Origin: Jeotgalibacillus aurantiacus
GTDB taxonomy: Bacteria > Bacillota > Bacilli > Bacillales > Jeotgalibacillaceae
Direction: 5' to 3'
Length of the DNA stretch: 64,000 bases
Assembly: GCF_020595125.1 (NCBI RefSeq)
Contig: NZ_JACNMS010000001.1
Span: forward strand, 806,001-870,000
In this document: one piece after another, positions 1 to 64,000 of the stretch
How the letters are laid out: each line of letters opens with the position of its first letter
How positions within the stretch are numbered: the stretch's first letter is position 1
The notes under the pieces: model-generated
Database searches by the model: none
Seen by the model: the letters and a program-made list of their open reading frames with translations, nothing else
What the model was told of the DNA's origin: nothing
Position numbers and translations under genes: made by a program

Positions 1-239
1 ATATCCGCTCCGGCTTCAGAAGCCTGACTCACTTCATAGCCTGCTGCATCCATAATTTTAAGGTCGGCCAGTACAGTCAGATTGGGAAATGCCGACTTGA
101 CTTCTTTTACGGCCTTAAGCCCTTCATTAATGACAACCGGTGTACCGATTTCGACCACATCAATATAGTCCTCTACTTCCTTTACCACGTCAATTGCGCC
201 AGGAATGTCTACAAGATCTAATGCTAATTGTAATTTCAT
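1..239 (-). CDS. hxlA: 3-hexulose-6-phosphate synthase, N-terminal part (cut by window edge)
   Basis: The reading frame starts at the ATG complementary to 237-239 and leaves the window, so only the first 79 residues are visible. They match the start of the HxlA/Hps TIM barrel: MKLQLALDLVD, a VVEIGTPVVINEG strand and the DLKIMDA motif. The enzyme condenses formaldehyde with ribulose 5-phosphate to give hexulose 6-phosphate, which HxlB then isomerises to fructose 6-phosphate (ribulose monophosphate pathway, cytosolic formaldehyde detoxification). A Shine-Dalgarno-like AAAGGAG lies just upstream. The divergent neighbour is an HxlR-type activator, the arrangement known from Bacillus subtilis. hxlB would be expected just outside the window. 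Confidence 0.93.
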   Translation of the reverse strand, partial: MKLQLALDLVDIPGAIDVVKEVEDYIDVVEIGTPVVINEGLKAVKEVKSAFPNLTVLADLKIMDAAGYEVSQASEAGAD

Positions 240-396
240 CGATAACCCGCTCCTTTTAAAATGATTGTATGATGCTGTCTTGATACAGCATGTGGGCAAG
301 TATACAAGCCTTGTTCCCAAATTGAAAGTACGCAATCTTATGTGATATAGTGTCTAAAAGTATACTAATGGATCATACCGGGGCGGAGGAGAGCAC
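240..396. promoter_or_regulatory. hxlA-hxlR divergent control region with repeated decamers
   Basis: Two near-identical decamers, AAGTATACAA at 298-307 and AAGTATACTA at 358-367, lie 60 bp apart, and a 7-bp inverted repeat (ATGCTGT / ACAGCAT, 272-278 and 285-291) sits closer to hxlA. In B. subtilis HxlR binds two repeated sites upstream of hxlAB and activates in response to formaldehyde. I infer that the decamers are the equivalent sites here; the match to the known site was not tested. Confidence 0.45.
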
Positions 397-762
397 ATGC
401 CACATTTTGAAACACGTTCATTTAACTGTGAAAAAGAATTAACACTTGCGATTATCGGTGGGAAGTGGAAGATGCTGATTTTATGGCACCTCGGAAAAGA
501 AGGAACGAAACGATTCAGTGAGTTAAAAGAACTGATTCCGGGAATCACCCCGAGAATGCTTGTTAACCAGCTTCGGGAGCTTGAGCAGCATGGAATCGTG
601 CATCGTGAAGTGTATGCAGTTGTTCCGCCAAAAGTGGAATATTCTTTAACTAAACACGGCAAATCACTGATGCCGATCTTAGAAGCGATGTATGCCTGGG
701 GTAAGGATTATGTGAAGGACGTTCTTGGAGATGAAAGCCTGATTCAGTCTGACGCGAAATAA
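397..762 (+). CDS. hxlR: HxlR-type winged-helix activator of the RuMP genes
   Basis: A 121-residue protein of the HxlR (DUF24) family. The family pattern is intact: a Cys near the N-terminus (C10 in FNCEKELT), [12 protein letters not shown], then [24 protein letters not shown] (helix-turn-helix), then the wing [16 protein letters not shown]. The ATG at 397 follows GGAGGAG with good spacing. Divergent orientation from hxlA supports the specific HxlR assignment, meaning a formaldehyde-responsive activator of hxlAB, rather than one of the redox paralogues YodB/CatR/HypR. Two further HxlR-family genes occur in this window, at 14161 and 47346, next to different targets. Confidence 0.85.
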
Positions 763-869
763 ATCAGGGGCCTGTGCCGGACATTGTGGGGGAACATTCG
801 GAGCGATTAAATAAAGCCTGCGGTGATATACTAGTGGTAATAAGCACGTGAATAGGAGTTGCATGAAAG

Positions 870-1031
870 ATGATGACTTTTATTTTGATATTGTTCGTGT
901 TTTTTGTCACCTTTTGCATTAGTGCTTTGTTTAATGTGCTGTTTAATACGATGCAGGGACGGAACTGGTTTTTTTCAGTTGTGTTCAGTTTCGTGATTGC
1001 GGTTGTGGGTGTGCTGATTTTTCAGCCGTGA
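870..1031 (+). CDS. small membrane protein, 53 residues
   Basis: A short reading frame beginning with two ATG codons, preceded by TAGGAGTT at a workable distance. The product is almost entirely two hydrophobic segments, FILILFVFFVTF... and WFFSVVFSFVIAVVGVLIF, separated by a short polar turn with QGRN. A strong intrinsic terminator follows within a few bases of the stop codon, which supports a real transcription unit. I do not recognise the family. It resembles the many two-helix small proteins of Bacillales of unknown role. Confidence 0.6.
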   Translation: MMTFILILFVFFVTFCISALFNVLFNTMQGRNWFFSVVFSFVIAVVGVLIFQP

Positions 1032-1033
1032 AG

Positions 1034-1066
1034 AAGAACTCGGGGTCTTTGTACGAGTTCTTTTTT
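1034..1066 (+). terminator. Rho-independent terminator after the small membrane protein
   Basis: A 9-bp perfect stem AAGAACTCG / CGAGTTCTT (1034-1042 and 1054-1062) is followed by a run of T. Confidence 0.85.
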
Positions 1067-1348
1067 ATTTGTTAAATTGATAAACCACGCCGGGACGGGC
1101 CTTGCAAACTTCCCAGTCCCTCGCCATACGTCAATATCAACTCACTACGGCGTGTTGCCTTTATCTCCGTCAGGGCCAGTCCAGTTTGTACGCCCGCCTT
1201 CACGTTTCCAAGGCCGCACGGCGAGCGTAGGAATGACCCGTCACTAGTTGTTTTTCAAAGCATTGAATACGTCTATCAATTAAACAAATCGTAAGATAAT
1301 AAAAGTTTAGATTTTGACTATCATGAAAATGAACTCTATCGGTTTTAT
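1067..1348. other. non-coding stretch, no gene recognised
   Basis: No plausible reading frame with a ribosome site was seen. The part from about 1085 to 1235 is more GC-rich than its AT-rich flanks and holds a 7-bp inverted repeat CACGCCG / CGGCGTG (1085-1091 and 1155-1161). It could be an old insertion remnant or an RNA, but nothing visible decides. Confidence 0.3.
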
Positions 1349-1684
1349 TCATTTTTGATTAATGATTTCCACCAGTTCGTCCCCATTCTCGTCCATGAGG
1401 TGTTTAAATTTTTTTGCTCCTCCGTGCAGTTTCATGTAAATGTAGGGACTGAATATCCACTTTTTCAGTGCGGCGCGCTCTATTTTTTCATGCGTGTAGC
1501 GCTCGACTAGATCATATCCTCCTACTGCGTTTGCTACAAAAATGACTTCTTTTTCCGTTACTGCCAGAATGCCCGGTCTTGCCACCCGGCTATAGATATA
1601 GGTGTCCAGGGAACATCTGATATGGGCAAGTATACGATCATTTTCAGACATTTGTTCCTGGACATGTTTTAATGTCATTTGCAT
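1349..1684 (-). CDS. PH-like domain protein (YokE-like), uncharacterised
   Basis: A protein of 111 residues if started at the ATG complementary to 1682-1684, which lies 7 bases after AGGAGGCGG. A longer frame upstream to 1726 lacks a ribosome site. The pattern of a short N-terminal helix, then ILAHIRCSLDTY, GILAVTEKEVIFV and IERAALKKWIFSPYIYMKLHGGAKKFKHL, is that of bacterial pleckstrin-homology-like domains of the YokE/bPH type, small soluble beta-barrel proteins of unknown ligand. It lies 42 bp downstream of the ABC-2 permease gene on the same strand and may be transcribed with it. Confidence 0.6.
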   Translation of the reverse strand: MQMTLKHVQEQMSENDRILAHIRCSLDTYIYSRVARPGILAVTEKEVIFVANAVGGYDLVERYTHEKIERAALKKWIFSPYIYMKLHGGAKKFKHLMDENGDELVEIINQK

Positions 1685-1726
1685 CGTACCGCCTCCTATA
1701 TTCCCTTTATTCCCCATCAACATCAT

Positions 1727-2818
1727 TTAAATCTTTCTATATTTTCTCAGTGCACGAATATTAACAATGGTCAGCATGACCCCAATCAGCAATAAGATGA
1801 GTAGATTGAGATAGATATCATTGATCCCCTGACCGTAAATCATGACTGCCTTTAACGCATCTCCCCCATAATAAAGCGGCATGATTTTAGCAACAGTCTG
1901 CAGCCAGTTTTGAAGTGAATCTACCGGCAGTAATCCTGCAAAGAATATCTGTGGAATTACAACGATTGGAATGAATTGAACCATTTGCAGCTCCGAGTTT
2001 GCAAAGGTGGATAACAGCAATCCGAAGGCAAGCGCTACAAAAGCAATGAAACTGTTGATCAACAATACGTTCCAGATGCTTCCTGTATTTTGAATATCAA
2101 GTACATACGTACTATAAATCACGACAATAACTGTTTGAATGATGGCAAAGATTCCATATCCGATAATATAGCCGAAAACGATGTCAGACCGTTTAATAGG
2201 CGTGCTGAGAAGCCTTTCAAGTGTGCCGGTGGTCCGTTCGCGAAGAAGGGAGATACCTGAGATCAGGAAAACAAAGAAAAAAACGAAAAAGCCGATTAAA
2301 AAAGGACTGATCGTGTCAAAAAAAGTAGTGTCGTCATGTCCAAATGCAAATGTCTCTTCAACTTCTAAAGGAACCGGTGTCTGGTCAGGAGCAATCACCC
2401 CTGCTTCAGCAGCACGCGAGAGGACTTCTTCCACCTGGCCGGCAAAATGCTGCTGTTGCATACGTGCCACCTGTGCTTTTACTACTCCGGTTGAAGTCGT
2501 AGCGCTGGCATTGTAAGTAATGTTTAGCGTTTCATTGTCCCATACAAAATAACCGTCAAGCTCATCTGTCAATAAGCGCTCCTGAACCGATTGGTCAGAA
2601 GCATAGGAAACAATATCGATATCTGCTTCTGCAAGCTGTTCAAGCATGGAATCTGATAGGTTAACTACTCCGATTGTGGCAACCGAATCCTGATTTGTCT
2701 GAAACAGAAAGTAAATCAGTGTCAGGATAAATAATGGTGCCACCAGCATCAAAGCTAGCGTTCTGTGATCTCTGAAAATCTGTTGAACGATTCTTCCCGC
2801 AACGGCTAATACTCTCAT
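1727..2818 (-). CDS. ABC-2 type efflux permease
   Basis: A 363-residue membrane subunit of an ABC-2 exporter. There is one N-terminal membrane helix (LALMLVAPLFILTLIYFLF), an external domain of about 130 residues, then about five helices, including the family signature ISGISLLRERTTGTLERLLSTPIKR. It follows the ATPase gene by one base, so the two are translationally linked and form a half-transporter pair. Such pairs usually export drugs, antibiotics or lipids. The divergent TetR gene with palindromic operators suggests inducible drug efflux. The substrate cannot be read from sequence. Confidence 0.88.
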   Translation of the reverse strand: MRVLAVAGRIVQQIFRDHRTLALMLVAPLFILTLIYFLFQTNQDSVATIGVVNLSDSMLEQLAEADIDIVSYASDQSVQERLLTDELDGYFVWDNETLNITYNASATTSTGVVKAQVARMQQQHFAGQVEEVLSRAAEAGVIAPDQTPVPLEVEETFAFGHDDTTFFDTISPFLIGFFVFFFVFLISGISLLRERTTGTLERLLSTPIKRSDIVFGYIIGYGIFAIIQTVIVVIYSTYVLDIQNTGSIWNVLLINSFIAFVALAFGLLLSTFANSELQMVQFIPIVVIPQIFFAGLLPVDSLQNWLQTVAKIMPLYYGGDALKAVMIYGQGINDIYLNLLILLLIGVMLTIVNIRALRKYRKI

Positions 2819-2819
2819 A

Positions 2820-3536
2820 TCAACTCACTTCTCTTTCTTTAAGGAAGATAGATTCGATTGAATTTGTTTGAAATTGCTGTTTTAATTCATCTGGAGTTCC
2901 TGCGGCCAGTACACGACCTTCGAGTAAAAGAATAAGGCGGTCGCAACGTTCTGCCTCATCCATCACATGTGTTGTCACAAGAATGGAGTTCCCCTGCTCT
3001 TTCAATAGCGTTAACTCTTCCCATATTTCTTTTCGCAGTCTTGGGTCTATGCCAACAGTCGGCTCATCAAGAACCAGTAATTCCGGTTGATGCAGTAATG
3101 TCATCGCAAGTGAAAGTCGTCTTTTCATCCCACCGGAATATTGGCTCACTTTTTTATTCAGCTCTTTTTCTAAATCAACCAATGCCATGCAGACACGAAT
3201 ACGCTCATTTCTGTCTTTTGCAGGTACCTTATATAGCTTTGCAAAAAACTGGAGCTGTTCCTTTGCGCTCAATTCCATATACAAAGCATCTGATTGTGCC
3301 ATGTAACCTAACTGATTTAACATCAATCGATCAGGCATTCTCTTTCCCCGAACCATCACCTCACCCTCATCAGCTTTTTCCATGCCAATAATCGTTTTCA
3401 CGAGCGTTGTTTTACCGGATCCCGACGGTCCAATTAGTCCAACGATTTCTCCTTCTCCCAGCGTAAAAGAAACATTTTTCAAAACAGGTGTCTTACTAAA
3501 TGACTTGGATACATGAACAACCTCTACTATTTTCAT
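2820..3536 (-). CDS. ABC transporter ATP-binding protein (efflux)
   Basis: A 238-residue nucleotide-binding subunit with all motifs: Walker A GPSGSGKTT (36-44), Q-loop Gln at 81, signature YSGGMKRR (133-140), Walker B LLVLDEPT (153-160) and the switch His at 190 in VTTHVMDEAERCD. The sequence is of the drug-exporter (CcmA/DrrA) class, with the C-terminal extension that follows the switch region. It pairs with the permease immediately downstream. Regulation is probably by the divergent TetR protein through the palindromes in the 173-bp gap. Confidence 0.92.
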   Translation of the reverse strand: MKIVEVVHVSKSFSKTPVLKNVSFTLGEGEIVGLIGPSGSGKTTLVKTIIGMEKADEGEVMVRGKRMPDRLMLNQLGYMAQSDALYMELSAKEQLQFFAKLYKVPAKDRNERIRVCMALVDLEKELNKKVSQYSGGMKRRLSLAMTLLHQPELLVLDEPTVGIDPRLRKEIWEELTLLKEQGNSILVTTHVMDEAERCDRLILLLEGRVLAAGTPDELKQQFQTNSIESIFLKEREVS

Positions 3537-3554
3537 CTCATCTTCACTCCTTCT

Positions 3555-3594
3555 TAATCAACAACTCATTGCTTATTGAACACTCTGTTGATTA
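3555..3594. promoter_or_regulatory. inverted-repeat operator, distal site
   Basis: Arms TAATCAACA (3555-3563) and TGTTGATTA (3586-3594) form a perfect 9-bp inverted repeat with a 22-bp spacer. The same half-site makes up the palindrome at 3644-3659, so both are probably bound by the TetR protein encoded at 3710. Confidence 0.6.
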
Positions 3595-3643
3595 TAATAT
3601 TAGTAAATTGGCAATTTAATTCAATGATTAATTTAGTTGTAAA

Positions 3644-3659
3644 TGTTGATTAATCAACA
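3644..3659. promoter_or_regulatory. perfect 16-bp palindromic operator of the TetR regulator
   Basis: TGTTGATTAATCAACA is perfectly self-complementary, and the same half-sites recur at 3555-3594. The length and position, between the divergent ABC pair and the tetR gene, are typical of TetR-family autoregulatory operators. Binding is inferred. Confidence 0.7.
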
Positions 3660-3709
3660 CTTTTTAAATAAATGTCTATTATTTCAATAAATAAAAAGGA
3701 GGCTGGACG

Positions 3710-4297
3710 ATGAAGCAGGATTTGCGTGTTAAAAAAACAAAGAAAGCGATACATGATGCGTTAATAACACTGGTTAAAGAGAAGGATTTTTCACGGATCA
3801 GTGTTAGAGATCTTTGCGAAACGGCTGAAATTAATAGAGGAACATTCTATTTACACTACCTGGACAAGTTTGATCTGCTTGAACAACTTCAACAGGAATT
3901 ACTTGATCGACTGTGGCAGATTGTAACGATCAGGTTGACTGAAAAAATGCACCAGTTGTCATCTAAGCCGGATATCCTTCTTCTATTTGCAACTGAATTG
4001 TTTACTTACGTTGATCAGGAAGCTGACACCTTTTATATGCTGCTGGTGGATGCAATCGATCCTTCTTTTCAGGAAAAAATCAAAGACCTGATCAAAAGAA
4101 ATATGCTGAGACTGACTGATCACGAGACCGTTTCCACGGCTGTTCCGATTGATTACGTGATGGCGTATGTAACAAGTGCTGCAGTCGGTATTCTTCAGCA
4201 CTGGCTTCAGCGTGGCAGAACTAATCCCCCTGAAGAGCTTGCCAGAATGATCGTACAAATCAACCTGAATGGACCTATGAGAATGTTAAATGCTTGA
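3710..4297 (+). CDS. TetR/AcrR-family transcriptional regulator
   Basis: A 195-residue one-component repressor. The N-terminal helix-turn-helix is clear: KKTKKAIHDALITLVKEKDFSRISVRDLCETAEINRGTFYLHYLDKFDLLEQL (residues about 9-60), followed by an all-helical ligand-binding domain with no recognisable ligand motif. The C-terminal part resembles the TetR_C domain of B. subtilis YxaF/YkgF-like regulators only in general terms. The start ATG follows AAAAGGAGG. The gene is divergent from the ABC-2 exporter and separated by palindromes sharing TGTTGATTA half-sites, so repression of the exporter and of itself is the likely role. Confidence 0.88.
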   Translation: MKQDLRVKKTKKAIHDALITLVKEKDFSRISVRDLCETAEINRGTFYLHYLDKFDLLEQLQQELLDRLWQIVTIRLTEKMHQLSSKPDILLLFATELFTYVDQEADTFYMLLVDAIDPSFQEKIKDLIKRNMLRLTDHETVSTAVPIDYVMAYVTSAAVGILQHWLQRGRTNPPEELARMIVQINLNGPMRMLNA

Positions 4298-4535
4298 AAG
4301 ATCATTGAAGTTCACTTCTTTTACTGTATTTTTAAAAGGAGAGAAATGAGTGTGTAAATAAACATGAGATTTTTATAGCTGGAAAGCACTTAGAAAAAAG
4401 ATTATTTTCAACGAATAAAAAGTTAAATATTACAATTAAATTCACTTAATTATGCATATTAGCTGATTTATTCTGTTGCGCAACCCATTTTCAGGTGATA
4501 TAGTGATCGTGCATAGAAAAAGTTCATACCGTTAT

Positions 4536-4627
4536 CTGCACTGGGGGTGCTTATGTAGCTGAGATGAGAGCAATGGCTCCGATCCCTTATGACTCGATCA
4601 GGATAATACCTGCGTGAGGAAGTGTAG
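4536..4627 (+). promoter_or_regulatory. TPP (THI-box) riboswitch upstream of ykoF
   Basis: The conserved THI-box blocks are present in order: CACTGGGGGTGC, GCTGAGATGAGAG, GATCCCTTATGACTCGATC, then GGATAATACCTGCGTGAGGAAGTG. The closing P1 helix pairs CTGCACT-type bases (4536-4542) with AGTGTAG (4621-4627). Thiamine pyrophosphate binding is expected to favour the terminator that starts 30 bases downstream and so switch off ykoFEDC. The 238 bp between the tetR stop and this element is AT-rich and holds no gene. Confidence 0.96.
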
Positions 4628-4657
4628 TGACTTCTCTTCGTATACAGCAGGAGCAGT

Positions 4658-4689
4658 GGCTACATCTTTCACGGATGTGGTCTTTTTTT
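4658..4689 (+). terminator. riboswitch expression-platform terminator
   Basis: The stem GGCTACATC (4658-4666) with GATGTGGTC (4674-4682) contains two G-U pairs and is followed by seven T. It lies between the TPP aptamer and the ykoF ribosome site, as expected for transcriptional attenuation. Confidence 0.8.
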
Positions 4690-4718
4690 ATGCAAATGCT
4701 CAGAAGGAGGAAGTTGAA

Positions 4719-5297
4719 ATGGAATGTGGAACAAGTAACATTGTCGGGTGCCGGTTTTCGCTGCATCCGATGACAGGTGATTTTATTTCGGTGATTAAAG
4801 GAGCGCTTGAGGCAACGGATCTTTCGGCTGTGTGGCGTCATACAGACGATGTGTCGACTGTGATTCGCGGACAGGAGCAGCACGTTTTCAACGTCATTAA
4901 AGCGATTACGCTTCATGCTGCTAAAACGGGTGCGCATGTGGCGATGAATGCGACTTTTTCAGCGGGCTGCCCCGGGGATACGGCTGGTGATGTGTATATG
5001 GAAGTTGATCCTGCTGTGAAAAATCATGACGAGACAAAGCAGTATGTGTCGTCACAGTTTGCGCTTTACCCGATGAATAACCCTGATTACATGAGTGTGA
5101 TTTATAGAGAAGTAGACCGTGCGAAGGAACGCGGTGTCTTTAATGATTCCATGCATTATGCGAGCGGCATTCACGGTGATATTCACGATGTATTTGCGTT
5201 TTATGAAGAGACTTTTGGAAAGGCGCGTTCGGGTGAGCACCGTCACCTGGTCATGACGGTTTCAATGAGTATTAACAGTCCGTCGCATAAGGGCTGA
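4719..5297 (+). CDS. ykoF: thiamine/HMP-binding protein YkoF
   Basis: A 192-residue protein made of two tandem copies of the YkoF domain: SNIVGCRFSLHPMTGDFISVIKGAL at the start and VSSQFALYPMNNPDYMSVIYREV in the second half. B. subtilis YkoF binds thiamine and is thought to serve the uptake of the hydroxymethylpyrimidine (HMP) moiety. The start at 4719 is set by AGAAGGAGG ten bases upstream; a longer frame from 4614 runs through the riboswitch terminator and is not credible. It is the first gene of a four-gene operon and is controlled by the TPP riboswitch. Confidence 0.93.
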   Translation: MECGTSNIVGCRFSLHPMTGDFISVIKGALEATDLSAVWRHTDDVSTVIRGQEQHVFNVIKAITLHAAKTGAHVAMNATFSAGCPGDTAGDVYMEVDPAVKNHDETKQYVSSQFALYPMNNPDYMSVIYREVDRAKERGVFNDSMHYASGIHGDIHDVFAFYEETFGKARSGEHRHLVMTVSMSINSPSHKG

Positions 5298-5301
5298 GTT
5301 A

Positions 5302-5874
5302 ATGTTAAAGTCGTGGAAATTGAAAGAAGTCGTATTGATGTCGCTATTTGCTGTTGTATTCGGGATTATTTACCTGATGTTTTTACATCTTGGAAACGTA
5401 TGGGCAGCGGTGATTGGGCCCATCGCCTATGAATGGATTTTCGGGATTTGGTTTATTGTCTCGATTATTGTGATGGCGATTATTCGCAAGCCGGGTGCTG
5501 CGGTGATTCCCGAGACGATGGCTGCTGCCATTGAAGTGATGCTTGGTAATGCGGTCGGACCACGTCTGATTTTAGCCGGTGTCATTCAGGGGCTTGGGGC
5601 AGAAGCAGTTTTTGCTGCTACCGGATACAAACGCTATAACCTGGCTGTCTTTATGATGGCAGGAGCCGGAGCGGCTATATTCAGCTTTGTTTACGGCTAT
5701 CTGCTTGGCGGTTTTGCAGCGCTGGCACCTGAATACGTCCTGCTCATGTTTGTGATTCGCGTGATGAGCGGTGCGATTATTGCCGGAATTGGCGGTAAAT
5801 ATTTAGTGGATGCCCTGCTCGCAACAGGCTCACTTCGTGGTTATGCGATTACGAAACGTGATGCGCATGCCTGA
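5302..5874 (+). CDS. ykoE: ECF transporter S component for HMP/thiamine precursor
   Basis: A 190-residue membrane protein with about six hydrophobic segments. It is of the YkoE family, the substrate-capture (S) subunit of an energy-coupling-factor transporter. Typical YkoE stretches are IAYEWIFGIWFIVSI, KPGAAVIPETMAAAIEVMLGNAVGP and IQGLGAEAVFAATGY. It starts four bases after ykoF and overlaps the ATPase gene ykoD at its 3' end, so it is translated as part of the operon. The inferred substrate is a thiamine precursor, given the TPP riboswitch and ykoF. Confidence 0.93.
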   Translation: MLKSWKLKEVVLMSLFAVVFGIIYLMFLHLGNVWAAVIGPIAYEWIFGIWFIVSIIVMAIIRKPGAAVIPETMAAAIEVMLGNAVGPRLILAGVIQGLGAEAVFAATGYKRYNLAVFMMAGAGAAIFSFVYGYLLGGFAALAPEYVLLMFVIRVMSGAIIAGIGGKYLVDALLATGSLRGYAITKRDAHA

Positions 5875-7255
5875 TGTGATTGATTTACAGAACGTGTCGT
5901 TTCAGTTTCCTGAATCGGACAAACCCTTGTTCAGCGGGCTGGATTTTCACGTGGGACAAGGCGAAAAAGTTGTGATTACCGGACCAAGCGGCTGCGGCAA
6001 ATCGTCGTTATTGTTTTTGTTGAATCGGCTTTATCCAGCGAATTGTGATGGGATTCTTTCGGGCAGCGTGACGCTGTTTGGACGAGACGCTTCAGAATAT
6101 GGACCTGGTGAAATCAATCAGCGGATTGCGACTGTTTTTCAGGATCCCGACAGTCAGTTTTGCATGCCAACTGTGGAAGAAGAGCTTGCGTTTACGTTGG
6201 AAAATGCGAAGATTCCGGTTGAAGACATGGATCAGCGGATTACTGCTGTGCTTGAGGAAACCGGGTTGAGTGAATTCAGGCATGCGGTGATTCAAACCTT
6301 ATCGGGCGGACAGAAACAGCGGGTCGCAACGGCCTGTGCGTGGATCATGGAGCCTGATATTCTGCTGTTGGATGAACCGCTCACGCATTTAGATCCGGTG
6401 ACGGCTAAGGAATTTGTGGCGTGGCTTCGCAGGCTTCACGCCTCACGCGATCTTACCGTGGTGGCGATCGATCATCAGGTCGCATTATGGGATGGATTTT
6501 TTGATCGCAAATGGCAGATGGAAGCGCCGAAGCATGAGCGCCCTCAAGTACTTCGGCAGGTGAGAAGTCAGGCGGCCGTGAGTTTAAATGTTCATGAGCT
6601 CGCTGTCTCGCCTATCCTCTCACCTGTATCGTTTTCATTGAAAGAGGGCTCGATCGCGGTGCTTGCCGGACCGAACGGCAGTGGTAAGTCTACACTTTTA
6701 AAAGCGCTGTGCGGCTTAAAATCTACCGGGGGCAGTGTGAAACCTGACAGAATCGGTTACGTGCCGCAGTCTCCCGAATTTCTGTTTTTAACAAAAAGTG
6801 TTCATGAGGAGCTTGCCTTTGGTGGAGGTTCAAATGTGGATCACATGCTTGAACGCTTATATTTGAACGAAGTGGCGGACGCTCATCCTTTTGCAGTCAG
6901 TCATGGTCAGAAGCGGCGCGTAGCCATCGGTGCCATGTTATGTGACGGCAGACCGGTTATTGTTATGGATGAACCAACTGCCGGACAGGATGCTGCGGCC
7001 CTTCAGGAGCTTGAGTCATTGCTGATTGAAAGGGCGAACGAAGGCGTAACTTTCCTGATCGTCACGCATGATATGAACTTTGCTGCGCGCGTGGCTGATC
7101 AGGTGTTACTTTTGCGCGAGGGACAGCTGACAGGCGTGTTTTCGCCCGGGCAGGTTTGGCAGAATAAGGAGCTTTTAAGCGCACACCGTTTACTGGCTCC
7201 AGCGGGGGGTGAGCGCTATGCGGCAGTGGCTGCACCGCATGAATCCTTCTATTAA
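5861..7255 (+). CDS. ykoD: ECF transporter double ATPase subunit
   Basis: A 464-residue fusion of two ABC nucleotide-binding domains. Domain 1 has GPSGCGKSS, LSGGQKQR and ILLLDEPLTHLDP. Domain 2 has GPNGSGKST, a degenerate signature SHGQKRR in place of SGGQ, and VIVMDEPTAGQD. This is the A1-A2 fused energising subunit of a dedicated ECF transporter. The chosen start (MRMPDVIDL) overlaps the end of ykoE by 14 bases, and an ATG two codons later is equally possible. It partners with YkoC (T component) and YkoE (S component). Confidence 0.92.
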   Translation: MRMPDVIDLQNVSFQFPESDKPLFSGLDFHVGQGEKVVITGPSGCGKSSLLFLLNRLYPANCDGILSGSVTLFGRDASEYGPGEINQRIATVFQDPDSQFCMPTVEEELAFTLENAKIPVEDMDQRITAVLEETGLSEFRHAVIQTLSGGQKQRVATACAWIMEPDILLLDEPLTHLDPVTAKEFVAWLRRLHASRDLTVVAIDHQVALWDGFFDRKWQMEAPKHERPQVLRQVRSQAAVSLNVHELAVSPILSPVSFSLKEGSIAVLAGPNGSGKSTLLKALCGLKSTGGSVKPDRIGYVPQSPEFLFLTKSVHEELAFGGGSNVDHMLERLYLNEVADAHPFAVSHGQKRRVAIGAMLCDGRPVIVMDEPTAGQDAAALQELESLLIERANEGVTFLIVTHDMNFAARVADQVLLLREGQLTGVFSPGQVWQNKELLSAHRLLAPAGGERYAAVAAPHESFY

Positions 7256-7940
7256 GTTTGTGATCATCACGATTTCTATGATGACGATGGCGTTTTTCTT
7301 CAATCCATGGACACCACTCGTATTCTTTTTTGGTGTTGTGCTGTTTCAGCTCGCATTTGCGAAGGTGTCGTGGAAGATCTGGGGGCTGATGATGCTGCCG
7401 TTTTTACTCGGTGCCGTCGGCTATTTCTGGACCACGCTTGTTTTTGGCAATGACAATGCTGACCCGCTCGGCACGGCTTTATCGTTGAGCTTCCGGGTGC
7501 TGGCCTTCTCCAGTTTGTCGTTACTATTTGTTTTTACGACAAAACCGGTTGACTTCATTCTGAGCCTGATGCAGCAGCTGAGGCTCTCGCCGAAGATCGC
7601 CTACAGCATTTTGGTCGGGTATCAGTTTCTTCCTGTATTGAAGGATGAATTTGTTCAGATTCAGCAGGCGCAGGAGCTGCGGGGTATCGTGAAGCCTAAG
7701 TCGCCTGTTAAACGGGTGCTCACGATGCGACACGTGCTGATTCCGATGCTGGCCGGTGCTGTGAGAAAAGCGGAACGGACTGCCTTTGCGATGGAAGCGC
7801 GGGGGTTTACCGGTGAAAGTGACCGTACGTTTTACCGGAGAGCAGCAATTGGACGGACAGACATTTGGATGACGATCATGTTTTTGGCACTCGTTTTGAT
7901 CAGTATCTATGCAGGGATCATGGGACCGGCTATTCAATAG
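7218..7940 (+). CDS. ykoC: ECF transporter T component
   Basis: A 240-residue membrane coupling subunit (EcfT/CbiQ family) with N-terminal helices FVIITISMMTMAFFF and LVFFFGVVLFQLAFA, and C-terminal coupling motifs AQELRG (in IQQAQELRGIV) and the arginine-rich AERTAFAMEARGF, which corresponds to the A-R-G coupling helices. The ATG at 7218 follows a GGGGGGTGAG site; a GTG at 7209 is too close to it. The gene overlaps ykoD by 38 bases. It closes the operon, and an intrinsic terminator overlaps its stop codon. Confidence 0.92.
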   Translation: MRQWLHRMNPSIKFVIITISMMTMAFFFNPWTPLVFFFGVVLFQLAFAKVSWKIWGLMMLPFLLGAVGYFWTTLVFGNDNADPLGTALSLSFRVLAFSSLSLLFVFTTKPVDFILSLMQQLRLSPKIAYSILVGYQFLPVLKDEFVQIQQAQELRGIVKPKSPVKRVLTMRHVLIPMLAGAVRKAERTAFAMEARGFTGESDRTFYRRAAIGRTDIWMTIMFLALVLISIYAGIMGPAIQ

Positions 7941-7958
7941 GGAGTAGCCGGTTTTTTT
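7925..7958 (+). terminator. terminator of the ykoFEDC operon
   Basis: The stem ACCGGCTA (7925-7932) / TAGCCGGT (7945-7952) is followed by seven T. The left arm lies within the last codons of ykoC. Confidence 0.9.
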
Positions 7959-7977
7959 ATATGTAGACGTGAAGAGG

Positions 7978-8103
7978 TTCGAAAGATTTCGGCCGTTGTT
8001 CGCAGGATATCGATGCTGGTTCGCAAGATATTCAAGTTGGTTCGTAGAATGATAGATGACGTTCGCAAAATATCAGCACCCTTTCGCAGGATTGTGCCAT
8101 TTG
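7978..8103 (+). repeat. array A: six degenerate 21-bp units, core TTCGCARAAT
   Basis: Six units begin at 7978, 7999, 8020, 8041, 8062 and 8083, each exactly 21 bp. Positions 1-10 follow TTCGCARAAT with few changes and the remaining 11 are variable. The last unit reads TTCGCAGGATTGTGCCATTT. Sister arrays lie at 24204 and 45442. The minus strand stays open through this array and yields a spurious ILRT-repeat peptide of 94 residues. Confidence 0.9.
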
Positions 8104-8118
8104 GACTATCGCAGAGTT

Positions 8119-8162
8119 GGGGTCTGTCCTGAAGTCTACCGTAGACTTCATGGACAGACCCC
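8119..8162. repeat. long perfect-ended hairpin, GGGGTCTGTCC arms
   Basis: GGGGTCTGTCC (8119-8129) pairs with GGACAGACCCC (8152-8162). Inside these, GAAGTCTAC pairs with GTAGACTTC around a minimal loop, so almost the whole 44 bases fold into one hairpin. No T run follows on the plus strand, so a simple terminator is not obvious. It may be a dispersed palindromic repeat. Confidence 0.75.
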
Positions 8163-8251
8163 TCTTCTACACTCATCCCCACTTTACACACCCCATCAAT
8201 AAGCATAAAATTATTCATGTTAGAAAATTCATCTGAAAAGAGGACTTATTT

Positions 8252-9154
8252 ATGAAAAAACGTTTTTTGACGGCGGCTGCGCTTTCGACAGCCATGATTC
8301 TTGCTGCTTGCGGGAATGCTGAGGACAGCGAGGACAGCGACCAACGAAGCTCCGATGAGGAGGCCTTTACGATTGGTGTCATTCCAGCTCAGACCGAGGG
8401 CGAAATGGAAGGCGCGATGAACAAGCTTCAGGACATTTTGACTGAGGAGCTTGGCAGAGAAACGAAAATTGATGTGTATCCTGATTACAACGGCGTCGTG
8501 GAAGCAATGAATTATGATCAGATTGACATGGCGTATCTTGGACCGCTGACGTATGTCATTGCCCAGGAACGCAGTGATGCAAAAGCGATCATCACCCAGC
8601 TTGTGGACGGCGAGCCGTTTTATCATTCCTATATCATTACTCATACTGATGAGTCATACGAAACAATCGAAGATTTATTAAACGATCCGGCGGCAGTTGA
8701 TTTTGCTTTTGGTGACCCCAACTCGACATCCGGCTCTCTGATTCCTTCTATTGAACTGCAGGATCGCGGTGTTTATGAGTCTGAGGACGACTATGATTTT
8801 AATACAGTCCGCTTTACAGGATCACACGATGCAACTGCGCTTGCTGTACAGAATAAACAGGTAACGGCCGGTGCGATTGACAGTGCGATTTATAATCAGC
8901 TGATTGAATCCGGTAAAATTGATGAATCCCAGCTGAAAGTCATCTGGGAATCGGAGCCGTTGTTCCAGTATCCTTGGGCTGTGACAGCAGGTACTGATGA
9001 AGAAACGATCCAGACCTTACAGGACGCCTTCCTTGCGATTGAAGATCCTGAAATCCTCGACGCATTTGGTGCATCAGGATTCACGGAAGCTACACCTGAA
9101 GACTATAACAGTATCCTGGATGCCGCTGAAAAACAGGGCATTTTAAATGAATAG
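8252..9154 (+). CDS. phnD: PhnD-like phosphonate/phosphite substrate-binding lipoprotein
   Basis: A 300-residue periplasmic-type binding protein. A lipoprotein signal with lipobox ILAACG gives Cys20 as the lipid-modified residue, followed by an acidic serine-rich linker. The mature domain has PhnD-family stretches: GVIPAQTEGEM, MAYLGPLTYVIAQE, FAFGDPNSTSGSLIPSIEL and FTGSHDATALAVQNKQVTAGAID. The family binds phosphonates, phosphite or related oxyanions. The start follows AAAGAGGA. It heads an operon with phnE and phnC. No C-P lyase or phosphite dehydrogenase is visible, so the ligand is open. Confidence 0.88.
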   Translation: MKKRFLTAAALSTAMILAACGNAEDSEDSDQRSSDEEAFTIGVIPAQTEGEMEGAMNKLQDILTEELGRETKIDVYPDYNGVVEAMNYDQIDMAYLGPLTYVIAQERSDAKAIITQLVDGEPFYHSYIITHTDESYETIEDLLNDPAAVDFAFGDPNSTSGSLIPSIELQDRGVYESEDDYDFNTVRFTGSHDATALAVQNKQVTAGAIDSAIYNQLIESGKIDESQLKVIWESEPLFQYPWAVTAGTDEETIQTLQDAFLAIEDPEILDAFGASGFTEATPEDYNSILDAAEKQGILNE

Positions 9155-9165
9155 AGCTGATCACC

Positions 9166-9918
9166 TTGTGGTTTAAAAAAAGACATCTTCTTTATGTTGC
9201 TGTTTTGACCGTATTGGTGACTATCAGTATGCGTATCACGGAATTTGATTTAGCCAAATTCCGTGATTTTCGCAATATGATTGATTTTCTAGGTCAATGG
9301 TTCCCGATGGATTTCTCCAGGCTTCCTCTCATGCTTGAAGATGCAGGTGAAACATTGGCGATGGCGTTTCTCGGGAGCTTTTTTGCGCTTTTAATCTCCC
9401 TTCCCATCAGCTTCCTGGCCGCTAAAAATACAGCGCCAACCGGATTTTTTCATGTGTGGCGCGTCGTCTTGAGCTTTATCCGCTCGGTTCCTGAGATTGT
9501 GATCGGTCTTATATTGCTGACGATGCTTGGTCTAGGGCCGTTTCCCGCTGTTATTGCGATCATGATTCATAACATCGGGGTGCTTGGAAAGCTGATCTCT
9601 GAATTAATCGAGGCGGCTGATCCCGGGCCTCAGGAAGCCATGGTGGCTGTGGGTGCAAGGAAATGGACCGCTCATTTCTTCAGCATTCTGCCACAAATCT
9701 GGCCTAATGTATTGTCACACTTTTTTTACCGTTTCGAAGTGGCGATCCGGACCTCTCTCGTGCTCGGATTTATCGGGGGCGGCGGGATCGGACAGCGTTT
9801 ATTCAACGATTTTAAAACCTTTCAATACAGCTCAGTCGCACTTGACGTGCTCATTATCATGGTCATGGTGATCGCCATTGATTTTCTGACGAGCTATATT
9901 CGAAATCGAGTCATTTAA
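9166..9918 (+). CDS. phnE: PhnE-like ABC permease
   Basis: A 250-residue inner-membrane permease of the phosphonate transporter family, with a TTG start at 9166. It has an N-terminal helix, a cytoplasmic/external segment and a binding-protein-dependent transport domain with the EAA-type loop EAADPGPQEAMVAVGARKW, followed by LGFIGGGGIGQRLFNDF. Many related operons carry two permease genes, whereas here there is one, so it would act as a homodimer. No convincing ribosome site precedes the TTG. A perfect 13-bp hairpin lies in the early coding sequence (9235-9267) and may lower expression relative to phnD. Confidence 0.87.
   Translation: MWFKKRHLLYVAVLTVLVTISMRITEFDLAKFRDFRNMIDFLGQWFPMDFSRLPLMLEDAGETLAMAFLGSFFALLISLPISFLAAKNTAPTGFFHVWRVVLSFIRSVPEIVIGLILLTMLGLGPFPAVIAIMIHNIGVLGKLISELIEAADPGPQEAMVAVGARKWTAHFFSILPQIWPNVLSHFFYRFEVAIRTSLVLGFIGGGGIGQRLFNDFKTFQYSSVALDVLIIMVMVIAIDFLTSYIRNRVI
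9235..9267 (+). other. perfect 13-bp inverted repeat within the 5' part of phnE
   Basis: ATCACGGAATTTG (9235-9247) and CAAATTCCGTGAT (9255-9267) are exact complements around a 7-base loop. The hairpin begins 69 bases after the start codon, within codons 24 to 34 (RITEFDLAKFRD). A stem this long is unusual inside a coding region and could stabilise the upstream phnD message or slow phnE translation. Confidence 0.7.
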
Positions 9919-9929
9919 GGAGGCCCTGT

Positions 9930-10664
9930 ATGATTCAGACACAACAGCTTTCAGTCCGCTATCCAAATACAGAAGCCCCTGCCCTGGCTGATGTCACCCT
10001 TTCTTTTTCTAAAGGGGAGTTCGTCTGTGTGCTCGGAAAAAGCGGTGCAGGTAAATCAACCTTTATCCGATGCCTGAATGGTCTGCAGCCGCCCACATCC
10101 GGAACTGTGCTGGTAAACGAAAAATCACTGTCTGATCTTTCAGGGACTAAAATCAGACAGGTTCGCCGCTCATCCGGTATGATTTTTCAGCACTTCAATC
10201 TCATTCCGCGACTATCTGTGATGCAAAATGTGCTGACCGGATCTTTTGGCTCCCGTTCTTCGTTAAAGAATCTGACAGGTGTTTTTTCAAAGCAGGAAAT
10301 GGAACGGGCCCGCGAAATATTAAAAGAAGTCGGTTTATCAGATCTCGAGAAGCGCAAAGTGGAAAAGCTGTCCGGAGGTCAAAAACAGCGTGTCGGCATT
10401 GCCCGGGCACTGATGCAGGAGCCGGCTATTCTACTTGGAGATGAACCCGTTGCAAGCCTTGACCCCGGAACAGCTGATCAGATTTTCCGGCTGATTACAC
10501 GCATGCATCGTTCTCTTGGTCTGTTAACGATCATCAACGTGCATGATGTTCAGCTTGCGAAACAGTACGCAGATCGGATCATTGCGTTAAAGGATGGTCA
10601 CGTGATTTTTGATGGAGAACCGGAACAGTTTACACAGGAAGAATACGATCAAACTTATGCATAA
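9930..10664 (+). CDS. phnC: PhnC-like ABC ATPase
   Basis: A 244-residue ATP-binding subunit with Walker A GKSGAGKST (36-44), signature LSGGQKQR, Walker B LLGDEPVASLDP and switch NVHDVQLAKQYADR. The GDEPVASLDP variant and VHDV switch are characteristic of the phosphonate-import (PhnC) class. It starts 11 bases after phnE with AAGGAGG ahead. Together with PhnD and PhnE it forms the importer. Two more genes follow with short gaps and are probably cotranscribed. Confidence 0.9.
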   Translation: MIQTQQLSVRYPNTEAPALADVTLSFSKGEFVCVLGKSGAGKSTFIRCLNGLQPPTSGTVLVNEKSLSDLSGTKIRQVRRSSGMIFQHFNLIPRLSVMQNVLTGSFGSRSSLKNLTGVFSKQEMERAREILKEVGLSDLEKRKVEKLSGGQKQRVGIARALMQEPAILLGDEPVASLDPGTADQIFRLITRMHRSLGLLTIINVHDVQLAKQYADRIIALKDGHVIFDGEPEQFTQEEYDQTYA

Positions 10665-10680
10665 CAGGAGGTGATTGAGA

Positions 10681-11616
10681 ATGAACAAACCTGATAGATG
10701 GATCGGTATCCTATTGGTGACGCTCGGTGCTACGTTTTGGGGTGTAGGCGGAACAGTAGCAAAAAGACTGTTTGAAACAGAGCAGATTCCGGTTGAATGG
10801 CTCGTTTCCGTGCGTCTGCTGTTAGCCGGCGCGCTGCTGCTGCTCATTGCCATGACAACGAAAAATAAAGCGAACGTCATCAGGATCTGGAGGGATCGAT
10901 CAGCTGTCATTCAACTGGTAACCTTCAGTATTCTAGGGATGCTTGGCGTGCAGTATACGTATATGGCATCGATTGATCTCGGGAATGCTGCTGTCGCCAC
11001 CCTTCTTCAATATCTGGCACCTGTGTTCATTCTCTCCTACCTGATTTTCAGGCGCATCAGCAGGTTTACAGGCCGCGATCTGATCGGGGTGTTATTGGCA
11101 CTGTCAGGTACGTATCTGCTGCTGACAAACGGCTCTATTCAGACTTTATCTGTTCCTGCTGGTGCGATCATTTGGGGCGTGCTGTCCGGAGTGGCTCTTG
11201 CCTTTTACACCCTCTATGCCGGAGACCTTCTGGCTAAATGGGGGTCGCTCAACGTCATTGGCTGGGGTATGCTGATCGGCGGTGCAACGATGGCTTTGAT
11301 CCATCCCCCGTGGGTGATTAATACGACAGGCTGGACCGGCCCTACACTAGTTTCACTCGGATTTGTGATTGTCTTTGGCACGATGCTTGCTTTTTGGTTT
11401 TACCTTGAAAGCCTGCGCTTTTTAAAGCCGCAGGAAACGAGCCTGCTCGGAAGTATTGAGCCGCTCGCTGCGATTGTCACTTCCGTGTTGTGGCTTCAGC
11501 TGACTTTTGGTTTATTTCAGGTCGCAGGAGCTGCTCTGATTATTCTGATGGTCATTTATTTATCTGTTGTGAAAGAAACACCTGCCACTGCTCAATCAGA
11601 ACGAAAAACAGCTTGA
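10681..11616 (+). CDS. EamA/DMT-family transporter
   Basis: A protein of 311 residues with ten predicted membrane helices as two EamA repeats: GILLVTLGATFWGVGGTVAK opens the first and AIIWGVLSGVALAFYTLYAG the second. Drug/metabolite transporters of this family export amino acids, nucleosides or small metabolites. The ATG at 10681 lies nine bases after AGGAGG; an in-frame TTG at 10675 is too close to be used. It follows phnC by 16 bases and precedes a PhzF-like gene by 17, so all five genes may be one transcript. What is exported cannot be told. Confidence 0.83.
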   Translation: MNKPDRWIGILLVTLGATFWGVGGTVAKRLFETEQIPVEWLVSVRLLLAGALLLLIAMTTKNKANVIRIWRDRSAVIQLVTFSILGMLGVQYTYMASIDLGNAAVATLLQYLAPVFILSYLIFRRISRFTGRDLIGVLLALSGTYLLLTNGSIQTLSVPAGAIIWGVLSGVALAFYTLYAGDLLAKWGSLNVIGWGMLIGGATMALIHPPWVINTTGWTGPTLVSLGFVIVFGTMLAFWFYLESLRFLKPQETSLLGSIEPLAAIVTSVLWLQLTFGLFQVAGAALIILMVIYLSVVKETPATAQSERKTA

Positions 11617-11633
11617 GGAAAGGATGAAACCGA

Positions 11634-12551
11634 TTGAAAACATTGTCATACTCTTTGCTTGATGTCTTTACCACAACGCCATTTGGAGGCAATCAGCTTG
11701 CTGTTTTTTATGAAGAACAGCCGCTGGATGATGTACAGATGCAGCAAATTGCCAGAGAACTGAATTTATCAGAAACTGTGTTTGTTCAGCCTCCATCAAA
11801 CGGAAGCAATCAGAAGAAACTTCGTATTTTCACTCCTCAGATGGAGCTGCCGATGGCTGGTCATCCCACGATTGGCACGGCCTTTTTATTAGCTGATAAA
11901 GGGCTGATTGATGTAAAAGAGGGCGAAAACAGCTGGGTGCTCGAAGAGGGTGTCGGAGATATTCCGGTGACCGTCACGCAAAAAGACGGCACGATTACAT
12001 CGGTTCAGATGCAGCAGCCAGTTCCGCAGTTTGGTTCAATTTTCGATAATCGTAAACTGGCAGCGGCACTACTTTCACTGTCAGAAGAGGATCTGAGTGA
12101 TCATTTACACGTTCAGACTGTGTCATCCGGTGTACCGTTTCTCTTTATCCCAATCCGCTCACTGGAAGCCATGAAAAAAATCCAGTTCCGTACAGATGTA
12201 TGGGAACAGCACTTCAGCATAAATGATGAAACGCAGCATATTTTCGCTTTTTCAACAGAAACTGAGCATGCTGACTCCCATGTTCACAGCAGAATGTTTG
12301 CACCTGCGATGGGGATTGCGGAGGACCCTGCTACAGGCGGGGCAAGCGGTCCACTCGGAGCCTATCTTGTAAAAAACGGTCTGGTACAGCCCGCAAGTAA
12401 TCATCACTTCACGATGGTCAGCGAGCAGGGACTTGAAATGGGACGTCCGAGCTTCATTGAAATAGAGGTCAAAACAAATGGTCAAGAGATCGTTCAGGTG
12501 AAAATCGGAGGGCCTTCTATGATCGTCGGAGCGGGAGAACTATACGTATAG
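11634..12551 (+). CDS. PhzF-family isomerase/epimerase
   Basis: A 305-residue protein with a TTG start after AGGAAAGG. PhzF-family marks include DVFTTTPFGGNQLAVF at the start, the catalytic-Glu segment LSETVFVQP, MPMAGHPTIGTA-like (MELPMAGHPTIGTAF) and EDPATGGASGPLGAYL in the second half. Members have a diaminopimelate-epimerase-like fold. PhzF isomerises a phenazine precursor in phenazine producers, but most Bacillus members have no known substrate. No phenazine genes are present. Placement behind an EamA exporter and a phn importer suggests small-molecule metabolism. Confidence 0.85.
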   Translation: MKTLSYSLLDVFTTTPFGGNQLAVFYEEQPLDDVQMQQIARELNLSETVFVQPPSNGSNQKKLRIFTPQMELPMAGHPTIGTAFLLADKGLIDVKEGENSWVLEEGVGDIPVTVTQKDGTITSVQMQQPVPQFGSIFDNRKLAAALLSLSEEDLSDHLHVQTVSSGVPFLFIPIRSLEAMKKIQFRTDVWEQHFSINDETQHIFAFSTETEHADSHVHSRMFAPAMGIAEDPATGGASGPLGAYLVKNGLVQPASNHHFTMVSEQGLEMGRPSFIEIEVKTNGQEIVQVKIGGPSMIVGAGELYV

Positions 12552-12558
12552 GAATAGC

Positions 12559-12585
12559 AAAAGAGCGGGGGTACCGCTCTTTTTT
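12559..12585. terminator. bidirectional terminator between phzF-like gene and histidine kinase gene
   Basis: The stem AAAAGAGCGG (12559-12568) / CCGCTCTTTT (12574-12583) has T runs at the ends in both directions and lies between two convergent genes. Confidence 0.85.
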
Positions 12586-14038
12586 ATGGTCTGTAAGGCA
12601 GCACCAGTGTTACCACAGTGCCCCCTTCCTCTCTATTTTTAATCTCAAAACGGCCAAAATGATTTTTCATGATATTATTGCACATTAAAAGACCCAAACC
12701 ATTTCCATTCGTTTTGGTCGTATAAAACGGGTTTCCAAGCATGCGTAGATGTTCCTCCGGGATACCAGGCCCATTATCTTCCACATGGATAAAGATCTGA
12801 TCCTCTTCCTGATATAGAGATAAATAGATCGTTCCTCCACGGTTCATGGCTTCAATCGCATTTTTCATCACATTGATCAGCACCTGCTTAATCTGATTCT
12901 CCTCGCAATCCGTCACAACAGTCGTTGATTTTTTCCACTCAATCTCAATGGCATGCAGCAGCAGTTCAGGCTGTAAAAACAACCATACCTGCTGCATCAG
13001 CTCATGTAAATTCGATTTCTTTAACGTGAGCGGCTTCGGTTTGGCAAGTGACATCAGTTCATTAACGGTCTGATCAATCCGGTTAATTTCTTCTTTTAGC
13101 AAATGAATATAGAGCTTCTTATCTGCTTCTTTTTCATTTTCAAGCAGCAGAGAAGTAAAGCCTTTTAGGGTAGTCAATGGATTTCTGATTTCATGGGCGA
13201 TCCCTGCTGCAAGTTCACCAAGTGCAGAGAGCTTTTCACTTCTGAGCAGCAGCCCTTCTGAATGCTTAAGCTCTGTGATATTGTTGCCGATGCCGACATA
13301 TCGGTAGCACGTACCCGCTTCATTTTTACAAGGAATAATCGTGCCGTGAATCCAAAATTCATGGCCGAATTTATCTTTATGCTTCAGCTCTCCTCTCCAC
13401 ACCTCTCCCTTATTCAACACAGAAAGAATCGTTTGAATGGAGCAGCGACGGTGATAGGTAAAGTCAAGCAGGCGATACGTCTCTCCAAGCAACTCATTTC
13501 TCTCATAATGTGATAATTCACATACAAGATCATTAACATATTGAACCTTTCCCGATTCATTAAAAATAACGATAAAAGACGATTCTGCAATCGCATCCTT
13601 TACTGTATTCAGCTCAGAAAGTGTTTGATTTAGATGCTGGTGAGTATTGAGAAGTTCATCTTCTTTTAATTTCCGCTTTGTAATATCTGTTCTGAACGTG
13701 ATATAGCGTTCGGGAAGGCCGTCTTCGCCCAGAAAAGGAACGATCGTTGCGTGAACCCAGTAGAGCGTATGATCTTTTGCTACGAGCTCAAGCTCCCCTT
13801 CCCAGGTCCTGCCCTTAGAAACTTTCTCCCAGACCGAGGCCCTTAACGCATCGCTTGGTGGCGTTCTCCTGAGAAAATCATGCGTACGGCCTATAATCTC
13901 ATCCTTATCATACTTAGAAACCTCACAAAAACGCTCATTCACATATATAATCCGGCAATCCCGGTCTGAAATCGACACCAGCAAATGCTGATCCAGTGCC
14001 GTCATGATCTGTATCACATCATTCATCGCAGAAATCAT
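12584..14038 (-). CDS. soluble PAS-PAS sensor histidine kinase (sporulation-kinase-like)
   Basis: A 484-residue kinase without membrane segments. Two PAS/PAC units (about 10-125 and 145-258) precede a HisKA domain with GELAAGIAHEIRNPL (phosphorylated His282) and a HATPase domain with N box NVMKNAIEAM and G boxes DNGPGIPEEHL and NGLGLLMCNNIM. The H-box is of the KinA/KinE group of Bacillus phosphorelay kinases that feed Spo0F. No response regulator gene is adjacent, as is usual for those kinases. A role in the sporulation phosphorelay is inferred, supported only by the host being a spore former. Confidence 0.8.
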   Translation of the reverse strand: MISAMNDVIQIMTALDQHLLVSISDRDCRIIYVNERFCEVSKYDKDEIIGRTHDFLRRTPPSDALRASVWEKVSKGRTWEGELELVAKDHTLYWVHATIVPFLGEDGLPERYITFRTDITKRKLKEDELLNTHQHLNQTLSELNTVKDAIAESSFIVIFNESGKVQYVNDLVCELSHYERNELLGETYRLLDFTYHRRCSIQTILSVLNKGEVWRGELKHKDKFGHEFWIHGTIIPCKNEAGTCYRYVGIGNNITELKHSEGLLLRSEKLSALGELAAGIAHEIRNPLTTLKGFTSLLLENEKEADKKLYIHLLKEEINRIDQTVNELMSLAKPKPLTLKKSNLHELMQQVWLFLQPELLLHAIEIEWKKSTTVVTDCEENQIKQVLINVMKNAIEAMNRGGTIYLSLYQEEDQIFIHVEDNGPGIPEEHLRMLGNPFYTTKTNGNGLGLLMCNNIMKNHFGRFEIKNREEGGTVVTLVLPYRP

Positions 14039-14109
14039 GGCGATTCTCCTACATTCGTTTTAACAAATTATAGTCCCTTTGAAAGATTTTGAAAAGTTAA
14101 TTATTTCTT

Positions 14110-14161
14110 GGGGACGGAGCGGGTGTTCTTTTTTGCAAAAAGGAACACCCGCTCCGTCCCC
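14110..14161. repeat. GGGGACGGAGC palindrome, copy 1
   Basis: GGGGACGGAGCGGGTGTTC (14110-14128) and its complement (14143-14161) form a 19-bp perfect stem with a T/A-rich centre that extends pairing. The outermost C of the right arm is part of the stop codon of the HxlR gene (TAG, complement of 14161-14163). It probably also acts as a terminator. Confidence 0.92.
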
Positions 14162-14493
14162 TATTTCTTCATCCGCTCCAGATGCGCCATCCCCCACTCA
14201 TGCATCGCGTGTAGAATCGGCTCAAGGGTTTTGCCGTATTCTGTCATGGAGTATTCGACTTTTGGCGGCACCTGCGGGTAGACTTCACGGTGGATGATGT
14301 CGTTTTCTTCGAGCTCACGCAGGTGCATGGTGAGCATGCGTTGTGTGATATCCGGGATTCTTCTTCTCAATTCATTGAATCGGAGTGTGTCTTCGGCCAT
14401 CAGGTGCTGCAGGATAATGGGCTTCCATTTACCCACGATCATATCCAGAGCTGTGACAACCTGGCACTGGTTTGGATTTACAGGCGTTTTCAT
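14161..14493 (-). CDS. HxlR-family redox-type regulator
   Basis: A 110-residue winged-helix protein with an N-terminal Cys10 (NQCQVVTALDMIVGKWKPIILQHL), recognition region FNELRRRIPDITQRMLTMHLRELE and wing [16 protein letters not shown]. In YodB, CatR and HypR of B. subtilis a Cys at this place senses quinones, diamide or hypochlorite. The gene is divergent from a pirin gene, and the gap contains a palindrome of the TACTAT type that such regulators bind. Control of the pirin by electrophile stress is therefore likely. Confidence 0.82.
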   Translation of the reverse strand: MKTPVNPNQCQVVTALDMIVGKWKPIILQHLMAEDTLRFNELRRRIPDITQRMLTMHLRELEENDIIHREVYPQVPPKVEYSMTEYGKTLEPILHAMHEWGMAHLERMKK

Positions 14494-14508
14494 CGTATCA
14501 CCTCATGC

Positions 14509-14530
14509 ATAGTATCTTTTTTGATACTAT
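14509..14530. promoter_or_regulatory. HxlR/YodB-type operator upstream of pirin and its regulator
   Basis: ATAGTATC (14509-14516) and GATACTAT (14523-14530) form a perfect 8-bp inverted repeat around six T. The half-site TACTAT matches the general pattern recognised by YodB-like regulators. Confidence 0.65.
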
Positions 14531-14613
14531 ACCACATTATTGTGCCTACTTATAAAAATTAGGGGTATATGAGACACTAGAAAGAGAAACCATTTAGAGG
14601 AGTTGTTGTTATC

Positions 14614-15474
14614 ATGGCAGATCGTTTCAAACGTTCGGTTAAGGATCATTGGCGTGTCCAATATAATCAGTATGGTTATCCTCATGTGCAGCAGGGCTGG
14701 ATTTTACCCCCTGATCGCAAGGAGGAATTTGATCCGTTCATTTTGATGGCGGATGATTGGTTTAAACGCGGTACTTTTTCTGATCACCCGCACCGCGGAT
14801 TTCAGACTATTACCTATGTGGTCGATGGACGTCTGGAGCATATTGATAATCACGGCGGACACTCGGTGCTAGATGCCGGTGATGTTCAGTATATGAATGC
14901 AGGATGGGCAGCACGACACGGCGAGGAAGCGGTTGATGATGATCTGATTCACACGTTTCAACTCTGGCTCAACCTGCCACATGAACTGAGAACGACCACG
15001 ACCTCTTATCAAAATGTGTATGTGGAGGACGCCCCTGTCGTCACATTTGAAGGTGGCAGCGTGCGCGTCTATTCAGGCGATATCGCAGGCGTTACCGGTC
15101 CGATGAAAAGTCTTGTTCCAATCACCATGACCGAAATTCATTTAAAAGCCGGGGCTGAATATAAACACGTCATTCCCGAAAACCATAATGCCTTTTTATA
15201 CATGACAGCGGGCGAAATCGAAGTCGGCGAAGAACGCATTGCACTTGCCAAAACAGATGTGGCAACACTCACTTATGAAGAAGACGGCACAGAAGCAGAA
15301 AGTGAGCTCGTCATCCGCGCAAAAAGCCGCGCACGTCTCCTGCTATACTCAGGCGTTCCTTTAAAAGAGGAATACATCGCACAAGGTCCTTTTGTGATGA
15401 GCAATATGGAAGAAATCAAGCAGGCCTACCGCGACTTCCAGGAAGGTAAATTCGGCTCACCTGCAAGGAAATAA
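14614..15474 (+). CDS. pirin-family bicupin protein (YhhW/quercetinase-like)
   Basis: A 286-residue pirin. The metal-site motif HPHRGFQTITYV is at about residues 57-68, with VVDGRLEHIDNHGG and the GDVQYMNAGWAARHGE segment completing the iron-binding cupin. A second, metal-free cupin with the RVYSGDIAG stretch follows. Bacterial pirins have quercetin 2,3-dioxygenase activity or modulate enzymes, but the physiological substrate is usually unknown. It is preceded by AGAGGAG. The divergent Cys-containing HxlR regulator points to induction by quinones or similar electrophiles. Confidence 0.88.
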   Translation: MADRFKRSVKDHWRVQYNQYGYPHVQQGWILPPDRKEEFDPFILMADDWFKRGTFSDHPHRGFQTITYVVDGRLEHIDNHGGHSVLDAGDVQYMNAGWAARHGEEAVDDDLIHTFQLWLNLPHELRTTTTSYQNVYVEDAPVVTFEGGSVRVYSGDIAGVTGPMKSLVPITMTEIHLKAGAEYKHVIPENHNAFLYMTAGEIEVGEERIALAKTDVATLTYEEDGTEAESELVIRAKSRARLLLYSGVPLKEEYIAQGPFVMSNMEEIKQAYRDFQEGKFGSPARK

Positions 15475-15478
15475 AACA

Positions 15479-15520
15479 GGGGGACGGAGCGCCTGTGTCT
15501 TTTCAGTCGCTCCGTCCCCC
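15479..15520. repeat. GGGGACGGAGC palindrome, copy 2
   Basis: GGGGGACGGAGCG (15479-15491) pairs with CGCTCCGTCCCCC (15508-15520). The central part differs from copy 1. Flanking AAAAC / GTTTT extends the stem, and the element probably terminates the pirin transcript. Confidence 0.9.
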
Positions 15521-15526
15521 GTTTTC

Positions 15527-15588
15527 AAATAAACTCACTCATTTGACCACCAAATGAGTGAGTTTATTTGTTTTGAGTATGTTTTTGA
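15527..15588 (+). repeat. left 62-bp direct repeat flanking the Fic gene, with internal hairpin
   Basis: The copy starts with a 19-bp perfect inverted repeat (AAATAAACTCACTCATTTG and its complement, 15527-15545 and 15551-15569) and continues with GTTTTGAGTATGTTTTTGA. It matches the right copy at 16678-16739 at 60 of 62 positions. A consensus -10 hexamer TATAAT begins at 15589, the first base after the repeat, so the Fic promoter appears to straddle the repeat edge, with TTTGTT at 15567 as a weak -35. Confidence 0.9.
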
Positions 15589-15625
15589 TATAATTTGAGT
15601 ACAATGTCAGTCACGAGGTGAGGAA

Positions 15626-16669
15626 ATGAGAGCATTCAATTACGATTTTCTTGAAGAACTTTCTTATCCAATGGAAACGTTACGATTAATTTCACGTATA
15701 AACGAGTACAAAGGAAAACAGGATTTATATATCAGGCAGGCTCCAGAGCTGCTAAATACCTTGAGAAGTGTTGCAGTGATTCAATCTACAAAAGCATCAA
15801 ATGCGATTGAAGGAATCATTGTGACGGACAAACGGTTAAAAAGCATTATGGATAAAAGTACCGAACCTATGGATCGTTCTGAAGGAGAAATTGCTGGTTA
15901 CCGCGATGTCCTCGACTTAATCCATTCATCTCATGAGGCGATTACCATTGAACCCAATGTTCTCTTACAGTTGCACCGAATGATATACAAGTATCTGTCA
16001 TTTGAGGGTGGATCATGGAAAAACAGTGATAATGTTATTACTGAGACATTACCAACACGTGAAAAAAGAATTCGATTTCAGCCAACCTCAGCCTTTGAAA
16101 CACCTAAAGCGATGGAAGAACTCTGTTTTGAATTCAAACTCAACCGTGGGAAAGATCATGTAGAACCGCTTATTCTGATTGCTGTTTTTGTACTCGATTT
16201 TCTTTGCATTCATCCATTCAACGATGGCAATGTTCGTATGGCAAGGCTATTGACACTTCTGCTTCTTTATCATTTTGGGTACGAAGTGGGACGATATATC
16301 AGCCTTGAAAAGATTATTGAGGATACGAAAGAAGGTTACTACGAATCACTTCGTATTTCATCTATGGACTGGCATGAAAATAAAAACAATATTTTCCCTT
16401 GGATTCATTATCTGCTTGGCACTATCATTGCTGCATACAAACAGCTGGAGGATCGTGTAGGGTTAGTAGAATCTAAAAAAGGCGGGAAAAGCGAGCGTGT
16501 AGAGCGCTTCATTGAAAATAAAATTGGTTTCTTTACAAAAGAAGATATAAAAAATGCCTGTCCTGATGTAAGTGAATCCACCATAACACGTGTACTTCAG
16601 CAACTAAAAAGCAATAATAGAATCGAAATTTCTGAGCATGGACGTAATGCAAAATGGAGAAAAACATAA
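15626..16669 (+). CDS. Fic-domain protein (probable AMP transferase) with N-terminal inhibitory motif
   Basis: A 347-residue protein: Fic_N-type N-terminus, Fic core and a C-terminal winged-helix-like segment (about 285-347, FFTKEDIKNACPDVSESTITRVLQQL). The active-site motif is HPFNDGNVRMAR (196-207). The usual GNGR or GNKR is GNVR, so the anion-binding loop is altered. The inhibitory motif S/T-xxx-E-G/N is present as SNAIEG (58-63), placing it in class II. Fic enzymes transfer AMP or related groups to hydroxyl side chains of proteins. The gene stands alone between two 62-bp direct repeats, which suggests it arrived as a cassette. No antitoxin is adjacent. The start follows GAGGTGAGG. Confidence 0.88.
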   Translation: MRAFNYDFLEELSYPMETLRLISRINEYKGKQDLYIRQAPELLNTLRSVAVIQSTKASNAIEGIIVTDKRLKSIMDKSTEPMDRSEGEIAGYRDVLDLIHSSHEAITIEPNVLLQLHRMIYKYLSFEGGSWKNSDNVITETLPTREKRIRFQPTSAFETPKAMEELCFEFKLNRGKDHVEPLILIAVFVLDFLCIHPFNDGNVRMARLLTLLLLYHFGYEVGRYISLEKIIEDTKEGYYESLRISSMDWHENKNNIFPWIHYLLGTIIAAYKQLEDRVGLVESKKGGKSERVERFIENKIGFFTKEDIKNACPDVSESTITRVLQQLKSNNRIEISEHGRNAKWRKT

Positions 16670-16677
16670 CATTAATT

Positions 16678-16739
16678 AAATAAACTCACTCATTTAACCA
16701 TCAAATGAGTGAGTTTATTTGTTTTGAGTATGTTTTTGA
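16678..16739 (+). repeat. right 62-bp direct repeat flanking the Fic gene
   Basis: Same sequence as 15527-15588 with two substitutions, both in or beside the hairpin loop, so the 18-bp stem arms (16678-16695 and 16703-16720) stay intact. The bases after it are CGTAGT where the left copy has TATAAT. Confidence 0.9.
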
Positions 16740-16763
16740 CGTAGTTTTAGGATGCATTTCATG

Positions 16764-16790
16764 AAAAAACCACAGCTCTATGAACTGTGG
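16764..16790 (-). terminator. terminator of the symporter gene
   Basis: Read on the minus strand, CCACAGTTCATAGAGCTGTGG is followed by six T (stem ends CCACAG 16770-16775 and CTGTGG 16785-16790). Confidence 0.8.
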
Positions 16791-16800
16791 CGAAAATGAA

Positions 16801-18027
16801 TCAGGCAGTTTGAGCCCCTTTTTTCTTTTCTGTCTGGTCAATAATTTTTGTACCAACGAGATCTCCTGTGATGTTCAGCATGGTTGCACCCATTCCGACG
16901 AGTGCGTCAATCGCTGTTAGCAGTGCAACGGCTTCCATCGGGAGTCCGAGCTGGGCAAAGACTGTCGCGATCATGACAATTCCTGCTCCCGGCACACCCG
17001 CGGTTCCGATCGAAGCAAGTGTTCCAACGAGCACGACCATCAGCATCTCAGTCAGACCGAGTGGCTCTCCTACCACGTTTGCCGCAAAGACAGCGGATAC
17101 CGCGATACGAATCGCCGCGCCATCCATGTTAATGGTCGCACCAAGTGGCAGGCTGAAGCCGTATAAGCTTTTAGAAACGCCAAGGTTTTTAGCCGCATTC
17201 AGTGTAATCGGGAGTGTCCCTGAACTGCTTTGCGTCACAAAAGCAGTCAGCATCGGCGTGCGCGCCTGAGAGAAAAACGCTTTTGGACTGATCTTAAAGG
17301 CCAGCATCAGCAGAATGTAAATCACGATTTGAACCGCAATTCCCACATACAGCACGGCTACCACATTTCCAAGCTCAAGAAGCGTATTCAGCCCCTGGCT
17401 TCCTACTGTATTCGCAACAATCGCAAAGACACCGATCGGTACATACTGCAAAATGCCTTTCATAATCGTAAGCGTGGCTTCGTTCAGGCCATTCGCTACA
17501 TTATATACCTGCTCCCCAAGCGCCTGGTGCTCAGAGGATGAGCGCAGGTAAGAAATCGCAATGCCGAACACAATCGCTGTGAAAATGATCCCGAGCAGAT
17601 TATATTCAGAAAAAGCCGTCACGATATTAGATGGCACAATGTTCAACAGAACACTGATCACACCCGGATTTTCAGGCGCTTCAAATGTTTCGTTTGGCAA
17701 AGAGAGCCCTGTTCCCGGTGAGAAAATCGTCGCGACCGTCAAGCCGACAACAATCGCAAACGCAGAGGTCGCGGTATAATACAGGAACGTTTTCCCGCCC
17801 ATCCGTCCAAGCGAGCTGAGCTGCGTCTGGTTCACCCCTACAATTAATGTAAATAAAATTAATGGCAAAATCAGAAAGTTTAACAGGTTTAACAAAAGAT
17901 CCCCGAGCGGTGTTAATGCCGAAGCACTTTCACCGAAAACAAGCCCGGTCACGACACCAAGCACAAGCGCAACCGTAATCTTCAGAATGAGTGAGGTCTT
18001 CAAGTACCCTTTCCACAATTTCTTCAT
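16801..18027 (-). CDS. dicarboxylate/glutamate:cation symporter (DAACS family)
   Basis: A 408-residue secondary transporter of the GltP/GltT/DctA family. Conserved elements are the serine-rich re-entrant loop TQSSSGTLP, the NMDGAA motif of helix 7, the GVPGAG loop and NITGDL in helix 8. These residues bind substrate carboxylates and sodium or protons. Length and topology (eight helices plus two hairpins) are normal. The start follows AGGAGGGATT. It stands as a single gene with its own terminator. Glutamate, aspartate, serine/threonine or C4-dicarboxylates are all possible substrates. Confidence 0.9.
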   Translation of the reverse strand: MKKLWKGYLKTSLILKITVALVLGVVTGLVFGESASALTPLGDLLLNLLNFLILPLILFTLIVGVNQTQLSSLGRMGGKTFLYYTATSAFAIVVGLTVATIFSPGTGLSLPNETFEAPENPGVISVLLNIVPSNIVTAFSEYNLLGIIFTAIVFGIAISYLRSSSEHQALGEQVYNVANGLNEATLTIMKGILQYVPIGVFAIVANTVGSQGLNTLLELGNVVAVLYVGIAVQIVIYILLMLAFKISPKAFFSQARTPMLTAFVTQSSSGTLPITLNAAKNLGVSKSLYGFSLPLGATINMDGAAIRIAVSAVFAANVVGEPLGLTEMLMVVLVGTLASIGTAGVPGAGIVMIATVFAQLGLPMEAVALLTAIDALVGMGATMLNITGDLVGTKIIDQTEKKKGAQTA

Positions 18028-18160
18028 GCCAATCCCTCCTTTTTCAGTTCTGTATCGAAATTGCTCATTACGAAAGCAATTTATTCAGATTCATTTGGTC
18101 GGGATTAACCGTATAACAGAACTGTTCGGAAGTCAAAAGAGTTGCTCTTCAGAAAAAACT

Positions 18161-18622
18161 TTATAATTCACGGATGCGGACTTCACGTTCACCATCCTTG
18201 ATGCCGTCCCACTCCACATGGATTTCAAAGGTGCCCTCTTGAAAAAAATATGGGATCCGGCGGCGCACTGAATCCTGCATGGGAAGTGACGAGAGATCCT
18301 TTTTATCCACCCACACGAGTTCACCCTCCGGCGGTTGCGCCAGCAGTTCTCCTTCAAAATCATCCGTCAAATAATGAAAAATCATATAACGATCCTGTTT
18401 TTGCGGATTGACATACTCATATAACCCTTTATAGATCATGCTATTGATTGCAAGCCCGGTTTCCTCTTTAACCTCCCGAATCGCACTATCCGAAAAGCTC
18501 TCAGGAAAATCAACCTTCCCACCAGGCGGAATAAACCCCTGAAAATCACCATGCTGACGGTCAATCATCAGAACCTTATCATCCTTTTCAATCATACACA
18601 TCGTCCAAAACTTAATATTCAC
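18161..18622 (-). CDS. Nudix hydrolase
   Basis: A 153-residue MutT-like pyrophosphatase. The Nudix box is complete at residues 35-57, with G35, E41 and R49-E-V-K-E-E-T-G-L57, so the metal-binding glutamates are present. YtkD and MutTA of Bacillus cleave 8-oxo-dGTP or related triphosphates, and the flanking DFQGFIPPGGKV resembles that group. The substrate remains a guess. The gene is a single unit divergent from the VOC gene. Confidence 0.87.
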   Translation of the reverse strand: MNIKFWTMCMIEKDDKVLMIDRQHGDFQGFIPPGGKVDFPESFSDSAIREVKEETGLAINSMIYKGLYEYVNPQKQDRYMIFHYLTDDFEGELLAQPPEGELVWVDKKDLSSLPMQDSVRRRIPYFFQEGTFEIHVEWDGIKDGEREVRIREL

Positions 18623-18727
18623 AGCTGCTCCCCCTAAAGATGTCTTCTACCTACTATTCTTCTAAAAAGGAGGAAAACCTTCTTGGGAGGAGAATTACTA
18701 ACTTATAAATATCCAAGGAGTGTTAAC

Positions 18728-19099
18728 ATGATACAAAACATTGGACAAATCGGCATACCCGTACAAGATATTGAAAGAGCAGTCGATTTTTATCAGAACA
18801 AACTAAATTTGAACCTGCTTTTTCAAACAGATTCAATGGCCTTTTTTGAAACCGGCGGCATTCGGCTGATGCTGACATTGCCGGAAAACGAAACGTTTGA
18901 CCACCCCGGATCAGTCGTTTACTTTAATGTAAATGATATTCATGAAGCGAGCAGCACTCATCAGAAGCGAGGTATCACTTTTATCAGTGCCCCCCATCTG
19001 ATCGCTAAAATGGACACAACAGAAACCTGGATGTCCTTTTTTCATGATACGGAAGGAAATACGCATGCTTTGATGAGTGAAGTCGAACAAAGTCAGTAA
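18728..19099 (+). CDS. VOC-family (glyoxalase/dioxygenase fold) protein
   Basis: A 123-residue protein with one vicinal-oxygen-chelate domain: IGQIGIPVQDIERAVDFYQNKLNL at the start, MAFFETGGIRLMLT in the middle and the C-terminal SFFHDTEGNTHALMSE with the metal-ligand Glu. Family members include glyoxalases, fosfomycin resistance proteins and dioxygenases, and the reaction here is unknown. AAGGAGTG precedes the ATG at 18728. A YbaK-like gene follows after 13 bases with its own GGGAGGAG, so the two are likely cotranscribed. Confidence 0.82.
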   Translation: MIQNIGQIGIPVQDIERAVDFYQNKLNLNLLFQTDSMAFFETGGIRLMLTLPENETFDHPGSVVYFNVNDIHEASSTHQKRGITFISAPHLIAKMDTTETWMSFFHDTEGNTHALMSEVEQSQ

Positions 19100-19112
19100 G
19101 GGAGGAGATTAT

Positions 19113-19565
19113 ATGTCAGCATTACTGGCATTTATCAAGGAAAATCAATCCAGTGCTGAACTTCTTCAACTCAAGGAGTCCACCCACTCCGTTGAAGAAG
19201 CCGCACAAGCTGTTCAAGCCAGCACTGAACAGCTTGTGAAAAATATTTGTATGATCAGTGAGGACGACGAACTGATTGTCGCCATTGTCAAAGGAGAAGA
19301 TCGCGCAAGCACAAGCAGAGTAAGCAAAGCCTTAAACATTCCACGCCCACGCCTCGCAAACGAACACGAAATCATCGATAAATCCGGATTCCCGGCTGGC
19401 GGCGTGCCCTCCTTTGGCTTTGAAGCAACCTTTCTGATTGACCCTAAAGTCATGGAAACTCCTGTCGTCTATACAGGAGGCGGCACAGCGCAGTCGCTTA
19501 TTAAAATACCTTCTGAAGAACTGCTGCGTTTAAGCAGGGGACAGATTGTCAGAGTGAGAAGATAA
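19113..19565 (+). CDS. YbaK/EbsC-family aminoacyl-tRNA deacylase
   Basis: A 150-residue single-domain editing protein. Family features: STHSVEEAAQAVQ, ENIC-like VKNICMISEDDELIVAIVKGEDRAS, and the C-terminal GFPAGGVPSFGF... PVVYTGGGTAQSLIKIP. YbaK/ProXp proteins hydrolyse mischarged tRNA such as Cys-tRNA(Pro) in trans. The related B. subtilis protein has not been assigned a substrate as far as I know. The start is set by GGGAGGAGATT. A GGGGACGGAGC palindrome six bases after the stop probably ends the transcript. Confidence 0.82.
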   Translation: MSALLAFIKENQSSAELLQLKESTHSVEEAAQAVQASTEQLVKNICMISEDDELIVAIVKGEDRASTSRVSKALNIPRPRLANEHEIIDKSGFPAGGVPSFGFEATFLIDPKVMETPVVYTGGGTAQSLIKIPSEELLRLSRGQIVRVRR

Positions 19566-19570
19566 TAACA

Positions 19571-19616
19571 GGGGGACGGAGCGGGTGTGCCTTTTTTGCA
19601 CACCCGCTCCGTCCCC
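19571..19616. repeat. GGGGACGGAGC palindrome, copy 3
   Basis: GGGGACGGAGCGGGTGTGC (19572-19590) and its complement GCACACCCGCTCCGTCCCC (19598-19616) form a 19-bp stem around CTTTTTT. The element lies between convergent genes, the YbaK-like gene and the VanZ-like gene. Confidence 0.92.
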
Positions 19617-19621
19617 TTGTG

Positions 19622-20389
19622 TTATACATCCGACACCCTTTGCTTCTTCTCTCTTACAACAACTACCTCTGACACTTTTAACAGCACCTTGACTAATAGA
19701 TACCCAACAAGCGCACCTGCTCCATTCAATATCACATCATCAATATCAAACTGACCGGTCATGGTAAAAAACTGGGTCAGTTCGATCAGCAGTGACAATC
19801 CCGCACCCATCAAAAGCATTTTCCACCAGTTACGGCATTTCTTATAAAGGATTGGCAGAAACAGCCCGAGTGGAAGAAAGATTAAGAGATTACCAAGGGT
19901 ATTATGTAAAATAATATTTGAATTAAAATACTCTGATCCGTTTAAATACATCGTAATATTGCGAAACGGCGTCAGATTCATGTTATGTTGCCAGACCTCA
20001 GCGCTCCAAAAAGATTCGGCATTTTCCGGCCAAAAGAAATAGAGTCTTGTTGCTTCTCCAAATGCAACTCTCTCTATTAAACGAATAAACAGCAGGTTGG
20101 CCAGCACAATAAAACTGTAAAAAGTAAAAGCGCTCAAAATCAACAGTCTCAGCGGTTTATAAAAAGGAGACATCACGCTTTGCAGGCCCTTTTTCAGTTC
20201 TTTTTCATGGCCGAAGATGTGAATGGCTTTTTCAGCAGCTTCTGTATCAGAACAACCTTCCTCTAAAAATTCTTCCTTCAATAAAAGCAAATGACCAAGC
20301 ATCTCCTCACAAATGTCTTCTTTCTCTTCCGATGAACAATGCAACTCATCTGTGATCTCCCACACATACTCTTCAAGCCTCTGATCCAC
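19622..20389 (-). CDS. HAAS-VanZ fusion membrane protein
   Basis: A 255-residue protein. The first 70 residues (EEYVWEITDELHCSSEEKEDICEEMLGHL...AIHIFGHEKELKKGL) form the HAAS helical domain that accompanies PadR regulators. About five membrane helices follow with the VanZ signature PLGLFLPILYKKCRNWWKMLLMGAGLSLLIELTQFF and DIDDVILNGAGALVGYL. VanZ relates to low-level teicoplanin resistance, but most VanZ-like proteins have unknown functions. Its start overlaps the stop of the PadR gene by 17 bases, so the regulator and the protein it probably controls are translationally coupled. Confidence 0.8.
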   Translation of the reverse strand: MDQRLEEYVWEITDELHCSSEEKEDICEEMLGHLLLLKEEFLEEGCSDTEAAEKAIHIFGHEKELKKGLQSVMSPFYKPLRLLILSAFTFYSFIVLANLLFIRLIERVAFGEATRLYFFWPENAESFWSAEVWQHNMNLTPFRNITMYLNGSEYFNSNIILHNTLGNLLIFLPLGLFLPILYKKCRNWWKMLLMGAGLSLLIELTQFFTMTGQFDIDDVILNGAGALVGYLLVKVLLKVSEVVVVREKKQRVSDV

Positions 20390-20711
20390 GCAAGTCCCTC
20401 CTCACCGTTTTAATTAAAGCCGTGATTTTATCCCATTCGCTCTGCTTTCGCTCTAGCTCCTCCTGCCCATTCAATGTGATTCTGTAATACTTCCTGCGCG
20501 GTCCTGGTTCCACTTCACGCCAGTAAGACTCCATCCATCCTTTTTTCTCAAGCCGCTTCAAAGCCGGGTAAAGCGTTCCCTCACCCATTTCATAAAGATC
20601 CTCACTGCTCACTTTAAGCGACTTCACCATTTCATACCCATACATATCCTGCCTGCTCACCAGCGATAAAAGCAAAATATCAATGCTGCCCTTCATGATT
20701 TCCTTATCCAT
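20373..20711 (-). CDS. PadR-family transcriptional regulator
   Basis: A 112-residue winged-helix protein of the short PadR (subfamily 2) class: IMKGSIDILLLSLVSRQDMYGYEMVKSL, EGTLYPALKRLEKKGWMESYW and RRKYYRITLNGQEELE. It has the usual PadR length and overlaps the downstream HAAS-VanZ gene. In such pairs PadR often autoregulates the operon and the membrane partner senses the signal. The signal is unknown. No clear operator was picked out in the short upstream region. Confidence 0.88.
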   Translation of the reverse strand: MDKEIMKGSIDILLLSLVSRQDMYGYEMVKSLKVSSEDLYEMGEGTLYPALKRLEKKGWMESYWREVEPGPRRKYYRITLNGQEELERKQSEWDKITALIKTVRRDLRGSEA

Positions 20712-20793
20712 TTACAAACCACCTGTTCCAAAATTTATCTTTTTAAAATCGTAACACTATGTACATCGTATTACAAGGTAAAAAAGAAACAGA

Positions 20794-20837
20794 GGGACGG
20801 AGCGCCCGTTCAAAAAAGAAACAGGCGCTCCGTCCCC
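20794..20837. repeat. GGGGACGGAGC palindrome, copy 4
   Basis: GGGACGGAGCGCC (20794-20806) pairs with GGCGCTCCGTCCC (20824-20836). C20837 belongs both to the right arm and to the TAG stop codon of the cwlJ gene. Confidence 0.9.
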
Positions 20838-21271
20838 TAGTACACACTGTCACACGTGCCACCGATCGGCTCATAAAAACAGTGATTTTTAAATTGTCCT
20901 GTAAACGGCTGGTTATACCAGGTTGACGGGCATGGTCCGTACGGGTTGAAGTACCAGAGGGCAAATCTTGCAGGATGGTCGGTCCAGTAATCCAATGCTT
21001 TTTTGGCAAGCTGCTTTTCTTTTTCGCGGGCACGGTGATAAAAAAGGTTGCCCTTTTGAACCGCTTCAAAGGAGTAATTATTACCCTGTATCTGGAAAAT
21101 GACATCATGCACATTCCGGACATCCCTGAAATCCAGACAGTCCACTCTTACACGATTCACAATCACATTTCCCACATACAGCATGCCCTGTGCACCTTCG
21201 CCCTCTGCCTCTGCTCTCATCATCCTCGCCATCAAGTCAACATCTGAATCCTTATATTGAATTCTAGGCAT
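20837..21271 (-). CDS. cwlJ: CwlJ-type spore cortex-lytic enzyme
   Basis: A 144-residue SleB/CwlJ-domain hydrolase without a signal peptide, which is typical of CwlJ. Matching stretches are DVDLMARMMRAEAEGEGAQGMLYVGNV with the catalytic Glu, NRVRVDCLDF, ALWYFNPYGPCPSTWYNQPFTGQFKNHCFY. CwlJ sits in the spore coat and degrades cortex peptidoglycan during germination, activated by calcium dipicolinate. This is the strongest sign that the host forms endospores. The GerQ partner gene is not in the window. The reading frame ends at a normal place for the family. Confidence 0.9.
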   Translation of the reverse strand: MPRIQYKDSDVDLMARMMRAEAEGEGAQGMLYVGNVIVNRVRVDCLDFRDVRNVHDVIFQIQGNNYSFEAVQKGNLFYHRAREKEKQLAKKALDYWTDHPARFALWYFNPYGPCPSTWYNQPFTGQFKNHCFYEPIGGTCDSVY

Positions 21272-21319
21272 CGTCTCACCCCTCTATATCGTATGAGAAG
21301 GGGTGAAAATGGTGACTGA

Positions 21320-21358
21320 GGGACAGAGCACACAAAAAGGAACACCCGCTCCGTCCCC
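21320..21358. repeat. GGGGACGGAGC palindrome, copy 5 (decayed)
   Basis: GGGACAGAGC (21320-21329) against GCTCCGTCCC (21348-21357) keeps 9 of 10 pairs. The right half retains the full GGAACACCCGCTCCGTCCCC of copy 1, while the left half has lost the GGGTGTTCC part. Confidence 0.8.
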
Positions 21359-21360
21359 CT

Positions 21361-21783
21361 CTACTCTTTAAAACGTATGGCTTCCTTTAACCACTCCGCA
21401 TCTTCCTGACTGATCCACCTGTATTCATCATCAAATCCAAACCAGGCACCATCCTCTTCAAACCAGACAGGCATGATCGTCAAGGCTGTATGATGCTTCG
21501 GATTTCGTACTTCTATGATGACATCATGCTCCCCCAGATCAGCCGGTGCTTCCATCACTTGACTGAACATCATGATTTGCTGAAGGTTGTCAACTGTATT
21601 CAGATCCTCACGATCCGTAAACGAATGTCTGATGACTGTCTCCTCTTTCCTTTCTTCGTGCGGATAACCAATCAAAACCTCACGTACAGGCTCATCATAC
21701 ATCGTTTTTGCCACTGCAAAGCCTCCAGTAAAAATCAGACCTATCGCAGCGGCTATGCTTAGCACAAAATAAAATCGCTTCAT
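21361..21783 (-). CDS. membrane-anchored or secreted protein, unknown function
   Basis: A 140-residue protein with a basic start and one hydrophobic segment (FVLSIAAAIGLIFTGGFAVA, about 5-24) that is either a signal peptide or an N-terminal anchor. The rest is soluble and acidic, ending in WFEEDGAWFGFDDEYRWISQEDAEWLKEAI. I do not recognise the family. It lies between modB and cwlJ on the same strand, with palindromes on both sides, so it is likely transcribed alone. Confidence 0.62.
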   Translation of the reverse strand: MKRFYFVLSIAAAIGLIFTGGFAVAKTMYDEPVREVLIGYPHEERKEETVIRHSFTDREDLNTVDNLQQIMMFSQVMEAPADLGEHDVIIEVRNPKHHTALTIMPVWFEEDGAWFGFDDEYRWISQEDAEWLKEAIRFKE

Positions 21784-21859
21784 TTTTCATCACCGATCCC
21801 TTCTCTTATATAAAGGATTCGGTTTTTTAAATGGAAATTCCTTCTTTTTTGTAAACAAA

Positions 21860-21898
21860 GGGACACAGTTTCCAGAAAGGAACACCCGCTCCGTCCCC
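21860..21898. repeat. GGGGACGGAGC palindrome, copy 6 (decayed)
   Basis: The right half GGAACACCCGCTCCGTCCCC is intact, while the left half is degenerate (GGGACACAGTTTCC). C21898 is the first base of the complement of the modB TAG stop codon, as with copies 1 and 4. Confidence 0.8.
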
Positions 21899-22557
21899 TA
21901 AACCCGTGCTCTGTAAACCAGCATCAGCATCAAAAACGAAATCCCAACCATACACGCTACCCACATCCACGCGAGTTCCATATTACCGGAGTCCATGGCG
22001 ACGTAGATGGCGAGTGGGGCTGTCTGGGTGACGCCGGGGATGTTGCCGGCGAACATGAGTGTCGCGCCGAATTCTCCGAGTGCGCGGGCAAAGCTCAGGA
22101 TGCCGCCGGAGATAATCGCCTTGATTGCGAGTGGTGTAGAGACTGATAGAAAGACGCGGAATTCACCTGCTCCATCCACTCTTGCGGCATCTTCAATATC
22201 GCCATCTATTGACTCAAAGCCCGTTTTCGCGGACTGATACATTAAAGGAAAAGCAACCACAATAGCCGCAATGACTGCTGCCCACCAGGTAAAAATGACC
22301 GGCTGGTTAAAGAGCCACTCAATCGCCTGTCCTGCCCAGCCATTTCGCCCAAACCAGACGATCAGTAAAAATCCGACGACAGTTGGCGGCAATACGAGTG
22401 GCAATAAAAATACTGTCTCAACAAGCGCTTTCCCTCTGAATGAACGCCCAGCCATCAACCTGCCAGCCAAAATACCGGTGATGATGACCACCATACTTGC
22501 AACAACCGCCACCTCCAAGGATAAACGCAGTGGTTCCCAGAATTGTGCTGTCATCAT
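21898..22557 (-). CDS. modB: molybdate ABC transporter permease
   Basis: A 219-residue permease with five to six helices. ModB features: PLVLPPTVVGFLLIVWFGRNGWAG, the EAA loop ... DAARVDGAGEFRVFLSVSTPLAIKAI, and ARALGEFGATLMFAGNIPGVTQTAPLAIYVA. It works with a ModA binding protein encoded just upstream (4-base overlap). The usual third gene, modC for the ATPase, is not next to it. Instead a palindrome and an unrelated gene follow, so the ATPase must come from elsewhere in the genome or be absent. Confidence 0.92.
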   Translation of the reverse strand: MMTAQFWEPLRLSLEVAVVASMVVIITGILAGRLMAGRSFRGKALVETVFLLPLVLPPTVVGFLLIVWFGRNGWAGQAIEWLFNQPVIFTWWAAVIAAIVVAFPLMYQSAKTGFESIDGDIEDAARVDGAGEFRVFLSVSTPLAIKAIISGGILSFARALGEFGATLMFAGNIPGVTQTAPLAIYVAMDSGNMELAWMWVACMVGISFLMLMLVYRARV

Positions 22558-23297
22558 GGCGTCAGCCCTTTAAATCCGTATTCCTCAAAGACAGCAAGTG
22601 CTTCTTCACTCTTCAAATAGTCATAAAACAACCTGGCTGCCTCTGACTCCTTCACAATCCCGAGCGGATAGACAATTGGCGCATGAAGTTCAGAATCCAA
22701 TTCCTCCACCACCGTCACATCCTCCGAGCTCATCGCATCTGTCTGATACACGATCCCGGCATCCACATTTCCCGTTTCTACATATGTAAGTACCTGTCGC
22801 ACGTCTTTGGCATAAACCATCTTTCCCTCAACCGTTTCCCATAAGTCCAGCGCTTCCAATGCCTCTTTTGCATATTGCCCGGCCGGAACTGATTCTGGCG
22901 TACCTATTGAAATCCGCACCGTTTCCGGCAATTCCTCCAGTGCGGAAACCTCCTGCTCATTTGGAGTGATCAGCACTAAGGAATTTCCTAATAGATCTAC
23001 CTCAGAAGAAATCAAACCCTCCTCCGATAAACGATCAAACGGCTCCTCGGCTGCCGAGAAAAACAGATCTACCGGAGCCCCCTGAGAAATTTGCTGGCTT
23101 AAGGATCCCGAGCTGCCAATATTGAATTGAATCTTAATATCCGGATTATCCTGTTCAAAATCTGATTGAATCTCTTCCAGTGCATCCTGCAGACTCGCAG
23201 CCGCTGATATGGTCAGCTCTGTTTTTGCTGTATCTGACTGCTCCGATTGCGAACAGCCGGCAAGCAGGAAAGCACCTATTATCCACCATTTTTTCAT
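22554..23297 (-). CDS. modA: molybdate-binding lipoprotein
   Basis: A 247-residue substrate-binding protein with lipobox LLAGCS (Cys at about 15) and ModA-family stretches: ELTISAAASLQDALEEIQSDFE, FNIGSSGSLSQQISQGAPVDLFFSAAEEPFD, NSLVLITP and VETGNVDAGIVYQTDAM. The SS and AS motifs bind the oxyanion molybdate or tungstate. It overlaps modB by four bases. Molybdate import serves molybdenum-cofactor enzymes, none of which is in the window. Confidence 0.92.
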   Translation of the reverse strand: MKKWWIIGAFLLAGCSQSEQSDTAKTELTISAAASLQDALEEIQSDFEQDNPDIKIQFNIGSSGSLSQQISQGAPVDLFFSAAEEPFDRLSEEGLISSEVDLLGNSLVLITPNEQEVSALEELPETVRISIGTPESVPAGQYAKEALEALDLWETVEGKMVYAKDVRQVLTYVETGNVDAGIVYQTDAMSSEDVTVVEELDSELHAPIVYPLGIVKESEAARLFYDYLKSEEALAVFEEYGFKGLTP

Positions 23298-23467
23298 CCG
23301 TCAAATCCTCTCAAACAGTCTGTTCATTTCATTATATCGAACTCCCATTTAAAAAGAATCCCTTTATTCGCGCCCGTATGTTGCCGTATGATAAAAGAAA
23401 AGTTAAGATGAGGGAATGGATTTCAACCGCTGTTTTTGTGAAATAAACTGTACAGGAAGTGATCAGC

Positions 23468-24175
23468 TTGCGTATTAATAAATTTATCAGTGAATCAGGA
23501 AAGGCGTCACGCCGCGCTGCGGACCGCCTTGTAGAAGAAGGAAAAGTGAAGATCAACGGCAAAATCGCCAAAATTGGTGCCCAGGTGGAGCCAGGCGACG
23601 AAGTCATGGTTAACGGTCAGACGATCCGCCTCGCCCGCAACAATGTCTACATCGCGCTCAACAAGCCGGTCGGCATCACCTGCACGTCTGAAAAAGGTGT
23701 GAAAGGTAACATTATTGACCTTGTGAACCATCCACTACGCATTTCGCATGTGGGCCGTCTTGATAAAGAGTCTGAAGGTCTGATTCTTCTAACAAATGAC
23801 GGGGACATCATTAACGAAATTCTCCGCCCGGAAAACGAGCACGAAAAAGAATACGTCGTGTCAGTGGATAAACCGATCACACCGGAATTTGTGAAGCAGA
23901 TGTCTGAAGGCGTCAAGATTTTAGGTACCAAAACAAAGCCTTGTAAGGTTGTTGAGCTCTCTAAATTTGAGTTTCAAATCACCCTCACACAAGGTCTTAA
24001 CCGCCAGATCCGCCGCATGTGTGAAGCGCTCGGCTACGAAGTATACCGCCTGCAGCGCACGCGCATCATGAATATTCACCTGAACAACCTGCCAGTCGGA
24101 CAGTGGCGTGACCTTTCGAAAAAAGAGCGCACACAGCTATTCAGAGAGCTGGATTATGAACCAAGGGAATGGTGA
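23468..24175 (+). CDS. rluF: RluF-like 23S rRNA pseudouridine synthase
   Basis: A protein of 235 residues if it starts at TTG 23468 ([22 protein letters not shown]), the usual N-terminus of the family, preceded by AGGAAGTG; a GTG at 23459 lies within that site. An S4 RNA-binding domain (1-55) precedes the RsuA/RluB/E/F catalytic domain with [25 protein letters not shown] (catalytic Asp99) and [18 protein letters not shown]. coli RluF modifies U2604 of 23S rRNA, and the equivalent site is inferred. A 21-bp repeat array and a shared terminator follow. Confidence 0.87.
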
Positions 24176-24203
24176 TGTGCGTTTTTGAGGAGGATGGATG
24201 GGG

Positions 24204-24329
24204 TTCGCAGGATACCGGCCGTAGTTCGCAGAATTAGCGCCGTCTTTCGCAAAATAACGTCTAGGGTTCGCATAATTCCAGCCCACGTTCGAAAGATTTC
24301 ACCAGCGTTTCGCAAAATCGTGACATTTC
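24204..24329 (+). repeat. array B: six degenerate 21-bp units, core TTCGCARAAT
   Basis: Units begin at 24204, 24225, 24246, 24267, 24288 and 24309. Each is exactly 21 bp with the same core as arrays A and C. The last unit reads TTCGCAAAATCGTGACATTT, close to the last unit of array A. Unit 5 shares TTCGAAAGATTTC with the first unit of array A. Confidence 0.9.
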
Positions 24330-24350
24330 ACCCACCATCATCTCCTACAT

Positions 24351-24388
24351 GAAAAAAGCCTTTGTCTCCCCGGGACAAAGGCTTTTTC
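24351..24388. terminator. bidirectional terminator between rluF and the DUF2207 gene
   Basis: GAAAAAAGCCTTTGTC (24351-24366) pairs with GACAAAGGCTTTTTC (24374-24388), giving T runs on either strand. Confidence 0.9.
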
Positions 24389-24389
24389 A

Positions 24390-26024
24390 TTATCGTCGAT
24401 CCGTACTATCCACCGTCTCATACGCGGTTTTCACTGTTGGCATAATGGCCTGATACAGCCTGTGATAGGTCATCAGGTTGTTTACACTTTCAATCGCTTC
24501 CTGCTGATGGTTCGCCTCGTACAACAGATGATCGTTTTTACGTATCATCTTTTTATCTTCCATGCCAAGGCCAAACAGCATAACTTGAAGCTTTTTCTCT
24601 TCATCCCACTGATCCCATTTCTCAGTTTCAAGCTTTGGGTAGTCACGGTCAACCGATTCCCACTTCTGCTTAACCGCTGCTCCTTTTAGCGTTAAAGGTC
24701 GGTAGAAATACGCATAACCGATTGCGACAAGTGTAAATAGGAATGACAGCAGAAAATGCCACGGCAGACCGTTAGCCGGAAATAAAATGAGAAACGGCAG
24801 CATCGCAAGTCCAGTCAGGGCAATTCCGGCGCGATGCATTAAGGCTTCCTTAAATAGACCGCCTTCCTGGATCAATTCATCCTTTATCAGCTCTTTCCAC
24901 ACGTTATCGTCATGCCGGAAAAGATTATGCTGGTCTTCATAAAGCGTATACAACGATAAATCCGTCATCCTGAAGTCAGTACCCGAGCCCATTTTTTTAA
25001 ATAACCAGTCAACCAGCTTTTGTTCATGCTTTTTCAATCCGGACTCATTAACAAGTCTGAAGTGGCCTTCTTCTATTTCCTCCACATTTCCTTTCCGGAT
25101 CAGCTCAAGAAGTGCAACACCCATCGTTTCATCCGGAAATTCGTGTCTGGTCAGTCTTGTATTCATAAAGTAAAGCAATGCCGGCATCGTCACCTCCGGC
25201 TGTGTTCCCTGCTGCTCCATTTCCTCCCGAACCATTCGGGCATTGCGCCAGCTTTTCCAAATTCGCCAAATCAAAAACAGACCATACAAAAGAACAATTG
25301 GCAGACCAATCATACCGAATAATCGGCTTCTTTCTTCCCCGGCGACAATTTCCTCCTCAATCCCGCGAAGCGCTTCAATTAATTCAGGACGCAATTCTCC
25401 ATTTCCCGGATCTGCCGGCTGACCGAATGTTTCAGCGTCCCATGCTACACGGATATCTCCATCCCGGTTGGACGGAACCTTACCGTAGTAAAACTCGACA
25501 GCACCGCCCTCCATCACGGACTCTTTCCCATACGCTTCATCATACCCGAAAGCAATGCCCTCTTCTGCCGGTTCGAACGGCCAGACCTGAATCGTTAAAT
25601 CTTCAAAATCTGTCGGATTGGACGCATCGAAAAAGCCCCAGTGAAACTGCGCCAGGTCCTCATAAAAATCTACACCGTCTACAATGGTATAGACAATTTG
25701 AATCGTGAGAATCTCATCCTGACCACTGCGCTGGATCGAGTACGTATTGCCGTCCTTCACTACATTCAGCTCAGAGCCATTTTCTGCTGCCCTGACATTC
25801 TCAATAGTCTTTCCATCTCTTACAGGCAGCGTTCGTGTAATTTCATTGAATGCCCCCTCAAATTCATATGTATGTGTTTCTCTGACTTCAACATTTCCAT
25901 TCTCCGCAGCATATGCTTCAATCAGAGATTCTTCGATCCACACCGTTGCCGCTTTTGTCGGTGCAGGCTGGATAAAAAACGAACTGATTACGATCAATAT
26001 CATGATTTTTGAAAATCTATTCAT
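24390..26024 (-). CDS. DUF2207 membrane protein (YciQ-like)
   Basis: A 544-residue protein with a signal peptide (IMILIVISSFFIQPAPTKA), a large extracytoplasmic beta domain (about 25-215: ETHTYEFEGAFNEITRTLPV, FHWGFFDASNPTDFEDL), one membrane helix (FGMIGLPIVLLYGLFLIWRIW), a cytoplasmic wHTH-like segment (VTMPALLYFMNTRLTRHEFPD...LLELIRKGNVEEIEEGHFRL), two further helices and a charged tail. This is the layout of the DUF2207/YciQ family found across bacteria, whose function is not known. It is a single gene. The hydrophilic segments and overall length are normal. Confidence 0.85.
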   Translation of the reverse strand: MNRFSKIMILIVISSFFIQPAPTKAATVWIEESLIEAYAAENGNVEVRETHTYEFEGAFNEITRTLPVRDGKTIENVRAAENGSELNVVKDGNTYSIQRSGQDEILTIQIVYTIVDGVDFYEDLAQFHWGFFDASNPTDFEDLTIQVWPFEPAEEGIAFGYDEAYGKESVMEGGAVEFYYGKVPSNRDGDIRVAWDAETFGQPADPGNGELRPELIEALRGIEEEIVAGEERSRLFGMIGLPIVLLYGLFLIWRIWKSWRNARMVREEMEQQGTQPEVTMPALLYFMNTRLTRHEFPDETMGVALLELIRKGNVEEIEEGHFRLVNESGLKKHEQKLVDWLFKKMGSGTDFRMTDLSLYTLYEDQHNLFRHDDNVWKELIKDELIQEGGLFKEALMHRAGIALTGLAMLPFLILFPANGLPWHFLLSFLFTLVAIGYAYFYRPLTLKGAAVKQKWESVDRDYPKLETEKWDQWDEEKKLQVMLFGLGMEDKKMIRKNDHLLYEANHQQEAIESVNNLMTYHRLYQAIMPTVKTAYETVDSTDRR

Positions 26025-26257
26025 CTATTACACCCGCTTTCTTATGTAAGAATACGGCAAAACACGCCACTTGTTTCATTATAATTCTCTTTCTTGTAAA
26101 AATAAGTTAAATGTACCATTAGTCAGTACACTTTTTAGGACAAAACTGCTATATAACCTGCACAATATCGTAAGAATTTTAATCAAATCAGCCTTGCTGT
26201 CTGAAGCCTTCCCCTGTTAAACTAGACAGAACGTTTTTGGAAAGAGGTGGCAGGTAA

Positions 26258-26806
26258 ATGCTTCAGGCACTCATCATCTTTGTCGCACAGCTGATTTTTG
26301 TTCCGGTTTTAACCTTACGAACCATTATGATGGTTAAAGGTATGAAGGAAAAAGCAGCAGCCATGGGAATCTTAGAAGGGTTTATTTACGTGATTGCTTT
26401 AGGGATTGTATTTAGTGATCTATCAAACTATTTAAATATGGTCGCCTACGCGCTCGGCTTCGGAATCGGGGTTTACCTCGGTCAGATTCTCGAACAGCGT
26501 CTGGCAATAGGCTTTGTATCGATTGAAGTCAATATTATGAGTAAAAATGAGGATTTAATAAAGAATTTAAGAGATGAAGGATTCAGCGTTTCCACCTCAG
26601 AGGTTGAAGGAATGAACCAGGCACGCCGCTACAGACTGGATTGTACCGCACGCCGTGATCGCGAGCGTGAGTTTATCGACATTGTGAGTCAGTACGAACC
26701 GAGCGCCTTCATCGTATCTTATGAGCCGCGAAACTTTAAAGGCGGTTACATCACAAAAGCCATGCGGCGAAACAGGAAGAAAGCGAGCCAGATACAAAAA
26801 GGTTAA
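26258..26806 (+). CDS. DUF2179/UPF0316 membrane protein (YebE-like)
   Basis: A 182-residue protein with three membrane helices ([57 protein letters not shown]) and a soluble C-terminal DUF2179 domain ([31 protein letters not shown]... [15 protein letters not shown]). It is the UPF0316 architecture of B. subtilis YebE, of unknown function. DUF2179 domains in related proteins bind cyclic di-AMP or similar ligands, but that is not shown for this subfamily. AAAGAGGTGG precedes the ATG. A terminator follows. Confidence 0.85.
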
Positions 26807-26812
26807 TAATAG

Positions 26813-26854
26813 ACCGGTCACCTTTCTGTTGCTGGGAAGATGACCGGTTTTTTT
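26813..26854 (+). terminator. terminator after the DUF2179 gene
   Basis: ACCGGTCA (26813-26820) pairs with TGACCGGT (26841-26848), followed by seven T. Confidence 0.87.
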
Positions 26855-26899
26855 CTTCAGTTTAATGACCTCGAATCAGGCGGGACTTTTCTCACTGAA

Positions 26900-27025
26900 C
26901 TGACGAACTTGTTTGCGAAGCTTACAAAAGTGGCCGCTGAACTCACAAACCCGGTGTTCAACCTCACGAATGCCACGGCTAACCTCACGAACTCTTCCGC
27001 TAACCTTACATACACAAATTAAAAA
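26900..27025 (+). repeat. array E: six degenerate 21-bp units, core CTYACRAAY
   Basis: Units start at 26900, 26921, 26942, 26963, 26984 and 27005, each 21 bp with a core like CTCACGAAC followed by about 12 variable bases. The core is unrelated in sequence to that of arrays A-C, yet the period and unit number are the same. The array lies between two terminators. The plus strand stays open and gives a spurious LTN-repeat peptide. Confidence 0.85.
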
Positions 27026-27051
27026 GAGGCCTGGACAACCGTCCAGGCCTC
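27026..27051. terminator. strong bidirectional terminator
   Basis: GAGGCCTGGAC (27026-27036) pairs perfectly with GTCCAGGCCTC (27041-27051) around AACC, with five A before and a T-rich stretch after. The following 120 bp to the next gene hold no recognised element. Confidence 0.8.
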
Positions 27052-27174
27052 TTCCTCTAAATTTGCGGCGTTAAGGCACGCTCCACAACGTGTTCCTTTG
27101 AAAAGGATCCTTATCCGACTTACGCAAACGAGCTCATCGCATGAAGTCTACATTAAAGGAATAAAGGGATGATG

Positions 27175-28080
27175 TCAATTAATTCTTCCTTCTTCTTTGA
27201 GTATTTCTACAAATGCATCTACAATTGTGGGATCATAGTGACTTCCTGAAAGTTTGACGAGTTCATCTACTGCTGTTTGAACACTCAGTGCCTTGCGGTA
27301 AGCCCTGTCTTCGGTCATTGCATCAAATGTATCACTTACTGCAATAATTCTGGCTTCAAGTACAATGTCATCACCAGATAACCCGTATGGATAGCCCGAT
27401 CCATTCAGCCGTTCATGATGCTGTAAAATAATTGTTGAAATGCCCTCAAAATAAAGACTTTTTACCATTTCAGCGCCATCAATAGGATGCCTCATAATAA
27501 GGGCAAACTCTTCTTCTGTCAGTCGGCCCGGCTTTAGCAGGACTTCCTCAGGGGTGTTTATTTTCCCTACATCATGCAGAACCGAAGAAATATATAAGTT
27601 CTCGAGCTGTACTTTTGCCAGCTTCAATTTTCTCGCTATTTTTACTGCATACATGGCTACACGGTTATTATGCTGGTACGTATAACGATCTTTTTTCTCC
27701 ACCATTTCAACCATATTTTTCAATGTCTGGAACTCGGCACTTAACTCATGAAAAGTTGGTTCTGTCACAACCCAGAGCATCGTCACATCGGTTCTGGCCC
27801 GGAAATGGACAGGCTCTTCAAGATCGCTCGAAATAAAATAGTCATGAGGATCCAGGATAACGGTTTCTCCATATACCTCACCTGTAATTTCACCGGCGAG
27901 CAAATAATAAAACTCCATGACATTCGAATGCTCAGAGGGGTAGACGTAAAATAGGCTGCCTTGTGTGATATGCTGCACCATGATTTCAGTTCCGTCACCA
28001 CGTGCTAAAAGGTTAATATCAAAACTGTTTGAGATAAACTGTTCAATATATTCATCCTTTTTCTTGATCACAAAAGACAT
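27175..28080 (-). CDS. cupin-HD-GYP domain protein
   Basis: A 301-residue cytoplasmic protein. Residues about 20-108 form a cupin-like sensor (GSLFYVYPSEHSNVMEFYYLLAGEITGEV, ETVILDPHDYF). Residues about 125-295 are an HD-GYP domain with H169-D170 in LHDVGK, HHERLNGSGYP (221-231, GYP intact) and DTFDAMTEDRAYR. HD-GYP proteins hydrolyse cyclic di-GMP or related cyclic dinucleotides. An N-terminal cupin would let an unknown small ligand control this. The start at 28080 is six bases after GGGGGTG; a longer frame would begin inside that site. It is a single gene. Confidence 0.85.
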   Translation of the reverse strand: MSFVIKKKDEYIEQFISNSFDINLLARGDGTEIMVQHITQGSLFYVYPSEHSNVMEFYYLLAGEITGEVYGETVILDPHDYFISSDLEEPVHFRARTDVTMLWVVTEPTFHELSAEFQTLKNMVEMVEKKDRYTYQHNNRVAMYAVKIARKLKLAKVQLENLYISSVLHDVGKINTPEEVLLKPGRLTEEEFALIMRHPIDGAEMVKSLYFEGISTIILQHHERLNGSGYPYGLSGDDIVLEARIIAVSDTFDAMTEDRAYRKALSVQTAVDELVKLSGSHYDPTIVDAFVEILKEEGRIN

Positions 28081-28176
28081 ATGTATCACCCCCACTTAAT
28101 GTATAGCAAAAAGAGCGGAATCATTATTCATCCACTCTCTTCACCAATTGCGATTTTCTACTGCAGCAGCAATTTA

Positions 28177-28608
28177 TTAGTCACAGCAAGGAACAACACG
28201 TATTGGGTCAATCCATACATCACGATCACCAAAGCGCACCAGAATCCACTCGCACTCAGCTTCAACGCCGAGCTCAGCGGCTTTTTCAATAGCATCTGCT
28301 GTCATGTCAAATGTCTTGTTATATACTTTATCGACGATTTGATCCAGTTGTTTATTATATTTTTCAGTTAACTTGATGTATTCTTCACTGCTTGCATCAA
28401 GGCCTTCGACAGAAGTGAGATAGTCAGCGTACAGTTTATCTGATTTTTCAACCGCTTTATCAATTTCATCCGCAATCTTAGCATTTGTTTTTTCAATCAG
28501 CTCATATGCTTTCGCCTCATCAGAAGATGATGTGTCTGATGCAAAAGCACCCGTTCCAAGTCCAAAGAATAAAACGGCACTAAACAGAATGGTCAGGAAT
28601 TTTTTCAT
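28177..28608 (-). CDS. secreted protein of unknown function, helical
   Basis: A 143-residue protein with a clear Sec signal peptide (KKFLTILFSAVLFFGLGTGAFA, cleavage after AFA). The mature part is highly charged and helical (DEAKAYELIEKTNAKIADEIDKAVEKSDKLYADYL) and ends in a Cys-rich tail, with VVPCCD at the C-terminus and a further Cys in AECEW. I do not recognise a family. AGGAGG lies upstream. A long AT-rich regulatory-looking region precedes it. Confidence 0.65.
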   Translation of the reverse strand: MKKFLTILFSAVLFFGLGTGAFASDTSSSDEAKAYELIEKTNAKIADEIDKAVEKSDKLYADYLTSVEGLDASSEEYIKLTEKYNKQLDQIVDKVYNKTFDMTADAIEKAAELGVEAECEWILVRFGDRDVWIDPIRVVPCCD

Positions 28609-29146
28609 TTATGTTTTCCTCCTCGTTTGCATATATATTCATATCCACTGAATAACCACACACTCCAATATGCTCCAGGGAGGTCAAAACAGCTGATTTT
28701 AATACAAAATACGAGATTGTACTCTTAAAAGAAGCCTTACATCTATTCTTTCCTATGAATATCGTATTAAGATTATTATACTAACAGCTGAGACCAAAAT
28801 CCAGAAGAATATACAGGAGTAAAGACACATTTTCATTTACTTTCTGTGTACCCTATTGTCGGATCTCTAATCTTCAATAAAAATGAAAGCCATGTTCTTT
28901 TCTTTAATATCGTTCTATATAAAGAACATTTTGTGCACGGTTGACTGACTTGATCTGCTATTTCGATCATTCTCACAGATTCGCACTCCTTTCTTACGAC
29001 CGATTCTGATCAATATAGCCAGAAAAGATCATTTTTTTCTCCCTTTATAGAGAATAACATGTTCTTAATAAAGAATAAAGTGTTTTTTCCAAAAAAAAGA
29101 ACACTCCGATATATTTAACAATACCAGAGAGTCCTCAACGCTGATG
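28609..29146. other. AT-rich non-coding region with GTTCTTT inverted repeats
   Basis: No gene was seen in this 538-bp stretch. It contains a perfect 9-bp inverted repeat ATGTTCTTT / AAAGAACAT (28892-28900 and 28921-28929), and the same core recurs in ACATGTTCTT near 29058 and in AAGAACACT near 29097. The repeats may be binding sites for a regulator of the secreted-protein gene at 28177-28608. The last one, next to the DUF418 stop codon, may also form a weak terminator. Confidence 0.4.
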
Positions 29147-30322
29147 TTACTGTGCTTTTTTCAATTCAACTGACGGTAATTCTTTTTTACTTAAAACAGA
29201 CCAGTAGGTAAACATTCGAATCGTTTTTTCAAAAGGACCCTGGCTGAATATAGAGACCATCCACAAGCTCGCTGCCCATTGACATGCGATAATCACAATT
29301 GATAATAAAATCCCTGTGAATATGCCAAGCTGAGTGAAGTAACCAAGTCCAAACCCGTAGAAAATCATCACACAGATCAGCGACTGCATCAGGTAGTTGG
29401 TAAGAGATAATCGTCCAATAGCCGCAAAACCTTTTACAAACAATGAATCATTTTGGTCCATAAGCAGGCAGAAAAGTGCCATGTATCCAAATGCCAGAAC
29501 CGGACCTCCCAGCATATATACAGAACTGCTGATATTCAGCTCTGTTGCAAAATAGGCAAAACCTTTTAGTAAAACCCCAACGGGCACCAGCCAAACAGCT
29601 GTCCGCCTGACTGTTTCTTTGTATAAATAGAGTCTGCTGAACAGGTTGATTTTAGCTGCAGCCATTCCGTATAAAAACATCGGTAATATCATAAATGGCG
29701 CAAGTAGCAGAATAAAAAAGAAGAGCCCTGTTTCCATTACAAATGGGTCCTCTGTTGTCCGATGGTGCATGATCTCAGAGTATGTACCGTTTTGATAAAT
29801 ATGGTTTGTGTCTGCAATATATTGTGTGAGTTTTACTTTTTCTTCTTCTGTAACCGCAAATTCCTGTCCTCCGTATGTAACAGCAGAGGTTAAAACCAAT
29901 AAAACCGTCGCCCAGATCAGTAACGTTTTCACTTTTCTTCTAACAAAAAAGAAGAGAACAAAGCCGGTCGCTCCATACATAAAAAGGATGTCTCCTTCCC
30001 ATACAAACTGGGAATGGATGACGCCAAGAACAATAAGGAATACCATACGTCTGATCAGATGACGCTTACGTTTTAATCCCTTCTTCCTTAAACTCTCTAC
30101 CATTTTAATGATTCCATAGCCAAACAAAAAAGCAAAAATCGGCATAAAGCTCGTTTCAACAAATATTTTCAGAAAGGCCAGTGCGCCTTTATCAATCCAT
30201 GATGACGGCTCCAGTTCATCCTTACCGAACACACCATACAGAAATATCAGCATGTTCGCTAATAAAATGCCAAATAAACTTAGTCCCCTTAATGCATCTA
30301 CAACCGCAATTCTTTTTGTCAT
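29147..30322 (-). CDS. DUF418/YeiB-family membrane protein
   Basis: A 391-residue polytopic protein with about ten helices. It opens with RIAVVDALRGLSLFGILLANML and has FMPIFAFLFGYG and the C-terminal DUF418 block GRLSLTNYLMQSLICVMIFYGFGLGY...WMVSIFSQGPFEKTIRMFTYW. The first part is related to the acyltransferase/heparan-N-acetyltransferase (DUF1624) membrane fold. No activity has been shown for the DUF418 proteins I know of. Single gene, GGGGAG upstream of the ATG. Confidence 0.85.
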   Translation of the reverse strand: MTKRIAVVDALRGLSLFGILLANMLIFLYGVFGKDELEPSSWIDKGALAFLKIFVETSFMPIFAFLFGYGIIKMVESLRKKGLKRKRHLIRRMVFLIVLGVIHSQFVWEGDILFMYGATGFVLFFFVRRKVKTLLIWATVLLVLTSAVTYGGQEFAVTEEEKVKLTQYIADTNHIYQNGTYSEIMHHRTTEDPFVMETGLFFFILLLAPFMILPMFLYGMAAAKINLFSRLYLYKETVRRTAVWLVPVGVLLKGFAYFATELNISSSVYMLGGPVLAFGYMALFCLLMDQNDSLFVKGFAAIGRLSLTNYLMQSLICVMIFYGFGLGYFTQLGIFTGILLSIVIIACQWAASLWMVSIFSQGPFEKTIRMFTYWSVLSKKELPSVELKKAQ

Positions 30323-30494
30323 ACTGTATCTCCCCTTTATTCGTTCTTTCTTTTACGCTTCATAAAGTGGAAAGGATTCAAAAAATTGGTTGCGTTCTGA
30401 TAGCAATACGGAAATGCTAATTCAACCATCCAAATTCGAACCCCCCTCTTTCTCAGCGTATAATAGATTTATTAGCAGTAAGGAGTTGTTCGAT

Positions 30495-31925
30495 ATGAGT
30501 ATTCAAGAGCTGGGTTATGAATTTGATCCTTATTCATATCTTCTTTTTGTTCCGGTTGGACGCCGGTACTCCACCATTCGTTCTATCGGTCATAAAGAGG
30601 AGCGGGCAGTGCTTTCACGCATTCAGCAGTCAGCTTCTGAAGCATTAAGCAAGCTAACGTCCGAACAAAGAAAGCAGCTGTCACAGTTTGTCGGAACAGA
30701 CGAGCCGATGATTCCAATACCCGTTTATAAGCAGGAGCATATTTATCCGATGCTTGTCCGTCCGGAAATGTTTTTGTGGACAACCCATTCCCTTCAGCGA
30801 GGGCTGCCGATCGATCATGAACTATTTTACGAAAAAACGTATAGTAAACTGTCAGCAGAACAGCTGGATGAACATATCAGACAGGTCGTGCGTGATTATG
30901 TATTTTGCGCCCATCTTCATCAGCAGGAACGCAGTCAATGGATTGATAGGATCGCTGCCGCCTTTAAGACGCATCCATTTATCGAGCTGGCTGAGTCGAA
31001 AGAGCCGATTGTCAATGCCGTTGAGACCATGAACCGGTCATCGCTTCTTGCGGTATTAAAGTATCCCGAAGATATCGCTTTCTGGCGTCACCGGGTAGAG
31101 ATTGTCATGAGACCATACCGCCAGATTCCGGGAGCATGGCGCTGGGATGTGTGTAATCATGCGAAGGAATTAAGGATTCTTGATGAAACGCAATCCCTGC
31201 AGTGCGAATGTCCAATTTGTCAGTTTCAAATCACGTATGATGTTGAGAAAAATGAAGTGATCCTGCCAGAGGAACCGATCATGGAACGGACCGTAAAACG
31301 GATTGCAACCATTGAGCGGCAATTTAATGAGATTGCTGACCAAAGCAAAAATGTCATCGAATCACTTCAGGAATTGCAAACAATAAAGGAACAACTAAAG
31401 AAACATGCACCATTGCTTGAGGAGATTCTTGATCTGCAAAACGAGCTTGAGGAAGAGAACGACATGGAACTGATCAGATGTTATAAAGCGCTTAAAGAGA
31501 TCCAGCTGCCAAAAGAGCACATCACGCCAGAACTGTTAAGTCTCGCAAAAGTCACCTTAAAAGATGTTGCCGTGCTAAAAGAATCCAGGAAGTGGGCCGG
31601 CATTGACTTCAGGGACGCAGAAGCGCAGTTCCACGATCTCAAGACTCATTTAATAGCACTGCAGGCAGAAAGACAGCCGAAGCCCGGAGATATTATTTTT
31701 GAAACAAATGGATTTCAACTGACCCGTGCAGAAGCCGAAAAAGTAGAGTATTTTACCAAACAAACCGATCTGACTTTATCGTTTCACATTCTGTCACAGG
31801 TTTTAAAAGGAGAACCTACAAACAAAATCCGGACTTTACAGCTTCATGAAGCATCGATTTTTGGTCTATTAAGATCGTGGCCGGAAAAATATATAACGAA
31901 AGCGGTCAAATATATTCTCCATTAA
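30495..31925 (+). CDS. uncharacterised 476-residue protein, possible RQC-like C-terminal domain
   Basis: The start at ATG 30495 follows AAGGAG by nine bases; the frame is open further upstream but without a ribosome site. The protein is soluble. A central Cys cluster (VCNHAKEL, then LQCECPICQFQI) may bind zinc, and a coiled-coil-like stretch follows (about 290-370). The last 45 residues (LSFHILSQVLKGEPTNKIRTLQLHEASIFGLL) resemble the helical RQC-type nucleic-acid-binding segment of RecQ-related proteins. I am reminded of the RQC-minor families of Bacillales, but cannot confirm this. A nucleic-acid role is therefore tentative. A terminator shared with mqo follows. Confidence 0.55.
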   Translation: MSIQELGYEFDPYSYLLFVPVGRRYSTIRSIGHKEERAVLSRIQQSASEALSKLTSEQRKQLSQFVGTDEPMIPIPVYKQEHIYPMLVRPEMFLWTTHSLQRGLPIDHELFYEKTYSKLSAEQLDEHIRQVVRDYVFCAHLHQQERSQWIDRIAAAFKTHPFIELAESKEPIVNAVETMNRSSLLAVLKYPEDIAFWRHRVEIVMRPYRQIPGAWRWDVCNHAKELRILDETQSLQCECPICQFQITYDVEKNEVILPEEPIMERTVKRIATIERQFNEIADQSKNVIESLQELQTIKEQLKKHAPLLEEILDLQNELEEENDMELIRCYKALKEIQLPKEHITPELLSLAKVTLKDVAVLKESRKWAGIDFRDAEAQFHDLKTHLIALQAERQPKPGDIIFETNGFQLTRAEAEKVEYFTKQTDLTLSFHILSQVLKGEPTNKIRTLQLHEASIFGLLRSWPEKYITKAVKYILH

Positions 31926-31926
31926 A

Positions 31927-31965
31927 AAAAGCGGTCTCCCTGAATGTTCAGGGCAGACCGCTTTT
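31927..31965. terminator. bidirectional terminator between convergent genes
   Basis: AAAAGCGGTCT (31927-31937) pairs with AGACCGCTTTT (31955-31965), and CCCTGAA / TTCAGGG extends the stem inside. Confidence 0.9.
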
Positions 31966-31967
31966 CG

Positions 31968-33473
31968 TTAGGCATTGGTCGAAACTTTTTCTTTCACAAT
32001 CAGCTTTAAAGTGTCTGCTGTTTTAGCATTTAACTCGCGGATCAGATCCGGATTGTCTGACAGTGTCAGACCGTAAGAAGGGATCATCTCCCTAATCTTC
32101 GGTTCCCACTCTCCGATCTGGTCAGGGAAGCAGCGTTCGAGTACTTCAAGCATGACAGAAACGGATGTTGACGCACCAGGTGAAGCACCTAGCAATGCAG
32201 CAATGGAGCCGTCTTCTGAGCTGATGACCTCTGTTCCGAACTGAAGGGTGCCTTTTCCAGCTTCCGTGTCTTTAATTACCTGCACACGTTGACCGGCTAC
32301 AACCAGCTCCCAGTCCTCACTGTTTGCCTCAGGAACGAATTCACGAAGTGCTTCCATGCGCTTTTCCTTTGAAAGCAGGACCTGTTCAATCAGGTATTTT
32401 GTCAGCGGAATATTTTTCACCCCTGCTGAAACCATCGTAACGAGGTTATCCGGTTTTACAGATGTAATTAAATCCATATTTGATCCGGTTTTCAGGAATT
32501 TTGGAGAGAAGCCTGCAAAAGGTCCGAAAAACAGGGATGCCTGATTGTCGATAAATCGTGTATCTAGGTGTGGCACGGACATTGGCGGTGCGCCAACCGG
32601 TGCTTTTCCGTACACTTTTGCATAATGCTGCTCGACAATTTCCGGTTTTTTGCATACTAAAAACAGTCCGCTGACAGGGAAACCGCCGACGGATTTACCT
32701 TCCTTCACGCCTGATTTCTGAAGGAGGTGCAGACTTCCACCACCGGCTCCAATGAAAACAAACTTCGCTTTATGATACTCAAGACGCTCATTTTTCAGAT
32801 CACGAATTTTCAGCTCCCATGAACCGTCCTCCGAACGCTTCATATCATCCACCTGATGCTCATAGTGAACACCGACACCCTGACTTTCAAGATGCTCAAA
32901 TAATTTACGTGTTAACGCACCAAAATTCACATCCGTGCCTGAATCTATTTTAGTGGCCGCCATCGGCTGATCAACTGTACGACCCTTCATGATCAGTGGA
33001 ATCCATTCCTTCAGCTGATCAGGATCATCCGAATATTCCATCCCTTCAAATAAAGGATGGTCTGAAAGCGCTTTAAATCGGTTGTTCAAAAAATGAACGT
33101 CTTTCTCACCCTGCACGAGGCTCATATGTGGTAATGGCATGATAAATTCCTGCGGATTGTTAAGAAGCCCGCTGTCCACAAGATGGGACCAGAACTGCTT
33201 AGAAACCTGAAATTCCTCGTTAACCTTCACTGCTTTTGAAATATCAATCGAGCCATCCGGCTTTTCATTTGTGTAATTCAGTTCACATAAAGAAGAGTGC
33301 CCTGTACCTGCATTATTCCATTCATTTGAGCTTTCCTCGCCCGCCCCGCTCAAACGCTCAAACACGGAAATGTTCCACTCCGGCTTCAGCTCCTTCAGCA
33401 AGGCTCCAAGCGTCGCACTCATAATACCGGCACCAATTAAAATAACGTCTGTCTGCTGATGTCTGTTACTCAT
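31968..33473 (-). CDS. mqo: malate:quinone oxidoreductase
   Basis: A 501-residue FAD enzyme that oxidises malate to oxaloacetate and passes electrons to the quinone pool at the membrane, a membrane-linked alternative to malate dehydrogenase. It has the FAD-binding start [21 protein letters not shown], the [16 protein letters not shown] segment, [30 protein letters not shown] and DPGAS-like [23 protein letters not shown] near the C-terminus. Length is normal. It is monocistronic, with a shared terminator on one side and a 21-bp repeat array in the 451-bp gap on the other. Confidence 0.95.
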
Positions 33474-33674
33474 GTTTACCGCCCTTATCTTTTGAAATTT
33501 TGCAAAAAATGAAGCGACAGCTGCCCTTCATCTCTTTCCGGTTAATAAATTCCTATATACTAGTGTATCACTATGTTTAATTGATTAAAATGGTTTGTTG
33601 TGCCAGAGGCGTGGTTGTGGGGTTTTTCGGGTGATTGCGCGGCGGTTATGATGGAGGTTCAGGAGGGGCGTGAA

Positions 33675-33868
33675 CGATACAATTCCATTTTGAAACAGTA
33701 CAATTGCCAACTGAAACAGTACATTTATCGATCGGCCCGATACAAAAAACCCGGGTCAGAGGGCTAATGATACAAATAAATGCCAGAACAGTACAATAAA
33801 AAGCTGAATCAGAACAATTCTCCGACAGAACGATGAAATAACTGGCAGGAACATAACAAAAAATCACC
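33675..33868 (+). repeat. array D: nine degenerate 21-bp units, core CAGTACAAT
   Basis: Units begin at 33675, 33696, 33717 and 33738, then after a 9-bp interruption at 33768, 33789, 33810, 33831 and 33852. Cores are CAGTACAAT or CGATACAAA variants followed by about 12 variable bases. The flanks of the mqo-nitroreductase gap hold no other element that I can see. The minus strand is open through the array and gives a spurious NCTVS-repeat peptide. Confidence 0.82.
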
Positions 33869-33924
33869 CCACCCCCACCTCTTCTACCAACCCAACAAAA
33901 AAGGGAGCCGCAGCCCCCCTGTCT

Positions 33925-34551
33925 CTACCCGTGTATCTTAACAAGCTTTTCTGTCTCAAGGCGGTGATGCGGATATCCTTCAGAAGCTGCATAACCGAAT
34001 GGCACCATGGCAGCCAGCGTAACGTGTTCAGGCAGACCAAGCAGCTCCTTTACTTTTTCAGGCTCAAAGCCAAGCATCGGATTACTTGCATAACCGAGCC
34101 CCTGCAACGCTACCAGCATAAAGCCAAGGGCAATATTGGTCTGATTGAGTGCCCATGCTGAACGCTCTTCAACTGTCATTTGAGAAAATATCTCTGTCAG
34201 GCTCTTGATCTCCTGTTCCTTACGCTCTTTCGGCAATCCGACATGCACAATGTCAGGAATGCTTCTCATCATTTCTTCAGAATCGCTTACCAGCAGTATC
34301 ACAGCCGGTGCGGATGTCACCTGCTTTTGACCATAAGAGACTGATTGAAGCTTTTCTTTTAAAGCGGCATCCGTTATGACGTGAAAGCGCCAAGGCTGAA
34401 GATTGTAAGCGCTTGGTGTCAAACGCACAAGGTCAATGATCTGATGGATATCCTTCTGACTGATGGCACGGTCCTGATAGGTTCTGATGCTGCGGCGGGT
34501 TTCAATGGCTTCCCTTACGCTTAATGTTGGTTTTAATGTTGATGTTGTCAT
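33925..34551 (-). CDS. nitroreductase-family NAD(P)H:FMN oxidoreductase
   Basis: A 208-residue flavoprotein. Family marks: REAIETRRSIRTYQDRAIS at the FMN-binding start, LVRLTPSAYNLQPWRFHVI, ALNQTNIALGFMLVALQGLGYASNPMLGFEPE and the C-terminal AAMVPFGYAASEGYPHHRL. Related Bacillus proteins (YodC, MhqN, YdgI) reduce quinones, nitroaromatics or act in electrophile defence. The EamA exporter gene lies 25 bases upstream on the same strand, so the two may be cotranscribed. Confidence 0.88.
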   Translation of the reverse strand: MTTSTLKPTLSVREAIETRRSIRTYQDRAISQKDIHQIIDLVRLTPSAYNLQPWRFHVITDAALKEKLQSVSYGQKQVTSAPAVILLVSDSEEMMRSIPDIVHVGLPKERKEQEIKSLTEIFSQMTVEERSAWALNQTNIALGFMLVALQGLGYASNPMLGFEPEKVKELLGLPEHVTLAAMVPFGYAASEGYPHHRLETEKLVKIHG

Positions 34552-34576
34552 GGTGATTCCTCCTAATTGGTTACCT

Positions 34577-35503
34577 TTATTTACTATGGGTGCGTATGTC
34601 TGCGTTTTTTAACCTTGATGTATTTGCGCCAATGACGCCAAGAATAATCATGAGTGCGCCGATGTAGTGGTAGCCGTAGAGAGGTTCCTGTAAGAAAATC
34701 ATTCCGGCTGCCATCGTAATGACGATAGTCAGGTTGCCAAAGACACTCATTTGAAAGGCTGGTAAAACCGATAAGGCATACGCCGTTAAATACGAGGTGA
34801 ACAATGTCGACAAAATCCCTAAATTCAAAGTGGCAAATGTATAATCTGCATGACTGAACGGCTGGAAGTAAGCAGTGATGGTTCCATTAAACACATGCTG
34901 AGTCAGTGACGCTGCATTAAAAACAAGGAAGCCCACAAGCGTACTGACGTAGGTGATGAGCAAAACAGAGACATTCCGGGTCAGCTTTCTCGTTAACACC
35001 TGATAAACCGATTGCGACATGACGGATAGGAGGATGAGCATGATGCCTGCTAAAAGAAAGCCTGAACCGCCTGCTCCGTTCATCAGCATGATATACACCA
35101 CACCAAGCACCGACAAACCGATCGCAAGCTTTTGTTTCAGCGATGAGGATTCCTTCAGCCATAACGCTGAAAGCAGCAGGGTAAAGACCGGAACCGCAGC
35201 CTGAATAATGCCTGCTTCTGCGGAAGAAACCGTCTGCATGCCAAAAGCCTGAAAACCAAAAAACATTACTGGATAAAAAGCGGCCAGAAATACGATTTTC
35301 TTTATGTCGGGCCGAACGGTACCGAGTGAGATTCCTGCCGATGTCATGAACAGCGTCATTCCCGCAAAAGCAATTGAAAAACGGTGCGCCAATGCATCAA
35401 GAGGGGTTGCAAACTCCAGTGAGATTTTGACAAACATAAAGGATAAACCGATAATAATGGCAACAAGAATCGCTGCCGTATAGGCTCTGCTTTTAACAGA
35501 CAT
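34577..35503 (-). CDS. EamA/DMT-family exporter, partner of the divergent MocR gene
   Basis: A 308-residue protein with ten membrane helices as two EamA repeats (AYTAAILVAIIIGLSFMFVK; FLLAGIMLILLSVMSQSVYQVLTRK). The start at 35503 follows AAGGAGGTGAG by eight bases. It is divergent from a MocR-type PLP-dependent regulator; in many Firmicutes such pairs couple an exporter to a sensed amine or vitamin-B6 compound. The substrate is unknown. A nitroreductase gene follows closely. Confidence 0.83.
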   Translation of the reverse strand: MSVKSRAYTAAILVAIIIGLSFMFVKISLEFATPLDALAHRFSIAFAGMTLFMTSAGISLGTVRPDIKKIVFLAAFYPVMFFGFQAFGMQTVSSAEAGIIQAAVPVFTLLLSALWLKESSSLKQKLAIGLSVLGVVYIMLMNGAGGSGFLLAGIMLILLSVMSQSVYQVLTRKLTRNVSVLLITYVSTLVGFLVFNAASLTQHVFNGTITAYFQPFSHADYTFATLNLGILSTLFTSYLTAYALSVLPAFQMSVFGNLTIVITMAAGMIFLQEPLYGYHYIGALMIILGVIGANTSRLKNADIRTHSK

Positions 35504-35582
35504 TGAACTCACCTCCTTTTCATGAGATTCGGTCTATATGTGTATCTTAAAATGTTTTCAGAGCTTCGTCTGATGAAAAAAA

Positions 35583-35606
35583 GACATCTGTGCCGGTACA
35601 GATGTC
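35583..35606. promoter_or_regulatory. perfect 9-bp inverted repeat just upstream of the MocR gene
   Basis: GACATCTGT (35583-35591) and ACAGATGTC (35598-35606) flank GCCGGT. The right arm ends two bases before the ribosome site AGGGAGG of the MocR gene. It could be an operator for MocR autoregulation or an RNA hairpin controlling translation. Confidence 0.6.
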
Positions 35607-35620
35607 AGGGAGGAAACGCT

Positions 35621-36961
35621 ATGCTGAAATATGAGATCATTTATCACGACCTTCTGCAATTGATCCAGTCAGGCCAGATGCCATCAGGATCGAAGGTGCC
35701 CTCTATCCGCTCACTTAAGCAGCAATATGCCTGTAGCACTAGTACGGTTCAGACAGCTTTGTTCAAGCTTGAAGAGCAGCATTTGATCTATGCCGTTCCA
35801 AAAAGCGGTTTTTATGTAGTCGATCACGAAATGCTGCCAAAGCCTGCGGATCAGACCATCATTGATTTTGCGACAGCCTCTCCAACGTGGCATCATTTTC
35901 CTTACAGAGATTTTCAGCACTGTATGAATAAAGCCATCGACATGTATCAGGAGGATTTGTTTCATTACGGCACCTCACACGGACTTCCATCATTGTTAAA
36001 GGAAGCGCAAAAGCTGCTGGAATCGTATCAGGTTTTTACCGGAACGAATCAGATCTTTGTCACATCCGGCGTTCAGCGTGCATTGTCTATATTGAGCGTG
36101 ATGCCATTTCCTAATGGCCGTACACGCATCCTTGTGGAACAGCCGGGATATCATTTATACCTTGGCTATCTTGAGGCACATGCCATTCCGGTAGCGGGTA
36201 TACAACGGACTGCAGAGGGGATTGATCTGAACATACTGGAGCACATGTTTCAGCAGGGTGATATCAAGTTTTTCTACTGCATGCCACGGTTTCATAACCC
36301 GCTCGGCACCTCTTTATCAAAAAAGCAAAAGACCGCCATTTTAAAACTTGCCCATCAATATGATGTATATATTGTAGAGGACGATTATATTGCTGACTTT
36401 GAAGAGAGTACAAAAAACGACCCCCTTTATGCCATGGATATACATGATCGCGTGATTTATTTGAAGAGTTTTTCTAAAATTATGTTTCCCGGTCTGCGAA
36501 TCGGGCTGACTGTGTTACCAGACAACATGATCGCACCTTTTCAACGTTTTAAGCGAATCAGTGATATCGACAGCTCTATGATTTCGCAGGGAGCGCTTGA
36601 GCTTTATATTAAAAGTGGTATGTTTTTGCGATACAGAGATCAGGTGAAACAAGCTTATATTCAACGGGCACTGGAGCTTCAAAAAGCGCTTCAAAAGCAC
36701 CTGCCTGACTATCAGACCCCAACAGTAATGGCCATGCATACTCACCTGACGCTGCCGAAACACGTTAACCTTCCTTCCGTGATTCGGTCCCTCGCAGAGA
36801 AGAATGTTCTGCTTGAAATGATGGATGAACATTATTTAGACGGCTTTTATCAGGATAAGCTGCTGAAGATTAACGTTTCAAAGGTGGAGAAAAACCAAAT
36901 TAACGAAGGTATTGAGAAAATAGCAGACGAACTGAATTCAGGAAGACACCATTTTGTATGA
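35621..36961 (+). CDS. MocR-family regulator (GntR wHTH fused to aminotransferase-like domain)
   Basis: A 446-residue chimera. The N-terminal GntR helix-turn-helix is seen at about 1-70 (LLQLIQSGQMPSGSKVPSIRSLKQQY, STSTVQTALFKLEEQHLIYAVPKSGFYV). The rest is a fold-type I aminotransferase domain with the PLP lysine in YLKSFSKIMFPGLRIG and the EDDYIADFE aspartate pair. Members such as GabR and PdxR sense PLP-bound amino compounds. ATG 35621 follows AGGGAGG; the longer frame upstream is not credible. The divergent EamA gene is the likely target. Confidence 0.9.
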   Translation: MLKYEIIYHDLLQLIQSGQMPSGSKVPSIRSLKQQYACSTSTVQTALFKLEEQHLIYAVPKSGFYVVDHEMLPKPADQTIIDFATASPTWHHFPYRDFQHCMNKAIDMYQEDLFHYGTSHGLPSLLKEAQKLLESYQVFTGTNQIFVTSGVQRALSILSVMPFPNGRTRILVEQPGYHLYLGYLEAHAIPVAGIQRTAEGIDLNILEHMFQQGDIKFFYCMPRFHNPLGTSLSKKQKTAILKLAHQYDVYIVEDDYIADFEESTKNDPLYAMDIHDRVIYLKSFSKIMFPGLRIGLTVLPDNMIAPFQRFKRISDIDSSMISQGALELYIKSGMFLRYRDQVKQAYIQRALELQKALQKHLPDYQTPTVMAMHTHLTLPKHVNLPSVIRSLAEKNVLLEMMDEHYLDGFYQDKLLKINVSKVEKNQINEGIEKIADELNSGRHHFV

Positions 36962-36974
36962 TCATTAGACATAA

Positions 36975-37012
36975 AAAAACCGGGTGCCGCGTGAATACGG
37001 CATCCGGTTTTT
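36975..37012. terminator. bidirectional terminator between MocR and chemoreceptor genes
   Basis: AAAAACCGGGTGCCG (36975-36989) pairs with CGGCATCCGGTTTTT (36998-37012), with one G-T mismatch. Confidence 0.9.
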
Positions 37013-37850
37013 ACAGCTTCGCAGCATATTGCTTCAGCTTCACACTCATCTCTTCAATTTCATCAATAAAAGAGGACACTTCTTCTGTGGAAAGTGCCTG
37101 CTTGCGGCCAACTTCTACGACATTTTCGACCATTGACTGAATGTCTGTGATGGAGGACTGCATTTTTTTCAGCATATCATTGATTTTATCAGTCGACTCC
37201 AAGGTGTCATTCGACAGCTTGCGGATCTCCTGCGCCACAATGTTGAAGCCTCTTCCATGCTCACCGGCTCTGGCTGCCTCAATTGAAGCATTCAAACCAA
37301 GGATGTTCGTCTGGCTTGCGATCTTTTTAATGAAACCAATGACTTCATCCGTATTTTTCATCGCATCTGCCGCTTCATTGGACTGCTCAAGCAGCTGTCG
37401 GCTATATTGGGCAAGCCCTTCAGAACCACTGTGAATGGAAGTAATCCGCTCATTTGCATCATTAATGGATTTAAAAATCTGATCGGAAATGGCCTGAAGC
37501 GCTTTTTCATTCTGCTCCTGAATCTGGATGGCTAATGCCCCGATGATTTCGTTCCCATCCAGGATTGGCATCGCGAGGCCTGTAAATGAAATACCGAAAA
37601 ATTCCTCCGGCACCTCCTGTCTAATCTCCTTTTTAAAACGGATACATTCTGCCAGCGGTTCATTCGGATCAATCGGTCGGCCAGGCTGCGCCCCAATATT
37701 TATTTTTCTGCCCGGAAAGTAGGCGAGCCATTCCTTCGTATTCACGAGCCCAATCCCAATATCCGGCAGCATGGCGTGAATCGTCGGAATTACCTGCAAA
37801 AAGGCTTCAAGTTTACGTATATTTACTTCAGTTATTGATAGCGTTTTCAT
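37011..37850 (-). CDS. soluble methyl-accepting chemotaxis protein (YfmS-like)
   Basis: A 279-residue receptor without membrane segments. Residues about 15-115 form a small sensor domain (PDIGIGLVNTKEWLAYFPGRK, GISFTGLAMPILDGNEIIGALAIQ), and residues 115-279 the signalling coiled coil with the kinase-contact hairpin IASQTNILGLNASIEAARAGEHGRGF. This is the build of B. subtilis YfmS, a soluble chemoreceptor that affects the chemotaxis kinase CheA. The sensor ligand is unknown. Monocistronic. Confidence 0.85.
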   Translation of the reverse strand: MKTLSITEVNIRKLEAFLQVIPTIHAMLPDIGIGLVNTKEWLAYFPGRKINIGAQPGRPIDPNEPLAECIRFKKEIRQEVPEEFFGISFTGLAMPILDGNEIIGALAIQIQEQNEKALQAISDQIFKSINDANERITSIHSGSEGLAQYSRQLLEQSNEAADAMKNTDEVIGFIKKIASQTNILGLNASIEAARAGEHGRGFNIVAQEIRKLSNDTLESTDKINDMLKKMQSSITDIQSMVENVVEVGRKQALSTEEVSSFIDEIEEMSVKLKQYAAKL

Positions 37851-37988
37851 AATATTGTTATTCTCCTATTCATCTGAGAAATTTCACTTTAGTTTAAAAA
37901 TAAAACTTTAGTTTCAGAAACTAAAGACCTATTCGATTATATGACAGAACCTCATCATTTGTGAAGTGATGAGGTTAGTCGAAGGCTA

Positions 37989-38852
37989 CTAATCATGTTT
38001 CTTTAATGAAAAACCAATTTGATGCAACGCCCGCTGAAGATTCGCTTCAATCAGTACATCTTTCAGATGAATGCCCGACTGGATCGCCTGTAACGCAAGC
38101 TCTGGCCGCATGCCCGTCATAACTGGCACAACGCCGACCATTTTTAACAGCGTCGCGATCTTCAAAAGAGAGGCGCTGACAAAATCATCAATCTCAACAA
38201 CACCCGAAAGGTCAATAATGAGATAATCCAGCGATAATTCCTGACTTTTAATCAGGGCAGCTTCGTTGATCTGATTAACACGATCCTCTGTGATAATCCC
38301 GATAATCGGCAAAATCGCCACTCCTTCTGCAATCGGAACAAAAGGAACGGATAAACTCTGAATCTGACTGTTAGCGTAATCGAGACTGATCACAAAGGAG
38401 AGCATGGAAGCCATCGTCTGAAAAAGTGCCAAATGTTCCTTTGTTACTTCCACGTTGGACGTATCAAGCCCGCAAATGGTTCCGTAATTTTTCCCGCTGG
38501 CATAATAAATGGGAATTCCGATGAAGCTGCCTCCGCCAAGATCGCGGGTCACATTCAGCTCATTTGTCAAATTGTTATCATTCAAATCATTTATGTAAAG
38601 CGGCTCATTACCGTGATCAACACTCACCTTGCATAGCGTCTCTTCAAAGGGTAAAGTATCCCCTTTTACAACCAGCGGCTGATTTTTGTTCAAAACGTGG
38701 GTAATTTCATTCGTATGGCGGTCATTCCTTGCAATAAACAAGGTATTGACATTCACGAACATACTCATCATCTGGAGAATTGTATCGGCTACTTCATCAA
38801 CAGACTTGAAGGAATGGGTGGAGGGATTCAGAGAAAATGGTTGCATTAACAA
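37989..38852 (-). CDS. GAF-STAS domain protein (RsbR-paralogue-like)
   Basis: A 287-residue cytoplasmic protein. Residues about 15-160 are a GAF-like domain (TILQMMSMFVNVNTLFIARND, GGSFIGIPIYYASGKNYGTICGLDTS). Residues about 170-287 are a STAS domain (IAILPIIGIITEDRVNQINEAALIK..., YLIIDLSGVVEIDDFVSASLLKIATLLKMVGVVPVMTGMRPELA). This resembles RsbR paralogues of the sigma-B stressosome and other GAF-STAS sensors. No rsb genes are adjacent. The start may be TTG at 38852 or ATG two codons later; both lie at tolerable distance from GAAGGG. Confidence 0.75.
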   Translation of the reverse strand: MLMQPFSLNPSTHSFKSVDEVADTILQMMSMFVNVNTLFIARNDRHTNEITHVLNKNQPLVVKGDTLPFEETLCKVSVDHGNEPLYINDLNDNNLTNELNVTRDLGGGSFIGIPIYYASGKNYGTICGLDTSNVEVTKEHLALFQTMASMLSFVISLDYANSQIQSLSVPFVPIAEGVAILPIIGIITEDRVNQINEAALIKSQELSLDYLIIDLSGVVEIDDFVSASLLKIATLLKMVGVVPVMTGMRPELALQAIQSGIHLKDVLIEANLQRALHQIGFSLKKHD

Positions 38853-39021
38853 AACTACCCTTCTATAACGTTATTTGCTATTCTATATACCCTTCCAGTC
38901 CATTAATAAGCGTATTCGGGACTATTTTTTCAAGACGAAAAGACTAATATTTTGAGATGATTTTGCCGCGAATGTGACTCCTCCCGGCAAGGGATATCGT
39001 TTCGCGTCCAGCTCAGCACAT

Positions 39022-39051
39022 TAAAAACACCAGCCCGTAAAAGGACTGGTG
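39022..39051 (-). terminator. terminator of the MBL-fold gene
   Basis: On the minus strand CACCAGTCC (complement of 39043-39051) pairs with GGGCTGGTG (39028-39036) and is followed by five T. Confidence 0.8.
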
Positions 39052-39059
39052 CTCAAATC

Positions 39060-39932
39060 TTAACCGATCTTCTTCCGCTCCACGACTGCCTGCTCCATCA
39101 GCCTGGTCACGGACTCCGGATCATGAGACGGCATATAAATAGTTGGATGATAAAGAGAATAAGAGCGAATCGCAGCGATCGTTTCTACTGCAAGCTCTGA
39201 ATTTTCTGTAATGCCCGGCAAATGATAATGCAGCAGTTGCTCCTGATTAAAGGTCACATCACCGGCAAAAAACAGTGATAACCCATTATCCCGCACAATA
39301 ACTGACTGATGCCCGGCGGTATGACCCGGCGTTGCTACGATCGAAACATTTGGATGCAATGAGTGGTCCGCATCCTTAAACAGAGAGTCAGAATGCGGCA
39401 GATCAGTCGGCTTTACTTGCATATTTTTCGGCCATTGATGAGGAACTGCGCCACGCGGGGCTCTCATTGCATGGTCATATTCTGTCCGGGACATGATCAC
39501 CGGCTTTCCAGCCACTGCTGACAAGCCGCCCGTATGATCCGTATGGGCATGCGTCAAAATCGTAAAATCAATCGATTCAGGATCAATCCCACTTTTTCTC
39601 AGCTGTGCTTCAAGCGTGTGCTTCTCTTCAATATCAAAACGCAGAATCCGCTTCAGCATCCATTCATTCCCCGAATCTCCTTTAAACCAGTCAGGCTCTT
39701 TCACCCGATGCGTTTCGCCGGTATCCACCATAAATTTCATATCAGGCAGCTCCACCAGCCAGCACCAGATCGGCAGCCACTCCGTCCACGACACAGACGC
39801 CATCAAAGCCGGAAGCCTGAACGCAGTCGGTCCCCTCCACTGACGATGCGCCTTCTTCACCTTCACATGACCCGTCGAAAAAGCATGAACCCGCAAACCA
39901 GACATCTCATTCTGATAAACCAGCACCCTCAT
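39060..39932 (-). CDS. MBL-fold metallo-hydrolase (AHL-lactonase-like)
   Basis: About 290 residues of metallo-beta-lactamase fold. The zinc motif THAHTDHTGG (HxHxDH) is intact, followed by ATPGHTAGHQSVIV, the bridging Asp in FFAGDVTFN and the late His in YMPSHDPES. This set resembles N-acyl-homoserine lactonases (AiiA/AttM type), but closely similar proteins act on other lactones or thioesters. The start is uncertain: ATG at 39932 or an in-frame GTG at 39941. Quorum quenching is possible but not shown. Confidence 0.8.
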   Translation of the reverse strand: MRVLVYQNEMSGLRVHAFSTGHVKVKKAHRQWRGPTAFRLPALMASVSWTEWLPIWCWLVELPDMKFMVDTGETHRVKEPDWFKGDSGNEWMLKRILRFDIEEKHTLEAQLRKSGIDPESIDFTILTHAHTDHTGGLSAVAGKPVIMSRTEYDHAMRAPRGAVPHQWPKNMQVKPTDLPHSDSLFKDADHSLHPNVSIVATPGHTAGHQSVIVRDNGLSLFFAGDVTFNQEQLLHYHLPGITENSELAVETIAAIRSYSLYHPTIYMPSHDPESVTRLMEQAVVERKKIG

Positions 39933-40108
39933 CGCCCTCACTTCATGTTGGATTTACCATGATTATAAGGTGATTCGGTGTTTTTTGGGATGGCTGGGGG
40001 TGCTGGGGATGTGCGGGATTCACGATTAATAATCAACTAATAAAGACTGACAAACATTCTGACTAACCATGATAAAATGAATTTAATATCTAAGTAGGAG
40101 CTGAAACG

Positions 40109-40510
40109 ATGAAAAAGAAAGTCAAAGTTGTTGCTGCAGTCATTGAAAATCAACAAAATGAAATTTTATGTGCGCTGCGATCTGAAGACATGTCTATCCC
40201 CAACAAATGGGAGTTCCCTGGAGGTAAAGTTGAGGAAGGTGAAAACCTTCAGGAGGCACTGGTGCGGGAAATTAAAGAGGAACTTAATTGTGATATCAAG
40301 GCTCATGAAGTGATTCATGAAAACGTTCATGAGTATGAAACTTTTGTTATCCAATTAATCGCAATTCGTGCAGAGCTTATAAAAGGAGAACCAGTAGCAA
40401 CTGAGCATGCCAAGCTAATATGGATGCATCGCAATTATTTGGATTCTCTAATTTGGGCTCCTGCGGATATTCCTGCCGTCTCTATGTTGACCTTACAATC
40501 TCACGTATAA
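40109..40510 (+). CDS. Nudix pyrophosphohydrolase (MutT/NudG-like)
   Basis: A 133-residue protein that starts KKKVKVVAAVIENQQNEILCALR and carries the Nudix box at 39-60 (G39, E45, R53-E-I-K-E-E58). The usual glycine after the box is Asn60. It is of the (deoxy)nucleoside-triphosphate pyrophosphohydrolase type that cleans oxidised or unusual nucleotides. It converges on the PLD-helicase gene with only a shared terminator between them. TAGGAG precedes the ATG. Confidence 0.88.
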   Translation: MKKKVKVVAAVIENQQNEILCALRSEDMSIPNKWEFPGGKVEEGENLQEALVREIKEELNCDIKAHEVIHENVHEYETFVIQLIAIRAELIKGEPVATEHAKLIWMHRNYLDSLIWAPADIPAVSMLTLQSHV

Positions 40511-40513
40511 TGA

Positions 40514-40543
40514 AATCGCCAGGACAAAATGTCTCTGGCGATT
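40514..40543. terminator. bidirectional terminator between Nudix and helicase genes
   Basis: AATCGCCAG (40514-40522) pairs with CTGGCGATT (40535-40543), and GACA / TGTC extends the stem. Confidence 0.85.
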
Positions 40544-40545
40544 GT

Positions 40546-43431
40546 TTATGTTTGCTCATGTAAGTAATCATAGATTTGTTGGTCAAGACTTTCTTGTAAC
40601 ATTAAATTCATTGTAACAACTGGTAGATTCTCACCTTTGTCATTAAGCATTGTAGTTTCTTCTACTGAATTTTTATCAGGTATCACTTCACCGAGGTAGT
40701 AAAAATCACTGCCTTCATCATTGTCTTTTTTAACAAATAAATGAAGATCAATGTTACGTTCCTCAGCTTCAACAATTTCAATGACTTCTTTGGATGTTTT
40801 CTTCCTTCTGCTCCTCGTATACCAATGAAAAACTTCCGGATTAATGAATGATTCACCATAATTGACACTAGCTTCAATATCATCTTCCTTATGATAAGTC
40901 ACGAAGATTGGGCAAGAACCATGTTTTGTTTTATAGCCGTAAATTGTTGATTGCTCATCTTTATCCCAGTTCAATAACCAACACGCATCTTTTCGAGAAT
41001 ATTTCTCGAGTCGCGTCAGCTTTTGGCTCTGTTTGTAACGTTCACCTCTAAGTAGAGCGGTATTTAATACATCTTCGACTAGTGTTAAGAACCAGGGCTC
41101 TTTTAATAGACCGATTATATTACTAGAAAGACTATACAAATCTCCTGCAACTGCGATCAGAGCATTACTACCATATTTTTTACGATCTGCTGATTTAAAA
41201 AACGTTAGTGTCATAACCTTTTCAACAGACAATAGGGTGTCCATGTCGTAACGCGCACCATCATTTTTCAGTTTATTTATGTATGCTGACTTTAATATTG
41301 TTCCGGTGCTTATTAATTCCTTTAAGAGTAAAGCTTCATGTATTCTTTTCCCAGATAATATTTCCTGTGTCAACATCGTCAAAACCTGAAGGTGTTCTTC
41401 TTCTAAGTCTACTACCTCTTCATTGACTGCCTGCAAAAAGATGTGATAATTCTCTTTTTTTCCAGCAATGACAATCGGATCAATAGAACGATGACTGTAA
41501 AAGTCTGATAGCATCGGAACCCTGCCTATTTTGTTTTTCAGCTCACGGTAAGCATCTCGGAGAACGGATAAATGGGTCAGGCTGGCATGTTGAATGGAAG
41601 CATAGATTCGCTCTTTCGCAATCGCTTCAAAATTGATCGTAGATACTCCTTTTATGTAGCTTTGATCAATGACTTTGCGACGAATTGAATCTTTATTTTG
41701 TGAACGGTCACCCGATAGCGCAACCGGAATGAGATAATTATTTCGATAGTTTCCGATGAAATCAATGACAGTGACAAAGTCTTTTGATTCATGTTTTCTC
41801 AAACCACGGCCGAGCTGCTGGATAAAGATAATGCTGGACTCTGTCTGACGAAGCATCACGACTTGATTGACGCTTGGTATATCAATACCTTCGTTGAATA
41901 TGTCTACTGTTAAAAGATAGTCGAGCTCACCGTTTTCGAGACGGCTTACTTCAAGATTTCGTATTTCCTGAGGATCATCGCCGGTCAGGGCGCACGTGCG
42001 AAACCCTCTTACATTAAGCTCTTTTGATAATGTATGTGCTTCCTTTTTGGAGCTACAAAACATCAGTCCACGTACGGAGTCACCCGAGTATCCGTAATAG
42101 TTGATCTTATCTATGATTCTGTTAATTCGCTCTTCAGACACAAGCTTCTGGAACTCAAAAGTATCTTTTTTCTCGCCGTTAACTTCCAGGTCTGTTACAC
42201 CAAAATAATGAAAAGGACAAAGCATCTCCTCTTCCAAAGCTTCTTGTAACCGGATTTCATAGGCAAGATTATAGTTGAATAGCTTAAATAAATCATAACC
42301 ATCAGAACGCTCAGGCGTGGCGGTCATGCCCATCAGGAAAGCCGGATCAAAGTAATCAATGATGCGCTGATACGTCTCGGCTCCCGCACGATGACTTTCA
42401 TCAATAAGGATGTAATCAAACTCGTCTCTTTGAAACTGATTAATTGTCTCAAGTTTAGACATTGTTTGAATCGTAGCAAATAAGTATTTCGCATCCGCAG
42501 ACTTTATTGAACCAGTTAATAATCCAAAGTCGTCTTCACTTCCACCAAGAACGCGCTGGAAGTCAGATTTAGCTTTTTGGAGGATTTGTTCCCTATGCAC
42601 TAAAAAGAGCATTTTTTTAGGTCTGAACCGTCTTACATCAAAAGCAGAAAGATAGGTTTTCCCTGTCCCTGTCGCCGAAACAACTAATGCACGTTTCTCA
42701 CCTTGTAAGCGTACATTTTCAATACCTTGAAGAGCTGCTTGTTGCATAACGTTTGGTTCAATTTCTAAAGCATCTTTGACTCTATTGACGGAATAACGCT
42801 CTGGCATTTCAGCTATTTTTTCAGGAAGTGTTTTCAGCCAATCTTCTTCGTATCTAAGAATCCATTCAAGTGAGAGACCCGTGCTTTGTTCCCACATTCC
42901 CTCAAACTGCGAACGAAAGTGATGAACAATATCTCCATTTTCGTGAGATGTTAACTTAACATTCCATTCGTAATTCTCCTTTAGCGCTTTATCAGTTATG
43001 TTTGAGCTTCCAACAATTAATGAGTAATACTCATCGTGCTGAAAGATGTATCCCTTAGAATGAAAACCTCTAATATCCGAAATTCTCACCTCTACATTTT
43101 CAAGCTTCAGTAACTCTTTGAATACTTTAGGCTTGTTAAAATAAAGGTATGTAGAAGTTAAGATTTTCCCTTGAATTCCTTTTTCCTTCAAGTCATACAA
43201 GTGAGACTTTAGTGTGGCAAGACCTCCCTCTGTAATGAAAGCCACAGAAAATAAAAAGTGCTGACACTTTTTCAATTCATCTGTCAAAGAGGTTAATACA
43301 TCCTGACGTTTATTCGACTGGTTAACCAGTAACTCCGGCTTAAAACGACTTGACTGTGTATGCGACTTATTAAAAAACCCTTTTTCAAGAGAGCTTCTAA
43401 GTTGCTGAGCAAAACTTTCCACGGACAACAC
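40546..43431 (-). CDS. PLD-nuclease / superfamily-2 helicase / DUF3427 protein
   Basis: A 961-residue multidomain protein. Residues about 30-190 form a phospholipase-D-like nuclease half with H124-S-K126 and GSSN (141-144). A superfamily-2 helicase follows with Walker A SATGTGKT (252-259), DESH (344-347), TATPER and the second RecA domain with QLGRGLRKHESKDFVTVIDF. The C-terminal 350 residues match DUF3427 (DACWLLNWDKDEQSTIYGYKT, CPIFVTYHK). Such proteins resemble restriction-enzyme R subunits and are suspected in DNA repair or phage defence. The NERD-helicase gene lies six bases upstream, so they form an operon, and a Nudix gene converges from the other side. Confidence 0.87.
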   Translation of the reverse strand: MLSVESFAQQLRSSLEKGFFNKSHTQSSRFKPELLVNQSNKRQDVLTSLTDELKKCQHFLFSVAFITEGGLATLKSHLYDLKEKGIQGKILTSTYLYFNKPKVFKELLKLENVEVRISDIRGFHSKGYIFQHDEYYSLIVGSSNITDKALKENYEWNVKLTSHENGDIVHHFRSQFEGMWEQSTGLSLEWILRYEEDWLKTLPEKIAEMPERYSVNRVKDALEIEPNVMQQAALQGIENVRLQGEKRALVVSATGTGKTYLSAFDVRRFRPKKMLFLVHREQILQKAKSDFQRVLGGSEDDFGLLTGSIKSADAKYLFATIQTMSKLETINQFQRDEFDYILIDESHRAGAETYQRIIDYFDPAFLMGMTATPERSDGYDLFKLFNYNLAYEIRLQEALEEEMLCPFHYFGVTDLEVNGEKKDTFEFQKLVSEERINRIIDKINYYGYSGDSVRGLMFCSSKKEAHTLSKELNVRGFRTCALTGDDPQEIRNLEVSRLENGELDYLLTVDIFNEGIDIPSVNQVVMLRQTESSIIFIQQLGRGLRKHESKDFVTVIDFIGNYRNNYLIPVALSGDRSQNKDSIRRKVIDQSYIKGVSTINFEAIAKERIYASIQHASLTHLSVLRDAYRELKNKIGRVPMLSDFYSHRSIDPIVIAGKKENYHIFLQAVNEEVVDLEEEHLQVLTMLTQEILSGKRIHEALLLKELISTGTILKSAYINKLKNDGARYDMDTLLSVEKVMTLTFFKSADRKKYGSNALIAVAGDLYSLSSNIIGLLKEPWFLTLVEDVLNTALLRGERYKQSQKLTRLEKYSRKDACWLLNWDKDEQSTIYGYKTKHGSCPIFVTYHKEDDIEASVNYGESFINPEVFHWYTRSRRKKTSKEVIEIVEAEERNIDLHLFVKKDNDEGSDFYYLGEVIPDKNSVEETTMLNDKGENLPVVTMNLMLQESLDQQIYDYLHEQT

Positions 43432-43437
43432 CTCTAC

Positions 43438-45333
43438 TTATTTAAGTTCATTAACCTTCAACCTCACTCGCTCTTCCACCAGCCCATCAAAATACTTCGT
43501 AAAATCGGACTCTCCAGAATAGGATAGGCAAAGGTATTCCTTGGCGCGGGTCATGCCGATGTAGAGGAGTGATGCTTCCCGCTCGACATCGTCTGTGAGA
43601 ACAAATGGCATATTGTCCACATTCACAATAAATACGGCCTGAAAATCGAGACCCTTGCTGCTTTCAATGGTACTGATTTTTACCAGTCCATCTTCTTTTT
43701 CGAAGTTACGCTTAGACTCACTGTTTTCTGTCAGCCAGTAATAGCGGATGCCTTCCTGATCAAGCTCTCTTTTTAAAAGGTCGATATAGTTCGTTTTATA
43801 TGTGTTTTTAACCCGGTAAAGAATCAGCATTTCAGCGTAAGGCACATTCTTCTGTTCATGCAGTTTTTTAATCTGTCTGGCTACCATATTGGCTTCACTT
43901 TTGAAGGTGTCGGTTTTAATGATAGCCGGTTCAAAACCTTTCCGTTTCGTGCTTTGAGGCGCGATGATCTCACCGTCCATCTCCTTTGCGACCACCTTGT
44001 TTTTCAATGCGGATTGGGACTGATAGAAATCCCATGCAAAAGCAACAATCTGTGCGGTATTACGGTAATTGATGCTTAGCACCTTCGACCGCCCTCTGAA
44101 ATCAAGCCCGGTATCCTGCACATAGCTGCGCTTCCGTTTATAAATGGATTGAGCCCGGTCTTCAACTAGAAGCAGCGATTTTGTATCAGGATTCAGCAGC
44201 TGACTGACCAATTCAAACCATAAAGGTTCAAAATCCTGGCCTTCATCAATAAGGATCGCATCATACATCGGGAGAATCGCTTCACCTTTTTTAAGCTTCT
44301 CAACTATGACTGGAAGCTCTTTTTCATTGCATTTAAGATCATGCTTTAACCACGCATGAAAATTCCTTACCTCAATACGATGCTCAGAGTGGTTCCCTTC
44401 TTCTGCAAAATCAAACAGATTGTCAGGCTCCATCATCTGGAAGACCATCTGTTCAATAAAGCGGGAAAGAGAGATGTTATAACAGAGAATCAAGATTTTC
44501 CACTCCGGATTTTCTTTTGCCAGGAGCTTTGCACGACTTGCTAAGATCAATGTTTTTCCGCTACCCGCTACACCGCGAATCAGACGGTTCTGATCACCAA
44601 TCTGCTTCGCCAGATTTTCCTGGTGCAAATCCATCGCCTTAATATTGTGCAGCGAGAGCAGTACCTGATCCTGATAGGGCGATACCTGCTTAAATTCCGC
44701 GCTGATCCGGACCTCAGGAAACAGGTGATAGCGAATCGCATCCACCTCTTCTTTTGTCAGCGGTTCTTTCATCCGGTAAGGGACGGTAAACATATTTAAA
44801 ATTTTCTCAACGAACACTTCCTCAGAAAACGCCTCATCATCCGGGTTCATTTCATCCCGCGTTAAACAAAACAACGGATCCACAATCGAATACAGATCGT
44901 TTTGGATGAAATCCTTCTGCGTCAGCCTCGTAAACACAGCACCACAGCCATAAGGAAACTTTAAGTAAGAAGCGTATTTCCCCTCCAGCTGAAGCAGGTT
45001 TTTGTCTTTTTTTAAGGCGTTCACTAAATGAAACATATTTTCTCTCGCCTGCAGTAACGGACTTTTCGCTTTCACCTGCTCACCGTTAGAAGTAAGCAAT
45101 GTCCATTCATCCTGATTGAGCTGAAATAACGTATTTTTCGTATAATCCTTTACCTCTAAAACAACGATCCCCAAATCAGGCCCGACGATGACAAAGTCCG
45201 GTCTTCTATTTAGAATCGAAGGCTCATAATACACAATATAGTCTTCTGGCAGGTGTTCTTTTAAAGTGCGGAAAAGCAACCTTTCACCCGCGGTTGCACT
45301 CGACCGTATCGTTTCCGGAACTGTATATGCCAT
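43438..45333 (-). CDS. NERD nuclease-UvrD-like helicase fusion
   Basis: A 631-residue protein. The N-terminal NERD domain (about 10-130) has a PD-(D/E)xK-like arrangement with RPDF (Asp46) and LEVKDY (Glu60, Lys62). A superfamily-1 helicase follows with Walker A GVAGSGKT, Walker B ILIDEGQDFEP, INYRNTAQIV and the C-terminal motif LLYIGMTRAKEYLCLSYSG. The combination of a nuclease with a 3'-5' helicase suggests processing of foreign or damaged DNA. It is the first gene of a two-gene operon with the PLD-helicase. The upstream gap contains a 21-bp repeat array. Confidence 0.87.
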   Translation of the reverse strand: MAYTVPETIRSSATAGERLLFRTLKEHLPEDYIVYYEPSILNRRPDFVIVGPDLGIVVLEVKDYTKNTLFQLNQDEWTLLTSNGEQVKAKSPLLQARENMFHLVNALKKDKNLLQLEGKYASYLKFPYGCGAVFTRLTQKDFIQNDLYSIVDPLFCLTRDEMNPDDEAFSEEVFVEKILNMFTVPYRMKEPLTKEEVDAIRYHLFPEVRISAEFKQVSPYQDQVLLSLHNIKAMDLHQENLAKQIGDQNRLIRGVAGSGKTLILASRAKLLAKENPEWKILILCYNISLSRFIEQMVFQMMEPDNLFDFAEEGNHSEHRIEVRNFHAWLKHDLKCNEKELPVIVEKLKKGEAILPMYDAILIDEGQDFEPLWFELVSQLLNPDTKSLLLVEDRAQSIYKRKRSYVQDTGLDFRGRSKVLSINYRNTAQIVAFAWDFYQSQSALKNKVVAKEMDGEIIAPQSTKRKGFEPAIIKTDTFKSEANMVARQIKKLHEQKNVPYAEMLILYRVKNTYKTNYIDLLKRELDQEGIRYYWLTENSESKRNFEKEDGLVKISTIESSKGLDFQAVFIVNVDNMPFVLTDDVEREASLLYIGMTRAKEYLCLSYSGESDFTKYFDGLVEERVRLKVNELK

Positions 45334-45441
45334 GTGTCACACCTCATTTTCCAACTTTTGTGTCTATTATACTATAAGTGAGATTTTATTTTACAAATAT
45401 TTGATGATTTCAGGTTGATCTGGGTAGTTGTCCGAGACAGG

Positions 45442-45567
45442 TTCGCACAATATCTGCTTTCTTTCGCAAAATTTTGTCGATGGTTCGCAGAATTCACCTC
45501 GTGTTTCACACAATACTGACGTCCTTCCACAGAATCCGCACCACCTTTCACAAAATCATGCCAAATG
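45442..45567 (+). repeat. array C: six degenerate 21-bp units, core TTCGCARAAT
   Basis: Units begin at 45442, 45463, 45484, 45505, 45526 and 45547, all 21 bp. The last three have changed the core to TTCACA or TCCACA. The final unit, TTCACAAAATCATGCCAAAT, matches the last units of arrays A and B. The array lies between divergent genes, not after a stop codon. The frame that gives ILRT peptides in arrays A and B is interrupted by TGA codons here. Confidence 0.88.
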
Positions 45568-45621
45568 ACCTATCCCTCCACACGCCCGACACAATTTCCT
45601 CCTCATAAATAAAACCAGCCT

Positions 45622-45694
45622 TTGACATCCACCACACTCTCCTGTAAATTATTATATGTACGAACAATATTAATTAAATTAAAAATAATATTCG
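45622..45694 (+). promoter_or_regulatory. guaC promoter with PurBox pair
   Basis: TTGACA (45622-45627), a 17-bp spacer and TAAATT (45645-45650) form a sigma-A promoter. Just downstream, CGAACAATAT (45661-45670) and ATAATATTCG (45685-45694) are oppositely oriented and match the CGAA core of the Bacillus PurBox pair. They would overlap the transcription start, so PurR binding should repress guaC. Confidence 0.75.
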
Positions 45695-45712
45695 CTTTTA
45701 GGAGTGTTTTAT

Positions 45713-46696
45713 ATGGATAATGTATTCGATTACGAGGATATTCAGTTAATTCCCGCAAAATGTGTCGTAGAAAGTCGATCTGAGTGTGACACATCTGTGC
45801 AGTTTGGGAAGCATACGTTTAAGCTACCGGTGGTGCCTGCTAATATGCAGACGATTATTGATGAAAAGATTGCGGCTTATCTTGCTGAGAACGGTTACTT
45901 TTACATCATGCACCGCTTTGAACCGCAGACGCGTATTTCGTTTATAAAAGAGATGCAGTCTAAAGGCTTGATTGCGTCAATCAGTGTTGGGGTGAAGGAA
46001 GAGGAATATGGCTTTATCAAGCAGCTGGCGGCAGAACAGCTTGTTCCTGATTACATTACGATTGATATTGCGCACGGTCATTCGAATGCCGTAATCCGGA
46101 TGATTCAGCATATTAAGGCTCATTTACCGGAGAGCTTTGTGATCGCAGGAAATGTTGGCACACCTGAAGCGGTGCGTGAGCTTGAGCATGCTGGTGCGGA
46201 TGCGACAAAGGTTGGGATTGGGCCTGGTAAGGTGTGTATCACGAAGATCAAAACCGGTTTTGGAACGGGTGGCTGGCAGCTGGCGGCACTGCGCTGGTGT
46301 GCGAAGGCGGCAAGCAAGCCAATTATCGCAGACGGCGGCATCCGTACGCACGGTGATATTGCCAAGTCTGTCCGGTTCGGGGCTTCCATGGTCATGATTG
46401 GATCCCTTTTTGCAGGACATGAGGAGTCACCTGGTGAGACGACACTGGTTGGCGGAAAGCTCGTAAAAGAATATTTTGGCTCAGCATCTGAGTTCCAAAA
46501 AGGCGAAAAGAAGAACGTTGAAGGAAAGAAAATGTTCGTCGAGCATAAAGGGTCTCTGCAGGATACACTCACTGAAATGGAGCAGGATCTGCAGTCCTCG
46601 ATCTCTTATGCAGGCGGTAACACCCTTGAAGCGATCAAGCATGTGGATTATGTTGTCGTGAAGAACTCGATTTTTAACGGGGATAAAGTTTATTAA
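45713..46696 (+). CDS. guaC: GMP reductase
   Basis: A 327-residue TIM-barrel enzyme of the IMPDH/GMPR family that reduces GMP to IMP with NADPH and ammonia release, returning guanine nucleotides to the adenine branch. The catalytic loop [17 protein letters not shown] carries Cys175, and [37 protein letters not shown] and the C-terminal [16 protein letters not shown] flap are as in GuaC. No CBS domains are present, so it is not IMPDH. ATG 45713 follows AGGAGTG. Monocistronic, with promoter, PurBoxes and terminator all visible. Confidence 0.94.
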
Positions 46697-46699
46697 TGA

Positions 46700-46731
46700 G
46701 AAAAGCCGGCGCCTTAGGGTACCGGCTTTTC
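46700..46731. terminator. bidirectional terminator after guaC
   Basis: GAAAAGCCGG (46700-46709) pairs with CCGGCTTTTC (46722-46731), between convergent genes. Confidence 0.9.
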
Positions 46732-46733
46732 AT

Positions 46734-47228
46734 TTAATATGCGCCCTGAGAATAAGTCATCTCATAGCTGTGTGTATAGATTTCAAAAATATTGCCGAAT
46801 GGATCCTCGACATACACCATTTTATAAGGCTTATCGTCTGGATAATACTCACGGATTGGCATACGCTGCTTCCCTCCGTATTGCTTAATCTTCTCAACCA
46901 GCCCCTCAATGTCAGGATCCTGCACACAAAAATGAAAAATACCGGTCTTCCAATATTCAAAGTTATTGGACGGTTTTTCATTCTGAGGGAATTCAAACAG
47001 CTCTACTCCAATCTTATCTCCTGTAGACAGATGGGCAATACGAAACTGCTCCCAGTCGTTCCCGAATACATCGCGGCACATTTGCCCGATCGCCGTATCA
47101 TCGTTATACACGGGAGAGGGCTCCATAATGGTGTACCATCCTAAAACCTCTGTATAGAACGCTACTGCTCTATCTAAATCCGGCACTGAAAGACCAATAT
47201 GAGAAAAATTTCTTGGATACGTCATCAT
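46734..47228 (-). CDS. VOC-family glyoxalase-like protein
   Basis: A 164-residue protein starting at 47228 (AGGAGG nine bases upstream). The open frame continues upstream, but there it overlaps the divergent regulator gene and has no ribosome site. The VOC domain is shown by NFSHIGLSVPDLDRAVAFYTEVLGWY, HLSTGDKIGVELFEF, GIFHFCVQDPDIEGLVEKI and MVYVEDPFGNIFEIYTHSY, which include the metal-ligand His and Glu positions. The divergent HxlR-type regulator and the palindrome between them suggest induction by an electrophile such as an aldehyde or quinone. Confidence 0.85.
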   Translation of the reverse strand: MMTYPRNFSHIGLSVPDLDRAVAFYTEVLGWYTIMEPSPVYNDDTAIGQMCRDVFGNDWEQFRIAHLSTGDKIGVELFEFPQNEKPSNNFEYWKTGIFHFCVQDPDIEGLVEKIKQYGGKQRMPIREYYPDDKPYKMVYVEDPFGNIFEIYTHSYEMTYSQGAY

Positions 47229-47311
47229 CTGATAATACCTCCTTATTTGTTTGACAGCACCTATCATAAAGGCGTATTCTTCTACACACAAGAATGCACT
47301 TTTAAGTAAGA

Positions 47312-47331
47312 TACTACCCAAAAGGATAGTA
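47312..47331. promoter_or_regulatory. HxlR-type operator
   Basis: TACTA (47312-47316) and TAGTA (47327-47331) with a partly symmetric centre (CCCAAAAGGA) match the TACTA-N-TAGTA pattern bound by YodB-like regulators. The site overlaps the region just upstream of the regulator's ribosome site. Confidence 0.6.
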
Positions 47332-47345
47332 AAGGAGGCAATAAG

Positions 47346-47681
47346 ATGACTGAAAATATTGAAGTGGATGAGCACGGGAAACTGAAATGCTCCATTGAAT
47401 ATACCCTGAATAAAGTCGGAGGCAAGTGGAAACTTGTCATTCTTTGGCATATTATTTTTGACGGCACGCAACGCTATAATGCACTTAGGCGTCTGCTTCC
47501 GGGCATTACCCATAAAATGCTGAGCCAGCAACTGAAGGAGCTTGAGCAGGAGGGACTGATCATTCGTACTCAATATAATGAGATGCCACCGAAGGTTGAA
47601 TACGCGATCTCTGAAAAAGGGTTAACACTAAAGCCGTTGCTTGAGGAAATGCATAAATGGGGCAGGGAGCAAGGCGAATAA
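47346..47681 (+). CDS. HxlR-family transcriptional regulator
   Basis: A 111-residue winged-helix regulator. Cys16 (LKCSIEYTLNKVGGKWKLVILWHI) lies at the conserved redox position, with the helix-turn-helix YNALRRLLPGITHKMLSQQLKELE and the wing MPPKVEYAISEKGLTL. AAAGGAGG precedes the ATG. It is divergent from the VOC gene and likely represses it and itself through the TACTA-type palindrome. This is the third HxlR paralogue in the window. Confidence 0.87.
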   Translation: MTENIEVDEHGKLKCSIEYTLNKVGGKWKLVILWHIIFDGTQRYNALRRLLPGITHKMLSQQLKELEQEGLIIRTQYNEMPPKVEYAISEKGLTLKPLLEEMHKWGREQGE

Positions 47682-47701
47682 CCGGCCTTCTGCTCCCTGC
47701 C
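47661..47701. terminator. hairpin at the end of the HxlR-type gene
   Basis: GGCAGGGAGCA (47661-47671) pairs perfectly with TGCTCCCTGCC (47691-47701). The left arm is inside the last codons. No T run follows, so it may be an mRNA-stabilising or weak terminating structure between convergent genes. Confidence 0.55.
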
Positions 47702-47713
47702 TCTATTGATGAT

Positions 47714-47926
47714 TCAAACCTTCTCTTCATCGACCACAATACTATAAGAAACATTCAGCTTATTCATCATCCACTGCTGAAACACGTCCTCAAGCTTTTG
47801 CTGAAGTGCCTCTCCTAAAAGGCCTTCATCAACCCCAAGCTCTTCTAACGGGAAGGTTTCAGTCGCAGAAAAAGCTTTATTCTCCGTCTCAAATGAAAAC
47901 GTGACTGTTTTCTTCAATGCCCTCAC
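47714..47926 (-). CDS. small protein of unknown function, 70 residues
   Basis: A 70-residue acidic soluble protein (SFETENKAFSATETFPLEELGVDEGLLGEALQQKLEDVFQQWMMNKLNVSY). It starts four bases after the EamA stop codon on the same strand with GGAAGTGAGGGC upstream, so it is very likely translated from the same message. I do not recognise it. Confidence 0.6.
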   Translation of the reverse strand: MRALKKTVTFSFETENKAFSATETFPLEELGVDEGLLGEALQQKLEDVFQQWMMNKLNVSYSIVVDEEKV

Positions 47927-47930
47927 TTCC

Positions 47931-48827
47931 TTAAGCCGTTTTTTGATCCAGGCGCTGCCGGGTACCTTTGCGCGCTGTTGAAAAGATCAGGACGCCAATG
48001 CCAAGTAACAACAATCCTACACCTAACCAGGAAAGTAAACTCAAAGCTTCGTTTAATACTAAAACACCCAGCATGGCAGCAGTCAGCGGTTCACCGAGTG
48101 ACAGCGTAACGGCTGTGGAGGATGATGTGTGCGACAAGCCCCGTGAGAATAGTATGTAAGCGACAGCCGTTGTGATCACCCCTAAATGCAACGCAACACT
48201 AAGTCCCCGAACGTTTAACACCCAGGAGATATCAAAGATAAACAGAAATGGTGACAGCATCACGGCACTCAGTGTAAACACGGCGGCAACCGCAGATAGC
48301 GGCGGATGATGCTGAACGAGCTTACGGTTCACAATCGTATAGACCGCAAAAGACAGCCCCGCACCAAGCGCAAGCAAAATGCCTGCCGGATCTGCCTGTA
48401 CAGCTCCCTGATTGCTAAATAGCATGATACAGCCCGCGATGGATAATACCGTTGAAATCCACCATACACGAGCCGGCCGCACCTTTAAAAACAGCCATTC
48501 AAGTAAACCCGAAAGCACCGGTGCACTGCCGATCGCCACCACCGTCCCAATCGCGACACCCGTCATCGTAACAGCTGAGAAAAACAGCGGCTGATACGCA
48601 GCCATACTCAGGGCTGCCATCAGCAGTGCCGGGATTGGCCAACCCTTCGGATTAAATGAGCGGGTTGCGCGTAACAACCCCATCAAAAACAATCCTGCTA
48701 TCGCCATTCTGACCGCTCCGATCGCAATCGGATGGACCCCGTCCGGAGCGAGCGCCTGCGCGGTACCGGTCGTTCCCCACAAAACCGCCGCCATTAATAT
48801 GAAAAAAGGAGCCAGCTTTGCCTGCAT
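47931..48827 (-). CDS. EamA/DMT-family transporter
   Basis: A 298-residue membrane protein with two EamA repeats (PFFILMAAVLWGTTGTAQALAP; GILLALGAGLSFAVYTIVNRKL) and ten helices. The start at 48827 is eight bases after GGGAGG; a longer frame to 48869 runs into an upstream hairpin. It is likely an exporter of amino acids or other metabolites. An AraC-type regulator gene lies upstream on the same strand, separated by a large nested hairpin. Confidence 0.85.
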   Translation of the reverse strand: MQAKLAPFFILMAAVLWGTTGTAQALAPDGVHPIAIGAVRMAIAGLFLMGLLRATRSFNPKGWPIPALLMAALSMAAYQPLFFSAVTMTGVAIGTVVAIGSAPVLSGLLEWLFLKVRPARVWWISTVLSIAGCIMLFSNQGAVQADPAGILLALGAGLSFAVYTIVNRKLVQHHPPLSAVAAVFTLSAVMLSPFLFIFDISWVLNVRGLSVALHLGVITTAVAYILFSRGLSHTSSSTAVTLSLGEPLTAAMLGVLVLNEALSLLSWLGVGLLLLGIGVLIFSTARKGTRQRLDQKTA

Positions 48828-48849
48828 CTCCCCAACCTCCCCTTTTAAA

Positions 48850-48912
48850 AAAGACCTTTGTTTAAGCATAGAAAAGAGCGGCGGACTTTTCTATACCGTT
48901 TCAAAGGTCTTT
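48850..48912 (-). terminator. nested double hairpin between araC-type and EamA genes
   Basis: The outer arms AAAGACCTTTG (48850-48860) and CAAAGGTCTTT (48902-48912) enclose 8 bases on each side and then an inner perfect 8-bp stem TAGAAAAG (48869-48876) / CTTTTCTA (48886-48893). On the minus strand it ends in six T, so it can terminate or attenuate transcription into the EamA gene. Confidence 0.75.
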
Positions 48913-48913
48913 G

Positions 48914-49609
48914 TTAACCATTTTTAAGATGTCTGTACTGCTTTGGCGCAAAACCGGTCTGTCCGGCAAACCACCTTGTAAAAGAAGACGCATTTTCAAA
49001 GCCGGTCTCCTCGCTGATTTTTCCAATCGTCCAGCTGCTTTCCCTCAAAAGAGACTGTGCCTCTTTTAAACGGAGGTCAGATACATACGCTTTAACCGTT
49101 TTACCGGTCTGCTTTTTAAACCAGGCAGAATAATAGGCAGGGTGATAATGTTCCATTGCTGCCAGTGTTTCAAGGCGGACCGGCTCTCTGAAGTGGCTAT
49201 GCAGATACTCAATTGAAGCATGCCTTTGCACCTCAAGCTTCCCGGTTACGTATCGCGTTAAATGAGACAGTGATTCTGCCTTCTGCTGACCCGCTTCCTC
49301 AAGCAGTAAATAACGGATCGCCGACCATTGCTCATCCAGCCGCGTGTATATCGTATCTGTTCTGTCCGGCAGATAAAGAGTCGGAATATCCAGGATCAAA
49401 AATTCGTTCCGGTCATGAGAGCGGTAATCGTGATTGTAGCCCGGCGGTAAATAAAAGCAGTAATCCGGCGTTAAATGCACATGCTGCTGATCCGTCTCAA
49501 TATCCAGCGATCCCTGCAGCGGAAACAGAAATTGGCCGTAGGCATGCTGATGAGACATATATTCTTTTGTATAAGATCTTTTTTCGCATACGACTTCGTT
49601 TAACAGCAC
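48914..49609 (-). CDS. AraC-family transcriptional regulator with cupin sensor
   Basis: A 231-residue regulator. Residues about 20-100 form an AraC-type cupin (MSHQHAYGQFLFPLQGSLDIETDQQHVHLTPDYCFYLPPGYNH). The C-terminal 100 residues carry two helix-turn-helix motifs (LETLAAMEHYHPAYYSAWFKKQTGKTVKAYV; TIGKISEETGFENASSFTRWFAGQTGFAPKQYR). It probably activates the downstream EamA transporter gene in response to a small ligand, although a strong hairpin lies between the two. The ligand is unknown. Confidence 0.87.
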   Translation of the reverse strand: MLLNEVVCEKRSYTKEYMSHQHAYGQFLFPLQGSLDIETDQQHVHLTPDYCFYLPPGYNHDYRSHDRNEFLILDIPTLYLPDRTDTIYTRLDEQWSAIRYLLLEEAGQQKAESLSHLTRYVTGKLEVQRHASIEYLHSHFREPVRLETLAAMEHYHPAYYSAWFKKQTGKTVKAYVSDLRLKEAQSLLRESSWTIGKISEETGFENASSFTRWFAGQTGFAPKQYRHLKNG

Positions 49610-49816
49610 AAGTTACGCCTTCCTTTCTCCCTGATCTTCTTCATTTATACGTTTGATTATAAGTGACTGTTAGAGTTTTGCCCATGTTAAATGGCCATAG
49701 AAAAATTGTGAGAGCGAGAGCCAACTCAGCGGTACTTCCTTCCAGTCCATATGCTATGATAAATAAAAAGAACTATTTTTATTTAAAACATATCCAAAAA
49801 GTCAGGGGGTAAGGGC

Positions 49817-50281
49817 ATGGTAAAGAATCAGCAGGGGATCTCATTAATTGAAGTGATGGCTTCCATCGTCATTATTACCATGCTTTTGACCGTCTTTTTA
49901 ACAATGTTTCTCACTTCTGACCGTTCCAATGAGGCCTCAGAAGACATTGTCGACTACACCTTTATCGCTCAGCGCCAAATGGAGGAGCTTTACGAAGCCG
50001 GACAGCAGTACAGCTCTGCAGATATCGGAACCGTGATGACAAATATTCTCGGCTTTACAAACCAATCGGCGACTGCCGGCGAAAGTATCTGGGCAAAAAG
50101 CGGGACAGCTTCAGACGGATCTGCTTATACCATTGAGCTGACGCTCCGTTCCTATACACCTGAAAGCAGCGAATTCAGCCAGCTTGGCCAGACATTGAGA
50201 CGAACCATTGTAGAGGTTTATCCGCAGCCAGGTGCACATCCTGTAGCAAAAATGGAAAGCCTCATAGAATGGAGGGATTGA
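49817..50281 (+). CDS. type IV prepilin-like protein (PilV-type)
   Basis: A 154-residue pseudopilin with the class III signal QQGISLIEVMASIVIITMLLTVFLTMF: cleavage is expected after the first Gly, with Glu5 of the mature protein present. The remainder is a small polar domain beginning SDRSNEASEDIVDYTFIAQRQMEELYEAG. AGGGGGTAAGG precedes the ATG. It is the first gene of a tight four-gene operon of prepilin-like and surface proteins. No pilus ATPase, platform protein or prepilin peptidase is present locally. Confidence 0.83.
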   Translation: MVKNQQGISLIEVMASIVIITMLLTVFLTMFLTSDRSNEASEDIVDYTFIAQRQMEELYEAGQQYSSADIGTVMTNILGFTNQSATAGESIWAKSGTASDGSAYTIELTLRSYTPESSEFSQLGQTLRRTIVEVYPQPGAHPVAKMESLIEWRD

Positions 50282-50286
50282 CTGCG

Positions 50287-50715
50287 ATGAATAATGAAAA
50301 AGGCTTAACGCTTGTTGAATTACTCGCCGTTCTGGTCATCACCTCTTCAGTCATTGTGCTGGTGATCTCAATTGTCATTAATACAGGAAACAGCGCCAGC
50401 AGTCAGCAGCAGGAGAGCCTCAGCATCCGCAGCATGACGACAGCCCTTAACTCGATTACAACAGATGTGAGGCGCTTTCCCGAAAACGTCACGATTCAAA
50501 GTGATGAACTTGCCATTTCAGCGGATGGCGAGACGATTATGTACAGCTATGACGCAGGCAATTCCGTGCTATTAAAAAACGGAACAGCTTTTGCAAGAGG
50601 CGTCACTGATTTTACCGTCGTATTAAATGGGGACACACTTGAAGTCACCATCATTGATCAGGCGGCAAAGGAATGGCAGACCCAAATTGTGTTGCGGAAG
50701 GGAGCGGACCTGTAA
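50287..50715 (+). CDS. type IV prepilin-like protein (PilW/GspJ-type)
   Basis: A 142-residue pseudopilin with NEKGLTLVELLAVLVITSSVIVLVISIVIN: the class III cleavage Gly and Glu5 are present. It continues with SIRSMTTALNSITTDVRRFPENV and a beta-rich C-terminal part (GETIMYSYDAGNSVLLKNGTAFARGVTDFTVVL), as in minor pilins of the PilW/ComGF sort. The gene overlaps the previous stop region; the start at 50287 is ten bases after GGAGGG. The stop codon TAA overlaps the start ATG of the next gene by one base. Confidence 0.82.
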   Translation: MNNEKGLTLVELLAVLVITSSVIVLVISIVINTGNSASSQQQESLSIRSMTTALNSITTDVRRFPENVTIQSDELAISADGETIMYSYDAGNSVLLKNGTAFARGVTDFTVVLNGDTLEVTIIDQAAKEWQTQIVLRKGADL

Positions 50716-52316
50716 TGAAGAGACACGTCAATAATCAGGAAGGCTATTCCCTCCTGTTAACGATTTTTGCCGTTACGTTTATTTCCATTATTGCTGTCAG
50801 CATTTTATCATTCACCTCTTTGACAACAAGTGTGTCCGTTAATGAACGTGATCACCAGTCCTCCTATTACATTGCAGAAGCCGGACTCGTGGAAAAACGG
50901 GCCGAGCTGAATGCGATTGCTGCCAATGCATATCAGGAAGTCAAAGCCCAGTATGACGCATTGGATCCGGAAGAAAAAGCAGCGTTTAACTTCACTTCAA
51001 CCTTTTACAGCCGCGTACAATCACGCGTGAATGAGCATCTCAGCTTCACGAAAACCGTCACCTACGAGGAACAGCAGTCCGTGACCCCGGTTTCAACAAC
51101 CGAGGTGACACAGATCAGCACGTCCCCTCTCATTTATGAAATCACCTCCACCGGCACGATTCCGGGCAAAAACCTGCCAGGTCAGACAAAAGAACTGAGC
51201 CAGCAGGTGCAGGTCCAGATGAATGTGAATGCAGAAACCGAGCTTGTGACCATCCCAGGTAGCGGTGGCGAAACGGTTAAATACCGCGCGTGTTATTCGG
51301 TTTACGCGACAGGGGATTTTTACCATAACGGCAAGGATTTGAAAGGTCCGATTTATGCTGACGGAAATGTTTATCTGGATAAAAACAAAACATCGATTGA
51401 TGGAAACGTTTATGCCAAAGGTAATGTCACGCTGAACGGTGGAGAAGTTGATGGGGATATTTATTCGGAGAAAGAGGTCTATTTACAAAATAAAAAGTCC
51501 GATGTCACGGGTGAAGTTTTTGAAAATACAAGCTTAGAGAACGCCAAAAACGACTGTGTAAATCAAGCGCCTGCCTTACCTTCTGTTGCTAGTGCGTTTC
51601 CTGCAACTAATGCGCCTACTCCGCCAGATAGCGATTCCATTACAGACGGGATTTTAAATGTCAATAACAACGAAACACTGGAACTTAGTCAGGACATTTA
51701 TTTAAAGGAAATTAACTTAAAGAACAATGCTGAATTAACGATTGATTTACAGGGTCAAAACCGAAAAGTTTTTATTGATAACCTCAATTTAAATGGTGGA
51801 AGCATTAAAATTAAGAATGCTGGAAAGCTCGAGTTAATTGTCCAGAACCACTTCTCTGTAAGCGGTGATGGTGAAATCAATACAAACGGAAACAAGGACC
51901 ACGTTGAGATTCGTTATGCAGGAAGTGAAGACCTGAAATTCACGGGCAAGACATCATTAACCGCAAACCTTCATGTGAAAGATGCCAATCTCGATTTTAA
52001 AGGAAACAATAGTATCGGCGGTGACCTGTTTGTGTACGGGGAAGCTGAGATCACAACATCTGGAAACTCTGATACTGTAGACAGGCTTGTTCTTGCGCCG
52101 AACAGTAATTTCTTTATCACCGGAAACGGAAATGTGAATGGCAATCTGATTGTTAAGAATTTCAACATTTCCGGCAACGGCTCCATCAACCCGCCAAAAA
52201 ACGACTATGGTGAATGGGAAGGTCCCAGCCCCGGAACACCTGACGAGGAAATTGAAATTATCCGTTATGCTGATGACGGCAGTTTTTTGAAGGCGGATGA
52301 GCTGAGTGAGCAGTGA
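50715..52316 (+). CDS. PilX-like surface protein with polymer-forming beta repeats
   Basis: A 533-residue protein. It has a PilX-like N-terminus (NNQEGYSLLLTIFAVTFISIIAVSILSF) with one membrane helix and the AEAG segment SYYIAEAGLVEKRAELNA. From about residue 200 the sequence has short GN/DGN repeats (IYADGNVYLDKNKTSIDGNVYAKGNVTLNGG...), like bactofilin-type polymer-forming beta-helix, and this pattern returns at 380-500 (NNSIGGDLFVYGEAEITTSGN, ITGNGNVNGNLIVKNFNISGN). It is therefore probably a long surface beta-solenoid anchored with the pseudopilins. The start overlaps the previous stop. Confidence 0.8.
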   Translation: MKRHVNNQEGYSLLLTIFAVTFISIIAVSILSFTSLTTSVSVNERDHQSSYYIAEAGLVEKRAELNAIAANAYQEVKAQYDALDPEEKAAFNFTSTFYSRVQSRVNEHLSFTKTVTYEEQQSVTPVSTTEVTQISTSPLIYEITSTGTIPGKNLPGQTKELSQQVQVQMNVNAETELVTIPGSGGETVKYRACYSVYATGDFYHNGKDLKGPIYADGNVYLDKNKTSIDGNVYAKGNVTLNGGEVDGDIYSEKEVYLQNKKSDVTGEVFENTSLENAKNDCVNQAPALPSVASAFPATNAPTPPDSDSITDGILNVNNNETLELSQDIYLKEINLKNNAELTIDLQGQNRKVFIDNLNLNGGSIKIKNAGKLELIVQNHFSVSGDGEINTNGNKDHVEIRYAGSEDLKFTGKTSLTANLHVKDANLDFKGNNSIGGDLFVYGEAEITTSGNSDTVDRLVLAPNSNFFITGNGNVNGNLIVKNFNISGNGSINPPKNDYGEWEGPSPGTPDEEIEIIRYADDGSFLKADELSEQ

Positions 52317-52347
52317 TCTTAAAGGTGAGAGAAATGGAGGAAAGTGT

Positions 52348-52644
52348 TTGAGATATTTCTACCTATCAGTCGTGTTCATGTTTTTGCTACTCTCAGGCTG
52401 CCAGGCTTCTTCAACAGAAGGTGTCATAGAGGAAATCAGCGGAAATGTACTGACGATTGCACCCGCGGAACAGGACCCTGAAGAGCAATATGTCCTTATC
52501 ACAATCTCATTTAATGAACAGACACGCCTAACTGGAGCAGCGTCAGATCTCACTGATTTAAGAGTCGGCGATCAGATCAAGGTTTCGCTGAATCAACAAA
52601 TCGAAGAGGCTTTTGCGGAAGAAATTCGTGTGGTAAATGAATAA
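52348..52644 (+). CDS. small lipoprotein, OB-like fold (DUF3221-like), end of prepilin operon
   Basis: A 98-residue protein starting at TTG 52348, seven bases after GGAGG. The signal has lipobox LLLSGC. The mature part EGVIEEISGNVLTIAPAEQ... YVLITISFNEQTRLTGAASDLTDLRVGDQIKVSLN... looks like the small OB-fold lipoproteins of Bacillus (YobA/DUF3221 type). It closes the prepilin-like operon, and a strong terminator overlaps its stop. Confidence 0.75.
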   Translation: MRYFYLSVVFMFLLLSGCQASSTEGVIEEISGNVLTIAPAEQDPEEQYVLITISFNEQTRLTGAASDLTDLRVGDQIKVSLNQQIEEAFAEEIRVVNE

Positions 52645-52676
52645 AAAAGTCAGGAGCACAGTCTCCTGACTTTTTT
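52643..52676. terminator. bidirectional terminator between prepilin and PTS operons
   Basis: AAAAAAGTCAGGAG (52643-52656) pairs perfectly with CTCCTGACTTTTTT (52663-52676). Confidence 0.93.
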
Positions 52677-52688
52677 ATATTAGAAGCC

Positions 52689-54035
52689 TTACGCCGTCGC
52701 TTTCTTTTTAAACGGAATGGCCATTAGTAACAGAATGACAATCAGACTGATCACGATGGCAATCGGTCCGCCTAAGTTGGCAAGAGATCCGAAGAAGATG
52801 CCTCCTACGCCAAAGTCTGCGTCTGAGAATGTTGTGTTCGCAAAGCCAAGTTCTCCGAGAACCGGAAGTAAGAATACAGGCAGGAATGAAATGATGATCC
52901 CGTTTACAAAGGAACCGGCTACGGCACCCCTTATACCACCTGTTGCATTACCGAATACGCCAGCAGCGGCTCCGGTGAAGAAGTGTGGCACAACGCCCGG
53001 CAGAATGATGGTGCTTCCTGCAAGCGCCATAAAGATCATACTGAACAGACCACCGGCAAAGCTTGAGAAGAATCCGATCAGCACGGCATTTGGCGCGTAC
53101 GTGAAGACAATCGGTACATCGAGTGCCGGCTTCGCGTTCGGTACAAGCTTTGTTGAGATCCCTTTAAAGGCAGGGACGATTTCCGCCAGTACTAGACGAA
53201 CCCCCGCTAAGATGACAAACACACCAGCCGCAAAGTTACCAGCCTGAATCAGTGAGAACACGAGATAGTTCGTTCCATCACTGAGCTCAGCTTCAATAAA
53301 GGTTGGACCTGCTGCGATGGCAACAACAAAGTACATCACGACCATTGTCAGTGCGATACTGACCGTACTGTCCCGAAGGAATCCAAGACCTTTCGGGAAA
53401 TCAATTTTTTCTGTAGACGTTGGTTCTTTACCGCCTACTGCCTTTCCAACTAAACCGCTCAACGCATAACCAACAGCACTAAAATGACCCAGTGCGACAT
53501 TGTCGTTACCCGTCAGCTTTCTCATAAACGGCTGAAGAATCGCTGGTGACAAGGTCATGATAATACCAAGCGCAACGGCTCCTGCAGCAATCTGTGGTAT
53601 GGTATTAAACCCTGCAACCGCCATAATCACAGCGAGCATACACGCCATATACAGTGCGTGGTGCCCCGTTAAGAAAATATACTTAAAGCGTGTAAAACGG
53701 GCGATCAAAATATTCACGATCATACCGAAAAACATGATAAGCGCCGTGTTTGAACCATACTCATTTAGAGCCAGTGCGACGATTGCCTCGTTATTCGGTA
53801 CGACCCCCGCTACATTAAACGCCTCCTGGAACATGGTGCCAAATGGAATGAGTGACGTTTCCAAAATGCCGGCTCCGGCTGCAATCACCAGGAAGCCGAC
53901 AAAGGTTTTCGTTGTTCCTTTCATCGTGTCAGACAGGTTTTTCCGCTGCGCGATCAGACCGATTAACGCGATCATGGCAACGAGAATAGCCGGCTGACTC
54001 AAAATATCCACCAGCGTTGTCAATACACTGTTCAT
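52689..54035 (-). CDS. ulaA: PTS ascorbate-type permease, EIIC
   Basis: A 448-residue membrane permease of the UlaA/SgaT family (AG superfamily of PTS transporters), with about eleven helices. Typical segments: LSQPAILVAMIALIGLIAQRK, TFVGFLVIAAGAGIL, LTGHHALYMACMLAVIM and VPHFFTGAAAGVFGNATGGIRGAVAGSFVNG. UlaA takes up L-ascorbate with phosphorylation, but many Firmicutes homologues transport other, unidentified sugars. EIIB lies just upstream and the EIIA function is in the PRD regulator. No ascorbate catabolic genes (ulaD-F) are present, so the substrate is open. Confidence 0.88.
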   Translation of the reverse strand: MNSVLTTLVDILSQPAILVAMIALIGLIAQRKNLSDTMKGTTKTFVGFLVIAAGAGILETSLIPFGTMFQEAFNVAGVVPNNEAIVALALNEYGSNTALIMFFGMIVNILIARFTRFKYIFLTGHHALYMACMLAVIMAVAGFNTIPQIAAGAVALGIIMTLSPAILQPFMRKLTGNDNVALGHFSAVGYALSGLVGKAVGGKEPTSTEKIDFPKGLGFLRDSTVSIALTMVVMYFVVAIAAGPTFIEAELSDGTNYLVFSLIQAGNFAAGVFVILAGVRLVLAEIVPAFKGISTKLVPNAKPALDVPIVFTYAPNAVLIGFFSSFAGGLFSMIFMALAGSTIILPGVVPHFFTGAAAGVFGNATGGIRGAVAGSFVNGIIISFLPVFLLPVLGELGFANTTFSDADFGVGGIFFGSLANLGGPIAIVISLIVILLLMAIPFKKKATA

Positions 54036-54063
54036 ATTGTCTCACCCTCTCATGAACCTGATG

Positions 54064-54345
54064 TTAAATCAGGTTTTTTTCTTCGGCCATCTTGCGGACC
54101 TTATCTCTTAACTCATCCATATCAATAATGTTATCGAGCACGACTACTTCACCAAGGTGTGCCCCGCCTTCTGCAATATCCTTCGCAAGGAAATACACGT
54201 CTGCATCACCCGGTGAAGCTGAGCTTAAATCAGAGTGATTCACCTCAACACCTGTAATGCCAAGCTCTCCTAATACCTGATTAATGTTCATCTCCACCAT
54301 AAAACTTGTGCCAAGTCCTGAACTGCATACCGCTAAAATTTTCAT
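54064..54345 (-). CDS. ulaB: PTS ascorbate-type EIIB
   Basis: A 93-residue phosphocarrier. The phosphocysteine loop is at the start (KILAVCSSGLGTSFM, Cys7), followed by SDLSSASPGDADVYFLAKDIAEG and LDNIIDMDELRDKV, as in UlaB/SgaB. It passes phosphate from EIIA to the sugar in EIIC. It starts one base from the end of the PRD regulator gene and precedes ulaA by 28 bases. Confidence 0.9.
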   Translation of the reverse strand: MKILAVCSSGLGTSFMVEMNINQVLGELGITGVEVNHSDLSSASPGDADVYFLAKDIAEGGAHLGEVVVLDNIIDMDELRDKVRKMAEEKNLI

Positions 54346-54346
54346 C

Positions 54347-56386
54347 TTATTCTTCCCCCTCTTTAATCATGTTAATAATTTGTTCTGCAGAGTCTGCATT
54401 TTTCAACGTATTCAGCGCTTTTTCATTGCCAAGCAGCTTTGTTAAATGAGCAAGTGCCTTTAAGTGCGCTTCACTGTCAACAGCAGCCAGGCATACAAAC
54501 ACATCGATCTGATGCTCCTCCTGGTCGAGTAACTTTACAGGCTGTCTTGTTCTTAAAAAAGACATCCCAACCTCGTTCACACCCGCATCAGGTCTTGCGT
54601 GCGGAATCGCGATGCCTTTCCCGATATGAATATAAGCACCGGCTTCCTCGACGTTATGAATCATTGCATCCACATACCTCGGCTCCACTGTATCGGAAGT
54701 GACCAAAGGTTCTGCCGCTTTTTTGATCGCTGTTTTCCAATCAAGCGGCTCGTCTGTAAATTGAATGGTTTCTTCTGTTAATAGTTCTGAAAGCATTGGT
54801 TTTCTCCACCTTTTCGCTGTGTTATTCATATACATCAGTTCGACCAGCTCAGATATCAACTTCTTCTCGTTTTTGATATCTGCATGCCGCCGGACAACAT
54901 CCATTACTTGTTCAATATCTATATTGCGTTTATTTAACTGCGGAAAAGCAGAGGTTACCTCCTGAATCAAGTGCGTCTTCTCAACAATGGAAAGTAAAGG
55001 CTTTACCCGGTACACCGGCTTCACAGACGTGATCGGTACCGTTGAGAAAATCAGGTCGTAGCTTGAAGGAGACAACTTTTGCACATGATCTGTCGTATGG
55101 ATTCTGGAAAAATCAATCCCCGGGAACAGCTCTATCAGTTGCGAGCGCAGCATCACAGATGAGCTGACGCCATTTGAACAGACAATTAAGGCGCTGATCT
55201 TATCCGGTTCATCCTCATTGAATTTTTCCAGATACCCTCCGAAATGAAGGGTAAAATACCCGATTTCCGCTTCGCTGATCCCTTTACCTGTCCAGTCAGT
55301 GAGTGGACGCAGTGACTTTTCAACAAATTGAAAGAGCTCGTGATAATCCTCTTTAATCTTGTCTGTCATTGGATTCATGAGCGGAATGCCAAACGTCAGC
55401 CGGAAATAAGTCGGTACAAGATGATTGAATAAACTTTTGACTAGATACGCTTTATGGCGGATCGGCAGCAGCGTATTCCGCTCGAACTCATCAACAATTT
55501 CTTCTGCGAGTTTCTGAAGCGTCAAATGAACCTGCGGATTCATCTCCTCCTGGCTTGTCAGCAGCTGAATGGCGACAAAATACATTTCCTGTTCGCCCGC
55601 TTCCGGGAACAATAATGCAGCTAACTCAGCCGCATCATGGAACATGTCCTGCTCCTCCAAAAGTAATTTTTCATGATCTTCGAAATGGAGCTGGCTATTC
55701 TTTTGACGCATTTTCACAAAAATCAGGTGATACATCATTTCGACTTTCCTGCTTCTTACGAGACGCAGAGGCTTCGTTTGCAGGAAATTCTCAATCTGCG
55801 CTGTCGTTTCCATCATGAGCGACTCAAGCTCCCAGGCTTTGATCGTGCTGATGATGATTTCTTTTCCAAGCGGCTTCGAGAGCAGGGTGTCAATACAATA
55901 GATTGCGAGTCTTCGCTTATCCATTTCAGATCCCTTTAGGAAATATCCATCCATCCGCTGATAGTCAAGCTTCAGGTTCCATTCAACGCACAGCTCCCTC
56001 GCCTTTTTCACATCCGTCAGCGCCGTATTCTTACTGACATTCAGGACGAGCTGATAATGATAGCTTGAGATGACTTCCTGTCTGATAAAGGTGTACAGAT
56101 AAATCATCAGCGGGCGATCCTGTTCAGAAACGATCAGGTCATTACCTTTTACGGAAAGGGGAGCTTCTTTTTTGATAAAGCTTTTAATTTGATCATCTAC
56201 ACGGAACATCAGATTATTCATTTCCACCGGTGGAAGCTGAATGATACTCAGCGAGCTATTTGTCTTTTCAAACAAGTACTGAAATTGACGCTCTGTCAGG
56301 TTGAGCTCCATCATAATTTCAGGCTTTGTAATCTGCTGATATTGGGTAATCCTTTCAAGAAACTCGTACGATTTCTGATCCATCAA
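54347..56386 (-). CDS. PRD-containing PTS regulator with EIIB- and EIIA-like domains
   Basis: A 679-residue MtlR/BglG-type regulator: N-terminal helix-turn-helix (TKPEIMMELNLTERQFQYLFE), two PTS regulation domains (about 190-400), an EIIB-like domain (LIVCSNGVSSSVMLRSQLIELFPG) and a C-terminal EIIA domain of the mannitol/fructose class (about 540-679: IGKGIAIPHARPDAGVNEVGMSFL). As no separate EIIA gene exists here, this domain may also phosphorylate EIIB. The protein should activate the operon when the sugar is present. A cre-like site lies just upstream. Confidence 0.88.
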   Translation of the reverse strand: MMDQKSYEFLERITQYQQITKPEIMMELNLTERQFQYLFEKTNSSLSIIQLPPVEMNNLMFRVDDQIKSFIKKEAPLSVKGNDLIVSEQDRPLMIYLYTFIRQEVISSYHYQLVLNVSKNTALTDVKKARELCVEWNLKLDYQRMDGYFLKGSEMDKRRLAIYCIDTLLSKPLGKEIIISTIKAWELESLMMETTAQIENFLQTKPLRLVRSRKVEMMYHLIFVKMRQKNSQLHFEDHEKLLLEEQDMFHDAAELAALLFPEAGEQEMYFVAIQLLTSQEEMNPQVHLTLQKLAEEIVDEFERNTLLPIRHKAYLVKSLFNHLVPTYFRLTFGIPLMNPMTDKIKEDYHELFQFVEKSLRPLTDWTGKGISEAEIGYFTLHFGGYLEKFNEDEPDKISALIVCSNGVSSSVMLRSQLIELFPGIDFSRIHTTDHVQKLSPSSYDLIFSTVPITSVKPVYRVKPLLSIVEKTHLIQEVTSAFPQLNKRNIDIEQVMDVVRRHADIKNEKKLISELVELMYMNNTAKRWRKPMLSELLTEETIQFTDEPLDWKTAIKKAAEPLVTSDTVEPRYVDAMIHNVEEAGAYIHIGKGIAIPHARPDAGVNEVGMSFLRTRQPVKLLDQEEHQIDVFVCLAAVDSEAHLKALAHLTKLLGNEKALNTLKNADSAEQIINMIKEGEE

Positions 56387-56414
56387 AGGAAGTCCCTCCG
56401 TTTCTTAATGCTAT

Positions 56415-56429
56415 TGTAAAGCGCTTACA
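56415..56429. promoter_or_regulatory. cre-like CcpA site upstream of the PTS operon
   Basis: On the minus strand TGTAAGCGCTTTACA is close to the catabolite-responsive element consensus TGNAARCGNWWWCA, perfect in one half and with one extra base in the other. It lies 29 bp before the regulator start codon, so glucose repression of the PTS operon is likely. Confidence 0.6.
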
Positions 56430-56569
56430 TCACTGTCGCAACACGTTCAGGGTCCAATCTCTGTCCGGCCCTTCAACACAAATTGGGCTCAGCACGCCTA
56501 TGTTGCTTCTCGTATAGACTTTATACTTTAACTAATAAGTCAACAGACGACAAACAGGAGGCGGTATCG

Positions 56570-57412
56570 TTGAAACCAAAAGTAATCGCTTTAGATATGG
56601 ATGGAACCGTTCTCGATGCCTCAAATCAAGTCAGCCCACGTCTGGCCGAGCTGCTTTCTAAATGGCAGACCGATCATGAAGTCCGGCTGATTTTAGCATC
56701 AGGCAGAACAAAGCAGGAAATTGAGGATGTGCTGCCGGAAACGCTTCAACCAGACGGAATCGTTTCTGCAAATGGAATGGGGAGTTACCTGGGGAATACA
56801 ACGCTTGCTGAGCACACACTGGACGCTGAACTGGTGGAAAGAGTCATTCAGGCAGCTGGCGCAGAAGGCATTTATTACGAGGTGCATCCGCTGCACGGGG
56901 AACGTTTTTCACTAAAGAAGGATCAGGCATTGTTTCAGGAAATGCTTGCACAAAAGCAGCCTAACACGCTCCACGACAATGAACTTCTTGCCAGGCAGGA
57001 AGCGGTGAAAAAGGATATTCAATGGACGTCAACACCATCATTTGAAGGACATGTGAAGGTGTATTTTTTCAGCATGAGCCCTGAAAAAATTAATGATTGG
57101 AAAAGAAGGCTTGAGAAAGAAGCGGTGAACTTTTCATTCTCCACCTCGTCCTCGTCTTTGCATAACGTGGAGATCATGAACGCAGGCGTGTCAAAGGCTA
57201 CGGGTATTCAGATGCTACTGCAAAAATGGAACATGACTCCTAATCAGCTGATGGTTGTCGGGGACAGTGAAAATGACCTACCCATGTTTCAATACGCGGG
57301 CCGGGCCGTTGCCATGCAAAATGCAGAGCCGCATGTGAAGCAGGCCGCTGATGAAGTAACCACACACGGCTATAAAGAAGATGGACTGTTCCGGTTCTTG
57401 AAAGAATTTTAA
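56570..57412 (+). CDS. HAD-superfamily (Cof-type) phosphatase
   Basis: A 280-residue protein with a TTG start after AGGAGGCGG. HAD motifs: DMDGT (9-13, nucleophile Asp9 and acid Asp11), ILASGRTKQE (motif II), a C2B cap domain, and VVGDSENDLPMFQYAG with AVAMQNAEPHVKQAADEVT (motif IV). Cof-type phosphatases act on sugar phosphates, FMN or pyridoxal phosphate with broad specificity. It is divergent from the PTS regulator and may act on the imported sugar phosphate, but this is a guess. Confidence 0.88.
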   Translation: MKPKVIALDMDGTVLDASNQVSPRLAELLSKWQTDHEVRLILASGRTKQEIEDVLPETLQPDGIVSANGMGSYLGNTTLAEHTLDAELVERVIQAAGAEGIYYEVHPLHGERFSLKKDQALFQEMLAQKQPNTLHDNELLARQEAVKKDIQWTSTPSFEGHVKVYFFSMSPEKINDWKRRLEKEAVNFSFSTSSSSLHNVEIMNAGVSKATGIQMLLQKWNMTPNQLMVVGDSENDLPMFQYAGRAVAMQNAEPHVKQAADEVTTHGYKEDGLFRFLKEF

Positions 57413-57417
57413 ATAAA

Positions 57418-57442
57418 GAGAGCGGGGAAATTACTCCGCTCT
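57418..57442. terminator. hairpin between convergent HAD and nucleotidyltransferase genes
   Basis: AGAGCGG (57419-57425) pairs with CCGCTCT (57436-57442). The T run is short on both sides. Confidence 0.7.
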
Positions 57443-57446
57443 GTTT

Positions 57447-58025
57447 CTATGTAACTGGTTTGATTGAAGTAACACTCACCTTTGGCCAGATGGACTGCCA
57501 GTTCTTTTTAACAAGCCGCTCTTCGTAAATGGCTGCACGCTCTTTTGTTTCTGTAAAAGAAGCAGTTGGCTTCACCTGAAGATTAAGAACATCCTCAAGA
57601 CCGCTTGGTGCCGTCAGCACGAGCTTGTGCTGCTGATCGAGTGTGACCCCGAGTGCCGTTGCCGTTTCAGGAAACTTTGAGATGGCATCCTCAGAGGAAG
57701 TGTAAGGAGCAAGACCGTTCACCAGATGCATTCTTGCTTCGTTTTTCACAGACCACGGCACCTCCGGCATCATTTGAAACAGACGCTGCTCATACCCTTT
57801 TTCCGTTTCCTCACGCAGATCAGCCGGATCAAAATAAATCACATCCACATCCGGAATGCTCGTCCGTTCATCAAATCCGTGAAGCGTATCCCAGATTTTC
57901 GAACGCACAAACCCCGCACAAATCCACCAGTCCGGCAGACCAAGTGTCCCCGCTGCTCGAATGATGCTCATCATTTGCCTGTCCGATTGGATTAAGTTGT
58001 GGATGTCTTCTTCATTTTTTAACAA
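57447..58025 (-). CDS. nucleotidyltransferase-family protein (NTP_transf_6/DUF925)
   Basis: A 192-residue protein of the DUF925 nucleotidyltransferase-like family: MSIIRAAGTLGLPDWWICAGFVRSKIWDTLHGF, then DVDVIYFDPADL with the acidic pair of the active site, then WSVKNEARMHLVNG and YTSSEDAISKFPETATALG. The fold is that of minimal nucleotidyltransferases, but no reaction has been established for this family. Monocistronic. TGAGATCACTTG precedes the start, and the ribosome site GAGGAG lies upstream. Confidence 0.82.
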   Translation of the reverse strand: MLKNEEDIHNLIQSDRQMMSIIRAAGTLGLPDWWICAGFVRSKIWDTLHGFDERTSIPDVDVIYFDPADLREETEKGYEQRLFQMMPEVPWSVKNEARMHLVNGLAPYTSSEDAISKFPETATALGVTLDQQHKLVLTAPSGLEDVLNLQVKPTASFTETKERAAIYEERLVKKNWQSIWPKVSVTSIKPVT

Positions 58026-58082
58026 GTGATCTCATCTCCTCTTATCATAACCGAACATACATTCTTATTTTAACACAAAGAA

Positions 58083-58113
58083 ACCCGCACTTACGCATCA
58101 GCGCAAATGCGGG
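58083..58113 (-). terminator. terminator of the yerC-like gene
   Basis: On the minus strand CCCGCATTTGCGC and the complementary GCGTAAGTGCGGG form an interrupted stem (58084-58113) followed by TTTCTTTG. Confidence 0.7.
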
Positions 58114-58127
58114 CACAACTTTATGAA

Positions 58128-58439
58128 TCAACACCCAATCTTCCTCTTATCCTCTTTCCCCAGCCTCACAAGCACCATTCTCAAGCCACTCTGTTCCTTC
58201 CCTAGGCAGCGCTTGATGCGGGAGACCATGCTGGAGCGGGCGTTGGTTTCGTGTTCGATTTGCTCGTAGGTTTCACCGTTCATGAGTCGAACAGCGACCT
58301 GGTAGCGCTGCATAAAGGCTTCGAGCTCCTTTTCAGTCGCCATGTCCTCAAAAAAATTGATGCATTCCTCAATTGATGTCAAAGAAAGAAGCGCTTCAAA
58401 AAACTGTTCACGGCTGGTTTGTTCTTTCCCGGCCTTCAT
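58128..58439 (-). CDS. YerC/TrpR-like DNA-binding protein
   Basis: A 103-residue protein of the TrpR-related YerC/YecD family: EQFFEALLSLTSIEECINFFEDMATEKELEAFMQRYQVAVRLMNGETYEQIEHETNARSSMVSRIKRCL, with the helix-turn-helix at about 58-82. Bacillus homologues lie near purine genes and have no firmly assigned target that I know of. The start at 58439 follows GGGGAG by seven bases. The NhaC antiporter gene lies 40 bp upstream on the same strand, so readthrough from it is possible. Confidence 0.83.
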   Translation of the reverse strand: MKAGKEQTSREQFFEALLSLTSIEECINFFEDMATEKELEAFMQRYQVAVRLMNGETYEQIEHETNARSSMVSRIKRCLGKEQSGLRMVLVRLGKEDKRKIGC

Positions 58440-58479
58440 CGTGCCACTCCCCATTTCAAACTGTCATCAGAAATGTTTA

Positions 58480-59910
58480 TTACAATACCATTTTCTTTTC
58501 CTCAAGCACTGCATTTTCCGCAAAGGCATTTGCTTCCTCAGGCGGCAGCACAGCAAGGAATTTCGAGTACCCTATGATAATGGCGATAATCGGTGTGATG
58601 ATACACATAAAGCTGAATAATACATAACCCATCCCTACACTCAATGTGGACATGATAAAGGCTCCTGACACACCCCACGGTACAAGCGGATGCACAACAG
58701 TTCCGGCATCCTCAAGTGTTCTGGACAGGTTCTTCGGATGAAGACCCGCTTTTTTATAAGAGGACTCAAGCATCTGCCCAGGCAATATAATCGACAGATA
58801 CGCTTCCCCGATCACCACATTGACCCCAATACAAGATAAAACGGTTGTCAAAATGACATTGCCTTTTTTATTCAGGAAGCCTGCAATACCCTCAATGATG
58901 ACCTGGTGGAAACCGATCAGCTGGATCAGACCGCCAAATGCAAGTGCCACTAAAATAATCGATACACCAAACATCATACTGGCCAGACCACCTAAAGAAA
59001 GTAGACTGTCCACAGCTTCCACACCCGTTTCAGCCGTGTAGCCGAAATGCGCTGTAGCCATCAGCTCTCCAAGTGTCACACCTGGAACTGTATAAAAAGC
59101 AGTCAATACGGCAATTAGTAAACCGCATAGCAGTGTTGGCAGCGGTGGAACCTTTCTTAAGGCAAGCAGGATAATCGCAAGCGGTGACAGCAGTGTGATC
59201 GCGGTCAGCGGAAACTGGTCGCGTAAAATCTGCGTCATCTCTTCAATTTGTGCAAGGTCCGGATTCACAAAACGCGTATCAAGACCAATGACTGTAAAGA
59301 TCACCATCGTAATCAGCAGCGCAGGAATCGTCGTCCAGAGCATATAGCGGATATGCTCGAAAATATCGACCTTCCCGATCGCAGAAGCAAGGTTTGTCGT
59401 ATCAGACAGTGGTGAAATCTTATCTCCGAAAATCGCCCCACTGACAACCGCGCCCGCCGTCATCGCAGGAGAAATATCCATTCCGTAGGCAACCCCCATC
59501 AGCGCGACACCCATTGTACTGATCGCACTCCAGGAGCTTCCTGTCATCACAGATACAACGACACAAAGCACAACAGCGGATAATAAGAAAAACTGAGGTG
59601 ATAAAAACAGCAGTCCGTAATAGGACATGGTCGGCACGGTTCCATTTAGCGCCCAGATCCCGATGACCACACCGATCATGCATAAAATCAGAATCGAAGG
59701 AAGCCCTGCAGAGATTCCTTTCACCATAGCTCCCTCTAATTCCTTCCACTTAAACCCGAGAAAATAGCCATAAAGTGCGACAAGCGTCGCTACAATGAGA
59801 ATTGGAATTTGAGGTGCGACCTGATAATGCAAAATGCTGACACCCAGCACTGCAGTTAAAACGACCATTAACAAAACAGACATCAAAAAAGAAGGTGTAC
59901 GTGTTTTCAT
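58480..59910 (-). CDS. NhaC-family Na+/H+ antiporter
   Basis: A 476-residue membrane protein with about twelve helices. NhaC-family features are MIGVVIGIWALNGTVPTMSYYGL, VMTGSSWSAISTMGVALMGVA, FGDKISPLSDTTNLASA and the C-terminal LEDAGTVVHPLVPWGVSGAFIMSTL. Some members exchange Na+ for H+, others malate/lactate or amino acids (MleN-like). It stands behind the homogentisate operon on the same strand after a terminator, so it is probably independent. No functional link to tyrosine degradation is evident. Confidence 0.87.
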   Translation of the reverse strand: MKTRTPSFLMSVLLMVVLTAVLGVSILHYQVAPQIPILIVATLVALYGYFLGFKWKELEGAMVKGISAGLPSILILCMIGVVIGIWALNGTVPTMSYYGLLFLSPQFFLLSAVVLCVVVSVMTGSSWSAISTMGVALMGVAYGMDISPAMTAGAVVSGAIFGDKISPLSDTTNLASAIGKVDIFEHIRYMLWTTIPALLITMVIFTVIGLDTRFVNPDLAQIEEMTQILRDQFPLTAITLLSPLAIILLALRKVPPLPTLLCGLLIAVLTAFYTVPGVTLGELMATAHFGYTAETGVEAVDSLLSLGGLASMMFGVSIILVALAFGGLIQLIGFHQVIIEGIAGFLNKKGNVILTTVLSCIGVNVVIGEAYLSIILPGQMLESSYKKAGLHPKNLSRTLEDAGTVVHPLVPWGVSGAFIMSTLSVGMGYVLFSFMCIITPIIAIIIGYSKFLAVLPPEEANAFAENAVLEEKKMVL

Positions 59911-60028
59911 TCTGATCCCCCAATCAATTTGTAATCGTTAGCATTTTTAAAATGCATTGAAAACCCTCTGTGTGACATGTTAATCATTTTAATAAAGTGC
60001 AGCATTTTACAATTAAAAGAGCCCTTTT

Positions 60029-60062
60029 AAAACGCAGAGATGGTCAGTCACCCCTGCGTTTT
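60029..60062 (-). terminator. terminator of the homogentisate operon
   Basis: AAAACGCAG (60029-60037) pairs with CTGCGTTTT (60054-60062). On the minus strand the right arm ends in TTTT, which supports termination after hmgA. Confidence 0.8.
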
Positions 60063-60065
60063 CAC

Positions 60066-61217
60066 TTACTTCCAGCTGTATTTATAATCCTTGTCTTCAA
60101 ATTGATGCGCCTGCTTCACCACTTTTAGCGGACGGAAGGTATCGATCATGACCGCAAGCTCTTCTGTTTCCTTTTTACCGATGCTTGCCTCGACCTTTCC
60201 CGGATGAGGGCCGTGCGGAATGCCGGATGGATGCAATGTGACAGAGCCTTCCTTCACGCCTTTGCGGCTCATGAAATTCCCTTTGACGTAGTACAAAACC
60301 TCATCACTATCCACGTTACTGTGGTAATAAGGAGCCGGAATCGCCTCCGGATGATAATCGTACATTCTCGGTACAAACGAACAAATGACAAAATTATTCG
60401 CCTCAAACGTCTGGTGGATCGGCGGTGGCATATGCACGCGGCCGGTAATCGGTTCAAAGTCACTCACGTTAAACGTATAAGGGAACAAATAGCCGTCCCA
60501 GCCGACCACATCGAGTGGATGGTGGCCAAACGTATGTAAATGCATAAAGCCTCTGGACTTCGTTTTCACATGATACTCACTCCGGTCATCAAACGTCTCA
60601 AGCTTTGAAGGCGGATGAAAATCGCGCTCACAAAACGGGCTGTGCTCAAGCAGCTGCCCGTGAATATTACGGTAGCGCTTCGGCGTTGTGATCCAGCTGT
60701 TCGTCTCAATCACGAGAAATTTCGTTTCGCCTTCATCCGGCACGATGCGATAAATCGTCCCGATCGGAATGACGATATAATCACCCGGCTTATAAGGCAG
60801 CGTACCAAACGTGGATTCAACCTTCCCTGTACCGTAATGAACAAACAGCACTTCATCTCCGTCGCCGTTTCGGTAAAAGTAGTCCATCGGCTTTGTTGGA
60901 TTGACGACACCAATCAGTACATCATCATTCCCAAGCAGATACTGTCTACCCTTAACCGCATCTGTTTCCTCTTTATACTCATGAGAATACAAATGGCGCG
61001 GAGCGAGCGCAGCCTGCTCCTCGTACTCTACCCTGCACTCTCCAATCAGCGTCGATTCAGTCATCGCTGTTGGCGGATAATGGTGATACAAAATGGACTG
61101 TATACCTGAAAAGCCCTTCGTTCCCATCACCTGCTCACGAAATAATGAGCCGTCCTCTTTTTTAAACATCGTATGTCGTTTGTGTGGGATTTTCCCCATC
61201 TGTTGATAAAACGGCAT
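60066..61217 (-). CDS. hmgA: homogentisate 1,2-dioxygenase
   Basis: A 383-residue non-haem iron dioxygenase that opens homogentisate to maleylacetoacetate. The two-cupin fold is evident in PYKPGDYIVIPIGTIYRIVPDEGETKFLVIE and the catalytic C-terminal part: MPPPIHQTFEANNFVICSFVPR, YYHSNVDSDEVLYYVKG (His and Glu ligands) and TLHPSGIPHGPHPG (third His). It is shorter than the human enzyme, as usual for Gram-positive forms. It is the last gene of hppD-unknown-fahA-hmgA; the gap to fahA is 13 bases. Confidence 0.93.
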   Translation of the reverse strand: MPFYQQMGKIPHKRHTMFKKEDGSLFREQVMGTKGFSGIQSILYHHYPPTAMTESTLIGECRVEYEEQAALAPRHLYSHEYKEETDAVKGRQYLLGNDDVLIGVVNPTKPMDYFYRNGDGDEVLFVHYGTGKVESTFGTLPYKPGDYIVIPIGTIYRIVPDEGETKFLVIETNSWITTPKRYRNIHGQLLEHSPFCERDFHPPSKLETFDDRSEYHVKTKSRGFMHLHTFGHHPLDVVGWDGYLFPYTFNVSDFEPITGRVHMPPPIHQTFEANNFVICSFVPRMYDYHPEAIPAPYYHSNVDSDEVLYYVKGNFMSRKGVKEGSVTLHPSGIPHGPHPGKVEASIGKKETEELAVMIDTFRPLKVVKQAHQFEDKDYKYSWK

Positions 61218-61230
61218 CGCCTTCGTCCTC

Positions 61231-62508
61231 CTACCCCTTCATATCGGCTTCCACTAATGCAGGTACAATGCGACCTGTGACTTCCCCAAAACCAATCCGG
61301 TAGCCGTCCCCCTGACACCACCCAGTTATCGTAATTTCGTCCCCATCCTCAATCCATTGACGCTCTTCACCCGATTCAAGCTCAACCGGATCTGCACCGC
61401 GCCACGTCAGCTCAAGCATACTGCCGCGCTGTACTTTTTCCGGACCGCTGATCGTGCCTGATGCAAGCAAATCGCCAGACCGCAGATTGCAGCCCGCCAC
61501 CGTATGATGACTGATCTGTTGCGCCATACTCCAGTACAGGTAACTGAAGTTCGTCGACATGATCCGCTGTCGCTGCTCCATTTCACGGCTTTTCATATAC
61601 ACTTCAAGCTTAATATCAAAAGACTGAGCCCCTGTTTTCTGCAAATAAGGAAGAGGCTCCGGATCCTGAATCGGACCTTCCTTACGAAAAGGCTCAAGCG
61701 CCTCAAGCGGAATGACCCACGGTGACACAGACGTTGCAAAGCTTTTCGCTAAAAATGGACCAAGTGGCTGATATTCCCACGCCTGAATATCCCGTGCGCT
61801 CCAATCATTGACGAGCACAAGTCCAAAAATCTGATCCTCCGCATCCTTCATCGCAACCGGCTTACCCTGCTCATTACCCGGGCCAATAAACCAGCCCATC
61901 TCAAGCTCAAGATCAAGCTGACGGGTCGGACCAAAAACCGGCGCATCCGCTCCTGGTGGCTTCATCTGACCTCTTGGCCTGCGCACATCCGTCCCGCTGA
62001 CCACAACAGAGCTTGCGCGACCGTGATATCCAACAGGTAAAGACGTCCAGTTTGGCATCAGGGCATTTTCCTTCCCCCGAAACATCGTACCCACATTGGT
62101 CGCATGCTCCTTTGATGCATAGAAATCGGTGTAGTCCCCGATTTGAGCCGGGAGTAATAAAGATGCTGTTTTCATTGGAATGATTGCTTTTTCCCGCAGC
62201 TCAGTATGATCTCTCAGCTCCGGTTCATCCTCATGTAAAAGCCGCTGAATCTCCTCTCTGACTAGCGTCCAATTCTGTTTTCCAAGACTCATAAAACGAT
62301 TGAGGGATGGCTGATTAAAGACGGCCTCCTCTTTGAACCCTGCACGCCTGAAAAAACCTTCCGCTTCAAGCACTGACAAATCCAGAATGTAGTCGCCAAT
62401 CGCCACACCAATCCGGGGATCTCCTTCATTTGAAGTCTTAAAAACCCCATATGGTAAATTCTGAATCGGAAAGTGAGAAGACGGATCTACCTGAATAAAT
62501 GACCTCAT
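61231..62508 (-). CDS. fahA: fumarylacetoacetase
   Basis: A 425-residue enzyme that splits fumarylacetoacetate into fumarate and acetoacetate, the last step of tyrosine breakdown. It has the N-terminal SH3-like FAA domain (LPYGVFKTSNEGDPRIGVAIGDYILDL) and the hydrolase domain with DYTDFYASKEHATNVGTMFRG (metal Asp and catalytic His), GYHGRASSVVVSGTDVRRP, LDLELEMGWFIG and VLVNDWSARDIQAWEYQPLGPF. Length matches the family. The preceding uncharacterised gene ends 14 bases upstream. Confidence 0.94.
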   Translation of the reverse strand: MRSFIQVDPSSHFPIQNLPYGVFKTSNEGDPRIGVAIGDYILDLSVLEAEGFFRRAGFKEEAVFNQPSLNRFMSLGKQNWTLVREEIQRLLHEDEPELRDHTELREKAIIPMKTASLLLPAQIGDYTDFYASKEHATNVGTMFRGKENALMPNWTSLPVGYHGRASSVVVSGTDVRRPRGQMKPPGADAPVFGPTRQLDLELEMGWFIGPGNEQGKPVAMKDAEDQIFGLVLVNDWSARDIQAWEYQPLGPFLAKSFATSVSPWVIPLEALEPFRKEGPIQDPEPLPYLQKTGAQSFDIKLEVYMKSREMEQRQRIMSTNFSYLYWSMAQQISHHTVAGCNLRSGDLLASGTISGPEKVQRGSMLELTWRGADPVELESGEERQWIEDGDEITITGWCQGDGYRIGFGEVTGRIVPALVEADMKG

Positions 62509-62522
62509 GATGACCGTCCTTT

Positions 62523-64000
<1,478 letters not shown>

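Follow-up and report, generated by a model that had tools for sequence, protein, structure and literature searches.

The window, a 64,000-bp stretch of DNA (C1:806001-870000 of the 3.51-Mb, 19-contig genome of Jeotgalibacillus aurantiacus), carries three arrays of a 21-bp direct repeat lying between genes (Table 1). The original prediction, made from the sequence of the window, placed six units with an exact 21-bp period on the forward strand at each of the three places, and reading base by base bears out all of this. The three contexts that it described, after an operon, between convergent genes and between divergent genes, agree with the neighbouring gene calls. The ten-base core also stands, but TTCGCARRAT describes it better than the TTCGCARAAT first proposed; G or T precedes the core, and the remaining bases are weakly constrained. 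Array 1 begins with the unit TTCGAAAGAT, while array 3, the most degraded of the three, has TTCACACAAT, TCCACAGAAT and TTCACAAAAT as units 4-6. Across the window, a two-unit pattern (up to three mismatches) matches 14 times, versus 0.09 expected from shuffles. Additionally, unit 6 and the bases after it form a conserved 3' end that had been missed, so that each array makes up a single element some 135 bp long.

Table 1. Arrays and neighbouring features of the window (positions count from its first letter; C1 marks contig coordinates).
Feature	Position	Strand	Details
Array 1	7978..8103	+	Six 21-bp units; 3' of ecfT, before a phnD-like gene (both genes +)
Array 1, model match	C1:813974-814110		91.3 bits; array 1 is in the model's training set
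Array 1, conserved 3' end	8083..8109	+	Unit 6 TTCGCAGGATTGTGCCATTTG + GACTAT
Motif around GGGTCTGTCCC	~8118-8162		Palindromic in the window; adjoins array 1
Array 2	24204..24329	+	Six 21-bp units; between a convergent RluF-like gene (+) and a 544 aa gene (-)
Array 2, model match			84.5 bits; array 2 is in the model's training set
Array 2, conserved 3' end	24309..24335	+	TTCGCAAAATCGTGACATTTC + ACCCAC
Array 3	45442..45567	+	Six 21-bp units, less well preserved; flanked by divergent genes of 631 aa (-) and 330 aa (+)
Array 3, model match			72.6 bits; array 3 is in the model's training set
Array 3, conserved 3' end	45547..45573	+	TTCACAAAATCATGCCAAATG + ACCTAT
TPP riboswitch	4533-4637	+	Rfam match
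BsrF small RNA	27026-27140	-	Rfam match

Over the whole J. aurantiacus genome, the two-unit pattern matches 193 times, versus 2 for a reversed-pattern control. R1, a sequence-only covariance model trained on 41 arrays (33 from J. aurantiacus and eight from the sister species G004), finds at least 42 strong arrays (≥65 bits), most of which cover nearly the full six-unit model; because R1 scored only the best 150 of 573 first-look candidates in this genome and the best 150 of 597 in G007, a second species, its array counts are lower bounds. Among the arrays read base by base, 34 of 35 have six units at 21 bp, and unit number in Jeotgalibacillus is thus nearly constant rather than random. The exception, L072 on contig C8, has nine units, or ten if the weak first unit TTCAGGAAAT is counted, and was left out of the six-unit sets; its sister copy in G004, L079, has the same make-up and unit number. 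Both copies are without the usual 3' end. Automatic chaining had counted 7 units in L062, 8 in L068 and 10 in L072, against 6, 6 and 9 by hand; the leading units of the three carry 3-6 core mismatches and were not counted in L062 and L068. The 3' end common to the arrays reads about GTGACATTTG-ACCTAT, in which unit 6 has a conserved tail specific to it, about NGTGACAWWTG, and ACCYAT comes next. In family A of J. aurantiacus, TTC occurs in 32-34 of 34 arrays at each of units 1-6, in one array at the site before and in none at the site after.

TTC is also the signal common to the several families that are built on the same plan, namely A and G in J. aurantiacus and B, C and D in G007. A second J. 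aurantiacus family, TTYGTSAGKTT..., has about 20 copies in the loci read and keeps the usual tail; in several of its arrays the first unit is degraded and the final step is 20 bp. Most of the G007 arrays read (27 of 30) follow the pattern TTCGTAGAAWA..., with six units and a tail that equals or approaches GTGTAATTTG-ACCTAY; the other three (L176, L192 and L194) belong to a different type, TTCAGRA or TTCATGA, and L185 has one step of 20 bp. A further family, TTCGRCGTWWAAC..., with TTC at 21-bp steps, six units and a similar tail, occurs in G007 and G011. L312 of G007 has seven units, and L307, L312, L322 and L327 combine, as judged by eye, units from two families in one frame. The G007 B/D arrays carry TTC at each of units 1-6 in 27-30 of 30 cases, at the preceding site in one and at the following site in none. 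The corresponding counts (before, units 1-6, after) are 1, 22 and 0 of 22 for the G007 C and hybrid arrays and 0, 21 and 0 of 21 for G011, two sets chosen for having six TTCs without a seventh, so that only the preceding site is free. The 22 G007 'C' arrays include two B arrays; the array in L297, in which one of six TTCs is missing, was left out of these sets, one of the 22 G011 arrays (L316) was dropped as too near a contig end, and for locus L190 an adjacent array was the one read.

Within the genus, seven of 12 genomes give 31-64 R1 matches at E≤0.01 (lower bounds) and five give none. G005, with zero R1 matches, nevertheless has TTC arrays of another type (L227 and L239), whereas arrays seem to be absent from four congeners, G001, G002, G003 and G010. 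The loci read in G001, G003 and G010 are, by eye, coding repeats, and none was resolved for G002; the TTC pattern with up to two mismatches exceeds its control in these genomes as well (71 versus 31 in G010), so that they may contain other array types. Given the apparent lack of arrays in the four, the function would be dispensable for the genus as a whole. More widely, three TTCGCA at 21-bp steps (up to one mismatch) match in 37 of 299 sampled genomes of the order, with the reversed control matching in 20 of 299, and the 37 are a mixture of arrays in other dialects (G273, G100, G123, G224, G267, G299 and others) and coding or minisatellite matches. Single matches in Macrococcoides, Ligilactobacillus and three MAGs were set aside by eye as near-perfect short minisatellites. 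In other genera the arrays have 3-8 units under a loose rule, mostly five in Bacillus sp. cl95. The fixed unit number that had been claimed therefore holds within Jeotgalibacillus and fails in other genera, and a strict six has so far been seen in Jeotgalibacillus alone.

Comparison with G004 locates the constraint within the arrays. Flanking sequence pairs 26 of the 34 G004 arrays examined with a J. aurantiacus array, and exclusion of the nine-unit pair leaves 25 orthologous pairs, in each of which the two copies conform to six units with the 21-bp pitch. Specifically, TTC differs at 8 of 450 sites and T10 at 3 of 150, while spacer positions 11-20 differ at 253 of 1,250 (20%). Alignment gaps number 15 in 3,130 columns of the arrays, all of them compensated, versus 118 in 5,703 columns of the 120-bp flanks. 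Substitutions over the whole array amount to 13.2%, compared with 11.4-11.8% in the 120-bp flanks, which include gene ends. In these alignments, the constraint rests on TTC, T10 and pitch, the array bases overall being no better conserved than the flanks. The original prediction had offered selection on spacing or a copying mechanism as explanations of the fixed plan; the occurrence of TTC at units 1-6 only and the gaps between orthologues support the former, for both spacing and unit number, within the genus.

The arrays are also selectively placed with respect to genes. In J. aurantiacus, 15 of 35 arrays lie between convergent genes, 13 in the arrangement +A+, five in -A- and two between divergent genes; the corresponding numbers for 29 of the 30 G007 arrays are 10, 4, 15 and 0. 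These contexts come from automatic gene calls, in which only array 1 was reassigned manually, changing 12 +A+ and 3 divergent to 13 and 2. Compared with sampled gaps of at least 150 bp, divergent regions are avoided in J. aurantiacus (2/35, P=3e-4, array 3 of the window being one of the two cases) and in G007 (0/29, P=1e-3), and convergent regions are enriched in J. aurantiacus (P=3e-5) but not clearly in G007 (P=0.065). Next to co-directional genes, the two species prefer opposite orientations, 13 +A+ to 5 -A- in J. aurantiacus versus 4 to 15 in G007 (Fisher P=0.003). Relative to replication, hand counts give no consistent bias, with 11 minus and 8 plus on J. aurantiacus contig C1, and 19 minus and 6 plus on the right arm and 11 plus and 12 minus on the left arm of G007. 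Since contexts and orientations vary, transcription termination cannot account for the arrays, as had been argued from the three contexts in the window. There are hints that favoured intergenic sites are reused between species. L056 and its G007 counterpart L172 agree in orientation. Array 1 and L181 of G007 occupy one intergenic region with different families and opposite orientations, and the same is seen for L065 and L165.

On the scale of the chromosome, the arrays avoid the replication terminus in three species. In J. aurantiacus, the 933,824-bp contig C2, within which the GC skew flips between 280 and 390 kb, holds none of the 42 arrays among the matches listed (11.2 expected, P=2e-6), and in G009 the 985,906-bp contig C2 (flip at 260-360 kb) holds one of 50 among the matches listed, near its far end (P=4e-7); the P values are optimistic because the arrays cluster and, for G007, because the interval was chosen after the gap had been seen. 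The family-G places read likewise all lie outside J. aurantiacus C2. In G007, whose 3.52-Mb contig C1 has dnaA at position 856, all 48 R1 matches listed (E≤0.01) are confined to 0-1.32 and 2.35-3.48 Mb. The array-free 1.32-2.35 Mb contains the skew flip (1.70-1.89 Mb), and exact rows of six TTCs from all families, among the matches listed, avoid the same interval. Two rows in this gap (1,636,973 and 1,874,340; one-mismatch TTC, among the matches listed) look like Glu-rich coding repeats and were left uncounted. Speaking against a strict avoidance, weak R1 matches do occur in the zones, three in J. aurantiacus C2 (12.6-14.2 bits, E 0.08-0.27) and two in the G007 zone, at 2,267,734 (15.7 bits, E 0.035) and 1,559,563 (E 0.82). 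The terminus zone is not short of usable intergenic gaps. Per 100 kb, J. aurantiacus C2 offers 4.4 convergent and 24.4 co-directional gaps, versus 4.9 and 19.3 in the arms, and the G007 zone 4.0 and 14.0, versus 7.1 and 19.6. Regional gene turnover or expression could be a cause of the avoidance. G007 contig C2 (603 kb), perhaps a second replicon, has its own GC-skew change, no array at E≤0.01 and one weak match (E 0.35).

A similar distribution is described for the sites of Noc in Bacillus and SlmA in E. coli, which, in the available portions of PMC4331003 and PMC4726725, are underrepresented at the terminus and help to time division; like the arrays, they number tens, are spread over the chromosome and are scarce at the terminus. 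They are, on the other hand, single short palindromes (14 bp for Noc), whereas the arrays are six direct repeats. J. aurantiacus has noc itself (TIGR04285, 373 bits), and its 21 Noc boxes (ATTTCCCGGGAAAT, up to one mismatch), one of them on C2 (P=0.013), follow the same trend as the arrays and lie at other places. The arrays as Noc boxes were rejected, being direct repeats of TTCGCARRAT and not the palindrome ATTTCCCGGGAAAT. Noc boxes number 20-23 in each of the seven genomes that R1 matches, 7-9 in the four array-less ones and 12 in G005, a difference that may be due to phylogeny.

As to earlier descriptions of such repeats, the original prediction knew of no named repeat class with these features. 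This stands only in part, since the portions available of Subirana and Messeguer 2021 (PMC8161180) already describe, in Bacillus, tandem repeats whose size (20-21 and 52 nt) is constant while their sequence varies; the repeat families are species-specific, 21 bp is equated with two helix turns, and a nucleoid protein or small RNA is suggested. By what those portions state, the arrays belong with these repeats in having at least four repeats of a constant 20-21 nt, variable sequence, several families per genome and a short common signal (TTC), and they resemble them in being mostly noncoding and sporadic among species, the signal in B. weihaiensis being TCGCGG. The main text of PMC8161180, as available, makes no mention of 'terminus', 'six repeats' or Jeotgalibacillus, and the available portions of PMC6749651 and PMC8625621 make none of 'terminus'. 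The Jeotgalibacillus arrays differ in their fixed number of six units, in a 3' end common to families of different core, in the mixing of two families within a single frame, in measured purifying selection and in avoidance of the terminus. In the mostly open-access literature, the fixed six, the common 3' end, a selection test and terminus avoidance were not found in print.

Other known systems share single features with the arrays. REP, BIME and REPIN elements are dispersed, extragenic and located at gene 3' ends, as the arrays are, but the arrays are direct and not palindromic repeats; membership among REP or REPIN elements was rejected, there being no palindromic unit, no conserved fold and no cognate RAYT (G007 has arrays and is without Y1_Tnp). 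Plasmid iterons and type II par centromeres consist of direct repeats of about 20 bp, about two helical turns apart, whereas the arrays occur by the dozen on the chromosome, at gene 3' ends. CRISPR is ruled out by the degenerate 10-bp core, the 11-bp spacers and the dozens of small arrays. The Spo0A box, TTCGACA, resembles array family C alone.

We tentatively propose, giving it somewhat less than an even chance, that the arrays are helically phased DNA platforms for a putative protein acting on the scale of the chromosome, as Noc and SlmA sites do. Each array would be a cis-acting platform of double-stranded DNA that presents six sites, each made of TTC and a family-specific 6-8 bp, two helical turns apart, so that one protein or protein family could bind all six on one helix face. 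The bound protein would build a nucleoprotein complex of fixed size, which the conserved 3' end may cap or orient. Some 40-60 such platforms per genome would stand in intergenic DNA at gene 3' ends along the arms, a wide terminus zone excepted, and their likeliest role would be coupling nucleoid position, segregation or division, or some other arm-specific organisation. The data show a constant design, constraint on TTC and pitch, selective placement and, in three species, avoidance of the terminus; protein binding, six-fold occupancy and a cellular role are what we infer. The absence of a conserved RNA fold, a modelled curvature that is greatest at a pitch of 21 and the parallel trend of the Noc boxes also favour this reading. 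Counted against it are the apparent lack of arrays in four congeners, an overall conservation no better than that of the flanks, the differences in families, places and orientation between species and the palindromic boxes that Noc has of its own; no candidate for the putative binding protein emerged.

The main competitor, which we consider possible though doubtful, is a mobile or selfish element, MITE- or REPIN-like, that is copied whole as six units, with subfamilies succeeding each other and insertions tolerated only at gene 3' ends. It would suit the extragenic position of the arrays at gene 3' ends, the multiple families per genome, the sites that mostly differ between species and the eight of 34 G004 arrays without a partner (one merely through a tandem pair, and with three J. 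aurantiacus arrays outside the comparison). Copying itself is visible in the spacers of units 1-5, which over 741 pairs of J. aurantiacus arrays are on average 39% identical (sd 8%), with three outlying pairs, the tandem pair in L049 (91%) and the dispersed pairs L057/L353 (78%) and L068/L142 (76%). The homology of L068/L142 spans -5 to 125, the array alone, and that of L057/L353 spans -52 to 157, with GGGTCTG motifs on either side. The motif around GGGTCTGTCCC that adjoins array 1 also flanks L057 and L353 on both sides, and their homology reaches into it. Judged from these similarities, whole arrays have apparently been copied or converted at least twice, which lends weight to the mobile element; tandem near-copies occur in L049 and, as three copies, in L339. 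For the copying mechanism of the original prediction, the two dispersed pairs thus favour copying of whole arrays, while copying of single units finds no support. Against mobility, only the two dispersed pairs stand out among 741, and the TTC and T10 of in-place arrays are nearly constant between species, as dead copies would not be. The sole empty-site comparison (L077 versus L414, one candidate) showed neither a clean insertion nor a clean empty site, homology ending 38 bp before the array. Over the 12 genomes, the presence of Y1_Tnp/RAYT shows no correlation with arrays, none being found in G007 (48 R1 matches, a lower bound), G005 and G001 and one each in the array-less G002, G003 and G010. 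A mobile origin is in any case compatible with a platform role, the arrays having spread by some route and later been retained by selection.

The remaining readings place the function of the arrays at the level of RNA, DNA topology or local transcription, or deny them one. A transcribed array acting as a small RNA, 3'-UTR element or protein sponge is improbable; it would fit the location at gene 3' ends, and the available portions of PMC8161180 propose small RNAs and report that the 52-nt repeats of B. coagulans are transcribed. RNAalifold, however, predicts zero pairs in the 34 J. aurantiacus arrays, the 30 G007 arrays and the 41-row alignment, and mean folding z-scores are -0.15 to -1.32. 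This absence of a conserved fold and the opposite preferred orientation in J. aurantiacus and G007 both speak against a function of the sense-strand RNA. At the gathering score, Rfam 15 has no match at the window arrays, the TPP riboswitch and BsrF being its sole matches in the window and lying elsewhere. A flank stem, or pairing of CARRAT with AUUUUG, was dropped, RNA structure being absent in 34, 30 and 41 arrays. Slightly less improbable, and still unlikely, is a topology element, in which curved, gyrase-wrapped DNA would relieve supercoils at gene 3' ends. Gyrase wraps DNA of a length similar to that of an array, and BIME-2 of E. coli is comparable to the element so proposed. The 126 bp with 21-bp phasing and the convergent enrichment in J. 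aurantiacus would agree with it, as would curvature in a provisional model, which exceeds the shuffle mean in 23 of 34 J. aurantiacus and 20 of 30 G007 arrays and peaks at a pitch of 21 (shorter pitches gave shorter molecules). That curvature is modest, though, and the convergent enrichment in G007 weak; gyrase is universal, whereas the arrays occur sporadically and with a different core from species to species. Operators of an ordinary transcription regulator typically consist of direct repeats phased along one face of the helix, and array 3 of the window has divergent neighbours. This reading is nevertheless very unlikely, given that divergent intergenic regions are avoided in both species and that operators do not predict terminus avoidance. 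A functionless minisatellite arising from slippage would be tandem and periodic, as these repeats are, but is scarcely credible in view of the fixed unit number, the mostly unrelated spacers, the conserved TTC and the distinct 3' end, and the conservation data contradict it.

Returning to the chromosome-arm platforms, a further and rather unlikely proposal is that the arrays constitute a second, Noc-independent arm-marking system. Here, fixed six-site platforms, multiplied by whole-array copying and kept off the terminus, would be read by a rapidly diversifying putative protein family that recognises TTC every two turns, and would signal unsegregated chromosome. The repeat class described by 2021 had no function, and the six units, the selection on TTC, the common 3' end and the avoidance of the terminus provide a testable lead to one. 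If confirmed, the platforms would be a new kind of bacterial chromosome-position mark beside the sites of Noc, SlmA, MatP and ParB.

J. aurantiacus additionally contains an array type without the common 3' end, TTCTRYACACTT... at 21 bp, in L350 (C8:74300-75543), L351 (C5:1-1600) and L352 (C1:236000-236900). The cassettes that they form are some 160-195 bp long, each with CCCGGCGAAGCTCGGG or a close variant after it, and lie mostly at contig ends.
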